The notes beneath the pieces are model-generated. The model saw only the letters and a list, made by a program, of their open reading frames with translations. It did no database searches and was not told the origin of the DNA. From Pseudomonadota bacterium (GTDB lineage Bacteria; Desulfobacterota; Desulfovibrionia; Desulfovibrionales; Desulfovibrionaceae), in the NCBI GenBank assembly GCA_018822105.1, contig JAHJLB010000012.1:1-54079 (forward strand): a DNA stretch of 54,079 nucleotides, read 5' to 3'. A program made the translations under genes and the position numbers. Position 1 is the stretch's first letter; each line of letters starts with the position of its first letter. This document shows, piece after piece, positions 1 through 54,079 of this stretch.

Positions 1-2
1 CG

Positions 3-1460
3 CAGACACGAGTCCCCAGGAAGCGCACCCTGCTCCTGGGGCTGAGCATCCTGCTCTGCCTGGGCTTCTTCAGCACCACCCTGGTCAGCTACCACGTCTC
101 GCGCGAGTCCATCCGCGAGTCCATCCGCGAGTCCATCCTGACCCAGGAGCTGCCGCTGACCTCGGACAACATCTACTCCGAGATCCTGAAGGACCTGGTG
201 CGGCCGGTGTTCATCTCCTCCATGATGGCCAACGACACCTTCCTGCGCGACTGGACCCTGCGCGGCGAACGCGACCCCGCGGAGATCATCCGCTACCTCA
301 AGGAGATCATGGCCCGCTACGGGGCCTTCACCAGCTTCTTCGTGTCCGAGGCCAGCCGCACCTACTACCACCCCTCCGGCGTGCTCAAGAAGGTCTCCGA
401 GGACGATCCGGGCGACGCCTGGTACTTCCGCGTGCGCCGGCTGCCGGAGCCCTTCGAGATCAACGTGGACCCGGACCTGGCCAACCGCAACCTCCTGACC
501 ATCTTCATCAACTACCGCGTGCAGGACTACCGGGGCAATTTCCTGGGCGCCGCCGGAGTGGGGCTGAGCCTGGATTCCGTGCGCAGCGCCCTCCAGGCCT
601 ACCAGCAGCGCTTCGGGCGCAGCATCAGCTTCGTGGACCCGCAGGGCCGCATCGTGCTCTACGGCAGCAGCGCGGGCCTGAAGGCCACGAACATCCGCGA
701 GGTGGACGGGCTGGGCGGCCAGGCCGAGACCATCCTGGCCCGGGGCGCGGGCTCCTACCAGTACGTGAGCGCCGGCAGGACGCATCTGTTGAACGTGCGC
801 TACATCCCGGAGCTCAAGTGGTTCCTGTTCGTGGAGAAGGCCGAGGACGAGGCCCTGGCGGGCATCCGCCACACCCTGTACGTGAACCTGGCCGTGTGCG
901 CCGCCATGACGCTCCTGGTGGTGGGCATCACCGGCCTGGCCCTCTCCCGCTACCAGGAGCGCCTGGAGGAGCTGGCCACCACGGACAAGCTCACCGGCCT
1001 GCTCAACCGCCAGACCCTGGACGCGCTCCTGCACCAATCCATCCTGCGCTCGCGCCGCGCGGCCGAGCCCTTGAGCGTGCTCATGGCCGACGTGGACCAT
1101 TTCAAGGCCGTCAACGACAGCTTCGGCCACCAGGCCGGGGACGGGGTGCTCCGGCGCGTGGCCGGGAACCTGCGCGAGAACCTGCGCGAATCCGACACGG
1201 TGTGCCGCTGGGGCGGCGAGGAGTTCCTGGTCATCGTCCAGGACTGCGACGCCGCCACGGCCCAGCTGCTGGCCGAGAAGCTGCGCGCGGCCATCGCCAA
1301 CGACCTGCTCCTGGCCGAGCTGGCCTCGGGCCTGGTCACCGTGAGCCTGGGCGTGGCCGAGTTCACGCCCGGCGAGAGCGCCGACGCCCTGGTGGGCCGG
1401 GCCGACGCGGCCATGTACGCGGCCAAGCAGGCCGGAAGAAACTGCGTGCGCCTGGGCTAG
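3..1460 (+). CDS. Membrane-bound diguanylate cyclase (sensor + GGDEF), 5' end outside window
   Basis: Probably makes cyclic di-GMP from two GTP. The frame is open to the left edge, and the bases before the first in-window start codons encode a hydrophobic segment (LLLGLSILLCLGFF), so the true start lies upstream. Order: first membrane helix, short RESI repeat linker, periplasmic Cache-like sensor region, second membrane helix near nt 870-945, then a GGDEF domain. The active-site motif is GGEEF (nt 1212-1226). An RESD inhibitory site lies five residues before it, so both catalysis and product feedback look intact. The ligand of the sensor cannot be told. Its TAG stop shares a CTAG with the stop of the convergent pabBC gene. 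Confidence 0.88.
   Translation, partial: QTRVPRKRTLLLGLSILLCLGFFSTTLVSYHVSRESIRESIRESILTQELPLTSDNIYSEILKDLVRPVFISSMMANDTFLRDWTLRGERDPAEIIRYLKEIMARYGAFTSFFVSEASRTYYHPSGVLKKVSEDDPGDAWYFRVRRLPEPFEINVDPDLANRNLLTIFINYRVQDYRGNFLGAAGVGLSLDSVRSALQAYQQRFGRSISFVDPQGRIVLYGSSAGLKATNIREVDGLGGQAETILARGAGSYQYVSAGRTHLLNVRYIPELKWFLFVEKAEDEALAGIRHTLYVNLAVCAAMTLLVVGITGLALSRYQERLEELATTDKLTGLLNRQTLDALLHQSILRSRRAAEPLSVLMADVDHFKAVNDSFGHQAGDGVLRRVAGNLRENLRESDTVCRWGGEEFLVIVQDCDAATAQLLAEKLRAAIANDLLLAELASGLVTVSLGVAEFTPGESADALVGRADAAMYAAKQAGRNCVRLG
102..137 (+). repeat. Three perfect in-frame 12-bp direct repeats (RESI x3)
   Basis: The 12-mer CGCGAGTCCATC occurs three times back to back at 102-113, 114-125 and 126-137. 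It encodes RESI-RESI-RESI directly after the first membrane helix of the diguanylate cyclase. Perfect tandem copies are prone to slippage. A change of one unit keeps frame but moves the helix register of the linker by four residues. Confidence 0.9.
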
Positions 1461-3286
1461 AGGGCCGGGCTTGAGCCCCTGCCCGCCACCTCACAGCGCA
1501 TCCACCAGCGCACCGAGTTCACCAGCCAGACCCGCTCCGCCCGCAGCACGTCGGCGGGGAACAGCGCCCGCTCCCGCACGATCCCGCGCCTGACAAGCCC
1601 CTCCCGGAACACGCCGGGCAGCAGCCCGCTTGAGAGCTGCGGCGTCACCAGCTCCCCGTCCAGCCGCAGCACCAGGCTGGCCCGGGTGGACTCCGTGACC
1701 TCGCCGCGCTCGTTCACCAGCAGCACGTCATCGCAGCCGGGACAGGCGGCCAGGGCGGCCTCGTACACGGCCCGGCGCGTGGTCTTGTGCCCCAGGAGCT
1801 CGTCGCGCGAGTCCACGGGCTCCTGGGCAAAGCCCAGGCGCAGAGGCTGCATCCTGCCTCCGGCAATGGCCACGGCCTCGGTTGCGAGCGCGCCGTCGCG
1901 CCCCAGCGCGAGCCGGGCCTTGAAGCGGCCCGCCGAATGGGCCGTTGCCAGCTCCGCCAGCGCGCGCCGCACAGCCGCCCCGTCCAGGGCGAAGCCGAAA
2001 CGCTCCGCCGAACGCGCAAGCCGCTCCAGATGCCCCTGCAGCAGCGGAAAGCGCCCGCGCAGCAGCAGCAGGGACTCCAGCAGCGCGAAGTCCTCACCCG
2101 GCGGGACCAGAAAGCGCATCTTGGTCAGGCATTCGGCGTACTCCGCCTCCGGGCGGGAGTCGTGCGTCACCCCGCCGCCCACGCCGAAGCGTACCAGGCC
2201 CGTGTCCCGGTCCAGCACCAGGGTGCGGATGGGCACGCTGAAGGTCATGCGCCCGGGGCCCGAGGCCGAGCCGGGTTCCAGCAGCCCGATGGCCCCGCAG
2301 TAGAGCCCGCGCGGGTGTGGCTCCAGCTCGCGCAGGAGCTGCATGGTGCGCACCTTGGGCGCGCCGGTGACCGACCCGCAGGGGAACACGGCGGCCAGGA
2401 TGTCCGCCAGGCCCGCGCCGTCCTTGAGCGTGGCGCGCACCTCGGAGGTCATCTGGAACACGGTGGGGTAGTCCTCCACCTGAAAGAGCCGGGACACGCG
2501 CACGCTGCCCGCCTTGGCCACGCGGCCCAGGTCGCTGCGCAACAGGTCCACGATCATGACGTTCTCCGCGCGGTTCTTGGGGCTTTGGGCCAGCTCCGCG
2601 CGCAGGGCGGCATCCTCCCCGGGCGCGCCGCCGCGCGGGGCCGTGCCCTTCATGGGCCGGGCCAGCAGCTCGCCGCCCTCCAGCCGGAAAAACAGCTCCG
2701 GCGAAAGGGACAGCGCCAGGTGCCGCCCAAGGTCCAGCCAGGCGCAGAAGCCCCCGGCCTGGGCCCGGGCCAGCCTTGCGAACCAGGCCCGCCCGGCGTC
2801 CGCGCCGGCAGGGGCGAAGGAGCATTCGAAGGGCACGGTGTAGTTGGCCTGGTAGGTTTCGCCGTCGCCGATCTCGGCCTGCAGCCGCGCGAAGTTCGCG
2901 GCGTAGCGGCTGGGCGGGACCAGGGCGCGCCAGGGGCCGGGGGCCGGGACCTCGGCGTGAGGCCCGCAGAGGGGAAGTGCGGGCAGGGGCGCGAGGTGGC
3001 TGGCGGCCCAGGCCAGGGGCAGGCCGTCCTGGGGCTCATGGGCGCACAGGGCGCAGTCGAAGGCCGGCGCGGCCTCGTAGGCCAGGGCCAGCACCGCGTA
3101 GCGCCCGGCCCGGGCCTCGGCCTCGGCCCAGTCAACAACCCCGCGCACCCCGTCCAGGGTCTCGGCCCGGCGCAGGGCCAGGGGCGCGCCAAACTCCAGG
3201 CGCAGCCCCCCGGGGCTGCCGGCCCAGCCGCCGCCGTCAGGGCTGGCGCCGGGCCTGGCGTCCAGGAATAGTGCCCGCCCCTCCAT
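1457..3286 (-). CDS. pabB: Aminodeoxychorismate synthase component I / 4-amino-4-deoxychorismate lyase fusion
   Basis: A 609-residue fusion for two steps of p-aminobenzoate synthesis for folate. The N-terminal part is the chorismate-binding PabB domain with MKGTAPRG (catalytic-lysine region) and GSVTGAPK. After about residue 350 comes a PabC-like PLP lyase domain with LGHKTTRRAVYE, whose Lys is the likely PLP ligand. The start MEGRALFLDARPG lies 4 bases after the stop of the upstream methyltransferase gene, so translation is probably coupled. In-frame reading continues upstream only through antisense-like Pro/Arg/Ala-rich sequence, which I exclude. The amidotransferase partner PabA is not in the window. 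The stop overlaps that of the convergent GGDEF gene. Confidence 0.9.
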   Translation of the reverse strand: MEGRALFLDARPGASPDGGGWAGSPGGLRLEFGAPLALRRAETLDGVRGVVDWAEAEARAGRYAVLALAYEAAPAFDCALCAHEPQDGLPLAWAASHLAPLPALPLCGPHAEVPAPGPWRALVPPSRYAANFARLQAEIGDGETYQANYTVPFECSFAPAGADAGRAWFARLARAQAGGFCAWLDLGRHLALSLSPELFFRLEGGELLARPMKGTAPRGGAPGEDAALRAELAQSPKNRAENVMIVDLLRSDLGRVAKAGSVRVSRLFQVEDYPTVFQMTSEVRATLKDGAGLADILAAVFPCGSVTGAPKVRTMQLLRELEPHPRGLYCGAIGLLEPGSASGPGRMTFSVPIRTLVLDRDTGLVRFGVGGGVTHDSRPEAEYAECLTKMRFLVPPGEDFALLESLLLLRGRFPLLQGHLERLARSAERFGFALDGAAVRRALAELATAHSAGRFKARLALGRDGALATEAVAIAGGRMQPLRLGFAQEPVDSRDELLGHKTTRRAVYEAALAACPGCDDVLLVNERGEVTESTRASLVLRLDGELVTPQLSSGLLPGVFREGLVRRGIVRERALFPADVLRAERVWLVNSVRWWMRCEVAGRGSSPAL

Positions 3287-3290
3287 CGGC

Positions 3291-4427
3291 TCAGCCGCCC
3301 TGGTGTTCCGCGAGGATGCGCAGCACCTGCGCGGCGGCGGCCTGAACCAGGGGCAGGCAGACCAGGGCCTTGACCCCGCGCTCGCGGAAGGCCTGCTGGC
3401 CCGCAATGGTGCCGAAGTCGCAGCCCGTGAGGTCGTGGCAGTTGTGGCTGCCGAAGCGCTCGCTGAAAAACTCCAGGTACTCCTGCACCGCGCCATAGGC
3501 CGGGTCCAGGGGCTCTTGCCCGCAGCCGCGCCCCAGGGCCAGGCCCAGGGCCATGACCCCGCCGGACAGCGCCCCGCAGGGGCCGCAGGTGCGGGAGAGC
3601 CCGGAGCAGAAGCCCGTGGCCAGGCGCGGGAGGAGCGGCGAGGCCGCGCCCAGGGCCTCGGACACGGCCAGGAGCACTGCCTCGGCGCAGAGCAGGGGCG
3701 CGCTGGCGGCGAAGAGCTCCCTGGCCCGGGCGCCCGCGGCGCCGGCATCGGCCTGGGCGGCGGGGATGGGGCACAGGGGCCGCGTCCCGCTGGCGGCGAA
3801 GATGGAGATGCGGGCCTGGTCCGGGCCGTCGCCGGAGCCCGCGCAGCAGCATTCCCCGTCCCGGCCCAGGCCCGCGTCGTCCACGCGCACCCCGGCCAGC
3901 CCGGCGGCGCGCATCCAGCCCTCCACCTCGGCGCGGGCGAAGCCGGGCCAGCGGTCGTGGTGCTCGTCCAGCAAAAACGCGTGGCCGTGGCTGTCCAGGT
4001 CGGTGACGACCACGCGCCCGCCGGGGCGCACCACGCGGGCCATCTCGGCCACGGCGCGGGCCGGGTCGTCCACGTGGTGCAGAGACATGTTGGCGAAGGC
4101 ATGGTCCACCGAGGACTCGGGCAGGGGCAGGGCCTCGGCCACGCCGTGGAGGGCCGTGACGCGATCGCCCCCGGGCGCGCCGCGGCCGAACTTGGCGCGC
4201 AGCCGGTCCAGCATCTCCGGGGACTGGTCCACGCAGGCCACGGACAGCCCGGCTGCCAGCAGGGCCTCGGTGACGAAGCCCGTGCCCGCGCCCAGGTCCG
4301 CCGCGGTCTGGCCCGGGCGGACGCCGGCCAGGGCCAGGGCGCAGGCGCGCACGGCCTCGGAATAGAATCCGGCCCGCAGGGCATCCCAATCTCCCGCCAC
4401 CTGGGCGAAATACTCCCGGCTCGACAT
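3291..4427 (-). CDS. SAM-dependent methyltransferase fused to C_GCAxxG_C_C redox-cysteine domain
   Basis: A 378-residue two-part protein. Residues about 1-200 form a class I (UbiE/ArsM-like) methyltransferase with AADLGAGTGF as the SAM-binding motif. Residues about 235-370 carry the Cys-rich C_GCAxxG_C_C domain, with CSGLSRTCGPCGALSGG, GCGQEPL and a later NCHDLTGCD. I chose the start MSSREYFAQ because GGGGAGG lies 6 bases before it; an upstream in-frame ATG has no such site. The substrate is unknown. The C-terminal family is usually predicted to be redox-active or metal-binding. It is first in an operon with pabBC. Confidence 0.82.
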   Translation of the reverse strand: MSSREYFAQVAGDWDALRAGFYSEAVRACALALAGVRPGQTAADLGAGTGFVTEALLAAGLSVACVDQSPEMLDRLRAKFGRGAPGGDRVTALHGVAEALPLPESSVDHAFANMSLHHVDDPARAVAEMARVVRPGGRVVVTDLDSHGHAFLLDEHHDRWPGFARAEVEGWMRAAGLAGVRVDDAGLGRDGECCCAGSGDGPDQARISIFAASGTRPLCPIPAAQADAGAAGARARELFAASAPLLCAEAVLLAVSEALGAASPLLPRLATGFCSGLSRTCGPCGALSGGVMALGLALGRGCGQEPLDPAYGAVQEYLEFFSERFGSHNCHDLTGCDFGTIAGQQAFRERGVKALVCLPLVQAAAAQVLRILAEHQGG

Positions 4428-4554
4428 GACGCACCTCCCCTCGCGGCGTGTCCGCGCGCGTCCCCTGCCCTCATGCCAGAGCTGCGGCCCAAGGTCCAAT
4501 CAGATGTGCCCCGAATGAGCTTCCGGAAAACTGATCACGCGGGGCGGAAAAACG

Positions 4555-4585
4555 AAAAAAGCCCCGGATGGTCCGGGGCTTTCTT
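4555..4585 (-). terminator. Rho-independent terminator after rpmB
   Basis: Stem GCCCCGGA (4561-4568) / TCCGGGGC (4572-4579) with loop TGG. In the minus direction it is followed by an uninterrupted T run (complement of 4555-4560). It ends rpmB and isolates it from the methyltransferase-pabBC operon. Confidence 0.88.
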
Positions 4586-4610
4586 GCACCAAGGGAAGGG
4601 GACGTCTGCT

Positions 4611-4832
4611 TTAGGCAGCGGCCACAGGGATGACACGAACGGCGGGCTTGACTATGGCGCCGCTGCGCAGGCAGCGTGTGCAGGCGCGGATGTACCGCAC
4701 CTCGCCCGAAGGCAGCTGGGCCCGGACGCGCTGCAGGTTCGGCAGAAAGCGGCGCCTGGTGCGGTTGTTGGCGTGGCTCACGGTGTTGCCGGAACTGGGG
4801 TGCTTGCCGCAGATCTCGCACGTCTTGGACAT
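4611..4832 (-). CDS. rpmB: 50S ribosomal protein L28
   Basis: A 73-residue L28 that starts [10 protein letters not shown] and carries the typical [16 protein letters not shown] core. CEIC near the N terminus and CTRC near residues 51-54 give the four cysteines of a zinc-ribbon (C+) form. It is transcribed alone, divergently from yceD, and followed by a strong terminator. Length and motifs are normal for the family. Confidence 0.97.
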
Positions 4833-4964
4833 GGGGAAACCTCCTGAAACGATCTAGCTCTGTCTCCCGCGCGCAATCGCCACGCAGGGCATGAAACCGG
4901 GCCTCCCGGCGTCAAGGAAGAGGACTTTTAGCCCCGCCGCAAAAAAAACGCAAGTGCTTTTTTC

Positions 4965-4992
4965 TTGACAAACAAAAAGCCGCCCGTATAGA
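4965..4992 (+). promoter_or_regulatory. Sigma70-type promoter for yceD-rpmF-plsX-fab operon
   Basis: TTGACA (4965-4970), a 16-base spacer and TATAGA (4987-4992). The -35 is a perfect consensus and the region is AT-rich relative to its surroundings. Transcription should begin about 15 bases before the yceD start. Confidence 0.7.
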
Positions 4993-5012
4993 GATGCGGC
5001 CTGCGAGGCGAC

Positions 5013-5534
5013 ATGACTGAGCTTTGGATTCCGCTCAAGGGCATCCCGGCCGAGGGCCAGGAATATCATTTCACGGACCAGTCCCTGTGGACCGGGCCCA
5101 TGCGCGACTTTGGCCTTGCCGCCAAGCCGGGCCGGGACTTTGCCGCGCGGATGTTCATCCTGCCCCAGGACGACGGCTTTCTCGTCACGGGCAGCTTCTC
5201 GGGCTCGGTGATGCTGCCCTGCGACCGCTGCGCCGAGGAATTCGAGCAGGCCGTGGCCGGCGAGTTCGAAAGCTTCGAGGAGCCGCGCGCCCCGGGCGAC
5301 GATTCCCTGGACGAGTGCCGCATCCGGCGCGCCAAGGGCATCCTCGACCTGGACGCCTCCGGCTATCTCTGGGAGCAGTTCATGCTGGCCCTGCCCACCA
5401 GCCCCATGTGTTCCGAGGACTGCAAAGGGCTGTGCCCGCGCTGCGGCGTGAACCGCAACCAGGACTCCTGCGCCTGCGCCCAGGACAAGGGCGACCCCAG
5501 GCTTGCGGTCCTGCGCAACTTGAAGCTATCATAG
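5013..5534 (+). CDS. yceD: YceD/DUF177 family protein
   Basis: A 173-residue member of the YceD (DUF177) family, which almost always precedes rpmF. In other bacteria the family is linked to 23S rRNA/ribosome metabolism. The conserved central LPCDRCAEEF motif is present, and the C terminus holds further cysteine pairs (CSEDCKGLCPRCG and CACAQ) that probably bind zinc. It is the first gene after a strong promoter and is followed by rpmF after 57 bases. Confidence 0.9.
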   Translation: MTELWIPLKGIPAEGQEYHFTDQSLWTGPMRDFGLAAKPGRDFAARMFILPQDDGFLVTGSFSGSVMLPCDRCAEEFEQAVAGEFESFEEPRAPGDDSLDECRIRRAKGILDLDASGYLWEQFMLALPTSPMCSEDCKGLCPRCGVNRNQDSCACAQDKGDPRLAVLRNLKLS

Positions 5535-5591
5535 CCCGCCAGGCGGAGCCACCCTCCCCTGTGCGACCCCTAAAGTAATAAGGAGCGCCTC

Positions 5592-5771
5592 ATGGCCTTA
5601 CCCAAGAAAAAGACCTCCAAGTCCCGCAAGAACATGCGCCGCGCTCACGACCACGTGGCCACCCCCAATGTCGTGCTCTGCAAGTGCGGCGAGCCCGTGC
5701 TTTCGCACTGCGCCTGCCCCGCCTGCGGCAACTACAAGGACCGTCAGGCCGTCAGCACCGGAAATGCCTGA
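5592..5771 (+). CDS. rpmF: 50S ribosomal protein L32
   Basis: A 59-residue L32 that starts MALPKKKTSKSRKNMRRAHD. A zinc-ribbon cysteine set follows (CKCG and CACPACG). AAGGAG lies 9 bases before the ATG. The last 8 bases overlap the plsX start in another frame, so rpmF and plsX are probably translationally coupled, linking ribosome and membrane-lipid synthesis as in many bacteria. Confidence 0.96.
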   Translation: MALPKKKTSKSRKNMRRAHDHVATPNVVLCKCGEPVLSHCACPACGNYKDRQAVSTGNA

Positions 5772-6801
5772 GACCCCGCCCCGCATAGCCGTTGACGCCA
5801 TGGGGGGCGACGTCGGTCCCCGGGTCAACGTTCCTGCGGCTGTCCAGGCCGCCCGCGAAGGCATCCACATCACCCTGGTGGGCGATGCGGATGTTTTGCG
5901 TGCGGAGCTTGCCCGCCTGGACTCCCAGGCAGGGCTGCGCATCGACATCGTGCACTCCACCCAGGTGGTGGGCATGAACGAGAAGCCTTCCGACGCCCTG
6001 CGCCGCAAAAAGGACTCCTCCATCCAGGTGGCCTGCCAGCTGGTCAAGGAGGGCAAGGCCGACGGCGTGGTCAGCGCGGGCAACTCCGGGGCCTCCGTGG
6101 CCTGCGGCATGTTCGTCCTCGGCCGCATCAAGGGTGTGGAGCGCCCGGCCCTGGCCAGCATCATGCCCACGGAAAAGGAGCCGGTGGTGCTCATCGACGT
6201 GGGCGCCAACGTGGACTCCAAGGCCTCCCACCTGGCCCAGTTCGGCATCATGGGCGACGTGCTGGCCCGGGACATGCTCGGCGTGGACCGCCCGCGCGTG
6301 GGCCTGCTGTCCATCGGCGAGGAAGAGGGCAAGGGCAACGTCATGGTCAAGGAGGCCTTCGACCTCCTGAAGCAGACCTCGCTCAAGTTCGTGGGCAACG
6401 TCGAAGGCCGGGACATCTTCACCGGGGACCTCGACGTCGTGGTCTGCGACGGCTTTGTGGGCAACATCTGCCTCAAGCTCTCCGAGGGCCTGGCCAAATC
6501 CTTCGGCCGCGTGCTCAAGCGCGAGCTCAAGCGCCACATGCTCTCGCGCATGGGCGCGGCGCTCAGCATGCGCTCGCTGAAAAATTTCGCGCAGATGCTC
6601 GACTATGCCGAGTACGGCGGCGCGCCGCTGCTGGGGCTCAAGAGCATCCTCATCGTCTGCCACGGATCAAGCAACCTCAAGGCCGTGACCAACGCCATCC
6701 GCATGGCCGCGACCTATGTGGAGCGCAAGACCCACGAGCACTTGGCGGCCGAGCTGACCGCCCACAAGGAGCTCGGGCAATTCAGCAGGCACAAGGCCTG
6801 A
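5764..6801 (+). CDS. plsX: Phosphate acyltransferase PlsX
   Basis: A 345-residue PlsX, which makes acyl-phosphate from acyl-ACP for phospholipid synthesis. The start MPETPPRIAVDAMGGD gives the family N terminus, with AVDAMGGD at the front. SAGNSGA and VVCDGFVGN are also present. I chose the start at 5764 because the family begins just before this motif; the ATG overlaps the rpmF stop by 8 bases. fabH follows after 83 bases. Confidence 0.95.
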   Translation: MPETPPRIAVDAMGGDVGPRVNVPAAVQAAREGIHITLVGDADVLRAELARLDSQAGLRIDIVHSTQVVGMNEKPSDALRRKKDSSIQVACQLVKEGKADGVVSAGNSGASVACGMFVLGRIKGVERPALASIMPTEKEPVVLIDVGANVDSKASHLAQFGIMGDVLARDMLGVDRPRVGLLSIGEEEGKGNVMVKEAFDLLKQTSLKFVGNVEGRDIFTGDLDVVVCDGFVGNICLKLSEGLAKSFGRVLKRELKRHMLSRMGAALSMRSLKNFAQMLDYAEYGGAPLLGLKSILIVCHGSSNLKAVTNAIRMAATYVERKTHEHLAAELTAHKELGQFSRHKA

Positions 6802-6884
6802 TGCGCCGTCGGCCGGCCCCAGGCCCGGCCCACCGCGCACCGGCCGCGACGTTCCCGTCAACCCTACACACCGAGCATGCCCCC

Positions 6885-7880
6885 ATGAAGACCTCCTGCC
6901 TCATTCGCGGACTGGGCCACTGTGTGCCGGAAACCAGGCTCACCAACGCCGACCTGGAACGCATGGTGGACACCACCGACGAGTGGATCACCACGCGCAC
7001 GGGCGTCAAGGAGCGGCGCATCGCCGCCAAGGGCGAGACCACCGTCAGCCTGTCGCACCAGGCCGCCCTGAAGGCCCTGGAGAACGCCGGCATGCAGGCC
7101 GAGGAGCTGACCCACATCCTGGTGGCCACCTTCACGCCCGACGCCTACATCCCCTCCTCCGCCTGCATGCTCTCCGACCGTCTGGGCATCGCCGGACGGG
7201 TGTGCATGGACATCTCCGCCGCCTGCTCCGGCTTCCTCTACGCCCTGGAGACGGCCCGGGCCTTCGTCTGCCTGCACCCCGAGGCCAGGATCCTGGTGGC
7301 GGCCACGGACATCGTCTCCTCGCGCATCGACTACACCGACCGCAGCATCTGCATCCTCTTCGGCGACGGCGCGGGCGCGGCCATCGTCACCGGCAGCGGC
7401 GCCGCCCCGGCGGCCGGGGGCAGGGTCCTCGACGTGCTGGTGTCCTCAAACGGCGGCGTGAACGGCCTGCTGACCGTCAAGGGCGGCGGCTCCGGCACCC
7501 CGTACAAGCCCGGCGAAACCATCCGCCGCGACTTCTTCGTGGAGATGAACGGCCGCGAGGTCTTCAAGTACGCCGTGCGCAACATGACCGCCATCTGCAA
7601 GACGGTGCTGGAGAAGAACGGCGTGTCCAAGGAGCAGGTGGACGTGTTCATCCCGCACCAGGCCAACCTGCGCATCATCGACGCCGTGGGCGAGCGCATG
7701 GAGGTGCCCCCGCACAAGATCTTCACCAACCTCCAGAAATACGGCAACACCTCCGCAGCCTCGGTGATCATCGCCATGTCCGAGGCCCGCGCCGAGGGCT
7801 TCATCAAGGACGGCGATTTGGTGCTCCTGGGCACCTTCGGCGGCGGCTTCACCTGGGGCTCGGCCTTGGTGCAGTTCTAG
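6885..7880 (+). CDS. fabH: 3-oxoacyl-ACP synthase III (FabH)
   Basis: A 331-residue beta-ketoacyl-ACP synthase III that starts fatty-acid chains from acyl-CoA and malonyl-ACP. The catalytic triad is visible: Cys114 in AACSGFLYA, His in PHQANLRIID and Asn in YGNTSAAS. The start MKTSCLIRGLG fits the family; an in-frame start at 6801 would add a Pro/Ala-rich leader unlike FabH. No strong ribosome-binding site is visible before the chosen ATG. Confidence 0.95.
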   Translation: MKTSCLIRGLGHCVPETRLTNADLERMVDTTDEWITTRTGVKERRIAAKGETTVSLSHQAALKALENAGMQAEELTHILVATFTPDAYIPSSACMLSDRLGIAGRVCMDISAACSGFLYALETARAFVCLHPEARILVAATDIVSSRIDYTDRSICILFGDGAGAAIVTGSGAAPAAGGRVLDVLVSSNGGVNGLLTVKGGGSGTPYKPGETIRRDFFVEMNGREVFKYAVRNMTAICKTVLEKNGVSKEQVDVFIPHQANLRIIDAVGERMEVPPHKIFTNLQKYGNTSAASVIIAMSEARAEGFIKDGDLVLLGTFGGGFTWGSALVQF

Positions 7881-7979
7881 CCGCGGCGCCCCAGCAAACG
7901 GGTTTGCAGTCCGGCGCAATTTCGGGTATTGGCTGGCGATCAACACGGCGGGAGACCCCGCCGCCAGCGAGGGAAAATC

Positions 7980-8723
7980 ATGAGCGACTTGCCTAAGGTT
8001 GCCCTGGTCACGGGCGGTTCGCGCGGCATCGGCCGCGCCTGCGCCGAGCGCCTGGCCAAGGACGGCTTCGAGGTCTACCTGACCTACGTCAGCCGGCCCG
8101 AGGAGGCCGAGAAGGTCGTGGGCGCCATCACGGCGGCGGGCGGCGAGGCCAAGGCCTTCCACCTGGACGCCTCCAGCCGCGAGGCCGTGACGGCCTTCTT
8201 CGCCGAGGAGATCAAGGACAAGGTGTCCCTGGAGGTCCTGGTGAACAACGCCGGCATCACCAAGGACGGCCTGCTCATCCGCATGAAGGACGAGGACTGG
8301 GACCGGGTCATCCAGGTGAACCTCACCGGCGCCTTCGCCTGCCTGCGCGAGGCCTCCAAGATCATGGTCAAGCAGCGCCGGGGCCGCATCATCAACATCT
8401 CGTCCGTTGTCGGGCAGATGGGCAACGCGGGCCAGGCCAACTACGTGGCCGCCAAGGCCGGGCTCATCGGCCTGACCAAGAGCGCCGCGCGCGAGCTGGC
8501 CGGCAGGAACGTCACGGTGAACGCCGTGGCTCCCGGGTTCATCCAGACCGACATGACCAACGCCCTGCCCGAGGCCATTGTTTCGAAGATGCTTGAGAAC
8601 ATTCCCCTTGGCCGCCTGGGCGGCCCCGAAGACATCGCCAGCGCCGTCTCGTTCTTAGCGGGAGAAGGCGCTGGATATGTCACGGGGCAGGTCCTGGCCG
8701 TCAACGGCGGAATGTACATGTAG
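7980..8723 (+). CDS. fabG: 3-oxoacyl-ACP reductase (FabG)
   Basis: A 247-residue short-chain dehydrogenase that reduces 3-oxoacyl-ACP with NADPH. TGGSRGIG forms the cofactor loop, NNAG and NISSVVG are present, and YVAAK is the catalytic YxxxK. The start MSDLPKVALVTGG puts the Rossmann motif at the usual distance; an earlier in-frame start at 7929 adds 17 untypical residues. The 99 bases after fabH hold a small hairpin (7946-7963) of unclear role. Confidence 0.95.
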   Translation: MSDLPKVALVTGGSRGIGRACAERLAKDGFEVYLTYVSRPEEAEKVVGAITAAGGEAKAFHLDASSREAVTAFFAEEIKDKVSLEVLVNNAGITKDGLLIRMKDEDWDRVIQVNLTGAFACLREASKIMVKQRRGRIINISSVVGQMGNAGQANYVAAKAGLIGLTKSAARELAGRNVTVNAVAPGFIQTDMTNALPEAIVSKMLENIPLGRLGGPEDIASAVSFLAGEGAGYVTGQVLAVNGGMYM

Positions 8724-8759
8724 CTGTTTCATAACGAAAAAAAACTGTTTGGAGGGTAT

Positions 8760-8990
8760 ATGTCCGCAGCTGAAAAAGTGAAAGCCATCGTCGTGGAGCA
8801 GTTGGGCGTGTCCGCCGATGAAGTGAAGCCCGAGGCCTCCTTTGTCGAAGACCTGGGCGCCGACTCCCTCGACCTGACCGAGCTGATCATGGCCATGGAA
8901 GAGGCCTTCGACATCGAGATCGACGATGAAGAAGCCCAGAAGATCCTCAAGGTCAAGGACGCCATTGAGTACATCGAGAAGCACACCTAG
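8760..8990 (+). CDS. acpP: Acyl carrier protein
   Basis: A 76-residue acidic ACP. DSLD at residues 35-38 holds Ser36, the attachment site for 4'-phosphopantetheine. GGAGGG lies 6 bases before the ATG, stronger than for its neighbours, as expected for a very abundant protein. It lies between fabG and fabF. A hairpin after it may raise its own transcript level over fabF. Confidence 0.98.
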
Positions 8991-9028
8991 ACCCGCCGGC
9001 CCCCTGGGCCCGTTTCTCGCACCAGTCC

Positions 9029-9064
9029 GGAGCGCCCCCGGCGCGCATGCCCGTGGGGCGCTCC
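9029..9064 (+). terminator. Hairpin between acpP and fabF (partial terminator?)
   Basis: GGAGCGCCCC (9029-9038) pairs with GGGGCGCTCC (9055-9064); a pyrimidine stretch (GTCCTTTCCC) follows. It could act as a leaky terminator or as a 3' end that stabilises an acpP-rich transcript. Only the pairing is directly seen. Confidence 0.5.
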
Positions 9065-9107
9065 GTCCTTTCCCGCCAGGGATAAACCCGAACCACGGAA
9101 TCCCCGC

Positions 9108-10346
9108 ATGAACAGGGTTGTCGTCACGGCCTTGGCCGCAATCACCCCCCTTGGAAACGACCTCGAGTCGAGCTGGGCCAACCTCCTGGCCGGCAAGAGC
9201 GGCATCGCCAAGCTCACCAGCTTCGACGCCTCCGGTTACGACACGCAGATCGCCGGCGAGGTCAAGGGCTTTGATCCGACCAAGTATGTCAGCGTCAAGG
9301 CCGCCCGGCGCATGGAGAAATTCTCCCAGTACGCCGTCGCCGCCTCCAAGATGCTCATGGAGTCTGCGGCCTGGCAGATACCTCCCGAGGAGGCCCACCG
9401 TTCCGGGGTCATCATCGGCGTGGGCCTGGGCGGGCTGGAGAGCATCGAGAACCAGCACAAGAAGTTGATGGAATCGGGCCCCGGCCGCATCAGCCCGTTC
9501 TTCATCCCCACCATCATCGCCAACATGGCCGCGGGCATGGTCTCCATCGAGCTCGGCGCGCGCGGGGCCAACATCTGCACCACCACGGCCTGCGCCTCCG
9601 GCACCCACGCCGTGGGCAGCGCCTTTTCGGAGATCAAGCTCGGGCGCAACGACGTCATGATCTGCGGCGGGGCCGAGAGCACCATCACGCCCCTGGCCTT
9701 CGCCGGGTTCAACGCCTCCAAGGCCCTGTCCACGCGCAACGACGACCCCGAGCGCGCCTCCCGGCCCTTTGACCGCGACCGCGACGGCTTTGTCATGGGC
9801 GAGGGCTGCGGCCTCTTGCTGCTGGAGTCCCTGGACCACGCCAAGGCCCGCGGGGCCACGATCCTGGCCGAGGTGGTCGGCTTCGGCGCCTCCGGCGACG
9901 CCTACCACATGACCGCCCCGCCCGAGGACGGCTCCGGCGCGGCCATCGCCATGCAAAAGGCGCTGGAGGAGGCCCGCGTGGAGCCCTCCCAGGTGGACCA
10001 CATCAACGCCCACGGCACGAGCACGCACTTGAACGACCTGTGCGAGACCCGGGCCATCAAGAGCGTCTTCGGCAAGCAGGCCGGCAACATCGCCATCTGC
10101 GGCAACAAGGGCCAGATGGGGCACCTGCTGGGCGCCGCGGGCGGCGTGGAGGCCGTGTTCAGCGTCATGGCCCTGGCCACGGGCATTCTCCCCGGCACGG
10201 TGAACCAGATCACGCCGGACCCGGAATGCGACCTGGACTACGGCGCGGGCGGCGCGCGCAAGCAAGAGGCGGCCTTCGCCCTGTCCAACTCCTTCGGCTT
10301 CGGCGGCACCAACGCCTGCATGCTCTTCAAGCGCTACGACGGCTGA
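9108..10346 (+). CDS. fabF: 3-oxoacyl-ACP synthase II (FabF)
   Basis: A 412-residue elongating ketosynthase. Cys162 in TTACASGTH is the nucleophile. The two histidines lie in NAHGTSTHLND and KGQMGHLLGAAG. The C-terminal FGFGGTNACMLF is typical. It condenses malonyl-ACP with acyl-ACP and completes the fabH-fabG-acpP-fabF set. fabD, fabZ and fabI are not in the window. glyA begins 34 bases downstream. Confidence 0.97.
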   Translation: MNRVVVTALAAITPLGNDLESSWANLLAGKSGIAKLTSFDASGYDTQIAGEVKGFDPTKYVSVKAARRMEKFSQYAVAASKMLMESAAWQIPPEEAHRSGVIIGVGLGGLESIENQHKKLMESGPGRISPFFIPTIIANMAAGMVSIELGARGANICTTTACASGTHAVGSAFSEIKLGRNDVMICGGAESTITPLAFAGFNASKALSTRNDDPERASRPFDRDRDGFVMGEGCGLLLLESLDHAKARGATILAEVVGFGASGDAYHMTAPPEDGSGAAIAMQKALEEARVEPSQVDHINAHGTSTHLNDLCETRAIKSVFGKQAGNIAICGNKGQMGHLLGAAGGVEAVFSVMALATGILPGTVNQITPDPECDLDYGAGGARKQEAAFALSNSFGFGGTNACMLFKRYDG

Positions 10347-10379
10347 GGCCGCGGGCGCGCACACACAAGGACAATCACC

Positions 10380-11618
10380 ATGGAAGAACTGTTCATCCAG
10401 GATCCGGAAATCGCAGCGGCCATCGCCGGGGAAATCGACCGCCAGGTGGGCGGCCTTGAGCTCATCGCCTCGGAAAACTTCGTCTCCACGGCCGTGCGCC
10501 AGGCCGCCGGCAGCGTCATGACGCACAAGTACGCCGAAGGCTATCCCGGCAAGCGCTACTACGGCGGCTGCGAGTTCGTGGACCAGGCCGAGGAGCTGGC
10601 CCGCGACCGCGCCAAGGTGCTCTTCGGCTGCGAATACGCCAACGTGCAGCCGCATTCCGGCTCCCAGGCCAACATGGCCGTGTACTTCGCCTGCTGCAAG
10701 CCCGGCGACACAGTGCTCGGCATGAACCTGTCCCACGGCGGGCATTTGACCCACGGCAGCCCGGTGAACTTCTCCGGCAAGCTCTTCAACATCGTCTCCT
10801 ACGGCGTGCACCCGGACACCCAGACCATCGACTACGAGGCCCTGGAGAAGACCGCCAAGGAGTCCCGGCCCAAGATGATCATCGCCGGGGCCAGCGCCTA
10901 CCCGCGCATCATCGACTTCAAGCGCTTCCGCCAGATAGCCGACGAGGTGGGCGCAGTGCTCATGGCCGACGTGGCGCACGTGGCCGGCCTCATCGCCGCC
11001 GACCTGCACCCCTCCAGCATCGAGCACGCCCACTACACCACCACCACCACGCACAAGACCCTGCGGGGGCCCCGCGGCGGCATGATCCTGTCCAGCGAGG
11101 CCCAGGCCAAGGTCCTGAACTCCCAGATCTTCCCCGGCATCCAGGGCGGGCCGCTCATGCACATCATCGCGGCCAAGGCCGTGGCCTTCGGCGAGGCCCT
11201 GCAGCCCGGCTTCAAGCAGTACCAGGAGCAGGTCGTCAAGAACGCCGGGGCCCTGGCCGGAAACCTCAAGGACGCCGGCTTCGACCTGGTCTCCGGCGGC
11301 ACGGACAACCACCTCATGCTGGTGGACCTGCGCAGCAAGAAGATCACCGGCAAGGACGCCCAGGCCGCCCTGGAAAAGGCCGGCATCACCGTGAACAAGA
11401 ACGGCATCCCCTTCGACACCACCCCGCCCACCATCACCTCGGGCATTCGCGTGGGCACCCCGGCGCTGACCACGCGCGGCATGGTCGAAGAGGACATGCA
11501 GGCCGTGGCCGAGGCCATCACCGCGGCCCTGGAGAACATGGACAACGATTCCGTGCTGGAGGAGATCCGCCTCGAGGTGGAGGACTTCGCCCGGGAGTTC
11601 CCGCTCTACGCCTGGTAG
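10380..11618 (+). CDS. glyA: Serine hydroxymethyltransferase
   Basis: A 412-residue PLP enzyme that interconverts serine + tetrahydrofolate with glycine + 5,10-methylene-tetrahydrofolate. [11 protein letters not shown] holds the PLP lysine (about Lys226). The N-terminal [11 protein letters not shown] and [13 protein letters not shown] are canonical. It follows fabF closely and precedes dCMP deaminase, which links one-carbon supply to thymidylate synthesis. Confidence 0.97.
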
Positions 11619-11639
11619 AAACAGGCGGACCGCACACCC

Positions 11640-11679
11640 GGCCGGCCGGGCCCCTGCCTTTCAGGGGGTCCGGCCGGCC
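11640..11679. terminator. Strong GC hairpin between glyA and comEB
   Basis: GGCCGGCCGG (11640-11649) pairs with CCGGCCGGCC (11670-11679), extended inward by CCCCTG/CAGGGG around loop CCTTT. No T run follows on either side, so it may be an mRNA-stability or pausing element rather than a classical terminator. Confidence 0.5.
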
Positions 11680-11708
11680 AGAGCCCACGGCTTCGGGAGG
11701 CCCAGCAG

Positions 11709-12173
11709 ATGAACAACCGCGTCCCCTGGCCCGAATACTTCATGCGCATCGCCCACCTGGTGGCCGAGCGCTCCACCTGCCTGCGCAGGCGCGTGGGCGC
11801 CCTGGCCGTGCGCGACAAGCGCATGATCGCCACCGGCTACAACGGCACCCCCACCAACGTGCCGCACTGCGCCGAGGTGGGCTGCATCCGCGAGCGCCTG
11901 GGCATCCCCTCGGGCCAGCGCCACGAGCTCTGCCGCGGCCTGCACGCGGAGCAGAACGTCATCATCCAGTGCGCCCTGCACGGGCTGTCGCTTTCCGGGG
12001 CGGAGATATACTGCACCACCGAGCCCTGCCTCATCTGCACCAAGATGCTCATCAACTGCCAGGTCAAGGCCATCTATTTCGCAGAACAGTATCCGGACGA
12101 ACTGGCCAACGACATGCTCAAAGAAGCGGGGGTGGAACATGCCTACCTGCCTGGAGACTACCGGTCCTCATGA
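11709..12173 (+). CDS. comEB: dCMP deaminase family protein (ComEB-like)
   Basis: A 154-residue cytidine/deoxycytidylate deaminase that probably converts dCMP to dUMP. The zinc site is visible as HAEQN (His79, Glu81 as proton shuttle) and PCLIC (Cys107, Cys110). The extra cysteines and His before it ([13 protein letters not shown]) are typical of the family. The last 35 bases overlap ribD in another frame, so the two are tightly coupled. Confidence 0.92.
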
Positions 12174-13314
12174 CCGCTTCATGCTGCGCGCGGCCAAGCT
12201 GGCCCTGCGCGGACGCGGCTTCACCGCGCCGAACCCCTGCGTGGGCGCGGTGCTGGCCAAGGACGGCCAGATCGTGGCCGAGGGCTGGCACAAGGCCCAT
12301 GGCGGCCCCCACGCCGAGGTGGAATGCCTGGCCGACGCCCGCCAAAAGGGCGTCGATCCGGCCTCCTGCACCCTCTATGTGACCCTTGAGCCCTGCAACC
12401 ACCAGGGCAAGACCCCGCCCTGCACCCAGGCCATCCTGGCGGCCGGGGTGCGCCGGGTGGTCATCGGCTGCGCGGACCCCAACCCCCATGTGGCCGGAGG
12501 CGGGGCCGAGGCCCTGCGCGCCGCAGGGCTGGAAGTGGTCCTGGCCGTCCAGGAGGCCCTGTGCCTGGACCTCATCGACGAGTTCCTGATCTGGCAGACC
12601 ACGGCCCGGCCTTACAGCATCCTCAAGATGGCCAGCACCCTGGACGGCAAGATCGCCGCGCGCGGGGGCCGGGCCCAGGCCGTCTCCGGGCCGGAGTCCC
12701 AGGCCGACGTGCACCGGCTGCGCGCCCAGGTCCAGGCGGTCATCGTGGGCGGCAACACCTTCTACGGCGACAACCCGCAGCTCACCTGCCGCCTGGGGCC
12801 GGACGGCCTGCCCCACGACTCCAAGGGGGGCTTCTGCCAGCCCCTGGCCGTGGTGGTCACCAGCACCCTGCCCAAGGCCTATTCGACCTTCAACCTCCTG
12901 CGCCAGCGGCCCGGCCAGGTCCTGTTCTGGACCAGCGAGTACTCGGCCAAGACGCCCCTGGCCGACGAGCTGCGCGAGCGCGGCACCCTCATCTGGGGCC
13001 TGCCGGAGCTGCACGGCCCCGGCGGACAGGGCCTGGCCTTTGCCGGAGCCTTTGAGCGCCTCTGCGCGGAGTTCGGCTGCCACCGCACCCTGTGCGAGGG
13101 CGGCGGGCAGCTGGCCTTGAGCCTGGCCCGCCAGGAGCTGGTGGACGAATTCGTGCTCTACCTGGCCCCGCGCGTGCTGGGCGACGCCGAGGGCAAGAGC
13201 CTTTTCGCGGGCGAGGCCGTGCAGAGCATGGAGGACACCCTGAACTTCCGCCTGGCCGTGGCCGAATCCTGCGGCGACGACCTGAAACTGACCTACAAGC
13301 CCAGGAGGAGCTGA
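12139..13314 (+). CDS. ribD: Bifunctional riboflavin biosynthesis protein RibD
   Basis: A 391-residue enzyme for the deamination and reduction steps of the riboflavin pathway. The N-terminal deaminase has HAE (58-60) and Cys86/Cys95 in [11 protein letters not shown] as zinc ligands. The C-terminal reductase begins near [15 protein letters not shown] used the ATG at 12139, which lies inside comEB. A later in-frame ATG at 12181 (MLRAAK) would remove the overlap and still leave a complete domain, so the exact start is open. ribE follows 3 bases after the stop. Confidence 0.94.
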
Positions 13315-13317
13315 AGC

Positions 13318-13977
13318 ATGTTCACCGGACTGGTGCAGGGCAAGGGCCGCGTGGAGAGCGCGGAGGCGCGCGGGGCCGAGACCAGGCTCAAGATCCGCGC
13401 CCTGTTCGAGCTTTCGGACATCGCCCTCGGCGAGTCCATCGCCGTGAACGGGGCCTGCCTCACGGTGGAGACCTTCGGCGAGAACTGGTTCACGGTCTAC
13501 GCCAGCGCCGAGACCCTCAGGCACACCAGCCTGGGGGCCTTGAGGACCGGCGGCGCGGTCAACCTGGAGCGCGCCCTGGCCCTGGGCGACCGCCTGGGCG
13601 GGCACCTGGTGAGCGGGCACGTGGATTGCCTGGCCGTGGTCCAGGACATACGCCCCGCGGGCGAGAGCCGCGTCTACACACTGGCCTTTCCGGCGGAGTT
13701 CGGCCCCCTGGTGGTGCCCAAGGGCTCGGTGGCCCTCGACGGCATCAGCCTGACCGTGAACGGGTGCGGCCCGGAGTTCCTCTCCGTGAACATCATCCCG
13801 GCCACCCAGCGGGAGACCACCATCTCCGGCTGGACCGCGGGCACGAAGGTGAACATGGAGACCGACCTCATCGGCAAGTACGTGCGCAACATGCTCGGCC
13901 CCTGGCTGGCCGCGTCGGGCGGAGGCAAGGCGCCGTCCGCGCTCAGCATGGACTTCCTGCGCGAGCACGGGTTCTAG
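13318..13977 (+). CDS. ribE: Riboflavin synthase, alpha subunit
   Basis: A 219-residue enzyme that dismutates two 6,7-dimethyl-8-ribityllumazines to riboflavin. It starts MFTGLVQGKG and contains two lumazine-binding repeats, each with a VNG(A/C)CLTV- or LTVNG-type segment and a GHVD motif. AGGAGC precedes the ATG. ribBA and ribH, which often follow in related genomes, are not here; a lipoprotein gene and the opposing ilvBN operon take their place. Confidence 0.95.
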   Translation: MFTGLVQGKGRVESAEARGAETRLKIRALFELSDIALGESIAVNGACLTVETFGENWFTVYASAETLRHTSLGALRTGGAVNLERALALGDRLGGHLVSGHVDCLAVVQDIRPAGESRVYTLAFPAEFGPLVVPKGSVALDGISLTVNGCGPEFLSVNIIPATQRETTISGWTAGTKVNMETDLIGKYVRNMLGPWLAASGGGKAPSALSMDFLREHGF

Positions 13978-14000
13978 CGCCCCCCGACAGAGGCACTGCC

Positions 14001-14423
14001 ATGACGAGGCTTCCGGCGATCCTCCTGCTGACCCTGATCCTTTCGGCCTGCGCCGGGGCGGGCGCCCTCAGGCCCGGCACGGACAGCGCAGGGGAAGCGA
14101 CCCTCGCGCCTCCGGGCCTCACCATGCTCTACCGGCAGAAGCCCGAGGCGGTGTTCCAGGCCGCGCTCTCGGCCCTGCCCCAGGCCGGCCTGCGGGTGCT
14201 GGAGGCGGACCCGGCCAAGCGCTACATCCTGGCCGAGCGCGGCCTGAACCTCATGTCCAACGGCGAGAACGTGGGCGTGTACCTGGCCCCGCACGAGAGC
14301 GGAACCCAGGTCACGGTGACCAGCCGCCGCAAGACGCCGACCAACGTTCTGGCCAAGGACTGGGCCATGCCCGTGCACCTGCAGCTGGGCGCGGTGCTGG
14401 GGGGCGCCGGCAGGCAGCCCTAG
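14001..14423 (+). CDS. Small predicted lipoprotein, function unknown
   Basis: A 140-residue protein with an N-terminal signal and lipobox LSAC (Cys17), so probably anchored in the membrane after cleavage. The mature part is about 120 residues with no motif I can name. The segment around VFQAALSALPQAGLRVLEAD resembles small exported proteins with a conserved alpha/beta fold, but that is only an impression. It lies 23 bases after ribE and may be co-transcribed. Its TAG overlaps the end of the ilvN reading frame on the other strand. Confidence 0.75.
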   Translation: MTRLPAILLLTLILSACAGAGALRPGTDSAGEATLAPPGLTMLYRQKPEAVFQAALSALPQAGLRVLEADPAKRYILAERGLNLMSNGENVGVYLAPHESGTQVTVTSRRKTPTNVLAKDWAMPVHLQLGAVLGGAGRQP

Positions 14424-14756
14424 GCCGCCGCCTCGGCGCAGGGCCCGGCCTGCTCCCAGCCGGCCATGCACTCGTCCATGCGCGCCAGGGCGCTCTCGTC
14501 GGCCTCAAAGGCCAGGACCTCCAGCACGTCGTGCAGCTCGCACCTGGCGGATCATCTGCTCCAGGCGCGCGTCGGCCAGCACCACAAGCCAGATGCGGCT
14601 GGTGTCCCCGCCCTGCCGGGGCGTCACCAGGATGCCTTCCACGTTGAAGGCCCGGCGGGCGAAGAGCCCGCAGACGTGGCTCATGACGCCGGGGTGGTTG
14701 TTCACCGTGAGCCGCAAGGCCATGAAGCCGTTCCGGGCGTTTGCGTTGTCTGCCAT
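14420..14756 (-). pseudogene. ilvN: Acetolactate synthase small subunit with frameshift
   Basis: The 5' part (from 14756) encodes an IlvN-type ACT regulatory subunit: [13 protein letters not shown], then [10 protein letters not shown] and LEQMIRQV. At about 14538-14545 the frame breaks. The continuing frame after GTGC reads [17 protein letters not shown] and runs to a TAG at 14420-14422. Without repair the product stops at 14505 after 83 residues. Restoring two bases (an Arg codon) gives about 112 residues, a normal IlvN length. The start lies 2 bases after ilvB. It could be a true mutation, programmed shifting or a sequencing error; the regulatory C terminus is lost if it is real. Confidence 0.8.
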
Positions 14757-14758
14757 AG

Positions 14759-16477
14759 CTAGTTCCCTCCCGTCTTCGCGCCCTGCTCCGCGCAGGCCGC
14801 GCCGCCGATCATGTCGATATTGGCCGCGCCGGGCGGCACCATGGGATAGACGTTGTCCTCCGCCGCCACGGGCACGCGCACCAGGCACGGGCCTTCGCGC
14901 AGCAGCGCCCGCTCCAGGTCGGCCAGGGGGTCGCGGCTCTCCTTCAGGTCCAGGGCGCGCACGCCGAAGCCCTCGGCGATCTTCACGAAGTCGATGCGCA
15001 CCCGGTAGTCCGAGCCGAAGATCCTGCGCCCGTAGAACAGGTCCTGCTGCTGCTGCACCAGCCCCAGCCCGCCGTTGTCGGCCAGCACGATGGTCACGTT
15101 GACCCCGAGCTCCGCCGCCGTGGCCAGCTCCTGGATGTTCATCTGCAGGCTGCCGTCGCCGCTGAAGCAGACCACGCGCTCGCCCGGGTTGGCCAGGGCC
15201 GCGCCGATGGCCGTGGGCAGGCCGAAGCCCATGGTGCCCAGGCCGCCGGAGGTGAGCCAGGCCCGCGGCTTCAGGTCCGGGTAGGCCTGGGCCGCGCGCA
15301 TCTGGTGCTGGCCCACGTCCGTGACCACGATTGCCCCGCAGCCCTTCTGGGAGGCCAAAATCTCGCCGGTGCAGCGCACCAGGCCATAGGGCGTGAGGGG
15401 GTTGTCCAGGCCGGGGAAGGTGTGCGGGTTCTCGGCCTTGCAGCGGGCCACGCGCCCGAGCCACGGGCCCCGGTCCCCGGCGTCCACCAGGGGCAGGAGT
15501 GCGCCCAGGGCCGCGCCCACGTCGCCGGTGATGCCCAGGTGCGCCAGCTTGAGCTTGCAGAGCTCGCTCTGGTCGATGTCGATGTGCAGGAGCCTGGCCC
15601 CGGGGCAAAAGCCCTCCAGGCGCCCCGTGGCCCGGTCGTCCAGGCGCGCCCCGGCCACCACCAGCAGGTCGCACTCCTCCATGAGGATATTGGCCGCGCG
15701 GGTGCCGTGCATGCCCAGCATGCCGAGGTTCAGCGGTTGGGCGTCGGGCAGCAGGCCCAGGCCCAGCAGCGACATGGTCACCGGCAGGCTGGCCGCCTCC
15801 ACCAGCTCACGGGCGGCAGCCGCCGCCCCGGAGGCCGCCACGCCGCCGCCCAGGAGCACGATGGGCCGCCTGGCCTGGCGGATCATCTGCGCGGCCTGGC
15901 TGATGGCCTGCGGATCCGGGGCCTCCACGGGGTCGGGCGCGCCGGGCTCGGGCAGCTCGGCCAGGCGCACCTTCGCGGTCTGCACGTCCTTGGGGATGTC
16001 GATGAGCACCGGGCCGGGCCGGCCCGAAGAGGCGATGCGGAAGGCCTCTGGGATGACGTGGGCCAGCTCCTTGGCGCTGCGCACCAGGAAGTTGTGCTTG
16101 GTCACGGGCAGGCTCATGCCGTAGATGTCCACCTCCTGGAAGGCGTCGGTGCCGATGAGGATGCTTGGCACCTGCCCGGTGATGCAGATGATGGGCACGG
16201 AGTCGAGCTTGGCGTCGGCGATGGCCGTGAGGGTGTTGGTTGCGCCCGGGCCGGAGGTGGCGAAGAACACCGCCGGCTGGCCCGTGGTGCGGGCCATGCC
16301 CTGGGCCATGAAGCCCGCGCCCTGCTCGTGGCGGGCCAGGATGTGCCGGATGGTGCGGCTCTTGGACAGGGCGTCGTACAGGGGCAGGTTGGCCCCGCCG
16401 GGAATGCCCGGGATCCGCTTCACGCCCTGGCGCTCCAAAAGGCGGATGACCAGTTCCGCGCCGTTCATCTCGAACAT
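14759..16477 (-). CDS. ilvB: Acetolactate synthase large subunit
   Basis: A 572-residue ThDP enzyme for the first common step of valine, leucine and isoleucine synthesis. The catalytic Glu lies in [13 protein letters not shown], and TSGPGATN and the ThDP/Mg motif GDGSLQMN are present. Domain order is Pyr-central-PP, at full length. It resembles the IlvB isozyme rather than IlvI in being paired with a short small subunit. It is preceded by a leader peptide and hairpin typical of attenuation by branched-chain amino acids. Confidence 0.95.
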
Positions 16478-16546
16478 GAGACACCTCCTCTGCGGTGCCC
16501 CGCGGCTGCGCCTGGCGCGGCCTTGCGCCTCCTGCCTGGAAACGCG

Positions 16547-16578
16547 AAACCCCCGCCAGCGCGCGCCGACGGGGGTTT
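16547..16578 (-). terminator. Attenuator hairpin upstream of ilvB
   Basis: AAACCCCC (16547-16554) pairs with GGGGGTTT (16571-16578), with further partial pairing inside and a GCGC loop. It lies between the leader peptide stop and the ilvB start. On the minus strand it is followed by TTTCGCGTTTCC, a weak T-rich stretch. Position and partner leader fit a transcription attenuator. Confidence 0.7.
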
Positions 16579-16604
16579 TGGTTGTCTAGGGAAGAACCAG
16601 CCCG

Positions 16605-16706
16605 CTACGACACGCGTAAGCCTACGCCACCTACTACGACGACGCGGACGTCGGCGCAGAAGGACAGGGCGGCTAGGTTCAGTGCGGAGGCGGCGGTGCG
16701 GTTCAT
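16605..16706 (-). CDS. ivbL: ilvB operon leader peptide (Val/Leu-rich)
   Basis: A 33-codon open frame that begins MNRTAASALNLAA, contains RVVVVGGVGLRVS and stops TAG 27 bases before the attenuator hairpin. Seven Val and four Leu codons are present, including GTA three times, TTA and CTA, which the surrounding high-GC genes use rarely. The pattern is that of E. coli IvbL, whose ribosome stalls when charged Val/Leu tRNA is scarce so that ilvB is read. A TTGACC box lies about 64 bases upstream (16770-16775) but its -10 is poor. The ribosome-binding site is weak. Confidence 0.78.
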   Translation of the reverse strand: MNRTAASALNLAALSFCADVRVVVVGGVGLRVS

Positions 16707-16811
16707 GTGCTTTCGCTCAAAGGTTGCGGGTTGCTTCGTGATTTCTGCCTAACCCCTGGGGCCGGGGCAGGTCAAGCCCCCCGGCGGAGCTTGTGCCGAA
16801 AAGTTTCGGGC

Positions 16812-17768
16812 TCAGTTCACCCGGCGCTTCTCGATGATCTCGCGCACCTGGCTGGTGAGCCCGCCGAACTCGGGCTTGGTGATCTGGGCGTCTGCGCCCA
16901 CGCTCTGGCCCTTGTGCAGCAGGCTGGGGGAGATGAGCGAGGAGAAGAGCACCACGGGCAGGCGCGAGAGCTCCGCGTCCGTCTTGATGTTGCGGGTGAG
17001 GGTGTAGCCGTCCATGCGCGGCATCTCCACATCGGAGATCACGGCGTCCAGCAGGCTGGTGACGGGCACCCTCTTGCCGGCGGCCTCGGCCTTCAGCTCG
17101 CCCAGGCGGTGCCAGGCGTCCTCGCCGTTGTTGTAGGCCTCCACCACGAACCCGGAGCGCTCGAAATTCCGTTTGAGCAGGAAGCGCACGGAGGTGGAGT
17201 CGTCCACCAAAAGCACGCGCAGCGGGTGCTCCTCGTCCCCAGGCCCGGCCTGCTCCGGCAGGTCCACGTTCACGGCGCCCAGCTCCACCAGGGCGCGCTC
17301 CAGGTCGAGGAGCAGGGCGAAATGCTCGCCCAGGCGCACCGTACCGGTGATGCAGTTGCCCGGCAGGTCCGCCAGCATGCGGCTGGGCGGCTCAACTTCG
17401 GTCCAGTTCACGCGGTGGATCATGGTCACGCCGGAGGCCAGAAAGCCGGTGCGCACGCCGTTGAACTCGGTGACGATGACCGGCTCGTGCCGGGAGGCGG
17501 CCCGGGTGATGCCCAGCCAGATGGCGAGGTCCACCACGGGCAGCACCATGTCGCGCAGGGGGATGACCCCGAGGAAGCTGGGGTGCGTGGCCGAGGGCGA
17601 GGGCGCAAGCTCGGGCGGGGCCTCGAGAATTTCCAGGACCTTGGCCACGTTGACGCCGAAATAGCGGGGCTCCGGAGGGGCTCCGGCAGGGCCGGGCTCC
17701 AGGATGAACAGCTCGATGATCTCCAGCTCGTTGGTGCCGGACTCCAGGAGAATTTCCGTCTGGCTCAT
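16812..17768 (-). CDS. cheV: Chemotaxis protein CheV (CheW-receiver)
   Basis: A 318-residue protein with a CheW-like coupling domain (about 1-165) and a C-terminal receiver (about 183-318). The receiver has VDDST, the phospho-acceptor Asp in VISDVEMPRMDG and a conserved Lys in ITKPEFGG. It should link chemoreceptors to CheA and tune signalling by its own phosphorylation. AGGGGG precedes the start MSQTEILLES; the in-frame extension upstream is antisense-like and is left out. No other che genes are nearby. Confidence 0.92.
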   Translation of the reverse strand: MSQTEILLESGTNELEIIELFILEPGPAGAPPEPRYFGVNVAKVLEILEAPPELAPSPSATHPSFLGVIPLRDMVLPVVDLAIWLGITRAASRHEPVIVTEFNGVRTGFLASGVTMIHRVNWTEVEPPSRMLADLPGNCITGTVRLGEHFALLLDLERALVELGAVNVDLPEQAGPGDEEHPLRVLLVDDSTSVRFLLKRNFERSGFVVEAYNNGEDAWHRLGELKAEAAGKRVPVTSLLDAVISDVEMPRMDGYTLTRNIKTDAELSRLPVVLFSSLISPSLLHKGQSVGADAQITKPEFGGLTSQVREIIEKRRVN

Positions 17769-17821
17769 GCTGTTTCCCCCTGGGTGCGCGGGCCTTGAGC
17801 CCGGAATGGAGGTGCCTTGGG

Positions 17822-18922
17822 CTATGTGGAGGACGAAGCCACCGAGGCGTCCGCACCGCGCATGGAGATGGTCTCCCATTGCAGGGGCTCCTCGTGCTTC
17901 ACCGGGCGCAGGAGCACCGCGCCCAGCACCTCGTCCCAATGTACCGGAGAAATGCCGTCCAGCGGGCTTCTCGTGGTCAGATCCGCCGGGACCAGCACAT
18001 GGCCGGCGGGCAGATCGCGCGAGAAGACCATGCACTTGCGCAGCTTCTTGGCCGCGGCCAGCTCCTCGGGGAAGACCTTCTTGCCCTTGAGGATCATGGC
18101 GCTCTCGACCTCGCGGATCATGCGCACCAGGGAGGCCAGCTCGGCGGGCTCAAGGGAGGCCTTGTGGTCCGTGCCGATCTGGGTCTTGTCCAGGGTGAAG
18201 TGGCGCTCCACCACGCAGGCGCCCAGGGCCGCGGCGGCCACGCTGGGGGCCAGGCCGCGCTCGTGCCCGGAATAGCCCACGGGCAGGCTGTAGCGCTCGC
18301 GCAGGGTGTCCATGACCGGCAGGCCGATCTGCTCCTCGACGCAGGGGTAGGAGCTGTTGCAGTGCAGCAGGACCAGGGAGTCGTGATAGGAGCGCACCAG
18401 GCTGACTGCGGCGTCGATCTCGTCGAGGCTGCTCATGCCCGTGGACAGGATCACCGGCAGGCGGGTCGCCGCAACGCGGCGCAGGAGCGGCACGTTGACC
18501 AGGTCGGCGGAGCAGACCTTGAGCATCTCCACATCCAGGCCGAGCATCTCGTCCAGGCTGACCTCGTCCCAGGCCGAGGCAAAGAACACCAGGCCCAGGG
18601 ATTCGGACAAGGCCTTGAGCTCGGCCATGTCCTCCACGGAAAGCTCCAGGGCCTGGCGGTGCTCGCCGTAGGTGGGCCCGAAGCTGTTGGCCCCGCCGTA
18701 AGGGGCCTCGCGGCCCACGCGGGTCAGCAGCGACTCCATGTGCCGCTTCTGGAACTTCACGGCCTGGACGCCCGCCTTGGCGGCCTCTTCCACCATGCGC
18801 CGGGCATGGCCCATGTCCCCCTGGTGGTTGTTGCCCACCTCGGCCACGATGAAGCAGGGCTGGCCGTGGCCGACGCGCTGGCCAGAGCGGGTGGTGATGA
18901 AGGGAAGATGCGCCATACTCAC
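17822..18922 (-). CDS. NeuB-family sialic-acid-type synthase (NeuB domain + SAF)
   Basis: A 366-residue protein with an N-terminal TIM barrel (AEVGNNHQGD, KFQKR, STGMSSLDEI, YSGHERG) and a C-terminal SAF domain (about 295-355). The family joins phosphoenolpyruvate to a hexosamine to make nonulosonic acids such as neuraminic, legionaminic or pseudaminic acid. Which acid is made cannot be told, because no neuA/pseB-type genes lie nearby. The ATG overlaps the TGA of the upstream regulator gene by four bases (ATGA), so the two are coupled. Confidence 0.85.
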   Translation of the reverse strand: MSMAHLPFITTRSGQRVGHGQPCFIVAEVGNNHQGDMGHARRMVEEAAKAGVQAVKFQKRHMESLLTRVGREAPYGGANSFGPTYGEHRQALELSVEDMAELKALSESLGLVFFASAWDEVSLDEMLGLDVEMLKVCSADLVNVPLLRRVAATRLPVILSTGMSSLDEIDAAVSLVRSYHDSLVLLHCNSSYPCVEEQIGLPVMDTLRERYSLPVGYSGHERGLAPSVAAAALGACVVERHFTLDKTQIGTDHKASLEPAELASLVRMIREVESAMILKGKKVFPEELAAAKKLRKCMVFSRDLPAGHVLVPADLTTRSPLDGISPVHWDEVLGAVLLRPVKHEEPLQWETISMRGADASVASSST

Positions 18923-19533
18923 AGCCTCACGATTTCGAGCCCGCGACCTTGGGAGACGGGCTGCAGTTGCTGGTATATCTCATCCTGGCGCCCAAAGGAA
19001 GTGATGACTATGGATTGGCAGTCAACTTTTTCCAGCACCAGAGGCGAAGAAATGACATAGCCGTGGAAGATCGTGCCGTGCTTCTCGGGATCGTTGTCCA
19101 CCACGGCCACCACCTGGAAGGCGGTGTCGCGCAGGGCGGAGAGCACCACCTCGCAGGTTTCCGAGGCCCCGAACAGGACGATCTTCTTGCGCCCCCGCTT
19201 CTCCAGGCTGCGCAGCTTGGAGAGGATGAAGTCCTTGATGTTGGTGTACAGGCGGATGGTCTCGCTGGAGTAGTCGGAGAACATCTGCCTGCGGCTCTTC
19301 TCCCCGCCGCTGGTGAGCACGTAGCGGTAACTCTTGCCGTTCACCGGGCGGTACTCGATGAGGTTCTGCTCCTGTAGCAGGCGCAGGTACTGGTTGACCA
19401 TGGCCCCGGAGAGCTTGAGGCGCTTGCCCAGCTCGATCTGCGAGAGGGTGGAGTCCTGGGACAAGGAGTTCAGGATGGAGAGCACCCTGGTCTCCTTGCT
19501 GGGCTTGATGAATTTTCCGTCGGCGAGCAGCAT
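18919..19533 (-). CDS. Winged-helix regulator fused to Rossmann-type (PglD-like) domain
   Basis: A 204-residue protein. Residues about 15-75 form a winged helix-turn-helix (STLSQIELGKRLKLSGAMVNQYLRLL). Residues about 110-200 form a nucleotide- or sugar-binding Rossmann unit with KKIVLFGASETCEVV and VVAVVDNDPEK, as in PglD N-terminal or CoA-binding-like domains. I infer a regulator that senses a nucleotide-sugar or related metabolite. It is coupled to the NeuB-like gene and probably controls it or surface-glycan genes. The DNA target is unknown. Confidence 0.72.
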   Translation of the reverse strand: MLLADGKFIKPSKETRVLSILNSLSQDSTLSQIELGKRLKLSGAMVNQYLRLLQEQNLIEYRPVNGKSYRYVLTSGGEKSRRQMFSDYSSETIRLYTNIKDFILSKLRSLEKRGRKKIVLFGASETCEVVLSALRDTAFQVVAVVDNDPEKHGTIFHGYVISSPLVLEKVDCQSIVITSFGRQDEIYQQLQPVSQGRGLEIVRL

Positions 19534-19887
19534 GTTCGTTCACCCAATGGTTGATGCGGTGTTAGAAATTCCGGTCCTGGGCGGCCGCCTGGGGGCGGAA
19601 TGGTCTGCCGCCGGGCCCCGCTGGAAAACCTGATGCAATCCCCGCGCCAATCACACGAAAACCGTTCGCTCGGTCAATGATCCCAGGGCCGCAATCCGAG
19701 TTTGCAGCCTCCCCCTTCTAGCCGCACGGGGCAAGCATTGTCAACATCCTGGCGGGAAACAGCCCCCCGGCGCAGGGCGCCCAGGAGACGCGCCATTCCG
19801 CCAGGATCATTCATGGACGCAATGAAGCATCGGCAGAACCATCCTCCTGTTGCCCGCCAAACCACCCTTCCGGTCCAGGATTTCCCC
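19534..19887. other. Intergenic region between divergent regulator and fadD
   Basis: About 350 bases between the start of the minus-strand HTH regulator and the fadD promoter. Long plus-strand frames here are Pro/Arg-rich and lack coding character. A TTGACC on the minus strand near 19673 could be a -35 for the regulator operon but has no convincing -10. No RNA gene or repeat is recognised. Confidence 0.5.
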
Positions 19888-19916
19888 TTGCCTCCCCGCT
19901 GGCCGGCACCTATACT
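19888..19916 (+). promoter_or_regulatory. Sigma70-type promoter for fadD
   Basis: TTGCCT (19888-19893), an exact 17-base spacer and TATACT (19911-19916). Transcription would start about 30 bases before the fadD ATG at 19954. No operator is evident. Confidence 0.6.
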
Positions 19917-19953
19917 TCCACGGCCCCCACGCCTTCCCCAAAGAGGTTGCCTC

Positions 19954-21681
19954 ATGCCCGACATTGAGCGTCCCTGGTTTGCGCACTACGACCCGGATGT
20001 GCCGCACGGCCTCACCCCTGCCCCAAGGCCCATGCATTCCCTGCTGGAGGAGGCCGCCAGGCGCTGGCCCGGGCGTGCGGCCCTGGTCTTCCAGAACTGG
20101 ACGCTGACCTACGCCCGCCTGTACCGGCTCTCGGGCATACTGGCCGCCAACCTGCGCGACCAGGGCCTGAAGCGCGGGGAGCGCGTGGCCATCATGCTGC
20201 CCAACACCCCCCAGAGCGTCATCGCCTACTGGGGCGTGCTGCGCGCCGGCGGCACCGTGGTCTTCACCAATCCCCTGTACATGGAGACGGAGATCATCCA
20301 CCAGTTCACGGATTCCGGGGCGCGCTTCCTGATCCTGCTCGACCTGCTCTGGCCCAAGATAGCGCCCCTGCGCCACAGGATCCCGGTTGAAAAATTCTTC
20401 GTCACCGGCATCGCCGACGGCCTGCGCTTCCCCCTCGACCTTTTGTACCGCCTGAAGTGCTGGCGCGAAGGCAAGAAGGGCACCGTGCCCGCGGACGACC
20501 CCCAGGTGCAGGGCTGGGCCACCCTCCTGCGCGGCGCGGCAGGCTACACCTGCAGCAAGCTCATTCCCGAAAAGGACCTGGCGCTCCTGCAATACACCGG
20601 GGGCACCACGGGCCTGGCCAAGGGCTGCATGATCACCCACGCGGGCCTTTTCGCCAACGTGAGCCAGTGCACGGCCATGCTGCCGGGCCTGTCCAGGGGG
20701 CACCAGACCTTCCTTGGCGTGCTGCCCTTCTTCCACATCTACGGCCTCACCGTGTGCCTGAATCTGGCCACGGCCAAGGGCGCAACCCAGATACTCTTCC
20801 CGCGCTTCGTGCCCGCGGACCTGCTCAAGGCCATCCAGAAGCACCGGCCCACGGCCTTTCCCGGCGCGCCCTCGGTGTACATCTCGCTTCTGCAGCAGAA
20901 GAACATCGCCTCCTTCGACCTGTCCTCCATCAAGTTCTGCGTGTCCGGCTCCGCGCCCATGCCCCTGGAATGGTTCGAGCAGTTCACCAAGGCCACGGGG
21001 GCGCGCATCTGCGAGGGCTACGGCCTCACCGAGGCCAGCCCGGTGACGCACATCAACCCCCTGGAGGGCCTGGCCAAGCACGGCTCCATCGGCCTGCCCC
21101 TGCCCGGCACCGACGCCAAGATCGTGGACCAGGACCTGGGCGGCCCGCCCCTGCCGCCGGGGAAGATGGGCGAGCTGGTCATCCGCGGCCCGCAGGTCAT
21201 GGCCGGGTACTACAACCGGCCCGACGAGACCGCCGACGTGCTCAGAAACGGCTGGCTCTACACCGGCGACATCGCCTACATGGACGAGGACGGCTATTTC
21301 TTCATCGTGGACCGCAAGAAGGACCTCATCATCAGCGCCGGGTACAACATCTACCCGCGCGAGATCGACGAGGTGCTGCACCAGCACCCCAAGATCCAGG
21401 AGGCCGTGGCCGTGGGCGTGCCCTGCGACGCGCGCGGCGAGGTGGTCAAGGCCTACGTGGTGCCCAAGGCCGGGGAGAGCCTCACCAGGGCCGAGGTCAT
21501 CGCCTTCTGCCGCCAGAAGCTGGCCGGATACAAGGTGCCCCGGCATGTGGAGTTCCGCGAGAGCCTGCCCAAGACCATGGTCGGCAAGGTGCTGCGCCGC
21601 GCCCTGCGCGCCGAGGAGGACGAACGCGCCCGGGCCTGCAGCCCGCCCCCGGTGCAGGACGACGCCAGCGCCGAGGGCTGA
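19954..21681 (+). CDS. fadD: Long-chain fatty acid-CoA ligase
   Basis: A 575-residue ANL-family enzyme that activates fatty acids via acyl-AMP. The ATP loop is YTGGTTGLAKG. GYGLTEASP, the hinge YTGDIAYMDEDGYFFIVDRKKD and a C-terminal lysine in KTMVGKVLRR are all present. I chose MPDIERPWFAHYDPDVP because AAGAGGTT lies just before it and the promoter ends 38 bases upstream; the longer frame from 19702 is not protein-like. It stands alone and ends in a clear terminator. Confidence 0.93.
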   Translation: MPDIERPWFAHYDPDVPHGLTPAPRPMHSLLEEAARRWPGRAALVFQNWTLTYARLYRLSGILAANLRDQGLKRGERVAIMLPNTPQSVIAYWGVLRAGGTVVFTNPLYMETEIIHQFTDSGARFLILLDLLWPKIAPLRHRIPVEKFFVTGIADGLRFPLDLLYRLKCWREGKKGTVPADDPQVQGWATLLRGAAGYTCSKLIPEKDLALLQYTGGTTGLAKGCMITHAGLFANVSQCTAMLPGLSRGHQTFLGVLPFFHIYGLTVCLNLATAKGATQILFPRFVPADLLKAIQKHRPTAFPGAPSVYISLLQQKNIASFDLSSIKFCVSGSAPMPLEWFEQFTKATGARICEGYGLTEASPVTHINPLEGLAKHGSIGLPLPGTDAKIVDQDLGGPPLPPGKMGELVIRGPQVMAGYYNRPDETADVLRNGWLYTGDIAYMDEDGYFFIVDRKKDLIISAGYNIYPREIDEVLHQHPKIQEAVAVGVPCDARGEVVKAYVVPKAGESLTRAEVIAFCRQKLAGYKVPRHVEFRESLPKTMVGKVLRRALRAEEDERARACSPPPVQDDASAEG

Positions 21682-21706
21682 GCGCCCCCTCCCCGGCAGA
21701 CAAAGC

Positions 21707-21738
21707 AAAGGCCCCGCCATCCGGTAGGGCCTTTCTTG
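21707..21738 (+). terminator. Rho-independent terminator between fadD and sigZ
   Basis: AAAGGCCC pairs with GGGCCTTT (21727-21734), followed by CTTGTTTC. In the minus direction the stem is followed by TGCTTTGTC, so it may serve both the plus-strand fadD and the minus-strand arsM-sigZ operon. Confidence 0.8.
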
Positions 21739-21741
21739 TTT

Positions 21742-22326
21742 CTATTTCGGCACTCGTTGCGGTCCGGGTCCCGGGCCGCAGTGCGGGCAGCCCTTGGGCT
21801 TGACCGTATAGTCCATGATGCTCCCCCTGGCGTCCAGTTCCAGTGTGCAGCAATCCTCGATCATGCGCCGAACCAGGAGCCTGCCGCGCAAAATCCTGGA
21901 CTTGGCTGCGGCAAGGGATATGCCCAGGCGATGGGCCACCTCCCGCTGCTTCAGCCCCTCCATGTCGGCCAGAATTAGCGCCAAGCGGACCTTCTCCGGC
22001 AAGGCCTCAATTATGGGCCGCAGGCAGGCACCCACGTCCTCCTCCTGGCTGCTGGCCCCCTCCTTTCCGTGGTCGGCCAGATCCTCGGGAAGCTCCTGCA
22101 TGGGCCGCTTGCTGCGGAAGTGGTCCGTCACCGCATTGCGCGCTACCGTGAACAGCCAGGCCCGCAAACTGTCCACCCGCTGCACGGAACCCAGGCCCGC
22201 AAGCATCTTGAGGAACACTTCGTGGAGGATGTCCTCGGCCTCAACCGCCCCATGAACCCGCTTCAGGATAAAGGACTTGAGCTCGCCCCGGTGCTCCTGC
22301 CAGATGGCCTCCAGCCGTCGCCTCAT
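21742..22326 (-). CDS. sigZ: ECF-like RNA polymerase sigma factor, SigZ type
   Basis: A 194-residue sigma factor with region 2 (DILHEVFLKMLAGL, WLFTVARNAVTDHFRSKR) and region 4 (ALPEKVRLALILADMEGLKQREVAHRL as separate helices). It also has the SigZ-type tail: CC near residue 158 and a final CPHC, four cysteines that may bind a metal or sense thiol-reactive ions. No anti-sigma gene is adjacent. It lies 11 bases after arsM in one operon, so I infer a response to arsenic or a related stress. Confidence 0.82.
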   Translation of the reverse strand: MRRRLEAIWQEHRGELKSFILKRVHGAVEAEDILHEVFLKMLAGLGSVQRVDSLRAWLFTVARNAVTDHFRSKRPMQELPEDLADHGKEGASSQEEDVGACLRPIIEALPEKVRLALILADMEGLKQREVAHRLGISLAAAKSRILRGRLLVRRMIEDCCTLELDARGSIMDYTVKPKGCPHCGPGPGPQRVPK

Positions 22327-22337
22327 GCGCCGCTCCC

Positions 22338-23129
22338 CTATTCCTTGACGCCCTCGATCACTGCCGAGGCGACGATTCCGCCCAGGCCCAGGCCGGGAAA
22401 CATCTGCTCCATCATTCTGGCGCTCGCGGGGTTCAGGCGGATGGAAACCCGCTCAAACCCGGCCTGACGCATCATGTCCTGAAGCGCCTCCACCCGTGCC
22501 GCCCCGGCCACGCATTCGGCGTGGAGCATGACATCGGCCCGGATGTCCTCAGGCATGTCCGCCACGGCCACGATGTCCGCAATGGCCAGCCGACCGCCGC
22601 TTTTCAGCACCCGAAAGGCCTCGCGGAACACCTGCGCCTTGTCCGTGCTCAGATTGATGACGCAATTGGACAGCACTACATCGGCCTCGGCGTCGCCCAC
22701 GGGCAGATGCTCGATCTCCCCCAGGCGGAAGGTGGCGTTGGCGAACCCGGCAGCCGCCGCGTTTCTCCTGGCCTTCTCCACCATCTCCGGCGTCATGTCC
22801 ACGCCGATGACTCGCCCTGCCGCGCCCACCTGCCTCGCGGCCAGGAAGCAGTCGAATCCGCCGCCGCTGCCCAGATCCACCACCACCTCGCCCGCCTTCA
22901 ACGCCGCGATGGCCTGGGGGTTACCGCAGCCAAGGCCCATGTTCGCCCCCTCCGGGACGCTTTGCAGGTCCCCCTCGGAGTATCCGACCGACATCGCCAG
23001 CGCCTCTGACGTGGCCGTATTTTTCGGGCTGCAACACCCGCCGCCGCAACCGGCTGTCCCGGCAAGCGCCGTTTCCGAGTACCTTTTGCGAACCGTTTCC
23101 CTGGTCTCGCTATCCTTGTTCGTGTGCAT
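22338..23129 (-). CDS. arsM: Arsenite S-adenosylmethionine methyltransferase
   Basis: A 263-residue ArsM. LGSGGGFDCFLAA is the SAM site. The three cysteines needed for As(III) binding and methylation are visible in GLGCGNPQA, LSNCVINLS and HAECVAGA. The N terminus adds a Cys-rich CGGGCC stretch that can hold As(III). I chose MHTNKDSETRE because GGAGGCAAGG precedes it. It produces methylated and volatile arsenicals. It is first in an operon with sigZ; no arsR or arsB is in the window. Confidence 0.92.
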   Translation of the reverse strand: MHTNKDSETRETVRKRYSETALAGTAGCGGGCCSPKNTATSEALAMSVGYSEGDLQSVPEGANMGLGCGNPQAIAALKAGEVVVDLGSGGGFDCFLAARQVGAAGRVIGVDMTPEMVEKARRNAAAAGFANATFRLGEIEHLPVGDAEADVVLSNCVINLSTDKAQVFREAFRVLKSGGRLAIADIVAVADMPEDIRADVMLHAECVAGAARVEALQDMMRQAGFERVSIRLNPASARMMEQMFPGLGLGGIVASAVIEGVKE

Positions 23130-23479
23130 GTCCTTGCCTCCATGTGCCGCAACAGCGACGTGATGTGCAGTGAAGACGGGAAAGGGCGCAAAAGGATGCA
23201 TCCTTCATCACGCTGAATCTGACCCTATCACCACCCCGTCCAAACAGTCACCCCGCCTTCACGGAATCGTCACACAGCCCTGGCATACAGGACGCCGTGG
23301 CCGGTCCGCACGACTTTACAAATCGCGCCGGGCCCAAGCGAAAAGTTCACAACCATGTGCATTTTTCCGCGCAAAGCGCACCTGCGCCGAGACACATGTA
23401 CCGATATCCCAGGAGGATGCCGCTCGCGGCCCGCTTCTTGCCAAGAGCAGTCCACACAACCCAGCACAGGGAGGACACC
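23130..23479. other. Intergenic region between arsM and first small twin gene
   Basis: 350 bases, with lower GC than the neighbouring genes in places. It should hold the arsM promoter (minus) and that of the first small protein (plus), but I cannot name a convincing -35/-10 pair for either. A CCAGGAGG motif at about 23411 directly abuts an ATG and does not mark a credible gene. Confidence 0.5.
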
Positions 23480-23686
23480 ATGCCCAGCAGCACAAGCCTC
23501 GAAACCGCACGGTCCGCCAGAAACGCACCCGCCGCCCCGCACCACCCCGTGGGCCTGCTCTACACTTTGCTGCGCCACGGCCGCGGCCTGTCCCACGAGG
23601 AGGCCGCGCACCGCAGCGCTCAGTCCCTCAACGCCCAACCCGTCGAAGCCAGATCCGGCCATGCGCAGCCCCGGAAAGCGGCCTAG
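23480..23686 (+). CDS. Small protein, twin A of an unknown family
   Basis: 68 residues, preceded by GGGAGGACACC, a strong ribosome-binding site. The central block HHPVGLLYTLLRHGRGLSHEEAA (given here only as a landmark: HHPVGLLYT, LRHG, GLSHEEAA) is nearly identical to that of the next gene, while both ends differ. No signal peptide or membrane helix is seen; the protein is basic and histidine-rich. I do not recognise the family. Conservation of the core and of the leader between the two copies argues that both are real genes. Confidence 0.68.
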   Translation: MPSSTSLETARSARNAPAAPHHPVGLLYTLLRHGRGLSHEEAAHRSAQSLNAQPVEARSGHAQPRKAA

Positions 23687-23817
23687 GGCCGCACAAGGCG
23701 CAGCCGGACCGGGAACTTCCGCTCCGCTCCCGCCTCTGCCCTGCAGCTGCAGCTCAAATTGGCACGCCAAAAGTGGCCTTTGTTGTCCAGTATACGCCTG
23801 AACCTGTATTTTGCCCC

Positions 23818-23847
23818 TTGACCTCTCGGCATCAGTCCAGCTATGCT
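23818..23847 (+). promoter_or_regulatory. Promoter for second small twin gene
   Basis: TTGACC (23818-23823), an 18-base spacer and TATGCT (23842-23847) in a locally AT-richer stretch. It lies about 65 bases before the start of twin B, which suggests that twin B has its own promoter. Confidence 0.55.
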
Positions 23848-23913
23848 GACAATGCGATAAACCTATAGCCTGGGTGTTTGCACCACAACTCGCCAGGACG
23901 CCAGGAGGGGACC

Positions 23914-24147
23914 ATGCCGCACCGTTCTCGCAAAGGCTCGGCACAGTGCCGTGCAAAGTCATCCGCCCCTGTTTCCCCGTCCGCCCCGCACCACCCCGTG
24001 GGCCTGCTCTACACCATGCTGCGCCACGGCGTCGGCCTGTCCCACGAGGAGGCAGCGCGGCGCAGCGCCCTGTCCATCAGCGCCCACTCCGCCGACGCCC
24101 AGTCCGTCGAGGCGACGCTCGACGCCAAACCCTGGAAAGCGGCCTAG
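23914..24147 (+). CDS. Small protein, twin B of an unknown family
   Basis: 77 residues, preceded by AGGAGGGGACC. It shares with twin A the core landmarks APHHPVGLLYT, LRHG, GLSHEEAA and RSA, and the C-terminal KAA; it differs by R to V in the LRHG-x-GL position and has a longer, basic N terminus. No known domain is recognised. The SHEEAA-type helix could be part of a small DNA- or protein-binding fold, but this is only inference. It is followed by a hairpin shared with the opposing cyclophilin gene. Confidence 0.7.
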   Translation: MPHRSRKGSAQCRAKSSAPVSPSAPHHPVGLLYTMLRHGVGLSHEEAARRSALSISAHSADAQSVEATLDAKPWKAA

Positions 24148-24149
24148 GC

Positions 24150-24180
24150 CCAAAGAAAAGGCGGCCCCGCGGGGCCGCCT
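24150..24180 (-). terminator. Terminator for cyclophilin gene
   Basis: AGGCGGCCCC (24159-24168) pairs perfectly with GGGGCCGCCT (24171-24180). In the minus direction CTTTTCTTTG follows, a T-rich tract. It lies between convergent twin B and the cyclophilin gene. Confidence 0.75.
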
Positions 24181-24222
24181 CGTCCTCCGGGCGCAGTATC
24201 CGGCCAAGGGCCGCAGGCCCGG

Positions 24223-24831
24223 CTATTCGGAGAGCACCGTGGCCCTGGTGACGATGATGGGCTTGAGTGGCACGTCGTCGTAGGGGCCGCGCTTGCCCGT
24301 GGCCACGCCCTTGATCTCGTCCACCACGCGCTTGCCCTCCACCACCACGCCGAACACCGCATAGCCCCAGCCCTCGTCGGTCTTGCCGCGATGGTCCAGG
24401 GAGCGGTTGTCCTTGACGTTGATGTAGAACTGGGCCGCGGCCGAGTGCGGGTCCGAGGTGCGGGCCATGGCCAGGGTGTACAGGCTGTTCTTCAGCCCGT
24501 TGTCGGCCTCGTTTCTGATGGCCGGTCCCGTGGGCTTTTCGCGCATGTTCACGTCAAAGCCGCCGCCCTGGATCATGAAACCGTTGATGACGCGGTGGAA
24601 GATGGTGCCGTCGTAGTGGCCGCTCTTGACGTGCTTCAGGAAGCTGGCCACGGAGAGCGGGGCCTTGTCCTTGAAGAGCTCCAGCACGATGTCGCCCTTG
24701 GTGGTTTCAAGCTTCACCAGGGTCTTGCCGCCATTGGTGCCGACCGCCGCCGCGCCTTGGGCCAGGGCCGGGCCGGACAGGGTCAGCAGCAGCAAAGCCG
24801 CGAAAAGGGCCGTACGGAAGTGGCGCTGCAT
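24223..24831 (-). CDS. Exported cyclophilin-type peptidyl-prolyl isomerase
   Basis: A 202-residue protein with a signal peptide (LFAALLLLTLSGPALA, likely cut before Gln) and a cyclophilin domain that follows ETTKGDIVLELF. FHRVINGFMIQGG holds the catalytic Arg. The AMARTSDPHSAAAQFYIN segment and the GYAVFGVVVEG strand are typical. It should assist folding of periplasmic proteins. AAGGAG lies 10 bases before the chosen ATG. The longer frame upstream lacks a ribosome-binding site. Confidence 0.92.
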   Translation of the reverse strand: MQRHFRTALFAALLLLTLSGPALAQGAAAVGTNGGKTLVKLETTKGDIVLELFKDKAPLSVASFLKHVKSGHYDGTIFHRVINGFMIQGGGFDVNMREKPTGPAIRNEADNGLKNSLYTLAMARTSDPHSAAAQFYINVKDNRSLDHRGKTDEGWGYAVFGVVVEGKRVVDEIKGVATGKRGPYDDVPLKPIIVTRATVLSE

Positions 24832-24945
24832 CAGATGTGCTCCTTCTGTGTAAGGTTCCGGCGGGCGTTCCCGCCGCTGGCCCTGCATAGCAGACCCGAA
24901 GCCCCAGGGCAACGGCGGCGGCGGCGCCTCGCCCCCCGGATTGTC

Positions 24946-24975
24946 TTGCCGTCCATTCTGGGCTATGTCGATAAT
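24946..24975 (+). promoter_or_regulatory. Promoter for exported protein / cyclase operon
   Basis: TTGCCG (24946-24951), an 18-base spacer and GATAAT (24970-24975), about 25 bases before the start of the exported-protein gene. The -10 matches the consensus at five of six positions. Confidence 0.5.
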
Positions 24976-24999
24976 GACCCTTCAACCCAGGAGGCCACC

Positions 25000-25893
25000 A
25001 TGAGCCATCGCCCCTGCGCCATCCCTTGCCCGAACAACTTTCTGAAAGGACGCCCCCTGTCCGCCCTGCTGGCCGGACTGATGGCGGCTGCGCTGCTCTG
25101 CGCTGCGCCCGAGGCCCAGGCCCAGGAGGACCGAGCCCTGGCAGCGGCGCCGGCCGGGCCTGTGCGCTACGTCATCGTCAAGGCCCAGGGACAGGGCGTC
25201 AACGCCGAGGAGGCCGAGCAGGAAGCCCTGCGTTTTGCGCGGCGCCTGGCGGCCAAGCACTATGCCGGCCTCGGCGGAGCGGCGGCCCTGGACGGCTCCC
25301 CGCAGGGCCAGCGCATCCTCGCCACCCACAGCACCCCGCCCATGGGCCTGGCTTCGGTGAGCACCGTGGTGCTGGTGGAGCTGCGCCTGCGCCCCCTGGC
25401 CGAGCCGCCGCCCCAGGCCCTGGCCCTGCCCGTGCTGCAGGTCGCCGTAAACGCCGCGGCCCAGGTCCTGGTGGAGGCCAGCCGGCCGAGCGAGATCCTC
25501 GTCGCCCTGGACTCCGGCGGCAGCGCCGAGCCGGAGATTTTGCCCGGCGGCAGCGGGGCGGTCTACCGCCTGGCGCCGGGCAAGCCCATGCGCCAGGCCC
25601 TGCCCAAGACCAGCGCCGCCTCGCTGCGCGTGCTGGCCTGCACCGGGGGGCTCGCCGTCCCGGCTGCGCCGCGCAACGTTGACGAGGCCTTTGCCAAGGC
25701 CAGGCCGGGCAAGTCGCGCCCGGCCACCATGCAGGGCGTCATCTCGGAATGCGTGGAGGTCGAGACGCCCCTGGCCGGGAAAGCTGGGCTGGCCAAGCGC
25801 TCCATGCGCGCCAAGGGCTCAGAATCGCCGGTGAACATGACCGGCGCCGCAGGCCGCGAAGCCGGCGCGCCCACCGGCAAGGACATGCCCTAG
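25000..25893 (+). CDS. Exported protein of unknown function, FlgT-N-like?
   Basis: 297 residues with CAGGAGGCC before the ATG. A signal peptide (LLAGLMAAALLCAAPEAQA) is followed by VRYVIVKAQGQGVNAEEAEQEAL, which resembles the N-terminal module of FlgT-like flagellar assembly proteins; that likeness is weak. The rest is Ala/Pro-rich and ends in a low-complexity tail. It lies 12 bases before the CHASE2 cyclase gene and is probably co-transcribed, so it may act with the sensor in the periplasm. Confidence 0.62.
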   Translation: MSHRPCAIPCPNNFLKGRPLSALLAGLMAAALLCAAPEAQAQEDRALAAAPAGPVRYVIVKAQGQGVNAEEAEQEALRFARRLAAKHYAGLGGAAALDGSPQGQRILATHSTPPMGLASVSTVVLVELRLRPLAEPPPQALALPVLQVAVNAAAQVLVEASRPSEILVALDSGGSAEPEILPGGSGAVYRLAPGKPMRQALPKTSAASLRVLACTGGLAVPAAPRNVDEAFAKARPGKSRPATMQGVISECVEVETPLAGKAGLAKRSMRAKGSESPVNMTGAAGREAGAPTGKDMP

Positions 25894-25905
25894 GCGGGCC
25901 CGTCC

Positions 25906-27888
25906 ATGCCTGAGCCCAGACGCACCCTCTCCGCCAAGGAGCGCGGCCTGGCCGTCGGCTGTGCCGTGCTCGCGCTGTACTGCGGCCTGTTCCTGGCCTT
26001 CCCGAACGCCCTGGCGCGCCTGGAGCTGTCCCTGTCCGACCTGCGCTTCCGCCTGGCCGCCCGGCCCCTGGCGCACCCGGACATCGTGCACCTGGACATC
26101 GACGACGCCTCGGTGCGCATGTTCGGGAAATGGCCCCTCAAGCGCTCGGTCCACGCCCAGGTGCTGGACATCCTCACGGACTGCGGGGTGTCGCTGGTGG
26201 CCTACGACGTCGTGTTTCACGGCCCCTCTTCCCCAGGCGGGGCCGGGGAAAAGGGCGAGGCCGAGGACGCGGCCCTGGAGGCGGCCATCGCCCACAACGG
26301 CCATGTGGTCTTTCCCGTGGGCGTGGGCCTGGTGCAGGAGCCGGAAGTGGTGCGCCTGACCCCCGAGGCTGACGACCTGCCGCTCCTGCCCTCGCTCTTG
26401 CCGCCGGGGCAGGTGCACGTGCCGGCCCTGCGCCAGGCCGAGAAGACCTTCCTGCCCCTGGCCCGCCTCGCGCGCCACTGCCAGGGCCTGGGCCATGTGG
26501 CCGCCACCCCCGACGCGGACGGCACCTACCGGCACATGCCGCTCTACGTGGGCTACCACGGCCAGCTCCTGCCCTCCCTGGCCCTGACCTCGGTGCTGCG
26601 GCACCTGAACGCCAAGGCCCTGGCCCGGCCCGGAGCGCTGGACATCTCCTGGCCCGGCGGCAGCCTGAGCGTGCCCACGGACCCGCAGGGCATGCTGCCC
26701 GTGAACCTCGCCGCGCCCTGGGGCAACGGGTTCTGGCACCTGTCCTACGCCGAGGTGCTGGAGTCCGCCGCCGACCCGGCGCGCCTGGCCTTCCTGCGCC
26801 AGGGGCTGCGCGGCAAGCTCGTGGTGGTGGGGCTGGCCGCCTCGGGCACCACGGACATCAAGGCCACGCCGCTCTCCCCGGCCGAGCCCCTGGTGACCCT
26901 GCACGCCAACCTCGTGAACACCATCCTCACCCGCTCCTTCCTGCGCCAGGCTCCGGCCTGGGCCTCGGCGGTCTTTGCCGCGTGCTTCCTGGCGATCATC
27001 ACCGCATGCTTCCTGCGCCTGCCCATCCGCGTGTTCCTGCCCGTGAGCGTGGGCCTCGCCGCGCTCTGCCCGGCCACGGCCCTCGCCGTCTACCTGGGCA
27101 CCGGCCTGGCCCTGAACCTGACCGGCAGCGCCCTGGCCTGCGCGCTCTTCGTGCTGGCCCTGCTGGCCGACGGCCTGGCCCGCACCGCCGGGGAGAGCGC
27201 CCGCCAGCGGCGCATGCTCGAAGCCTATTTCTCCCCCAGCATCGCCCGGCAGATCCTGGAGTCCGGCACAGACATCATGGAGGGCCGGGGCGTGGACCTG
27301 TCCATCATGTTCTCCGACATCGCCGGGTTCACGGCCATGAGCGACCACATGGAGCCCGCCGAAGTGCAGCGCTTCCTGGGCGAATACCTGGAGGAGATGA
27401 CCGCCTGCATCTTCCGCCACGGCGGGGCCGTGGACAAGTTCATGGGCGACGGCATCATGGCCTTTTTCGGCTACCCCGAGACCCCCGGCGTGGACTCCGT
27501 GGAGAACGCCCGGCGCTCGGCCCTCTCCGCCGTGGCCGCGAGCGTGGACATGCAGGCCGCCCTGCTGCGCCTGAACGAGCGCTGGCGCGCCCAGGGCCGC
27601 CAGGAGATCCTGGCGCGCATCGGCGTGAACACCGGGCACTGCGTGGTGGGCGACATGGGCTCGGCCAGCCGCCGCGAATTCACCCTGCTGGGCCGCAACG
27701 TGAACTTGGCCCAGCGCCTGGAGTCCAACGCCCCCAGGGGCGGCATCCTCATCAGCGCCCGCACCGCGGCCCTGGTGCGCGACCAGTTCAACCTGGACCA
27801 GCCCTCCTTCATCAAGGTCAAGGGCTTTGACAAGGAGATCGAGGTCGTCACCGTGCGCCTGCCCGGGGCCGGCGCCTGCGAAGCTTAA
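25906..27888 (+). CDS. CHASE2-domain class III adenylate/guanylate cyclase
   Basis: 660 residues: a membrane helix near 15-35, a CHASE2 extracytoplasmic sensor (about 40-330, with VHLDIDDASVRMFGKWP), three close membrane helices (about 345-435), a linker, and a catalytic domain (about 465-650). The metal aspartates lie in MFSDIAGFT and KFMGDGIMAFFG; GRNVNLAQRLES holds transition-state Asn/Arg. It should make cAMP (Lys in DKFMGD favours ATP) in response to an external or envelope signal. It ends in a long hairpin. Confidence 0.9.
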   Translation: MPEPRRTLSAKERGLAVGCAVLALYCGLFLAFPNALARLELSLSDLRFRLAARPLAHPDIVHLDIDDASVRMFGKWPLKRSVHAQVLDILTDCGVSLVAYDVVFHGPSSPGGAGEKGEAEDAALEAAIAHNGHVVFPVGVGLVQEPEVVRLTPEADDLPLLPSLLPPGQVHVPALRQAEKTFLPLARLARHCQGLGHVAATPDADGTYRHMPLYVGYHGQLLPSLALTSVLRHLNAKALARPGALDISWPGGSLSVPTDPQGMLPVNLAAPWGNGFWHLSYAEVLESAADPARLAFLRQGLRGKLVVVGLAASGTTDIKATPLSPAEPLVTLHANLVNTILTRSFLRQAPAWASAVFAACFLAIITACFLRLPIRVFLPVSVGLAALCPATALAVYLGTGLALNLTGSALACALFVLALLADGLARTAGESARQRRMLEAYFSPSIARQILESGTDIMEGRGVDLSIMFSDIAGFTAMSDHMEPAEVQRFLGEYLEEMTACIFRHGGAVDKFMGDGIMAFFGYPETPGVDSVENARRSALSAVAASVDMQAALLRLNERWRAQGRQEILARIGVNTGHCVVGDMGSASRREFTLLGRNVNLAQRLESNAPRGGILISARTAALVRDQFNLDQPSFIKVKGFDKEIEVVTVRLPGAGACEA

Positions 27889-27946
27889 AGCCTCCGGGGG
27901 CTGGGGCACAGCCGCCGCCCCGGTTCAGCTCTGCCCCTCGCCCCAA

Positions 27947-27990
27947 GCCGAAAGGGCCGCTTCAGGTCTTCCTGAAGCGGCCCTTTCGGC
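27947..27990. terminator. Long perfect hairpin between convergent cyclase and cobB
   Basis: A 20-bp perfect stem (27947-27966 / 27971-27990) with loop TCTT, reading GCCGAAAGGGCC... on the plus side. A second hairpin, CGGGGGCC / GGCCCCCG (28004-28022), follows. Neither has a clear T run, but their position between convergent genes fits transcription ends in both directions. Confidence 0.7.
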
Positions 27991-28042
27991 GCAACGGGGG
28001 GTCCGGGGGCCTCAGGCCCCCGGCCGCCGGAGGCCCGCCAGC

Positions 28043-29458
28043 CTATCTGTCCCTGTATTCCTGGGCGGCGCGCACGAAGTTGGGCGCCCAGTGGGGCGTG
28101 CCCAGGGCGTGGATATGCGTGTAGGCGGCGAAGGTGCCGCCTCGGACCAGCCCGTCGCAGCCGTTCATCATGCCGCGCCCGCGCAGCATCTCAAGGGCCA
28201 GGGCCGGAGCCAGGGCTGAAGGATCAGCGGAGGCGCCGGGCTCCATGCAGGCCGAGTAGTGGAATTCATGCCCGGTGATCTTCGCTCCCAGGGGATGGAA
28301 GGGGTTTTCCGCCCGCACCAGGGCCTCCACGTAGCCCAGGCCCTGGGGTCTGGGGCACAGCCGCGTGGAGAACGGGAAGACCCCGGCCAGCTCGTGCGCG
28401 CCGTCCTCCAGGCTCAGGCTGGCGCAGAGGTACATGAACCCCCCGCATTCGGCGTAGATGGGCAGCCCGGCCTGGGCCAGGGCGCGCACGCGCCCGCGCA
28501 CCGCGGTGTTGGCCGAGAGCCCGGCGGCCTGGGTCTCGGGGAAGCCGCCGCCCAGGTACAGGCCGTGGATCTCCGGCCAGTCGGCGCTGGAAAGCAGGCT
28601 CAGGCGCTCAAGGCGCGCCCCGGCGCGCTCCAGGGCTTCGAGGTTCTCGGGGTAGTAGAACCACAGCGCGGCGTCGTGCACGTAGCCGATGACCGGTCCC
28701 TCGGCGCCGCCCAGGCCGGACAGCTCCGGGCTGGGCCAGGGCACAGGGGCGACGGAGGCCGGGGCGCTCGCGGCCTGGGCCAGCCGCAGCACGCGGTCCA
28801 CGTCCACCCAGCGCTCCACCGTGGCGGCCATGGCGTCGAGGGCCTCTTCGCGGCCGGCGAACTCCTGGTCGGAGACCAGTCCCATGTGCCGTTCGGGTAT
28901 GGGGTTTTCGGAAGATTTTGGCAGCGCGCCCAGCACCGGCACCCCGGCCAGGTCCTCGATGCACTGCGTGAGGATGTTGCGGTGGCGTTCGCCAGCCGTG
29001 CGGTTCAGGATGACCCCGGCCAGGTTCAGCCCCGGCTCGAAGGCGCGGCATCCGGCCACGATGGCCGCCGCGGTGCGGGTCATCTTGGTGGCGTCGAGGA
29101 CCAGGACCACCGGCGCGTCGAGCTGGCGGGCCAGCTCCGCGGTGGAGCAGGTGCCCTGGACGTCCTTGCCGTCAAAGAGCCCCCGGTTGCCCTCGATGAT
29201 GGAGATGTCCGCCCCGGAGGCCTTTTCCTGGAACAGGGCGGCCATGACCTCGCGCTTGAGCAGGAAGGGGTCGAGGTTGCAGGCCGTGGCCCGCGCGGCC
29301 AGGGAGAGCCAGGCGGCGTCGATGTAGTCCGGGCCTTTCTTGAAGGGCCGCGCGCTTAGGCCGCGGCGGGAAAAGGCGCGCGCCAGCCCGGCGGAGACGA
29401 AGGTCTTGCCTGCGCCGCCGGAAAGCCCGGCCAGGATGATGCGGGGGAAGGATGTCAT
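28043..29458 (-). CDS. cobB: Cobyrinate a,c-diamide synthase
   Basis: A 471-residue ATP- and glutamine-dependent amidase that amidates cobyrinate (or hydrogenobyrinate), or possibly sirohydrochlorin-type substrates. The N-terminal dethiobiotin-synthetase-like domain has GLSGGAGKT. The C-terminal class I glutaminase has the nucleophile in YAECGGFMYL and a final histidine region. In Desulfovibrio this gene follows dsrABD. Here a terminator separates it from dsrD, so its expression may be lower or independent. Confidence 0.93.
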   Translation of the reverse strand: MTSFPRIILAGLSGGAGKTFVSAGLARAFSRRGLSARPFKKGPDYIDAAWLSLAARATACNLDPFLLKREVMAALFQEKASGADISIIEGNRGLFDGKDVQGTCSTAELARQLDAPVVLVLDATKMTRTAAAIVAGCRAFEPGLNLAGVILNRTAGERHRNILTQCIEDLAGVPVLGALPKSSENPIPERHMGLVSDQEFAGREEALDAMAATVERWVDVDRVLRLAQAASAPASVAPVPWPSPELSGLGGAEGPVIGYVHDAALWFYYPENLEALERAGARLERLSLLSSADWPEIHGLYLGGGFPETQAAGLSANTAVRGRVRALAQAGLPIYAECGGFMYLCASLSLEDGAHELAGVFPFSTRLCPRPQGLGYVEALVRAENPFHPLGAKITGHEFHYSACMEPGASADPSALAPALALEMLRGRGMMNGCDGLVRGGTFAAYTHIHALGTPHWAPNFVRAAQEYRDR

Positions 29459-29490
29459 GCTGCGGCCCAGGGAAGCGAGTGGCGGCCCGA

Positions 29491-29525
29491 AACGAGAAAA
29501 GCCTTGCCCAGATGCTGGGCAAGGC
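29491..29525 (-). terminator. Terminator between dsrD and cobB
   Basis: GCCTTGCCCAG (29501-29511) pairs perfectly with CTGGGCAAGGC (29515-29525) around loop ATG. In the minus direction it is followed by TTTTCTCGTT. This is a good Rho-independent signal 33 bases after the dsrD stop and before the cobB start. Confidence 0.85.
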
Positions 29526-29557
29526 CCCTCGAACAGAATCCGAAACGGAAGAGGAGG

Positions 29558-29800
29558 CTAGTCCTCGCCGTCGGCGTGCTTGCCAGCGCCGTGCAGGCCG
29601 TACATGGAGGTGCTGCCGCTGGACCAGAAGACCAGGACTTCCTCGTTGATCATCTGGGTCAGGATCTTCTTGACGTCGCGGCCTTTCTCCTCGGGGAAAA
29701 GGGCGGTGAAGTCGTTGAAGTAGAACTTGCTCTTGCTCTTGGCCTTGGAGTTGATGAACTCAACAATCTTGGCCTTGGCTTCTTCGTAAACGAGCGCCAT
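29558..29800 (-). CDS. dsrD: Dissimilatory sulfite reductase accessory protein DsrD
   Basis: An 80-residue winged-helix protein (KFYFNDFTALFP, VKKILTQMINEEVLVFWSSG), normal for DsrD. DsrD is established as an allosteric activator of DsrAB rather than a DNA-binding regulator. It lies 65 bases after dsrB. The short length, Lys-rich N terminus and position are those of the Desulfovibrio gene. Confidence 0.97.
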   Translation of the reverse strand: MALVYEEAKAKIVEFINSKAKSKSKFYFNDFTALFPEEKGRDVKKILTQMINEEVLVFWSSGSTSMYGLHGAGKHADGED

Positions 29801-29865
29801 GGTGTTGCCCCTTTTGTTGTGAGGGGCGCGAAGGTTGCCCTCCGCGCCCCGTTGTCAGTCGTCGG

Positions 29866-31011
29866 CTAGAACTTGAACTGGGTGGTCTGGCGCCAAGTGT
29901 AGTACGCCGGATCACGGAAGTCGTCGATCAAGTGGGAGGAGAACTCCAGATCGCACTTCTCGAAGAAGCGCTCCCAGCCGATGCGGTTGGCCCAGTCGCC
30001 CAGGCGCTCGTACTTGCGGGCGTCAGCGGCGTAGGCGTCCAGGATCTTCTTGATGACCTTGGTCATTTTCGGCCAACGCGGGGGCTCGTTGGGGATGAAG
30101 GGCACCACGACCTTGGAGAACTTGGGCGTGGTGATGCGGTTGCTGATCTTGCCGCCGACCATGATGGCGATGCCGTCACCGGTCTTGTCGGCAAGGGGCA
30201 TGGCCGGGCACATGGTGTAGCAGTTGCCGCAGAACATGCAACGCTCGTTCTTGACGGCCACGGTGTTGACCTGCTTGCCCTGGAACTCGACCTTGGTGGG
30301 GCGGATGGCGCCGGTGGGACAGGCAGCGACGGCCAGGGGCACTTCGCAGATGTTGTCCACGCTCTCGTGGTCGATGATAGGAGGCTTGCGGTGGATGCCC
30401 AGGATGGCGATGTCGGAGCAGTGCACCGCGCCGCACATGTTCAGGCAGCAAGCCATGGAGATGCGCACGGGGGCGGGCAGACGCATGTTGGTGAACTCTT
30501 CGAACACCACGTCCATGGTCGCCTTCACGGTGCCGGAGGCGTCCGTGGCGGGCGTGTGGCAGTGGACCCAGCCCTGGGTGTGCACGATGTTGGTGACGCC
30601 GGCGCCGGTGCCGCCAACGGGGAACTTGTAGGAACCGCCGGAGAACTTGCGGCTGTTCAGCTCGGCCTTGAGGGTCTTGGCCTCCTCAAGGGTGCCGACC
30701 ATGAACTCGATGTTGTTGCGGGTGGTGAAGCGCAGGTGGCCACCGCAGAACTTGTCGGCGATGTCGCAGATCTCGCGGATGTGGGTGACGCCCATGAGAC
30801 GGGCGGCGCCGCAGCGGACCGTGTAGACCTTGTCACCGGAGAGGCCGACGTGCAGCAGGACGCCCGGCTCGATGATCTCGTGGTAGTCCCAGGCGCCTTT
30901 GTTCTTGGCCAGGACCGGGGGCAGGAAGTCCGAGAAGTGACGCGGACCGATGTCGGTGATGCGTCCCTCCATCGGTTTGGCGGGATTGTATCCGGCAGAA
31001 ATGAAAGCCAT
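29866..31011 (-). CDS. dsrB: Dissimilatory sulfite reductase beta subunit
   Basis: 381 residues. It binds siroheme and [4Fe-4S] clusters in the DsrA2B2 complex, which reduces sulfite with transfer to Dsr[14 protein letters not shown] gives the siroheme-cluster cysteines. [15 protein letters not shown] is the inserted ferredoxin domain. [12 protein letters not shown] and WVHCHTP are typical DsrB. The start [16 protein letters not shown] is preceded by AGGAGG and lies 20 bases after dsrA. Confidence 0.98.
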
Positions 31012-31031
31012 GTTGTTTCCTCCTGTCCTTC

Positions 31032-32345
31032 TTATTTCTGGTGTCTGGAGCGGTAATCGGAGATCTCGCGCTGCCAGCCGCCTTCCACTTCTTCTTCCTT
31101 CCAGAAGATGTAGGGATTGTGGCGGGGTTCCTTCACGTGACGCGGATCGGCCTTGGTGCCGGTGACTTCAAGAAGCTTGGCGAAGCCGAGGCGCTTCAGG
31201 GTCTCACCGATGCGCTCGCGGTTCTTGCCTTCTTCCATCCACCAATCCCAGGTGGCTTCGATGAATTCCTTGACCCCAGCGTAGTCGTCATCGACCTTGA
31301 TGAAGGGGATGGCGAGGGAACCCATCTGCGGGCCGTCGAGGATCGGGGCCTTGGCGCCGACCAGGATGGAGCAGCCGCGGTCGTTGCCGATCTTCAGCGC
31401 GCGGGGCATGACGCAGATGCAGTGCATGCAGCGAACGCATTCCTTGTTGTTGATCTCCAGCTTGCCGCCCTCGTAGCGGATGCACTGGCTGGGGCACAGG
31501 GCGACGACTTCCTTCTGGATGTCGAACTTGCCCCAGTCGCGGCCGGCGTGGGCGCCGGCGTTGGGGGCGATTTCGCCGCCCACGTAAGCGGCCACGACCT
31601 TCTGGTCGACGCGGATCTCGTCACGCCAGGTGCCGATGAAGCTCATATCGGAACGGGCGATGGAGGCCACGCAGCACAGGGAGCAGGCGTCGAACTTGAA
31701 CTTGAACTTGTAGGGGAAGGCGGGGCGGTGCAGCTCGTCCTGGTACTCGTTGGTCAGATTGTAGCACATTTCCTGCGAATCGTAGCAGGCGTACTCGCAG
31801 CGGCTCTCGCCGAGGCAGCAGGAGGGGGTGCGCAGGTTGGAGCCCGAGCCGCCCAGGTCGTTGTTCATGTTGTGGGTCACTTCCCAGAAGATCTCTTCCA
31901 GCTGGGGAGTGCTGGTGCCCAGGAGCACGATGTCGCCGGTGGCGCCGTGCATGTTGGTCAGGCCGGAGCCGCGCAGTTCCCACAGGTCGCAGAGCTGACG
32001 CAGGAAGTCGGTCTTGTAGTACATGCCGGAGGGCTGGTTCAGGCGAACGGTGTGGAAGTGGGCCACGCCGGGGTACTTCTCGGGCTGGTCGCAGTAGCGG
32101 CCGATGACGCCGCCGCCGTAGCCGAACACGCCCACGATGCCGCCGTGCTTCCAGTGGGTCTCACCTTCGACATAGGACAGCTCAAGGATACCCAGCAGGT
32201 CGTCCGGGCACTCTGCGGGAATCTGGAAGTCGATGCCCTTCGGATTCGCGTATCTGCTCGCAATCTCCTGCTTGATGTCGGACACAAAGCTGGGCCACGG
32301 GCCGCTTTCCAGCTGGTCCAACAAGGGGGTTTTGTGTTTCGCCAT
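31032..32345 (-). CDS. dsrA: Dissimilatory sulfite reductase alpha subunit
   Basis: 437 residues. The siroheme/[4Fe-4S] cysteines lie in [15 protein letters not shown] and CSLCCVAS, and the ferredoxin domain in [13 protein letters not shown]. The start [15 protein letters not shown] is preceded by GGAGGTT; an earlier in-frame start at 32390 has no such site. It is first in dsrABD, the core of dissimilatory sulfate/sulfite respiration, and marks the genome as a sulfate or sulfite reducer. Confidence 0.98.
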
Positions 32346-32672
32346 TCCCTTAACCTCCGTTGTTTGATTTAAGATGTTGCCACACTCCAAACCATCCGGC
32401 TTACGCCCGCTGGCGCGCGGACCACGCCGGATGCCTTTTCCTCTATCCTGATCCTGCGAAACGCCAACAGAACGAATTGGCAGAAAAATCCAACCCCGTC
32501 CAAGTCAAGCGCATGATTCCTGATCTGTTACGGAAAATCCACCGTCCCTGTCAACATAAATCCGGTAATACACGCTCTGCGGCAAGCAATCCGCCAGCCG
32601 CGCCGCCCTTCCGGGGCCGTTCTGGCGGGTTGCTTTCCGGCCCGTGCCAGGGTAAGCAGCTTATCCCGATGA
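32346..32672. other. dsrA upstream regulatory region
   Basis: About 330 bases without a gene, lower in GC than the flanks. It holds the dsrA promoter on the minus strand and the start of the divergent YkgJ-like gene. Two minus-strand TTGAC boxes are seen (32549-32554 and 32503-32508); only the first has a plausible -10. No riboswitch or RNA gene is recognised. Confidence 0.55.
32525..32554 (-). promoter_or_regulatory. Candidate dsrA promoter
   Basis: On the minus strand TTGACA (complement of 32549-32554), an 18-base spacer and TAACAG (complement of 32525-32530). The -35 is perfect and the -10 poor. It would give a leader of about 170 bases, so a regulator may help. Confidence 0.4.
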
Positions 32673-33446
32673 GTGCTTCTGCATAGCAAAAAATCGACGC
32701 CGCAGGCAACAAAAATTTTGGAAAACGGACGCGAAAACCCCACGGCCCCCTGCCGCCGCTGCGGCACCTGCTGCCGCAAGGGCGGCCCTGCCCTGCACGC
32801 CCCGGACCTGCCCCTGTTCACCGGCCCGGACGCCCTCGACCTGTCCCTGGTGGTGACCCTGCGCGCAGGGGAGCTGGTCCACGACCAGCTCAAGGGCTGC
32901 CTCGCGCCCCTGGCCTCCGAGGTGCTCAAGCTGCGCAACAGGCCGGAAGCGCACGGCGGCCTGGGCTGCATCCTGCTCCACCCGGCGGACAATGCCTGCA
33001 CCCTCTATGAGCGCCGCCCGGCCGAGTGCCGCGCGCTGAGCTGCCGGGACACGGGCGAGCTGGCGGCCATGTATGAGGCGGACCGCCTGAGCCGCGCCGA
33101 TCTTCTGCCCGCCGGGCACGGGCTGCTGGCCGTCATGGCCGAGCACGAGGCCTTGGTCCCCGTGGCGCGCATAGCCCCCCTGGCCGCGGATTTGCGCGGC
33201 GGCGGCCAGGAGGCCCTGGACGCCGCTGCGGAGCTGGAGCGCATGGCCCTGGCGGACCGCGCCTTCCGCAAAGCGCTGTCCGAACGCGCGGGCATCGGTC
33301 CGGAATACCACGATTGCTTTCTCGGCCGCGCCGCCGGAGCCCTGTTCGCCGCTGCCGGCCTGAGCCTGCGCGCCGACGCCCGCCAGGGGCTGCGCGTGCA
33401 GCCCGACCCCCTTGCCCAGGTGCTGCCGCCCCGCCCCACTGCCTGA
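32673..33446 (+). CDS. YkgJ-family Cys-cluster (zinc/iron-chelating) protein
   Basis: 257 residues with the YkgJ (UPF0153-like) signature: CRRCGTCC near residue 27-34, then GCILL, CTLYERRPAEC and LSC. The cysteines probably bind zinc or an Fe-S cluster; no enzyme activity is assured. The start is uncertain. A GTG at 32673 is used, but no ribosome-binding site is clear, and a TTG at 32718 (LENGRENPT) is possible. It heads a short plus-strand run with a small unknown gene and a cation exchanger. Confidence 0.75.
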   Translation: MLLHSKKSTPQATKILENGRENPTAPCRRCGTCCRKGGPALHAPDLPLFTGPDALDLSLVVTLRAGELVHDQLKGCLAPLASEVLKLRNRPEAHGGLGCILLHPADNACTLYERRPAECRALSCRDTGELAAMYEADRLSRADLLPAGHGLLAVMAEHEALVPVARIAPLAADLRGGGQEALDAAAELERMALADRAFRKALSERAGIGPEYHDCFLGRAAGALFAAAGLSLRADARQGLRVQPDPLAQVLPPRPTA

Positions 33447-33464
33447 CTTCCCGGAGGATCGACC

Positions 33465-33722
33465 ATGAAGGACCAGCTAGGCCTCTACTATTACCCGGCC
33501 CCGCAGCACACGGAGGCGCGCATGTACGTGCGCCGCTTCGGCGGGCGCATCGAATTCCGCATGTGGCACCAGGGCGACCCGAGCGTCTGGGACAAGCACA
33601 ACTGGCTGTCCCTGGACGTCATCCAGCAGGCGGCGCAGATGTTCAAGGCCATGGGCAAGGAGTCCGACCCCACCGCCCTCTACGACGTCAGCGTGGCCGA
33701 GCGCCTGCTGGCCGACGAATAG
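33465..33722 (+). CDS. Small conserved-looking protein, unknown
   Basis: 85 residues, strong GGAGGATCGACC before ATG. It is rich in aromatic residues (GLYYYPAP, FRMWHQGDPSVWDKHNWLSL) and has no signal peptide or membrane segment. I do not recognise the family. It is 18 bases after the YkgJ-like gene and 19 before the exchanger gene, so it belongs to the same transcription unit. The codon use matches its neighbours, so it is a real gene. Confidence 0.75.
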   Translation: MKDQLGLYYYPAPQHTEARMYVRRFGGRIEFRMWHQGDPSVWDKHNWLSLDVIQQAAQMFKAMGKESDPTALYDVSVAERLLADE

Positions 33723-33741
33723 GCCCGGGCCGCAAAAAGCG

Positions 33742-34974
33742 ATGGACAAGAAACTCGCGCCCCTCCTCCTGGCAGCGCTCATCACCCTGCCCGGACTGTG
33801 GCTCAAGCTCTCCGGCACGCACCTCGCCCCGCCCCCGGCGGCGCTGCTCTCGGGCCTGGCCATCCTGGGCGCCTCGTTTCTGCTGCTCTGGGCCTGCGAC
33901 GTCGCCCAGATGGACATCCCGCAGACCCTGGCCCTGGCCGTGGTCGCCCTCATCGCCGTGCTGCCGGAATACGCCGTGGACATGTATTTCACCTGGCAGG
34001 CGGGCAAGAACCCCGGCTCGGACTACGCGCACTACGCCATCGCCAACATGACCGGGGCCAACCGCCTGCTCATCGGCGTGGCCTGGACGAGCATCGCCGC
34101 CATCCACTGGTACAAAACCCGCCGCAAGGTGTTTCTGAACCAGGACCAGCGCACCGAGGTGCTGTTCCTGGGCATGGCCACGGCCTACGCCTTCCTCGTG
34201 CCCATCAAGGGCAGCCTGGACTGGTACGACGGGCTGGTGTTCATCGGCATCTACCTCTGGTACCTGCGCCTGGCCAGCCAGCGCCCCTGCGAGGACTGCG
34301 AGCTGGAGGGCCCGGCCGAGCTCATCGGCGCGCTGCCCAAGGCCCGCCGCCAGGCGGCCACCCTGGGCCTGTTCCTCTTCGCCGCCGGGGTCATCCTGGC
34401 CAGCGCCGAGCTCTTCAGCGAGAACCTGGTGGCCTCGGGCAAGGTCTTCGGCATCAACGAGTTTTTGCTGGTGCAGTGGCTGGCGCCCATCGCCTCCGAG
34501 GCCCCGGAGTTCATCGTGGCCATCATGTTCGTGCTGCGCGGCCAGGCCGCCGTGGCCATGGGCAGCCTGCTCTCCAGCAAGCTCAACCAGTGGACGCTTC
34601 TGGTGGGCATGATCCCCGCCGTGTACGGCGTGTCCAGCGGCAGCTTCGCCCACCCTCTGCCCCTGGGGCCGTACCAGCTGCACGAGCTGTTCCTGACGGC
34701 GGCCCAGTCCCTGCTGGCCGTGGCGCTCTTGGCCTCCCTGTCCCTGGGCCCCGGGGCGGCGGTGCTGCTGTTCTGCATGTTCGCCGGCCAGCTGGCGAGC
34801 CCCTACGTGCTGGAAGCCCTGCGCCTGGACCTGCCCTGGGGCAACGGCACCGACGGCGCGCACCAGGCCTTCAGCGCGGCCTACGTGGCGCTGTTCCTCT
34901 GCGTGGCCTGGCTCAAGCGCCGGGACGTTTGGGAGCTGCGCCGAGGCGCGGCCGTGGAGCAGAGGATCATGTAG
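33742..34974 (+). CDS. Calcium/cation antiporter (CaCA family) membrane protein
   Basis: 410 residues, about ten membrane helices. The two alpha-repeats of the Na+/Ca2+ exchanger superfamily are visible: ALIAVLPEYAVDMYF followed by ANMTGANRLL, and LAPIASEAPEFIVAIMF followed by MGSLLSSKLNQWTL. Each holds the ion-binding Glu. A loop after helix four has a CEDC pair. It should exchange Ca2+ or a similar cation for Na+ or H+; the ion is not certain. Confidence 0.88.
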   Translation: MDKKLAPLLLAALITLPGLWLKLSGTHLAPPPAALLSGLAILGASFLLLWACDVAQMDIPQTLALAVVALIAVLPEYAVDMYFTWQAGKNPGSDYAHYAIANMTGANRLLIGVAWTSIAAIHWYKTRRKVFLNQDQRTEVLFLGMATAYAFLVPIKGSLDWYDGLVFIGIYLWYLRLASQRPCEDCELEGPAELIGALPKARRQAATLGLFLFAAGVILASAELFSENLVASGKVFGINEFLLVQWLAPIASEAPEFIVAIMFVLRGQAAVAMGSLLSSKLNQWTLLVGMIPAVYGVSSGSFAHPLPLGPYQLHELFLTAAQSLLAVALLASLSLGPGAAVLLFCMFAGQLASPYVLEALRLDLPWGNGTDGAHQAFSAAYVALFLCVAWLKRRDVWELRRGAAVEQRIM

Positions 34975-35011
34975 GGAGCCAACTCCCGCACAACGCGCCT
35001 CCACACGAGCA

Positions 35012-35047
35012 CGGCCCCGCAGCGTCCATCCAGACGCTGCGGGGCCG
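35012..35047. terminator. Terminator hairpin between exchanger and mauE-like gene
   Basis: CGGCCCCGCAGCGTC (35012-35026) pairs perfectly with GACGCTGCGGGGCCG (35033-35047), loop CATCCA. It lies between convergent genes; the plus side continues CTTGCATTT, a weak T-rich tail. Confidence 0.75.
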
Positions 35048-35073
35048 CTTGCATTTGGCGGCTCAGCGTTTCG

Positions 35074-35523
35074 TCAACCCCCGCCCTCTCCCACCACTTT
35101 CACCCGCACCCAGGCCGTCAGAAGCGCCAGGCCCAGCAGCACGGCGTCGCGGCCGATGTAGAAGAGCATGGACACGGGCTCGCCGGGGTCGGCGGGCCTG
35201 GTGGAGAAGCAGCCGCAGGCCACGTCGATGCCCCGGAAAAAGCTGACGATGAGCAGCAGCCAGAAGACCCCGAACAGCCCCGCCGTGAGCATTGCCGCGC
35301 CCTCGCTCCAGAACCCGGAGAACAGGCACAGGCCGAGGGCCAGCTCCAGCCACGGCAGCCACACGGCCACGGGGTTCAACAGCGCCTCCGGCAAGACGTG
35401 GTAGCCCTTGACCAGGGCCGCGAAGTCCTGGGGGTGGAGGATCTTGTCCGCGCTGGCGTAGAACAGCACCCCGGCCAGCGCCAGGCGCAGCGCGAAGTCC
35501 GCCGCGCCCAGCGGCACGGGCAT
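35074..35523 (-). CDS. MauE/DoxX-like membrane protein
   Basis: 149 residues, four membrane helices. ASADKILHPQDFAALVKGYHVLP is the family signature (shown as KILHP and YHVLP landmarks), and VACGCFS supplies the CxC seen in MauE-type proteins, which are linked to disulfide or thiol chemistry in the periplasm. The ATG overlaps the TGA of the rhodanese gene (TGATG), so translation is coupled. A longer in-frame extension upstream is a shadow of the rhodanese tail and is excluded. Confidence 0.85.
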   Translation of the reverse strand: MPVPLGAADFALRLALAGVLFYASADKILHPQDFAALVKGYHVLPEALLNPVAVWLPWLELALGLCLFSGFWSEGAAMLTAGLFGVFWLLLIVSFFRGIDVACGCFSTRPADPGEPVSMLFYIGRDAVLLGLALLTAWVRVKVVGEGGG

Positions 35524-36200
35524 CAGTTGTCGCAGTCGGTGCATAGCTTGTCCTTGGCCTTGGCTGGCTCGGCTGCCCGGCTCATCTTGGGCTCCGGGCT
35601 CGTCTTGGGCTCCGGGCTCGCCTTGGGCTCCTGGGCCGCCTTGGAGGCCTGGCGCATTTTCGGCGCTGGCCCGGCCTGGGGCGCGGGGGCCGCCTGCGCC
35701 GCCCGGACGCCGGACACCGGGAGCCTCTCGGCCTGCCACAGGCTCCAGCCGTTCTTCAGCACGTAGACGTTCTTGACCCCGGCCTCGCGCAGGTGCCTGG
35801 CCAGGGCGTGGCTCAGGGGGCACTGCTCACCGTCGCAATAGGCGATGACCGCGTCCTTGCCCGCCAGCCTGGGCTTCACGTCCTGGAATTCCGAAGCGAA
35901 ATTGCGCACGGGCAGGGAAATGGCGCCCTGGATGTGCCCCAGTTCAAACTCGAACTGGGAGCGGGCGTCGAGGAACGCGGCGCGGCCGGAGAGGAACAGC
36001 AGGGCCGCGTCCTTGAGGGCGATCTCGCCCGCGTCCTGGCCCGGCTGCGCCATATCGGGCGCGGCCCGGGGCGCGGTCAGGGGCGATGTCCGCAGCAGGG
36101 GCAGGCCATCGGGCCGTACGGCGTTGACCACAAGGGCGAGCGCAACGGACAGGGCGAGGATGCCGAGGCCTTGGCCGAGGATTCTGAGAACAAGACGCAT
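35523..36200 (-). CDS. Membrane-anchored rhodanese-like sulfurtransferase
   Basis: 225 residues: an N-terminal anchor or signal (LGILALSVALALVVNAV), a rhodanese domain (about 65-165, FLDARSQFEFELGHIQGA) with the active Cys in AYCDGEQCPLS, then an Ala/Pro/Lys tail with PEPK repeats that ends in CTDC. The outer location and the final CxxC suggest a role in periplasmic sulfur or thiol transfer with the coupled MauE/DoxX-like protein. The role is inferred from context. Confidence 0.85.
   Translation of the reverse strand: MRLVLRILGQGLGILALSVALALVVNAVRPDGLPLLRTSPLTAPRAAPDMAQPGQDAGEIALKDAALLFLSGRAAFLDARSQFEFELGHIQGAISLPVRNFASEFQDVKPRLAGKDAVIAYCDGEQCPLSHALARHLREAGVKNVYVLKNGWSLWQAERLPVSGVRAAQAAPAPQAGPAPKMRQASKAAQEPKASPEPKTSPEPKMSRAAEPAKAKDKLCTDCDN
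35581..35634 (-). repeat. Three 18-bp tandem repeats encoding PEPK(x)S
   Basis: Units at 35581-35598, 35599-35616 and 35617-35634 differ at one to two bases each. They encode PEPKMS, PEPKTS and (Q)EPKAS in the C-terminal tail of the membrane-anchored rhodanese. The Pro/Lys repeats probably form a flexible spacer between the catalytic domain and the terminal CxxC. Confidence 0.8.
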
Positions 36201-36322
36201 GGCGCCCTCCGGTGCAGGTCGGCCCTGGGGCTCCCGGCCCCGATGGGCCGGGCCAGGGGCCGCAACAGGGCGATGTCTACTCCAAGGCCCTGCGGAATGC
36301 AATTTCCCGCCCCGGCCCGCCC

Positions 36323-37600
36323 CTATCCCAGCAGGCTCCAGGCCGCGCCCGCGGCGCCCGCCGCCAGCACCAGGATGTGCACCCCGGTGTTCCAGCGCCA
36401 CAGGGCGCAGCCGCAGGCCGCGGCCACGGCCAGGGCGAAGGGGTCCGGCCCGCCGCCGAGCCGGGCCGGCCAGAAGGTGGCCGTGGCGAAGACCACGCCG
36501 AGCTTCAGGATCACCCCCACCACCGCCGCCGTGATGCCCGTGAGCATGGACTGGAGCCGGGGGTTGGCCGTGAGGGCCTCGATGTAGGGCGCGCCCGCGA
36601 AGACCAGCAGAAAGCTCGGCAGGAACATGCCGAAGGTGGTCAAGAGGCCGCCCAGGATGCCCGCCGCAAGCGGCTGAAGCGCGCCGGGGTGGTTCCAGGC
36701 CGTGAGGAAGCCCACGAACTGCGTGACCATGATCAGCGGGCCGGGCGTGGTCTCGGCCAGGCCCAGGCCCAGCACCAGCTGCTCCTGCCCCACCCAGCCC
36801 AGGCGCATGGCCATGTCCGAGACGTAGGACAGCACCGCGTAGGCCCCGCCGAAGGTCACGAAGCTGGCCTTGGAGTAGAAGTTCAGGATCTTCGGCAGCA
36901 GGGAGCCCGGTTCGGCCAGCAGGTGCACGGGCAGGGCCACGGCAAGCCAGAGGCAGGCGCCAAGGGCCGCCACGCGCCCCACGTGGCGCAGGGGCGGGGC
37001 CGCTGGCGGGGCCGCCGGGTCCTCCGGCAGGCACACGCCCCTGGGGCAGAAGATGTCCGGCCGCGCCTGGCCCAGCCACAGGCCCATGAGCCCGGCGGCC
37101 GCCACGATGCCGGGGAACTTGAGCCTCAGGACGTAGCCCATGAGGAAGCTGGCCGCCGCAAAGGCGTAGAACACCTGGTGGCGCAGGGCCTTCTTGCCGA
37201 TGCGCCACACGGCCTGGGCCACGATGGCCACCACCGCCCCGGCCACGCCCCGGAAGACCCCGGCCACCAGCGGCACCCCGCCGTGGGCCGCCGCCAGCCA
37301 GCTCAGCAGGAGCATGAGGCCCACGGAGGGCAGCAGGAAGAACAGCCCGGCCACGGCGCCGCCCATCTGGCCGTGCATGCGCCAGCCCAGGTACACGGCC
37401 AGCTGGTGCGCCTCCGGCCCGGGCAGCAGCATGCAGAAGCCCAGGGCGCGCTGGAACAAACGCTCCTCCACCCAGCCGCGGGCGTCCACCAGGTCCTTGT
37501 GCATCATGGCGATCTGGCCCGCCGGACCGCCGAAATTGATGAAGCCCAGGCGCAGCCAGTAGCGGAAGAACTCGCGGAAGGGGGGGGCGGTGACGCTCAT
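36323..37600 (-). CDS. chrA: Chromate transporter ChrA, two-domain
   Basis: 425 residues with two CHR domains. The first has LGFINFGGPAGQIAMMH and LLPGPEAHQLAVYLG; the second has FVTFGGAYAVLSYV and TTPGPLIMVTQFVGF. About ten membrane helices are present. The full-length two-domain form is known to export chromate in resistant bacteria; in sulfate reducers it may carry sulfate-like anions. Two rhodanese genes flank it. Confidence 0.92.
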   Translation of the reverse strand: MSVTAPPFREFFRYWLRLGFINFGGPAGQIAMMHKDLVDARGWVEERLFQRALGFCMLLPGPEAHQLAVYLGWRMHGQMGGAVAGLFFLLPSVGLMLLLSWLAAAHGGVPLVAGVFRGVAGAVVAIVAQAVWRIGKKALRHQVFYAFAAASFLMGYVLRLKFPGIVAAAGLMGLWLGQARPDIFCPRGVCLPEDPAAPPAAPPLRHVGRVAALGACLWLAVALPVHLLAEPGSLLPKILNFYSKASFVTFGGAYAVLSYVSDMAMRLGWVGQEQLVLGLGLAETTPGPLIMVTQFVGFLTAWNHPGALQPLAAGILGGLLTTFGMFLPSFLLVFAGAPYIEALTANPRLQSMLTGITAAVVGVILKLGVVFATATFWPARLGGGPDPFALAVAAACGCALWRWNTGVHILVLAAGAAGAAWSLLG

Positions 37601-37625
37601 AAGGCTCCTTGCCTCAGCCGCGCGG

Positions 37626-37934
37626 CTAGGCCCCGCCGGCGCTCCAGGCGGCCAGCCCGCCCGCGAGGTACCGGGCCTTGACCCCCCGCGCCGCGAGGGC
37701 CGCCTGCACCCCCTGGCTCACCGAGCCCCCGCGCACGCAGTAGACCACCACCTCGGCCCCGGCGGGAATGCCGCCCGCCCAGTCCTCCAGCAGCACCGGG
37801 GCGCGCCATTGGGCGCCGGGGATGCCCTGGGGGTCGCTCTCGTGGTCGTCCGCCCGGCGCACGTCGATGACCAGGGGCGGAGCGGCCGAGGCCAGCTCCT
37901 GGCGCAGTTGGTCGGGGGTCAGGGTCTTGTCCAT
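37626..37934 (-). CDS. Small single-domain rhodanese
   Basis: 102 residues, entirely one rhodanese domain with active loop CVRGGS in VVYCVRGGSVSQ. GGGAG lies before the start MDKTLTPDQL. It is cytoplasmic, without a signal. It precedes chrA by 25 bases in one operon; single rhodanese genes beside chrA are common, and a link to chromate or thiosulfate handling is inferred. Confidence 0.9.
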   Translation of the reverse strand: MDKTLTPDQLRQELASAAPPLVIDVRRADDHESDPQGIPGAQWRAPVLLEDWAGGIPAGAEVVVYCVRGGSVSQGVQAALAARGVKARYLAGGLAAWSAGGA

Positions 37935-38086
37935 GGTTTCGCTCCCTATGCGGAGGCCGCACGGCCATTGGTGTTGTCGTTGTCCTCGCCCCTGTCGTCC
38001 AGGTGCACCCCGGCCGGGAGCCCGGCATCTTCCATAACAGTGGCACGCGCGCCACATATGTCAAGGCAGGCGGCGGCTGTTTTGCG

Positions 38087-38116
38087 CAAAAAAAGAGGCG
38101 GGGGGAGCCCCGCCTC
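38087..38116 (-). terminator. Terminator after the csgG-like operon
   Basis: GAGGCGGGG (38095-38103) pairs with CCCCGCCTC (38108-38116), followed on the minus strand by TTTTTTT. It ends the three-gene minus-strand operon of the envelope cluster. Confidence 0.9.
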
Positions 38117-38140
38117 GCATGATCCGGTTGGGCTGGCTGC

Positions 38141-38434
38141 CTACTGGCCGCCGACCTTGACGCTGCCGACCTTGGTCTCGGCCTTGACGTTCTGGCCCTG
38201 GCCAACGTTGGTGACCTGGCCGGCCTTGCCCTTGATCTTGATGTCGCCGGTCTTGCCGCCTTCCTTCACGTCCACGGAATGGACATCGGTGGTGGCCTTC
38301 ACATTCTGGCCCGCGCCCACGTTGGTCACGGTGCCGACCTTGCTGTCCACGGAGATGTCGCCGGTTTTGGCGGCGGCGAGGGCCAGGGAAGCGCTGGCCA
38401 GGACGATGAATGCGCACAGAACGAGCTTTTTCAT
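38141..38434 (-). CDS. Exported two-repeat protein (beta-repeat paralog 1)
   Basis: 97 residues. A clear signal peptide (LVLCAFIVLASASLALA) leaves about 75 residues built of two tandem units of about 37. Each unit starts KTGDI, contains VTNVG-x-GQNVKA and ends V-x-SV-x-V; about two thirds of positions match. The Gly/Asn/Val alternation suggests beta strands, as in curlin-like fibre subunits, but the true curlin Q/N spacing is not exact. GGGGGAG precedes the ATG. It is last in an operon with the CsgG-like lipoprotein. Confidence 0.82.
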   Translation of the reverse strand: MKKLVLCAFIVLASASLALAAAKTGDISVDSKVGTVTNVGAGQNVKATTDVHSVDVKEGGKTGDIKIKGKAGQVTNVGQGQNVKAETKVGSVKVGGQ

Positions 38435-38537
38435 GAATCTCCCCCTTGAGCTACAGGTTGGGCTTGGGTTGCCACAAAACACACTCCCGTGCCTGCGCGC
38501 CCTCCTGCCGACAGGGAGCGCGCAGGCTTCATCAACC

Positions 38538-40199
38538 TTACTTGGCCTTGGTGGTGATGGCGATGGAGCGCTCCACCACGCTTGCGCTGGCGCCGGGGGC
38601 CTGCTGCGGCTTCATGGGCGGCGCGGCCTCGCGGGACTCCGTGGCCACGGTCTTGGCCGGGGCCGCCTCGGAGATCTTGATGCCCCGCGAGAGGTTGGTC
38701 AGGGCCTTCTGCCCGCCCTCCAGGGCCAGCATACCGCCCGCGCCCGCGCCCAGGGAGCGCGTCTTGACCTCGGGCAGGCGGGACTCGCTGGCGTAGAGCA
38801 TGATGCGCTCCGCCCCGTAGGGCGGGGCCACGTCCAGGGTGAAGCCGTCGGTGCCCTCGGGCACGGTGTAGGTGCGGCCGCCCTTGAAGAAGTCGAGGCT
38901 GCGGTGGCCGTTGGGCAGAAGCTGCACGGTCTGGCCGTCGGCGGTGAGGTAGACGATCTTGCCGTAGAAGTCCTTGTTGCCCTGGAGGTTGATGACGATC
39001 TTCTCGCCCTTCTTGAAGACCTGCTTGTCCGTCCAGATCTTCACGTCCAGGGGCACGCCGGGCTGGGTGTTCTGGTTGGCGGCGCGGCCCACCACCGAGG
39101 CCCCGTCCATGGTCATGGCCGCGGCCACCGGGGCCGCGGTGCCGGCGACCTTGCTCTTCTCGCCCACCACCGGGGCGTTGAGGAAGAGCTGCTCGTAGAA
39201 GTTCTCGTCCAGGCTCTTGGCCGGGAAGCCGTAGGCCGTGGACACGGCCTGGATGGCCCCGGCGGTCTCGGCGTCCAGGTTGCCGCTGGCGCGCAGGGTG
39301 CGGAAGCCGTAGACATAGAGCAGGTTCTGGATCATGCGCACGCGGCTCTGCTGGTTGGCATCCAGGTACTGGTCGCGGATGTTCTCGATGACCACGGCAT
39401 CCGGCTTGGCGCCCTGGTCCACGCACTTCCAGTAGGGCAGGTTCAGGTACTTGCCCAGGGTCTCCAGCACGGAGAGCTCCACCAGCACGCGCACGGCGGC
39501 GTGGCGGCCCTGGATCTTCTTGACGCTGCTCTTGTAGCCGAAGCTGGCCCCGAAGATGGAGAAGCCGATGTCCAGGTCGCTGGCGCCCTTGAAGACCTTC
39601 ATGGTGTTCACGGCCTGCACGCGGGGCACCATGGCCATGGTCTCGATGTCCGTGATGTTCAGGTCGATGGTGATGCTGGACACCGAGTCGCGGTCCTGCT
39701 TGCCCATGTCCACGCTGGGGGAGTTCTTGCCCGCGCCGAAGGCGCCGCCGAAGTCCAGGCCCGAGCTGCCGGATTCCAGGGAGCGGTCGAACTCGGTGAT
39801 GCCGCCGTTGAGCACGACGTCGGGCTTGGTCTTGCCCTCCAGGGTGGTCATGTTCAGCGCGGCCTGGTTCTTGATGTAGATGGGGTCGTAGGGGATGAAC
39901 ACGATGCTGCCGCCCACGCTGTTGATGGCGCTCATGATCATCTTGGTGATGTCAAAGGGGATTTCCGCGCCCGTGGCCTGCGAGGAGCCGGTTTCGTCCT
40001 GCACTTGGGTGGTCTGCACGCGCAGGGTGCCCACGCGGAACTCCCGGGTCAGCCGCCCGAATTTCTTGAGCGCCTGGGAATAGGAGGTCTCCGTGGCCTT
40101 GGGGGCCTCCACGGGCAGGGTCACGTCCGTAGGCTGCTTGCAGGAGGCCATGAGCAGGGCCATGGCCAGAACGGTGACAAGCATCTGGCGTGTCTTCAT
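38538..40199 (-). CDS. CsgG-like lipoprotein with peptidoglycan-binding and DUF4384-type regions
   Basis: 553 residues. Lipobox MASC (Cys20) marks an outer-membrane lipoprotein. The N-terminal 250 residues look like CsgG/HfaB (VVLNGGITEFDRSL, SITIDLNITDIETMAMV), the family that forms secretion pores for curli and holdfast proteins. Then comes a helical peptidoglycan-binding-like part (IRDQYLDANQQSRVRMIQNLLYVYGF landmarks: DQYLDAN, YVYGF, SGNLDAETAGAIQAV). Last is a DUF4384-type beta domain (FKKGEKIVINLQG, LLPNG, YTVPEG, PPYGAERIMLYAS). I infer an envelope export or assembly platform for the repeat proteins beside it. Confidence 0.8.
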   Translation of the reverse strand: MKTRQMLVTVLAMALLMASCKQPTDVTLPVEAPKATETSYSQALKKFGRLTREFRVGTLRVQTTQVQDETGSSQATGAEIPFDITKMIMSAINSVGGSIVFIPYDPIYIKNQAALNMTTLEGKTKPDVVLNGGITEFDRSLESGSSGLDFGGAFGAGKNSPSVDMGKQDRDSVSSITIDLNITDIETMAMVPRVQAVNTMKVFKGASDLDIGFSIFGASFGYKSSVKKIQGRHAAVRVLVELSVLETLGKYLNLPYWKCVDQGAKPDAVVIENIRDQYLDANQQSRVRMIQNLLYVYGFRTLRASGNLDAETAGAIQAVSTAYGFPAKSLDENFYEQLFLNAPVVGEKSKVAGTAAPVAAAMTMDGASVVGRAANQNTQPGVPLDVKIWTDKQVFKKGEKIVINLQGNKDFYGKIVYLTADGQTVQLLPNGHRSLDFFKGGRTYTVPEGTDGFTLDVAPPYGAERIMLYASESRLPEVKTRSLGAGAGGMLALEGGQKALTNLSRGIKISEAAPAKTVATESREAAPPMKPQQAPGASASVVERSIAITTKAK

Positions 40200-40257
40200 A
40201 ATGCCAACTCCTTCTTTATATCCGGCTGCGGGCCGCCCGCGCAGGCGTCAGCGGACT

Positions 40258-40590
40258 CTACTTCTTGACTATGCTCTTGTTGCCCTTGCCCTCGTCGATG
40301 ATGACGATGTCTCCGTAGATGTTGCCGCCGGCCACGACGCTGTTGATGTTCGTGTCGCCGCTGCCGGCCTCGATGGAGCCGCCCTTGTCGCGCTTGGCGT
40401 CGCTCTTGGCCTTGACCTTCTCGTACTTGACGTTGGTGCCCTTCTTCAGGGTGTTGTCGAACTCAAAGCCGTCATCGTGGTCGATCTTGTCGTCGATGTC
40501 CTTGGCCAGGCCGACCCCGCCCAGGGCCAGGGTCAGGGCCAGGGTCAGGGCCAATAGGAGAGCGGACACGGCGATGCCTCTGCGTTTCAT
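40258..40590 (-). CDS. Exported small protein, Asn/Gly-rich C-terminal half
   Basis: 110 residues. The signal peptide holds a TLAL repeat (LLALTLALTLALGG). The mature part is Asp/Lys-rich (DDKIDHDDGFEF) and then reads GDTNINSVVAGGNIYGDIVII, with the Asn/Gly/Val pattern of beta-repeat proteins. It does not align end to end with the two paralogs nearby. It is first in the operon and has the best promoter of the cluster. GGGGGA precedes the ATG. Confidence 0.78.
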   Translation of the reverse strand: MKRRGIAVSALLLALTLALTLALGGVGLAKDIDDKIDHDDGFEFDNTLKKGTNVKYEKVKAKSDAKRDKGGSIEAGSGDTNINSVVAGGNIYGDIVIIDEGKGNKSIVKK

Positions 40591-40688
40591 GACGTCCCCC
40601 TTGCAGTCCCGACGCCACGCGCCGCCAGCCGCACAGGCACCATGCCCGGCGCTGCGGCGTCCGCATCTGGTCCCTGCAGGTTGCAAAA

Positions 40689-40717
40689 AAAATAGCCTGA
40701 AGACCGCATCCTGTCAA
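40689..40717 (-). promoter_or_regulatory. Strong promoter of the minus-strand csgG-like operon
   Basis: On the minus strand TTGACA (complement of 40712-40717), exactly 17 bases, then TATTTT (complement of 40689-40694). It is one of the best sigma70 matches in the window and gives a leader of about 95 bases before the first gene. Confidence 0.68.
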
Positions 40718-40756
40718 GGAGCGCCCCGGCTTTCCCGCCCTGAAACGGCCAATCTG

Positions 40757-40786
40757 TTGCCTTGAGGCCAAGCCTCATGTTATGAG
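40757..40786 (+). promoter_or_regulatory. Promoter of paralog 2 with inverted repeat in spacer
   Basis: TTGCCT (40757-40762), an 18-base spacer and TATGAG (40781-40786). Within the spacer TGAGGC (40763-40768) and GCCTCA (40772-40777) form a perfect inverted repeat around CAA, placed like an operator. It lies about 85 bases before the start at 40870. Confidence 0.48.
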
Positions 40787-40869
40787 CAGACGCGGCCCGT
40801 TCCCCAACCATCCGCCCGCGCGGCGACAAGGCCCTGGCCGCCGCCGCACCCAGCCACAGGGAGGCACCC

Positions 40870-41214
40870 ATGCGCACCAGACTTCCCGCCGCAGCGCGCC
40901 GTCCCGGCAGGGTCCTGCCGGCCCTGGCGCTTCTTGGCCTGGCGGCCCTGAGCCTGGGCCCGGAGGCCCGGGCCGGCCAGATCCGCGAGAGCGACCTGCA
41001 CATCTCAAGCACCATCGGCAAGGTGGTCACCACCGCCGAGGGGGACAAGGTCGATGCCCGGAGCTCGGTGCACTCCGTGGACATCAAGCGCGGCAGCAGC
41101 ACCGGCGAGGTGCACATCACCGGCCAGGCCGGGCGCGTGACCACCCAGGCCGGCGGCCAGAACACCAGCGCCGCCAGCACCGTCGGCGGGGTCAAGGTCG
41201 GCGACAACAAGTAG
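40870..41214 (+). CDS. Exported two-repeat protein (beta-repeat paralog 2)
   Basis: 114 residues with a longer signal peptide and GGGAGGC before the ATG. The mature part aligns with paralog 1: VHSVDIKRG matches VHSVDVKEG, and TGEVHITGQAGRVTT matches TGDIKIKGKAGQVTN, ending V-GGVKVG. The first unit has lost most GQN residues (EGDKVDA). It is transcribed alone from a divergent promoter. Duplication followed by divergence is clear; the role as secreted subunit or regulator of assembly is inferred. Confidence 0.82.
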   Translation: MRTRLPAAARRPGRVLPALALLGLAALSLGPEARAGQIRESDLHISSTIGKVVTTAEGDKVDARSSVHSVDIKRGSSTGEVHITGQAGRVTTQAGGQNTSAASTVGGVKVGDNK

Positions 41215-41220
41215 CCCGCG

Positions 41221-41547
41221 CTACTTCCTGCCCTTGGCGGAGGCGATGACGTCTCCGGCGGCGCGGCCCGGGGCGACCTTGCCCTGGTAGATGAGCTGGG
41301 TGTCGCCGGCGCCCTCCTGGGCGTCCTTCTTGCCGCGCTCCTGCCAGAGCCAGACATGCCCGTCCCTGGTGTCCAGGATGAGGACCTTGGGCGGATAGAG
41401 GTTGTTGTCGCCGCTCTGCACCACCACGGGCTTGTAGCGCCTGACCTCCTCGGCCTGGGCCGGCGCGGCCAGGGCCAGGGTCAGGGTCAGGCCGAAGAGG
41501 GCCAGGGCCAGGGCGAAAGGCTTGCGAAACTGCCCACGCGTGTTCAT
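41221..41547 (-). CDS. Exported small protein, unknown
   Basis: 108 residues: signal peptide (ALALALFGLTLTLALAAPAQA) and about 75 mature residues. VLILDTRDGHVWLWQE looks like a short beta-propeller-like or quinoprotein-type strand seen in many small exported proteins, with Lys-rich ends. I do not recognise a family. It converges with paralog 2, with only 6 bases between their stops. GGAGG lies before the ATG. Confidence 0.72.
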   Translation of the reverse strand: MNTRGQFRKPFALALALFGLTLTLALAAPAQAEEVRRYKPVVVQSGDNNLYPPKVLILDTRDGHVWLWQERGKKDAQEGAGDTQLIYQGKVAPGRAAGDVIASAKGRK

Positions 41548-41655
41548 AAGACCTCCAGGGTTGCCGCGCCGGGGGGCGCGTCTTTTCCGGGACCTGAGCC
41601 ACATCTGCCAAATTCCCGGCCCGTGCGCAAGACGCTTTGCCCAAGGCCGGGCATG

Positions 41656-41684
41656 TTGCCAGAATCGTCGGCTTCGGGCATAGT
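41656..41684 (+). promoter_or_regulatory. Promoter with GCTTCGGG block (exported protein / CsgG-like operon)
   Basis: TTGCCA (41656-41661), 17 bases that end in GCTTCGGG, then CATAGT (41679-41684). The caspase-like gene has the same TTGCCA and the same GCTTCGGG in the same place (44899-44927), so a common regulator or sigma preference is likely. Confidence 0.55.
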
Positions 41685-41735
41685 GCAGGCAATGACGCCC
41701 GACTTGCGCGCCTAGCCGGGCACAGGAGGTGCGAG

Positions 41736-42188
41736 ATGACCCGAGACCGCAGCCGCCGGAGCCCCCGGGCCGCCCTGGCAACGGCAGCCCTGGCCATGTT
41801 TCTCGCCGCCCTGCCCGCTGCGGCCCTGGCGGCGGACGAAACCTACCACGGCAAGCCCACGGAAAGCCAGCTCGTCCGCGCGGGCTACCGCTTCGCCGGA
41901 GAGAAGTTCGAGGACAAGTTCCCGGAAATCCCCGGCGACGAGACCAACATCCGCATCTTCAAGAAGGGCCAGGAAACCCTGGGCCTGTACATCCTGCCCA
42001 GCGGGCAGACCTACGGCTACGCGGTGAAGATGGGCAACCAGCCCATCACCGCCTACATCGACGAATACAACACCGGCTACTGCGAGAAGGACTTCGGCGA
42101 CGGCGAGAGCTTCCGCATCGACTTTGCGTCCTATCGCCTGGGCCAGCGCGGAGAACCGGGCAGGCAGCGCTCTGTCCGGCGCAGATAG
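41736..42188 (+). CDS. Exported protein, unknown
   Basis: 150 residues, AGGAGGT before the ATG. The signal peptide (ALAMFLAALPAAALA) is followed by a compact mostly beta domain (FKKGQETLGLYILPSGQTYGYAV) with one cysteine and a basic tail RRR. No family is recognised. It is 48 bases before the CsgG-like/TPR gene, in one operon. Confidence 0.75.
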   Translation: MTRDRSRRSPRAALATAALAMFLAALPAAALAADETYHGKPTESQLVRAGYRFAGEKFEDKFPEIPGDETNIRIFKKGQETLGLYILPSGQTYGYAVKMGNQPITAYIDEYNTGYCEKDFGDGESFRIDFASYRLGQRGEPGRQRSVRRR

Positions 42189-42236
42189 GCCACACAGCGC
42201 CACGCGCGCGCCAAACCAGCCCGAGGAGGACTTCAC

Positions 42237-42923
42237 ATGCGCATCCCCGCCCCGACCCTGACCGCCCTGGCGGCCCTGCTTCTCCTTCTTGTCTGCGCGC
42301 CGGGCCGGGCCGCGGCCCAGGACTCCGCCGTCACCACCCTGGCCGTGCTGCCCTTTGAAAACAATTCCGTCACCGACGCCAAGTCCTACGACCCCCTGAC
42401 CCAGGGCCTGGCGGCCATGCTCATCACCGACCTCAAGATGGCCGGGACCAGCCTCAAGGTCATCGAGCGCGCCCAGATCGCGGCCCTGCTCAAGGAGGTG
42501 GCCCTGGGCCAGACCGGCATGGTGGACGCCGCCACCGCCGTGCGCGCGGGCAAGCTGCTCGGCGCCCAGAGCATCGCCTTCGGCGCCTTCATGGTCCTGG
42601 GCAGCGACGTGCGCCTGGACGCGCGCATCATCAAGGTCGAGACCAGCGAATGCATGCAGGCCTCGTCCATCAGCGGCAGCAAGAGCGACTTCATGAAGCT
42701 GGAGCGCCAGCTGGCCGAGAAGATCGCCGCCGCCCTCAAGGTGACCCTGGCCGCCGCCCCGCCCGCCCGCGGCGGCATGGACGCGGCCATGCTCTACTCG
42801 CGCGGGCTGGAGGCCCTGGACAAGGGCAACAGGGCCGAGGCCGAGAAGCTCTTCGCCGAGACCGTGGCCGCCGACCCCGCCTACAAGCGCCAGGTGGACG
42901 GCATCATGGGCGCGCTGAAATAG
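42237..42923 (+). CDS. Exported CsgG-family protein with C-terminal TPR-like unit
   Basis: 228 residues. A signal peptide (LAALLLLLVCAPGRAAA) leads to a CsgG/FlgO-like domain: LAVLPFENNS, MLITDLKMAG, KVIERAQIAALLKE, LGAQSIAFGAF and ARIIKVETSE. A TPR-like pair of helices (MLYSRGLEALDKGN, AEKLFAETVAADP) closes the protein. No lipobox is evident. Such proteins bind or regulate envelope machines. It is the second CsgG-like protein of the cluster and ends in a strong hairpin. Confidence 0.82.
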   Translation: MRIPAPTLTALAALLLLLVCAPGRAAAQDSAVTTLAVLPFENNSVTDAKSYDPLTQGLAAMLITDLKMAGTSLKVIERAQIAALLKEVALGQTGMVDAATAVRAGKLLGAQSIAFGAFMVLGSDVRLDARIIKVETSECMQASSISGSKSDFMKLERQLAEKIAAALKVTLAAAPPARGGMDAAMLYSRGLEALDKGNRAEAEKLFAETVAADPAYKRQVDGIMGALK

Positions 42924-42940
42924 CCCGCGGCCGAGGAAGC

Positions 42941-42979
42941 GCAAAAGGCCCCGCCGGACAGTCCGGCGGGGCCTTTTGC
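42941..42979 (+). terminator. Strong terminator after CsgG/TPR gene
   Basis: GCAAAAGGCCCCGCCGGA (42941-42958) pairs perfectly with the 18 bases at 42962-42979 around loop CAG, and the second arm ends CCTTTTGC with GTTGGGTTT after it. A 170-base gap without a gene follows before the end of the caspase gene. Confidence 0.88.
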
Positions 42980-43147
42980 GTTGGGTTTCGCCCTGGTCAA
43001 AGCGTGGAAGGCGCCGTGGCGGCTTCCGTGGCAAGGCTGCGGGGCCAGCCAGCCGGCAGGCCTGCGGCACGGCCCCTTGGCGCCCCGGCAGGCCGTTGGG
43101 GCGGCCGTGGTGCTGGCCGTGGACGAACCCGTGGGGCCGGCGCGGTC

Positions 43148-44860
43148 CTACTTGACCCGGATGTCCACCTGCTCGTTGCCGAAGTCCTGCACGAAGATCT
43201 TTGACCTGCCGCCAAGGGCCTTGTTGTCCACGGCCACGGCCAGGTCCTCGCCGCTGCCGCCGAAGAGCAGGTCCAGCACCAGCAGGCCGCTCTGCTTGTT
43301 GAAGCGGTCCGTGCTCACCTGGGTCACGCGGGGGGTCTTCTCCAGGGCCGCCACCAGGGCCCCGTAGACGGCCATGTCCTTGACCCCGGTGGCGAAGACG
43401 CGCACGGCCCCGCCCTCGGCGCCGGCCTTCTGGGCCGCAGCCAGGAGGGTGGGCACCACGAAGCTGTCCACGGTCTCGCGCGAGGCCTGGGCAAGGGCCT
43501 GCTGCGCCCCGTTGAGCGCGCTGATGTGGGCCGCGGCCGCGGTCTTCACCGTGGCGCCCACGATCTGCCCGGTCTGGGAGCTGATGATCTTGAGCTGGAT
43601 GTTGGTCTGGATGGACTTCATGCCCGTGCCGGGCATGATCTCGCCCAGCTCCTGGATCACGGCCTTGCCCACGAGCACGTACTTGGCCCCGAACATGGTG
43701 CCCAGCTGCTTGGCCGCGTCCACGTTGCCGGAAAGGGCCATGCGGGCCTGGCCCATCTGGTTGGCGGCCTCCAGCTGGGACTTGTCGATGAGCGGGTAGC
43801 CCTTTTCCGAAAGCTTGGCGATGAGCTCGTTCTCGGCCATGTTCATGCCCTTCACCGGGCAGTTCACGCAGTCCTCCTGCAAGAGGAACATGAGCTTGGG
43901 CGGACGGGCGGCGGCCGCCGGCCTGAGGGCGGCCGGGGCGGCCTGCTGGGCCGGAGCCGCGCTGGCCGGGGCGGGCTTGGCCGCGGCCTGCTGCTGGCCG
44001 CGCTCGATCTGGCGCTTGAGCTCGGCGATCTCCTGGCGCTCCTTTTCGATGCGCGCCCATTCCTCGCTCACGGCCTTGTCCGCTGGGCCCTCGGCCGTGG
44101 CCCCGCCCTTGAAGAAGAAATCGCCCGTCAGGGACGAGGACTGCCAGGGCACCTGGCGCTTGCCGGTCTCGCGCATGACGGACACGCGGACCTTCTTGAG
44201 CACCTTGTCCACCTCCAGGTTGGGGGTGGGCATGTATTCCAGCATGTACTTGGTGAACACGCCGTTCTTGCCCTCGCCGTCGGCAGCGGTGTCGCCGGGG
44301 GCCGTGGCGTAGGCGATGAACGTCCCGGTGGGCGCGTCCATGCGCGCCAGGCCCTTGGCGCTCGAGCGGTAGCTGCGGGCAAAGGGGTTGTCGCGGCAGG
44401 CGTCGAGCACGACGATGTTCAGCGGGTTGCCCGCGGTGTGCATGGCGTCGAGCACCTTGCCCGCGTCCACGGTCTCGTACTTGACGTCGGACTCCTGGCT
44501 GATCTTGGCCCCCACGGGCACGAGGTAGTTCACCCCGCCCACCTGCATGCCGTGGCCGGCGTAGAAGAACAGGCCCACGGAATCCTTGGTCAGCTTGCCC
44601 TGGAAGGTGCGGATGGCGTTCTCCATCTGCTTCTGGTTGGCGTTCAGGTGGGACAAGACCTCGAAGCCCATGCCCTTGAGCATGTTGGCCATGTCCGTGG
44701 CGTCGTTGACGGGGTTCTTCAGCGGGGAGCTCTCGTAGGCCGAGTTGCCGATGACCAGGGCCAGGCGGTGCTGCGGGGTGTCGGCCCGCACGCTGACGGC
44801 CGTCAATACCAGCAGGATCAGGACCGCGCACAGGGTCCGTGCGAGTTGGCGTGGGCTCAT
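43148..44860 (-). CDS. Exported caspase-like (C14) protein with CsgG/FlgT-like C terminus
   Basis: 570 residues: a signal peptide (LCAVLILLVLTAVSVRA), a caspase p20-like domain (about 30-265) with the catalytic His in FFYAGHGMQ and Cys in VVLDACRDNPF, a coiled coil (EEWARIEKERQEIAELKRQIERG in pieces), a Pro/Ala/Gln linker, and a 230-residue C-terminal region with LIDKSQLEAANQ and GAKYVLVGKAVIQELG, as in CsgG/FlgT/LpoB-type envelope proteins. It includes a CVNC pair. An active periplasmic protease with an assembly module is inferred. AAGGAGG precedes the ATG. Confidence 0.85.
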   Translation of the reverse strand: MSPRQLARTLCAVLILLVLTAVSVRADTPQHRLALVIGNSAYESSPLKNPVNDATDMANMLKGMGFEVLSHLNANQKQMENAIRTFQGKLTKDSVGLFFYAGHGMQVGGVNYLVPVGAKISQESDVKYETVDAGKVLDAMHTAGNPLNIVVLDACRDNPFARSYRSSAKGLARMDAPTGTFIAYATAPGDTAADGEGKNGVFTKYMLEYMPTPNLEVDKVLKKVRVSVMRETGKRQVPWQSSSLTGDFFFKGGATAEGPADKAVSEEWARIEKERQEIAELKRQIERGQQQAAAKPAPASAAPAQQAAPAALRPAAAARPPKLMFLLQEDCVNCPVKGMNMAENELIAKLSEKGYPLIDKSQLEAANQMGQARMALSGNVDAAKQLGTMFGAKYVLVGKAVIQELGEIMPGTGMKSIQTNIQLKIISSQTGQIVGATVKTAAAAHISALNGAQQALAQASRETVDSFVVPTLLAAAQKAGAEGGAVRVFATGVKDMAVYGALVAALEKTPRVTQVSTDRFNKQSGLLVLDLLFGGSGEDLAVAVDNKALGGRSKIFVQDFGNEQVDIRVK

Positions 44861-44898
44861 GGATGTGCCTCCTTGCATGCTGCGGGATTCTTGTCCGA

Positions 44899-44927
44899 CC
44901 CATACCCGAAGCTGGCAAGCATGGCAA
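44899..44927 (-). promoter_or_regulatory. Promoter with GCTTCGGG block (caspase-like gene)
   Basis: On the minus strand TTGCCA (complement of 44922-44927), 17 bases that end in GCTTCGGG, and TATGGG (complement of 44899-44904), about 40 bases before the start at 44860. Same layout as the promoter at 41656-41684. Confidence 0.55.
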
Positions 44928-44970
44928 TGCGGCGGGAAGAGTTTGCCGGGCGAAGGCCCCCGGGCGCGGG

Positions 44971-46188
44971 CTACTTCAGCTTGCCGGGGAAGCTCTGGGG
45001 GTCCAGGTCGAGGACCTCCTCGCCGCGGATGTAGTGCATGATGCGCGGGTGCTCCACGGAGTCCAGGAGGTTGGCGATGGCCCCGCGCAGGCGCTCGGCC
45101 CCGCTCAGGGCGCAGCAGATGAGCTCGATCTCGCGGGCCAGGTCGAGGGCGGTGCGGAACTGGCGCAGCACGGGCACGGCCCCGGCCTGGATGGCGGCCT
45201 CCAGGTCCTCCTTGACCAGCTCCAGGCAGTTCTTGATCACCGACAGGGCGTTGTTGCCCACGTGGGCCATGCCGCCCGAGGCCTTGGCCAGGGCGTCGCG
45301 GCCCACCTCCAGGCGCGAGCCCACGGTGAGGGACACGATGCGCGAGCAGTCGGCCAGGAACTGGTGGTCGAAGCCGCTGAAAAAGCCCTCGACGCGGGAA
45401 TAGAGCATAATCAGCCCGAAGGGCCGGGTGTCGTGCCCGCGCAGGATGAAGGCCAGGCGCGAGCGGTAGCCCTCCTGGTAGGCCACGCAGTCGTACGATT
45501 CGCCCCCGCGCTCGGCGCTCATGAGGTTGTTTGAGAGCACGTAGCTCCACGGCTTGCTGGCCACGGCCTGCATCACCGGATGGCCGGGGATGCTCTCCTC
45601 CAGGGCGTGCACGAAGATGGGCGTGGCCGTGCCGTGCAGGGTGTCGGCGGCCACGTTGACCCATTCCTCGGACTTGTCGCGCAGGCGGCAGACGAAAAGG
45701 TCGGCCTCCAGCTGCTCCAGGAGCACCCCGGCGCTCTGCTCCAGAATCTCCTCCGGGGTCTGGAACTCCCCGCCCACGTTCACCAGGGCGTAGGTGATCT
45801 GGACCATGAGCGACATCTGCTCGTGCGCCCGGCGCAGGAGCGAGAACTTCTCGTCCAGGCGCACCAGCTCGGCCTTGGCCTTGCCCCGGCGGCGCAGGCG
45901 CGCGGCCACGGGCCGGTCGAGCTTCGAGCGGATGTCGGTGAGCATGGGCAGGAGGTTGCGCCAGTCGAAGACCCGGGCCCGGGCGTCCACGAACTTGGGC
46001 GTCTGGTTCGCGGCTTCGAGCCCGGCCTTGACCGAGAGCAGGAGGTCGCCCAGGGCGCGGCGCACCGGGGCCGGGGCCGCGCCCATGAGGGCCATGAGCT
46101 CCTGGCGCACGGGCTGGGGCTGGGGCGGCGCGGGGCAGGCCTGACCTGGGGCGGGCTGGGCCGCGGACGGTTTCTTGCTGCGGGGCAT
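44971..46188 (-). CDS. GAF-domain protein with H-box-like helix, no kinase domain
   Basis: 405 residues. A Pro-rich start, a helical N-terminal part, a coiled coil (about 85-125), a GAF domain (about 125-275), and then GGMAHVGNNALSVIKNCLELV, which resembles the phospho-accepting H-box helix of histidine kinases (shown as landmarks GGMAHVGNNAL and SVIKNCL). The protein ends without a HATPase domain. It may be a histidine phosphotransfer-like scaffold or a degenerate kinase. AAGGAAC precedes the start at 46188; an in-frame ATG at 46251 is less likely. Confidence 0.68.
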   Translation of the reverse strand: MPRSKKPSAAQPAPGQACPAPPQPQPVRQELMALMGAAPAPVRRALGDLLLSVKAGLEAANQTPKFVDARARVFDWRNLLPMLTDIRSKLDRPVAARLRRRGKAKAELVRLDEKFSLLRRAHEQMSLMVQITYALVNVGGEFQTPEEILEQSAGVLLEQLEADLFVCRLRDKSEEWVNVAADTLHGTATPIFVHALEESIPGHPVMQAVASKPWSYVLSNNLMSAERGGESYDCVAYQEGYRSRLAFILRGHDTRPFGLIMLYSRVEGFFSGFDHQFLADCSRIVSLTVGSRLEVGRDALAKASGGMAHVGNNALSVIKNCLELVKEDLEAAIQAGAVPVLRQFRTALDLAREIELICCALSGAERLRGAIANLLDSVEHPRIMHYIRGEEVLDLDPQSFPGKLK

Positions 46189-46334
46189 GGCGGAAAGTTC
46201 CTTGGCGCTTGGCGCGTGCTCGGCGGCGGAAATCGCCGCGCGAGGCATCAACTATAACCCCGCCGGGGGATTTGGCAAGCATTGTGCGGAAAGGGACAAG
46301 GGGAGGGGCTCTGGCCGGACTGCGCGAGAGCTGG

Positions 46335-46589
46335 CTAGGGGGTGCGCACGAGGCGGAAGCCAACGGCGCCATCCCCATAACCGGCTGTCTTGCTGGCCCG
46401 AGCGGCCGTGCGGACGGACTTGAGGCCCTGGCACCAGCTCCCGCCGCGCCGGACCCGCTTTGAGCCCTCTCCAGCGAGTACAGGGTTGCCTTTCCAGTGG
46501 GATGCGTAAGCGTTCTTGCCGTATACGTCGGCACACCACTCCCAGACGCTGCCGCTCATATCGTGCAGGCCGAGGCCGTGTGGCTCTTG
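46335..46589 (-). pseudogene. C-terminal fragment of formylglycine-generating-enzyme-like protein
   Basis: Only the last third of an FGE-sulfatase (SUMF1-type) domain is present: GLGLHDMSGSVWEW, KRVRRGGSWCQG, VRTAARA and a final GFRLVRTP. The first two thirds are missing; upstream minus-strand sequence is Ala/Leu/Glu-rich and unrelated. No credible start or ribosome-binding site exists for the fragment. It lies at the junction with a plus-strand fragment that looks like a PEP-CTERM-type tail, so a rearrangement is likely. Confidence 0.75.
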
Positions 46590-46640
46590 GGCACGGTCCT
46601 GGTGGGCCTCGTCGGCTTCAAGCTCAAGCGCAAGGCCTAG
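46560..46640 (+). pseudogene. Possible PEP-CTERM-type sorting tail, 3' remnant
   Basis: The plus-strand frame to the TAG at 46638-46640 reads AEAVWLLGTVLVGLVGF and then KLKRKA: a hydrophobic helix and a basic end, like the AVWLLGSGLLGL tails of exosortase substrates. No ATG-started gene of any length precedes it, and a terminator follows within 25 bases, so it may be the 3' end of a lost gene. The antisense of the FGE fragment overlaps about 15 bases, so chance likeness cannot be ruled out. Confidence 0.42.
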
Positions 46641-46662
46641 CATCCTTTTCTTGACTATCCGC

Positions 46663-46692
46663 AGAGGCGGGGCCAATCTTGGCTCCGCCTCT
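46663..46692 (+). terminator. Terminator after the sorting-tail remnant
   Basis: AGAGGCGGGGCCA (46663-46675) pairs with TGGCTCCGCCTCT (46680-46692) with one mismatch, loop ATCT, then TGCCTTTGTTCC. It has no intact gene before it on the plus strand, which supports the loss of one. Confidence 0.7.
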
Positions 46693-46765
46693 TGCCTTTG
46701 TTCCGGCTTGATAAACGCAGCCCTTCCCAGGCGCGACACCTGGCCGGGAAAGGAATATGGTGAGC

Positions 46766-47548
46766 ATGATGGACGACAGACTGAGCGCGGGCCGCGAGGC
46801 TCTGATCAAGTTGAATCCCAAGGCCGAGGAGAACCTGCGCCAGGCCCTGGCCGACATCGCCCCGGACATGGTGGAGATGGTCGTGGCCTTCGGCTATGGG
46901 GACATCATGGCCCGACCCGGCCTGGGCCTGCCCGACCGGCAGGTGGCGACCATCGCGGCGCTGACCGCCCTGGGCAACGCCGAACCCCAGCTCCGGTTCC
47001 ACATCGACGGCGGCCTGAACGTGGGCTTGAGCCCACAGGAGGTGGTGGAAACCATCTACGTCACCACCGTGTTCGCGGGGTTTCCGGCGGGCCTGAGCGC
47101 GCTGGCCTGCGCCCGCGCAGTGTTCCAGGAGCGCGGCGTAAAGCCCAACATCCCGCCCGCCCCAGCGGACTCCGCCCGCCACCAGCGAGGGCTGGCCGCC
47201 CTGGAGACCACCAGCCGGGGGGCGGGCCAGGCCGTGGTGGACATGCTGGCCGACATCGCCCCGGACATGGCCCGCTTCATCCTGGATTTCTCGTACGGCG
47301 ACGTCATCTCGCGCCCGGGCCTCTCGCCCCGGCGCAAGGAGCTGGCCATGATCGCCGCCAGCATCGCGCGCGGCACCATGCGCCCGCAACTGAAAGTCCA
47401 CGTCAAGGCCGGGCTGAACGTGGGGCTCACCAGGGACGAGATGGTGGAGGCAGCCATGCAGATGGCGAGCTACGCGGGCTTCCCGGCTGCCCTAAACGGC
47501 CTGGGCGCAGTGCGCGAGGCCTTTGAGGAGGCCGACGCCGCCGGGTAG
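46766..47548 (+). CDS. Tandem carboxymuconolactone decarboxylase (CMD)-family protein
   Basis: About 260 residues with two CMD units in tandem: LADIAPDMVEMVVAFGYGDIMARPGL and LADIAPDMARFILDFSYGDVISRPGL mark the same position in each (landmarks LADIAPDM, YGD, RPGL). Each unit ends with a GLNVGL / FAGFPA or YAGFPA segment. The CxxC of AhpD-type peroxidases is absent, so it is of the gamma-carboxymuconolactone decarboxylase type without assured activity. ATGs at 46757, 46766 and 46769 are in frame; AAAGGA at 46749-46754 fits 46766 best. Confidence 0.85.
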   Translation: MMDDRLSAGREALIKLNPKAEENLRQALADIAPDMVEMVVAFGYGDIMARPGLGLPDRQVATIAALTALGNAEPQLRFHIDGGLNVGLSPQEVVETIYVTTVFAGFPAGLSALACARAVFQERGVKPNIPPAPADSARHQRGLAALETTSRGAGQAVVDMLADIAPDMARFILDFSYGDVISRPGLSPRRKELAMIAASIARGTMRPQLKVHVKAGLNVGLTRDEMVEAAMQMASYAGFPAALNGLGAVREAFEEADAAG

Positions 47549-47569
47549 CAGCGCATGCCGTTCGGCGCA

Positions 47570-47597
47570 AAGAAAAAAGGGGGGCCGAAGCCCCCCC
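47570..47597 (-). terminator. Terminator of the liv operon
   Basis: GGGGGGC (47579-47585) pairs with GCCCCCC (47590-47596) around CGAA. On the minus strand TTTTTTCTTTG follows. It ends livK-H-M-G-F and may also stop transcripts of the convergent CMD gene. Confidence 0.88.
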
Positions 47598-47634
47598 TAC
47601 AATTTCGACAAACGACGCTTTCGGCGTCGACACC

Positions 47635-48369
47635 CTAGCCCCCCAGATAGGCCTTCTTGACCTCCGGATCGGCCAGCAGCTCCTCGCTTGGGCCCTGGGC
47701 CACGATCTCGCCGGTGTCCAGCACGTAGCCCCGGTGGGCGAAGCGCAGGGCCAGGTTGGCGTTCTGCTCGATAAGCAGGATGGTCATGCCCTCGGCGTTG
47801 AGCTCTTTCAGCGTGCGGAACATGTCGTACATCAGAAGCGGGGCCAGGCCCATGCTGGGCTCGTCGAGCATGAGGAAGCTGCACTTGCTCATGAGCGCGC
47901 GGCCCAGGGCCAGCATCTGCTGCTCCCCGCCGGAGAGCGACTCGCTGCGCTGCTTCTTGCGCTCGCCCAGGCGCGGGAAGAGCGTGAACACGCGGTCGAA
48001 GTCGCGGTGGACGGCCTCATGCCCGTCGGTGCGGGCATAGGTGGCCAGCCTCAGATTCTCCTCCACCGTGAGGTTGCCGAAGATTCTTCGGCCCTCGGGC
48101 ACCAGGGCCATGTTCAGCTCGCTGACGATTTTGTGCGGGGGCACGGCGAGGATGCTCCGGCCCTTGAAGAGGATGTCGCCCTCGATGACGCGCGGGGCCT
48201 CCGGGGGCGGCAGGCGGCAGATGGACAGAAGCGTGGTGGACTTGCCGGCGCCGTTGGCGCCGATCAAGGTCACGATCTCGCCCTCCTTCACGTCAAAGGA
48301 GATGCCGTGCAGGGCCTCGATATTGCCGTAGCGAACCTTGAGGTTCTTGACTTCGAGCAGCGTGTTCAA
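47635..48369 (-). CDS. livF: Branched-chain amino-acid ABC transporter ATP-binding protein LivF
   Basis: 244 residues. Walker A GANGAGKST, signature LSGGEQQM and Walker B FLMLDEPS. It powers the LivHM permease with LivG. I place the start at a TTG (NTLLEVKNLKVRYG) whose last bases overlap the livG TGA as TTGA, because the family begins here and no ATG is in frame nearby; coupling would explain the weak start codon. Confidence 0.93.
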   Translation of the reverse strand: MNTLLEVKNLKVRYGNIEALHGISFDVKEGEIVTLIGANGAGKSTTLLSICRLPPPEAPRVIEGDILFKGRSILAVPPHKIVSELNMALVPEGRRIFGNLTVEENLRLATYARTDGHEAVHRDFDRVFTLFPRLGERKKQRSESLSGGEQQMLALGRALMSKCSFLMLDEPSMGLAPLLMYDMFRTLKELNAEGMTILLIEQNANLALRFAHRGYVLDTGEIVAQGPSEELLADPEVKKAYLGG

Positions 48370-49133
48370 ATGGTGTCGTCTCCCAGATAGGCTTTGATGA
48401 CCGCGGGGTTGGCCTGGATCTCCGCCGGCGAGCCGTCGGCGATGGTGGCCCCGAAGTCGATGACCTTGATGTGCGAGCACAGGCTCATGACCACCTTCAT
48501 CTGGTGCTCGATCATCCAGATGGTCACCGGATAGGTGTCGTGGATCCAGCGCACCAGCTTGATCAAGCCCTCCACGTCGGCGGAGTTGAGCCCGGCGGCG
48601 GGCTCGTCGAGCAGCAGCAGCGAGGGCTTGAGGCTCATGGCCCGGGCGATCTCCACCCGGCGCTGCAGGCCGTAGGACAGGTTCCGGGGCAGCTCGTGGG
48701 CGCAGTCCTTCAGGTCCATGGCCTCCAGCAGCTCCCAGGCCGTGCGCTCGATCTCGGTCTCGCGGAGCATGTACTTCCTGGTGCGCAGGAAGCAGTCCAG
48801 CAGGCTGTAGCCGCAGCGGTAGTGCTGCGACACGCGGATGTTGTCCAGCACGCTCATCTCGCCCCAGAGGCGGATGCCCTGGAAGGTGCGGGCCACGCCC
48901 AGGCTGGTCACCTGGTGCGGCCGCATGCCCCTGGTGTCTTTGCCCAGCACGGTGATTGCGCCCTCGCTCGGCTGGTAGAAGCCGGAGATGAGGTTGAAGA
49001 CCGTGGTCTTGCCCGCGCCGTTGGGGCCGATGAGGGCCACCATCTGGCGCTCGCCGAGCTCGATGTTGAAGTCGTTGACGGCGATGAGCCCGCCGAAGCG
49101 GCAGGTGAGTCCTTTGATTTCAAGAAGCGACAT
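48366..49133 (-). CDS. livG: Branched-chain amino-acid ABC transporter ATP-binding protein LivG
   Basis: 255 residues. Walker A GPNGAGKTT, NLSYGLQRRVEIARA as signature region (LSYGLQ in place of LSGGQ, usual in LivG), Walker B LLLLDEPAAGLN. The BCA-type C-terminal extension IKAYLG is present. It lies 15 bases after livM. Confidence 0.95.
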   Translation of the reverse strand: MSLLEIKGLTCRFGGLIAVNDFNIELGERQMVALIGPNGAGKTTVFNLISGFYQPSEGAITVLGKDTRGMRPHQVTSLGVARTFQGIRLWGEMSVLDNIRVSQHYRCGYSLLDCFLRTRKYMLRETEIERTAWELLEAMDLKDCAHELPRNLSYGLQRRVEIARAMSLKPSLLLLDEPAAGLNSADVEGLIKLVRWIHDTYPVTIWMIEHQMKVVMSLCSHIKVIDFGATIADGSPAEIQANPAVIKAYLGDDTI

Positions 49134-49148
49134 GTGGTCTCCGGCAGC

Positions 49149-50162
49149 CTATTTGAACGAGTAGTACTTTTTGAGCTTCGGGAACAGGTCGGAAAGTTCC
49201 TTGTTGCCCATGATGCCCTCGGGCCTGAACTGCATGAGCAGGATCAAAAGCAGCGGGATGACCACCCATTTCCAGATCTCAAGGGGGCGCAGGACCTCCA
49301 GCAGCACGGTGAACAGCACCGCCGAGAGCGTGGCCCCGGAGAGCGAGCCCATGCCGCCCAGGTAGACCATGACCATGACCTCGGTGGACTTCATGATGTC
49401 AAACGAGTGCGGGTTCACATAGCCCAGGATGTGGGCGAAGAGCCCCCCGGCCAGGCCGGCCAGGCCCGAGGAGAGCATGAAGGCGATGAGCTTCATGCGG
49501 TTGGTGTCCACGCTCATGATCTCGGCCGCGATCTCGTCCTGGGCGATGGCCGGCACGCCCTTGCCCAGGGTGGAGGACACGAAGCGCCGCAGGATCCAGA
49601 CGCTGAACAGGGTGCCGCCCAGGACCCAGAGGAGCATCCAGGGGATCTGCACCAGGTCGTTCATGGCGTTCACCGTGGCGTTCATGCCCATGAAGCCCCT
49701 GGGGCCGCCGATGATCTCCAGGTTGTCGATGGCCGAGATGACGATGTAGTTGGCCGCCAGGGTGATGATGGCCAGGTAGTCGCCGCGCGTCTTGAACGAG
49801 GGCACGGCCACCACCAGCCCGGCCACGGCGGCCACGGCCGCGCCCGCCGCAAGGGCCAGGGGAAAGGCCAGCAGGGCCAGGGAGTCCGGCAGAAGCGGCG
49901 CGCCCAGGATGTGGTTCTTGCTGAAGCAGAGCACGGTGACCAAGGAGGAGGCGTAGGCCCCCACGCACATGAAGCCGCCGTGCCCGCAGGAGAACTCGCC
50001 CATGTAGCCGTTGACCAGGTTCAGGCTGGAGCACAGAATGATGTTCACGCCCATGAGCATGATCACCGACTGCAGGTACTGGTTGATGACGCCCAGCTGG
50101 GCCAGCACGGCCAGCACGGCCATGCCCGCGAACATGGTGATGGTGAAGGTGTGTTTCTGCAT
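49149..50162 (-). CDS. livM: Branched-chain amino-acid ABC transporter permease LivM
   Basis: 337 residues, about eight to ten membrane helices. The family motif is seen around NLVNGYMGEFSCGHGGFMCVGAYASS and the EAA-like loop ISVDTNRMKL / GLAGGLFAHILGYV (landmarks). It forms the membrane channel with LivH. Start MQKHTFTITMF is 12 bases after livH. Confidence 0.95.
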   Translation of the reverse strand: MQKHTFTITMFAGMAVLAVLAQLGVINQYLQSVIMLMGVNIILCSSLNLVNGYMGEFSCGHGGFMCVGAYASSLVTVLCFSKNHILGAPLLPDSLALLAFPLALAAGAAVAAVAGLVVAVPSFKTRGDYLAIITLAANYIVISAIDNLEIIGGPRGFMGMNATVNAMNDLVQIPWMLLWVLGGTLFSVWILRRFVSSTLGKGVPAIAQDEIAAEIMSVDTNRMKLIAFMLSSGLAGLAGGLFAHILGYVNPHSFDIMKSTEVMVMVYLGGMGSLSGATLSAVLFTVLLEVLRPLEIWKWVVIPLLLILLMQFRPEGIMGNKELSDLFPKLKKYYSFK

Positions 50163-50174
50163 GACGTGCTTCCG

Positions 50175-51107
50175 CTAGATCTTCGTGGTCTTGGCCACGC
50201 CGAAGAGACCGGTGGGCTTGAGCCAGAGGATGCCCAGGAGCACCGAGAAGGCGAACAGGTCGCGCAGGGTGCTGGGGAACACGGCCACCACGCCGATCTC
50301 GATGAAGCCCAGCAAAAACCCGCCCACGATGGCGCCGCGGATGTCGCCGATGCCGCCCACAACCGCGGCGATGAAGGCCTTCCAGCCGATGAGCGCGCCC
50401 ATGTAGGGCTCCAGGATGGGATAGCTCATGGCGAAGAGGATGCCCGCCAGGCCGGCCATGCTGGAGCCCAGGATGAAGGTGAAGACGATGATGGTGTCCA
50501 GCGGGATGCCCATGAGCGGGATGGCGAACTTGTCGTAGCTGATGCCGCGCATGGCCATGCCGATCTTGGTGCGCGTGACGATGAACTGCAGGAGCCCGAA
50601 GACCACCACGGCGGCCACGATGACGATGACCTTCAGATTGGTCACCGAGACCCCGCCGAAGGTCCAGACGACCTTCTGCAGCAGCTCGGGAAAGCTCTTG
50701 CGGCTGGCGCCCAGGAGGGCCAGGTTGCCGTTCTCCAGGATCAGCCCGGCCATGAGCGCGGTGATGACCACGTAGAGCCGGTCCGCGCCCTTGCGCCGCA
50801 GCGGGCGGTACATGGTGCGCTCCAGGGTCACGCCCACAAGCGAGGTCAGGATCATGGTCACGGGCACGGTGATGGCCAGGGTGAGCCCCGGCGAAAGGCC
50901 CGCGCCGGCGGCCACGCCGTCCGCGCCCAGGAGCATGATGGCCACGAAGTAGGCGATGTACGCGCCGACCATGAAGATGTCGCCGTGGGCGAAGTTGATC
51001 AGGCGCAGGACGCCGTACACCAGGGTGTAGCCCAGGGCGATGAGGGCGTAGAAGCTGCCGAACTGCAACGCGTTTAAGACATGCTGAAAAAATTCCACCG
51101 GGGACAC
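50175..51107 (-). CDS. livH: Branched-chain amino-acid ABC transporter permease LivH
   Basis: 310 residues, about eight membrane helices. LIALGYTLVYGVLRLINFAHG is the typical N-terminal part (landmarks ALGYTLVYG and INFAHGD). The start is a GTG at 51107 (VSPVEFFQHVL), chosen because AAGGCAAG precedes it; a second GTG nine bases later is possible. Upstream in-frame sequence is Arg/Pro-rich and not part of the family. Confidence 0.93.
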   Translation of the reverse strand: MSPVEFFQHVLNALQFGSFYALIALGYTLVYGVLRLINFAHGDIFMVGAYIAYFVAIMLLGADGVAAGAGLSPGLTLAITVPVTMILTSLVGVTLERTMYRPLRRKGADRLYVVITALMAGLILENGNLALLGASRKSFPELLQKVVWTFGGVSVTNLKVIVIVAAVVVFGLLQFIVTRTKIGMAMRGISYDKFAIPLMGIPLDTIIVFTFILGSSMAGLAGILFAMSYPILEPYMGALIGWKAFIAAVVGGIGDIRGAIVGGFLLGFIEIGVVAVFPSTLRDLFAFSVLLGILWLKPTGLFGVAKTTKI

Positions 51108-51196
51108 CTTGCCTTGGGGGTGATGCGCGGGCCGTTTTCCGGGTCTCGGACAGGGCGCACGGTCGCGAAGCTTCCGGCCCGCAGAAAAACGATGCG

Positions 51197-51222
51197 GGCG
51201 GGGACCCGTCCCGGCCCCCGCC
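51197..51222 (-). terminator. Hairpin between livK and livH
   Basis: GGCGGGG (51197-51203) pairs with CCCCGCC (51216-51222). On the minus strand CGCATCGTTTTTC follows. A leaky terminator here would yield more binding protein than permease, as is usual for such operons. Confidence 0.55.
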
Positions 51223-51244
51223 ACGCACGATACCTGTCAGTCGA

Positions 51245-52426
51245 CTACGGGCAGACGGATTCCTTGAACTCGAACTTGCCCTCGGGGCTGATCTGCACGA
51301 CCACGGCGCACTTGTCCGGGTCGCCGGTGCCGTGGAACTTCATGGTGCCGGTGATGCCGGCGAATTCCTTGATGTTGGCCAGGGCGTCGCGCACGATCTT
51401 GCGCTCGGTCTTGATGTCCTTCTCGACCTTGCCGGCCTCCTGGATGGCCTGGAGCACCAGGCGGGTGGCGTCCCAGGTCAGGGCGGCCACGTCGTCGGGC
51501 ACGTACTTGTACTTCTCGTTGTAGCGGTCGATGAATTCCTTGGTGGCGCCCTGGGCGCCGGCGGCGGCATAGTGGGTGCTGAAGAACTGGCCGATGCACT
51601 CCTTGCCGCACAGGGTCATGAGCTCAGCAGAGCCCCAGGCGTCGGAGCCCATGAAGGGGCCCTTGTAGCCCAGGTCGCGGGCCTGCTTGATGATGAGCGC
51701 CACCTGGTTGTAGTTGTCGGGCACGAAGATGAAGTCGGGCTTGGCGGCCACGATCTTGGTCAGCTGGGCCGAGAAGTCCTGGTCCTTGGTGCCGTGGGAC
51801 TCAAAGGCCACCACGGTGCCGGCGCCGCTCTTCTTCTCCCACTCGGTCTTGAAGATCTCGGCCAGGCCCTTGGAGTAGTCGTTAGCGATGTCGAAGAGCA
51901 CGGCGCTGGTCTTGGCGCCGAACTGCTTGGCGGCGAAGTTCGCGGCCACCGGACCCTGGAAGGGGTCGAGGAAGGCGGCGCGGAAGACCCAGGGGCGGTC
52001 CTTGGTGGTGTCAGGATTGGTGGACCAGGGCGACACCATGGGGGTCTGGTTGTCGTTGCAGGCGCCGCCGGCGGGGATGGCCTGCTTGGAGGAGTTGGGG
52101 CCGATGATGGCCACGACGTTGTCCTGGGTGATGAGCTTCAGGGCGGCGTTGACGGCGCTCTCGGCCTTGGCCTCGTTGTCCTGGTAGACGAACTCGAGCT
52201 TGTACTTCTTGCCGCCCACTTCCAGGCCGCCCTTGGCGTTGATGTCTTCCTTGAGCATTTCGGCGGCGAACTTGGAGGCCTCGCCGACCTTGGGGATGTC
52301 GCCGGTGAGCTCCAGGTTGAAGCCTATCTTGATCACGTCGCCATCCTTGCCGCAGCCCGTGAGCGCGAAGGCGCCCAGAGCCAGGGCCAGAACCGCCAGC
52401 AACACTTTAACGGTCATGTTCTTCAT
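51245..52426 (-). CDS. livK: Branched-chain amino-acid ABC transporter substrate-binding lipoprotein
   Basis: 393 residues. Signal and lipobox LTGC (Cys25), then a periplasmic binding domain of type 1 (IKIGFNLELTGDIPKVGEA, VVAIIGPNSSKQAIPAGG, FIFVPDNYNQVALIIKQARDLG as landmarks of the Leu/Ile/Val-binding fold). It captures branched-chain amino acids or similar for LivHMGF. It is first in the operon. Ligand specificity is inferred from family only. Confidence 0.93.
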   Translation of the reverse strand: MKNMTVKVLLAVLALALGAFALTGCGKDGDVIKIGFNLELTGDIPKVGEASKFAAEMLKEDINAKGGLEVGGKKYKLEFVYQDNEAKAESAVNAALKLITQDNVVAIIGPNSSKQAIPAGGACNDNQTPMVSPWSTNPDTTKDRPWVFRAAFLDPFQGPVAANFAAKQFGAKTSAVLFDIANDYSKGLAEIFKTEWEKKSGAGTVVAFESHGTKDQDFSAQLTKIVAAKPDFIFVPDNYNQVALIIKQARDLGYKGPFMGSDAWGSAELMTLCGKECIGQFFSTHYAAAGAQGATKEFIDRYNEKYKYVPDDVAALTWDATRLVLQAIQEAGKVEKDIKTERKIVRDALANIKEFAGITGTMKFHGTGDPDKCAVVVQISPEGKFEFKESVCP

Positions 52427-52482
52427 CCTCTTCCTCCTCCGAGATGTAAAAAAATGTGCAACCCAAGACGCTATTGCTGGCT

Positions 52483-52511
52483 TGTTTACCCCAATCAGCA
52501 GAGGAGTTCAA
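52483..52511 (-). promoter_or_regulatory. Candidate livK promoter
   Basis: On the minus strand TTGAAC (complement of 52506-52511), 17 bases, TAAACA (complement of 52483-52488). It lies in an AT-rich gap between divergent livK and gmhA, about 57 bases before livK. Confidence 0.4.
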
Positions 52512-52582
52512 AGGAAATTTTCCGGAACAATGGTCGTGCCCCTGCGCCGAACATTCTTCGGCCCAACGAGGATGAAGGCGCG

Positions 52583-52611
52583 TTGCCTGCGCACGGAGAA
52601 TCGTGTATTCT
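52583..52611 (+). promoter_or_regulatory. Promoter for gmhA
   Basis: TTGCCT (52583-52588), 17 bases, TATTCT (52606-52611). Transcription would start about 36 bases before the ATG at 52654. Confidence 0.5.
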
Positions 52612-52653
52612 TGCACGCGTCTTTCAAAATACCGAACGTTCACCGGAGAGTGC

Positions 52654-53268
52654 ATGTCTGAGAAAGCTGTCCGCAAGGTTCTGGAGCACGCCCGCGAAGG
52701 CCTGCGCGTGCGCGAGGCCTTTTTTGAGGAGCAGGCGGCCGCCCTGGTCGAAATCGCCCGCACCGTCGCCCTGTGCTTCACCGAGGGGGGCAAGGTGCTC
52801 TTGTGCGGCAATGGCGGCAGCGCCGCCGACTGCCAGCACCTGGCCGCGGAGTTCGTCAACCGCTTCAAGCTGGAGCGCCCGCCCCTGCCGGCCCTGGCGC
52901 TGACCACCGACACCTCCATCCTCACGGCCATCGGCAACGACTACGGCTTCGACCTCGTCTTCGCCAAGCAGGTCCAGGCCCTGGGCCAGGCCGGCGACAT
53001 CCTGGTGGGCATCAGCACCTCCGGCACCAGCCGCAACGTGCTGGCCGCCCTGCGCGAGGCCAAGGCCCGCGGGCTTTCCACCATCGGCATGTGCGGGGCC
53101 ATGACCGGCGAGATGGAGCCCTTGTGCGACCACCTCATCAGCGTGGGCAGCAAGGACACCCCCCTGGTGCAGGAGGTGCACATCGCGGCCGGGCACATGC
53201 TCTGCCACGTGGTGGACCACTTCCTCTTCGAATCCGTCATGGAGCTCGGGCAGAGGCCCCAGGGATGA
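52654..53268 (+). CDS. gmhA: Sedoheptulose 7-phosphate isomerase
   Basis: 204 residues, one SIS domain. CGNGGSAADCQHLAAEFVNRF is the substrate loop (landmarks GNGGSAAD and HLAAEF), STSGTSRN binds phosphate, and QEVHIAAGHMLCH holds the catalytic His. It makes D-glycero-D-manno-heptose 7-phosphate for lipopolysaccharide core. CGGAGAG precedes the start MSEKAVRKV. The TGA overlaps the ATG of the response regulator (ATGA). Confidence 0.95.
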   Translation: MSEKAVRKVLEHAREGLRVREAFFEEQAAALVEIARTVALCFTEGGKVLLCGNGGSAADCQHLAAEFVNRFKLERPPLPALALTTDTSILTAIGNDYGFDLVFAKQVQALGQAGDILVGISTSGTSRNVLAALREAKARGLSTIGMCGAMTGEMEPLCDHLISVGSKDTPLVQEVHIAAGHMLCHVVDHFLFESVMELGQRPQG

Positions 53269-53705
53269 ACAGCCCGGAGCTGCCGCCGCAGGGCAGGCCG
53301 CAGCTGCGCATCCTCATCGTCGAGGACGAGCCCGTGAACCGGGAGTTTTTGGTGCTCTCGCTCAGCGGCCATGGCGACTGCCAGGCCGTGGGCTCCGGGG
53401 AGGAGGCCGTGCGCGCCCAGGCCGGCGCCCTGGCGGAAAACAGGCCCTTTGACGTGGTTTTTCTGGACATCATGCTGCCGGGCATGAACGGCCTGCAGGC
53501 CCTGGAGCACCTGCGCGAGCTGGAGCGCCAGCACAAGGCCCAGCCGCGCCGGCACGTCCCGGTGATCATCACCACCGGCCTGGACGACGACCGCACGGCC
53601 TCCCGCGCCTTCATCCAGGGCCAAGCCGCGTCCTACATGACCAAGCCCTTCCAGGCCGGGCAGATCACCGAAGAGCTCAGGAAGCTGGGGCTCATCGACC
53701 CGTAG
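53265..53705 (+). CDS. Receiver-only response regulator (CheY-like)
   Basis: 146 residues with one receiver domain. The acidic pair lies in VEDEPVNRE, the phospho-acceptor Asp in VFLDIMLPGMNG, Thr in IITTGLDD and Lys in YMTKPF. No output domain is present, so it acts by protein contact. It is coupled to gmhA by an ATGA overlap; no partner kinase is adjacent. The 3' end overlaps a convergent gene by 14 bases. Confidence 0.9.
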   Translation: MNSPELPPQGRPQLRILIVEDEPVNREFLVLSLSGHGDCQAVGSGEEAVRAQAGALAENRPFDVVFLDIMLPGMNGLQALEHLRELERQHKAQPRRHVPVIITTGLDDDRTASRAFIQGQAASYMTKPFQAGQITEELRKLGLIDP

Positions 53706-54079
53706 GATCCTCGCCCATCTCGCGGCGCACCACGATGGCCAGGCCCTTGCCGCGCAGGCGCTGGGCCACCTTCCGCGCCCGCTCCAGGGTGGGCAGGGTG
53801 GTCAGGACCAGCTGCGCCCGGCCCGACAGGTCCCAGACCCAGACGTTCTCCCCCACCAGAATGCCCGCCCGGCGCACCCGGGCCAGAAGCTCCTCGCGCG
53901 CGGCCTCGCGGGCCGCGAAATCGCCCTCGTCCAGCGGCCCGCCCTGGGCCAGCACCCACCAGCCCGGCCCGGAGCCCCTCTGCTCCTGCGCGGCCTGGCC
54001 CTGTCCGGCATGGTCCAGGCCGGCCAGTTCGCGCCCCGTGAGCTCGCGCCCGGCCAGCCCGGCCAGGGCGCTGCTCCCG
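53692..54079 (-). CDS. Unknown protein, 5' part outside window (possible SPOR-like C terminus)
   Basis: The minus-strand frame is open from its stop at 53692 to the window end, about 128 codons. The C-terminal 85 residues look like a small alpha/beta domain: GWWVLAQGG, then RVRRAGILVGENVWVWDLSG and ARKVAQRLRGKGLAIVVRR (landmarks). The pattern of a helix with an L-x-x-KG end followed by a strand resembles SPOR-type domains, but I cannot confirm it. The 5' end lies outside the window. It overlaps the response regulator by 14 bases. Confidence 0.62.
   Translation of the reverse strand, partial: GSSALAGLAGRELTGRELAGLDHAGQGQAAQEQRGSGPGWWVLAQGGPLDEGDFAAREAAREELLARVRRAGILVGENVWVWDLSGRAQLVLTTLPTLERARKVAQRLRGKGLAIVVRREMGEDPTGR

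Follow-up and report, generated by a model that had tools for sequence, protein, structure and literature searches.

The window (the whole stretch of DNA analyzed, 54,079 nucleotides) carries at 38141-44860 a cluster of eight genes, all with a predicted export signal. These genes are given below together with the promoter and the terminator that bracket three of them.

Intrinsic terminator after rep1: 38116-38095, minus strand; 9-bp GC-rich stem and T run.
REP1 (P0010): 38141..38434, minus strand; 97 aa, signal peptide plus two repeats of ~37 aa; proposed exported subunit.
LIPO (P0002): 38538..40199, minus strand; 553-aa lipoprotein with CsgG core, peptidoglycan-binding-like domain and DUF4384; putative wall-tied pore of the outer membrane.
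ORFA (P0003): 40258..40590, minus strand; 110 aa, signal peptide; proposed nucleator, anchor or plug.
Sigma-70-like promoter TTGACA-17-TATTTT: 40717-40689, minus strand; before orfA-lipo-rep1.
REP2 (P0004): 40870..41214, plus strand; 114 aa, fast-evolving paralog of REP1.
ORFB (P0005): 41221..41547, minus strand; 108 aa, signal peptide.
ORFC (P0008): 41736..42188, plus strand; 150 aa, signal peptide.
CSGG2 (P0007): 42237..42923, plus strand; 228 aa, signal peptide, N-terminal CsgG-like half; accessory.
CASP (P0009): 43148..44860, minus strand; 570 aa, signal peptide, caspase-fold peptidase plus LpoB-like C-terminal domain; accessory.

The eight adjacent genes of the original prediction were borne out in their coordinates, with one revision: the caspase gene most likely starts at the ATG at 44860 rather than at 44927. 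Its assignment of a signal peptide or lipobox to every gene also held, for 8/8 genes, when export signals were called by a simple rule requiring a hydrophobic core and a cleavage site. Core hydropathy was 2.18-3.14 in the cluster genes versus 1.53-1.60 in the two flanking genes tested. Comparison with genome G009 gave dN/dS values below 1 for all eight genes (range 0.25-0.80, the ORFC value being computed over part of its length), with REP2 under the weakest constraint (0.80). The upstream gene at 44971-46188 was ruled out as a member of the system; it has no signal peptide, and in G010 the cluster is sited elsewhere and does not have this gene beside it. The cluster had also been credited with strong promoters and terminators of its own. 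One good example of each brackets orfA-lipo-rep1, and the TTGACA of that promoter is kept in G009 and G010, but the claim as a whole was only partly substantiated (cluster totals of 3 promoter-like sites versus 0.5 expected and 7 terminator-like sites versus 4.0, sd 2.5, expected).

By sequence comparison LIPO is a member of the CsgG outer-membrane pore family. Its Pfam matches were to DUF4384 (1.7e-20), CsgG (0.0011) and PG_binding_1 (0.0088), the last two below the curated cut-offs; the peptidoglycan-binding-like domain occupies residues ~284-326 and DUF4384 residues 395-473. When aligned with E. coli CsgG by hhalign, a profile of 11 LIPO sequences gave a probability of 95.3% (E 2.1e-8) and a profile of 22 of the 24 homologs gave 94.7% across CsgG residues 5-257, an alignment that spans the whole CsgG core including the barrel-forming part. 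The best five PDB matches of the 11-sequence profile were all CsgG (E 0.005-0.03). CsgG was missing from the PDB matches of the broader 22-sequence profile, of which the top three were AmpDh2, aligned over the peptidoglycan-binding-like region at E values of only 0.03-0.05. At E ≤ 0.1 the Pfam model PF03783 was matched by just 9/22 LIPO members and PG_binding_1 likewise by 9/22, and DUF4384 is present in only some members, where it follows the CsgG core and the peptidoglycan-binding-like domain. The weak but repeated match to peptidoglycan-binding domains suggests that LIPO may be tied to the cell wall. The lipobox of P0002 is MASC, its cysteine being nearly invariant across the 22 members. 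AlphaFold2 modeling of LIPO from a four-sequence input was uninformative (pLDDT 31). Of the two CsgG-like proteins counted in the prediction, only P0002 has an alignment that extends over the pore region of CsgG. The match of P0007 is confined to the N-terminal half (Pfam CsgG 2.4e-11, positions 4-103 of a 210-position model); the pore region is absent and P0007 was therefore rejected as a second pore.

Conservation in relatives had been set beforehand as a check, and a core, ORFB-REP-ORFA-LIPO, is conserved, REP accompanying LIPO across several genera and families. There are 24 LIPO loci from at least eight families, the profile searches having been confined to one phylum; LIPO with its CsgG part occurs in 18/348 genomes of the order and in a further six families of the same phylum. 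ORFA adjoins LIPO in 21/22 evaluable loci, and a REP lies beside LIPO in 17/21 loci by profile or 20/21 if diverged REPs are included. The genes of locus L060 were read from ORF lists. In G034 no REP adjoins LIPO, and one is found 17 kb away on the same contig. ORFA is beside LIPO in five of the eight families; in two others the contigs were too short and in one ORFA was not recognized. Within the order, ORFA is present in 17/18 LIPO genomes versus 3/330 others and REP in 15/18 versus 7/330, figures to be read with the caution that Fisher tests of such co-occurrence ignore phylogeny and that the profiles were built partly from the same genomes. A held-out test, in which profiles trained on Desulfovibrionaceae only were run against 3,489 ORFs, is fairer. 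The REP profile found the REPs of L137, L140 and L141 (E 6.4e-14 or better) and none in L139 or L142, and the ORFA profile found the ORFAs of L139, L140 and L141 (E 6e-6 or better) and none in L137 or L142.

The REP proteins have an unusual composition. The two in the window, predicted to be paralogous repeat proteins, are indeed related (P0010 and P0004 are 41% identical). Family members usually have two repeats of ~36 residues, and five, seven and eight also occur. The mature part of REP1 is devoid of F, W, Y and C, and these residues make up only 13 of 3,026 in the mature parts of 27 REPs versus a background of 8.2%. Moreover, the 19 proteins lacking F, W, Y and C among 310 called proteins of similar size were all REP or REP-like. 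Adjacent hydrophobic residues are avoided (74 in 22 REPs versus 150 expected), and the same 22 REPs showed no enrichment of i,i+2 hydrophobic spacing (148 versus 149). AlphaFold2 run on REP1 with a five-sequence input was uninformative (pLDDT 44). Pfam matches of REP and ORFB to MAP2, UL20A, Adaptor complex and RemA were taken as low-complexity or signal-peptide noise. Note that some genomes of the cluster's genus contain REPs without LIPO.

ORFA was one of three proteins described as orphans. None of the three has a credible Pfam match, but ORFA is more than an orphan, being the most constant partner of LIPO. Its C-terminal tail faintly resembles the REP repeat. Four of the five matches ranked below the REP-containing proteins in a search with the REP-unit profile, which contains no signal peptide, were ORFAs (E 0.09-0.7), and five of the six next matches of the ORFA profile were REPs (E 0.004-0.8), although the latter profile includes the signal peptide, from which its REP matches may partly stem. 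These reciprocal next-best matches are not significant and are at most suggestive. In pairwise comparisons the ORFA tail matched the REP of its own locus better than 95% of shuffles in only 3/10 pairs, and hhalign aligned the ORFA and REP profiles in the signal peptide only.

The cluster shares with the curli system of E. coli (CsgA-G) a CsgG-family outer-membrane lipoprotein, adjoining genes for small signal-peptide repeat proteins and a small partner beside the pore gene. The curlin repeat (PF07012), CsgE and CsgF were each found in 0/21 of the LIPO genomes searched (of 24) with positive E. coli controls, as expected from the original claim that no csgA/B/E/F set is present. LIPO has the additional peptidoglycan-binding-like and sometimes DUF4384 domains, and the REP unit is ~36 aa and nearly aromatic-free versus ~22 aa in curlin. 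The pore rings of CsgG are attributed to Tyr51, Asn55 and Phe56 (PMC6957492). None of the three is conserved in the 11 LIPO-family members aligned with CsgG, in a loop shortened there by a deletion of 4-7 residues. Given these absences and the lack of conservation of the constriction residues, the system is neither curli nor a holdfast anchor by the models tested.

We favor, with moderate confidence, an outer-membrane system of the CsgG family (type VIII-like) that would export and assemble non-curlin substrates of its own and is known here from genomes alone. The predicted arrangement of a pore with secreted repeat subunits that is not plain curli fits well, since LIPO belongs to the CsgG family, REP accompanies LIPO and no curli set is present. 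REP1, REP2, ORFA, ORFB and ORFC would cross the inner membrane by Sec, as their signal peptides (predicted by the simple rule) suggest. LIPO would form the outer-membrane pore, with its peptidoglycan-binding-like domain anchoring it to the wall. The REPs may traverse this pore unfolded and stack on the surface as a beta-solenoid or amyloid-like fiber or coat. ORFA, co-exported, may connect the polymer with the pore by acting as a nucleator, an anchor or a plug, the part that CsgB and CsgF play in curli.

The peptidoglycan-binding-like domain also suits a scaffold of the periplasm or envelope, in which LIPO would link the outer membrane to peptidoglycan while REP and ORFA pack in the periplasm without surface export. 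An OmpA-family protein adjoins LIPO in G034, OmpA-like proteins (judged by eye) lie near it in G408 and G567, and the REPs that occur without LIPO would also be accommodated. The lack of conservation of the constriction residues could likewise mean that the pore works unlike CsgG. However, the LIPO family aligns over the entire CsgG core, barrel-forming part included, and CsgG and HfaB, each with small partners, function in surface export according to the literature consulted. We regard the scaffold as unlikely.

Export followed by attachment rather than free fibers is a less probable variant, in which surface-exposed REP and ORFA would bind exopolysaccharide, the role proposed for HfaA and HfaD of Caulobacter. 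In the HfaABD system the CsgG-like HfaB is accompanied by small surface proteins; one of these, HfaA, is described as CsgA-like, as forming SDS-resistant multimers and as needing HfaB for outer-membrane targeting (PMC6707917). Moreover, HfaB was the sole NCBIfam match of P0002 (28.6 bits, 7.7e-7). That score is far under the cut-off of 300, and of two further LIPO members one scored 11.9 bits and the other gave no match. REP and ORFA had no NCBIfam match to HfaA or HfaD (the presence of such models in NCBIfam is unconfirmed), the accessory domains are different, and an unsystematic look at the fetched loci recognized no polysaccharide synthesis genes. LIPO is one of the non-curli CsgG paralogs noted by Dueholm et al. 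2012, whose own CsgG model gave 41% false positives that were called likely paralogs (PMC3521004). The text consulted on those proteins describes no partners, whereas the LIPO branch has constant ones in REP and ORFA. MafA of Neisseria is described as an oligomer that recalls CsgG in its properties and exports the product of a neighboring gene, but its cargo is MafB toxins (PMC7738311). In the open-license PMC literature we found no account of the present gene set nor of the CsgG and DUF4384 combination.

A true curli system with CsgA, CsgE and CsgF diverged beyond recognition would account for the CsgG homology of LIPO and for the motif G-x-[GN]-N-x-A, which occurs 18 times in 24 REPs versus 1.1 in shuffles. 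These occurrences come from 7/24 REPs with non-independent internal repeats and are only a hint, and none of the REPs of the window genome has the motif. We consider this explanation very improbable given the 0/21 genome counts with positive controls, the ring residues not conserved in LIPO and the length of the REP unit. Homology of REP to curlin was rejected at the sequence level: PF07012 is absent, and an hhalign comparison of REP with CsgA paired nothing beyond the signal peptides. No REP was among the matches listed for the curlin-unit HMM, and the REP-unit HMM reached CsgB only at E 21; the unit profiles thus show no similarity.

A stronger form of the export reading, which we put forward tentatively and consider possible rather than probable, is a separate class of export and assembly machine evolved beside curli. 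Its wall-tied CsgG pore would lack the curli diaphragm, ORFA would gate and cap it, acting as its plug, and the substrate-copied tail of ORFA would nucleate a nearly aromatic-free beta-solenoid fiber. If true, sulfate reducers would have a second solution to polymer export on a CsgG pore, with fewer parts than curli, and the near lack of aromatic residues would make REP an unusual material. Attachment of sulfate reducers to steel and minerals matters. CsgG is in use as a sensing nanopore, an application for which natural pores without the CsgG constriction could be of interest. Numerous members of the CsgG family do not serve as curli channels; one branch now has constant partners, which makes the question of its cargo testable with three small genes. 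As judged from sequence, the pairing of a curli-like pore gene with small non-curlin repeat proteins in some sulfate reducers and their relatives points to a second kind of surface assembly.

Under the export reading, this genus would have added CASP, as a secreted peptidase, and CSGG2, as a soluble protein, perhaps for quality control, although this is speculative. The predicted caspase-like protein was confirmed (P0009, Peptidase_C14 9e-41; C-terminal LpoB 5e-5), and its catalytic His and Cys motifs are intact (GHG from 102, DAC from 153). The proposal that it processes or polices assembly remains speculation, as a caspase-like gene was found in just 6/24 LIPO neighborhoods, some of which are short contigs, and a strongly similar caspase lies next to REP in one further genus only (G408). 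A module for defense or cell death, centered on the caspase and using the CsgG-like protein for its pore, is highly improbable, for despite the intact catalytic motifs and a PADLOC caspase match to CASP (1.7e-12), the caspase bears a signal peptide, few LIPO neighborhoods have such a gene and the other eight of the nine proteins scanned gave no PADLOC match. ORFB was found at 10 loci in genera g1, g34, g220 and g221, and ORFC has a second occurrence in the G567 locus. P0007 also has a very weak TPR match. TPR-CsgG-like proteins that match only the front of the CsgG model lie beside REP copies in L015 and L065.

Export signals were predicted by a simple rule in all eight genes of 38141-44860, in agreement with the original observation of signal peptides or a lipobox throughout the cluster. 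The window is contig C25 of a source genome of 3.17 Mb in 63 contigs, and dN/dS across the eight genes, with sister genome G009 as reference, was 0.25-0.80. The genes for ORFA (P0003), the lipoprotein LIPO (P0002) and the repeat protein REP1 (P0010) together form a minus-strand unit with a good terminator and a promoter-like site whose TTGACA is kept in G009 and G010. Genes were called with a simple purpose-written caller and in places verified against ORF lists.

By sequence comparison LIPO is a CsgG-family protein. The single sequence scored 18.8 bits against Pfam CsgG, just below the cut-off of 20.8. Alignment of E. coli CsgG with a profile of 11 LIPO homologues gave a probability of 95.3%, and a profile of 22 of the 24 homologues (those of G003 and G447 were omitted) gave 94.7% over residues 5-257 of the 277 in CsgG, so that the barrel-building parts are covered. 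A PDB search with the 11-member profile returned CsgG for all of the top five matches (E 0.005-0.03). Two results count against the assignment: PF03783 was matched by just 9 of 22 members at E <= 0.1, and CsgG was absent from the PDB match list of the 22-member profile. The best matches of that profile were to the AmpDh2 amidase (E 0.03-0.05) and fell at its positions 288-326, the region scored as PG_binding_1 in 9 of 22 members. DUF4384 was found in 6 of 22 members and is therefore placed outside the LIPO core. PMC6957492 reports that Tyr51, Asn55 and Phe56 of CsgG form three pore rings. By our own count of positions, none of these is kept in the 11 LIPO homologues aligned with CsgG, and the loop bearing them is 4-7 residues shorter.

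Of 348 genomes of the order, 29 gave a LIPO match of any kind and 18 one that includes the CsgG part; the remainder matched through DUF4384 or PG-binding parts. Even sampling of the phylum, the one phylum covered by the profile searches, gave 43 and 9 of 395, respectively. Six of the nine represent further families (G719, G289, G618, G663, G147 and G708), which with f1 and f2 make eight. LIPO occurs in 4 of 15 genomes of the window's genus and is thus patchily distributed; the genomes are drafts, and in several of them the LIPO locus falls on short contigs.

Conservation of the core of the gene set was borne out in the LIPO neighbourhoods of 24 genomes (18 of the order plus the six of further families). 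ORFA adjoins LIPO in 21 of 22 evaluable loci (in G447 and G289 the contig ends before any partner is visible), although in G003 the contig carries just its last 38 residues; in G708 its place is taken by another protein, which begins with a signal-like sequence. A REP profile match lies within the LIPO locus in 17 of 21 evaluable loci, G359 being additionally cut by a contig end. Three more loci hold diverged repeat proteins; that of G552 was assigned from its position and by eye, that of G618 from BLAST against other REPs and that of G708 from its composition. In G034 no REP adjoins LIPO; one lies 17 kb off on the same contig. Genome-wide, 17 of the order's 18 LIPO genomes gave an ORFA match versus 3 of 330 others; for REP the figures were 15 of 18 and 7 of 330. 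These seven comprise three signal-peptide-only matches, three genus copies without LIPO and G545, which is also among the three non-LIPO ORFA genomes and in which REP and ORFA share a contig end. Fisher tests of co-occurrence gave p = 7e-25 and 2e-18, values that take no account of phylogeny and in part draw on genomes used for training. Linkage was tested more fairly with profiles trained on Desulfovibrionaceae only and run against 3,489 ORFs. These profiles recovered REP beside LIPO in L137, L140 and L141 (E 6.4e-14 or better) with nothing in L139 or L142, and ORFA in L139, L140 and L141 (E 6e-6 or better) with nothing in L137 or L142. ORFB (P0005) was detected in ten loci, spread over four genera, and ORFC (P0008) also in G567.

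Other neighbours recur. A constant set follows LIPO in genera g34, g208 and g221. Between REP and ORFA lies a further small protein, whose members were grouped by eye; part of the L106 copy faintly resembles REP (E 0.03-0.6). Directly beside ORFA and LIPO, G034 carries a DUF4384 protein and a CHASE2 cyclase (47% identical to that of the window), a possible signalling link.

Neighbouring genes (L, fetched loci)
L064 10721-16724: protein with no Pfam match, ABC-transporter protein, FGE-sulfatase-domain protein (domain verified here); similar genes in the same order in L062, L063, L105, L106 and L107
L106 3066-3383; L062 10685-11008; L060 8385-8714; L107 867-1193: small protein between REP and ORFA
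Window 25000-27888, plus strand: 297-aa protein without Pfam match, then CHASE2-adenylate cyclase
L016 4733-7581: DUF4384 protein and CHASE2 cyclase of G034

The REP repeat, as delimited here, is 31-38 residues long. By profile count most REPs have two; G719 has five, G379 seven, and G663 seven in one REP and eight in the other. Their composition is unusual: F, W, Y and C together occur 13 times in 3,026 mature residues of 27 REPs versus 8.2% in called proteins of the same loci, and V, I and T account for 23-39% versus 17%. Among 310 called proteins of mature length 60-350, the 19 free of F, W, Y and C are all REP or REP-like. Adjacent hydrophobic residues are avoided (74 observed versus 150 expected). 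A hydrophobic spacing of two was not enriched in REPs, and simple beta alternation is thus not demonstrated. Near LIPO in G408 and G567 lie two longer proteins that are REP-like in part and may be adhesins or sit at a fibre tip.

L104 9735-11276: 513 aa
L058 12420-13625: 401 aa

Judged by the models tested, the LIPO-ORFA-REP system is neither curli nor holdfast, and the original view that it is not plain curli stands. None of the 21 system-bearing genomes searched (the 24 LIPO genomes less G359, G447 and G289) yielded the curlin repeat, CsgF or CsgE, with the E. coli control positive every time, and REP and curlin units gave no match in either direction. The HfaB model scored LIPO at 28.6 bits versus a cut-off of 300; HfaB is described in PMC6707917 as needed for targeting of HfaA and HfaD and as perhaps their pore. 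For their own CsgG model, Dueholm et al. (2012, PMC3521004) give 41% false positives, which they regard as probable paralogues. No account of the set was found in the open-licence papers searched.

Sequence analysis shows that LIPO is homologous to CsgG and has constant gene partners, and that the repeat proteins are unusual; signal peptides are predicted. We propose that LIPO would be a pore anchored to the cell wall, that REP would cross it unfolded and then stack outside, and that ORFA may connect the two. The connector role is suggested by gene position and by a weak likeness of the ORFA tail to REP. Curli offers a precedent: according to PMC6957492 and PMC10133297, the CsgF N-terminus inserts into the barrel of CsgG, and CsgA secretion is controlled by CsgF at the surface. 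ORFAs were four of the five non-REP matches of a REP-unit profile (E 0.09-0.7), and REPs five of the six next matches of an ORFA profile that included the signal peptide (E 0.004-0.8). Pairwise tests of the ORFA tail with REP succeeded in just 3 of 10 pairs, and hhalign of ORFA with REP aligned the signal peptide alone.

The caspase (P0009), with motifs GHG from 102 and DAC from 153, could process subunits. Genes of its family were found in 6 of 24 LIPO neighbourhoods (the window, G003, G009, G010, G408, where a strongly similar caspase directly precedes REP, and weakly G567); since none was found in the other 18, we regard it as accessory. The gene adjoining it in the window genome, G009 and G003, and not in G010, is as follows.

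Window 44971-46188, minus strand: protein without signal peptide, weakly matching GAF (0.036)

Of the two CsgG-like proteins originally noted, P0007 was rejected as a second pore, its match covering only positions 4-103 out of the 210 in the CsgG model. Among fetched loci its close relatives are confined to the window's genus; more distant, TPR-containing relatives also occur there, with a weak match in G663. In the window's genome and G009 one or two TPR-CsgG-like proteins come after an extra REP copy, and in G010 a TPR-CsgG-like protein adjoins REP1, which is a second pairing of REP with CsgG-like proteins. In G663, two REPs, ORFA and LIPO share their locus with several small proteins resembling CsgG or FlgT, of which one was identified by a match and the others by eye.

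L025 7753-9598: extra REP and TPR-CsgG-like pairing, window's genome (contig C36)
L065 9343-13454; L015 7087-8737: REP and TPR-CsgG-like pairings, G009 and G010
L140 1-4378: small CsgG- or FlgT-like proteins, G663
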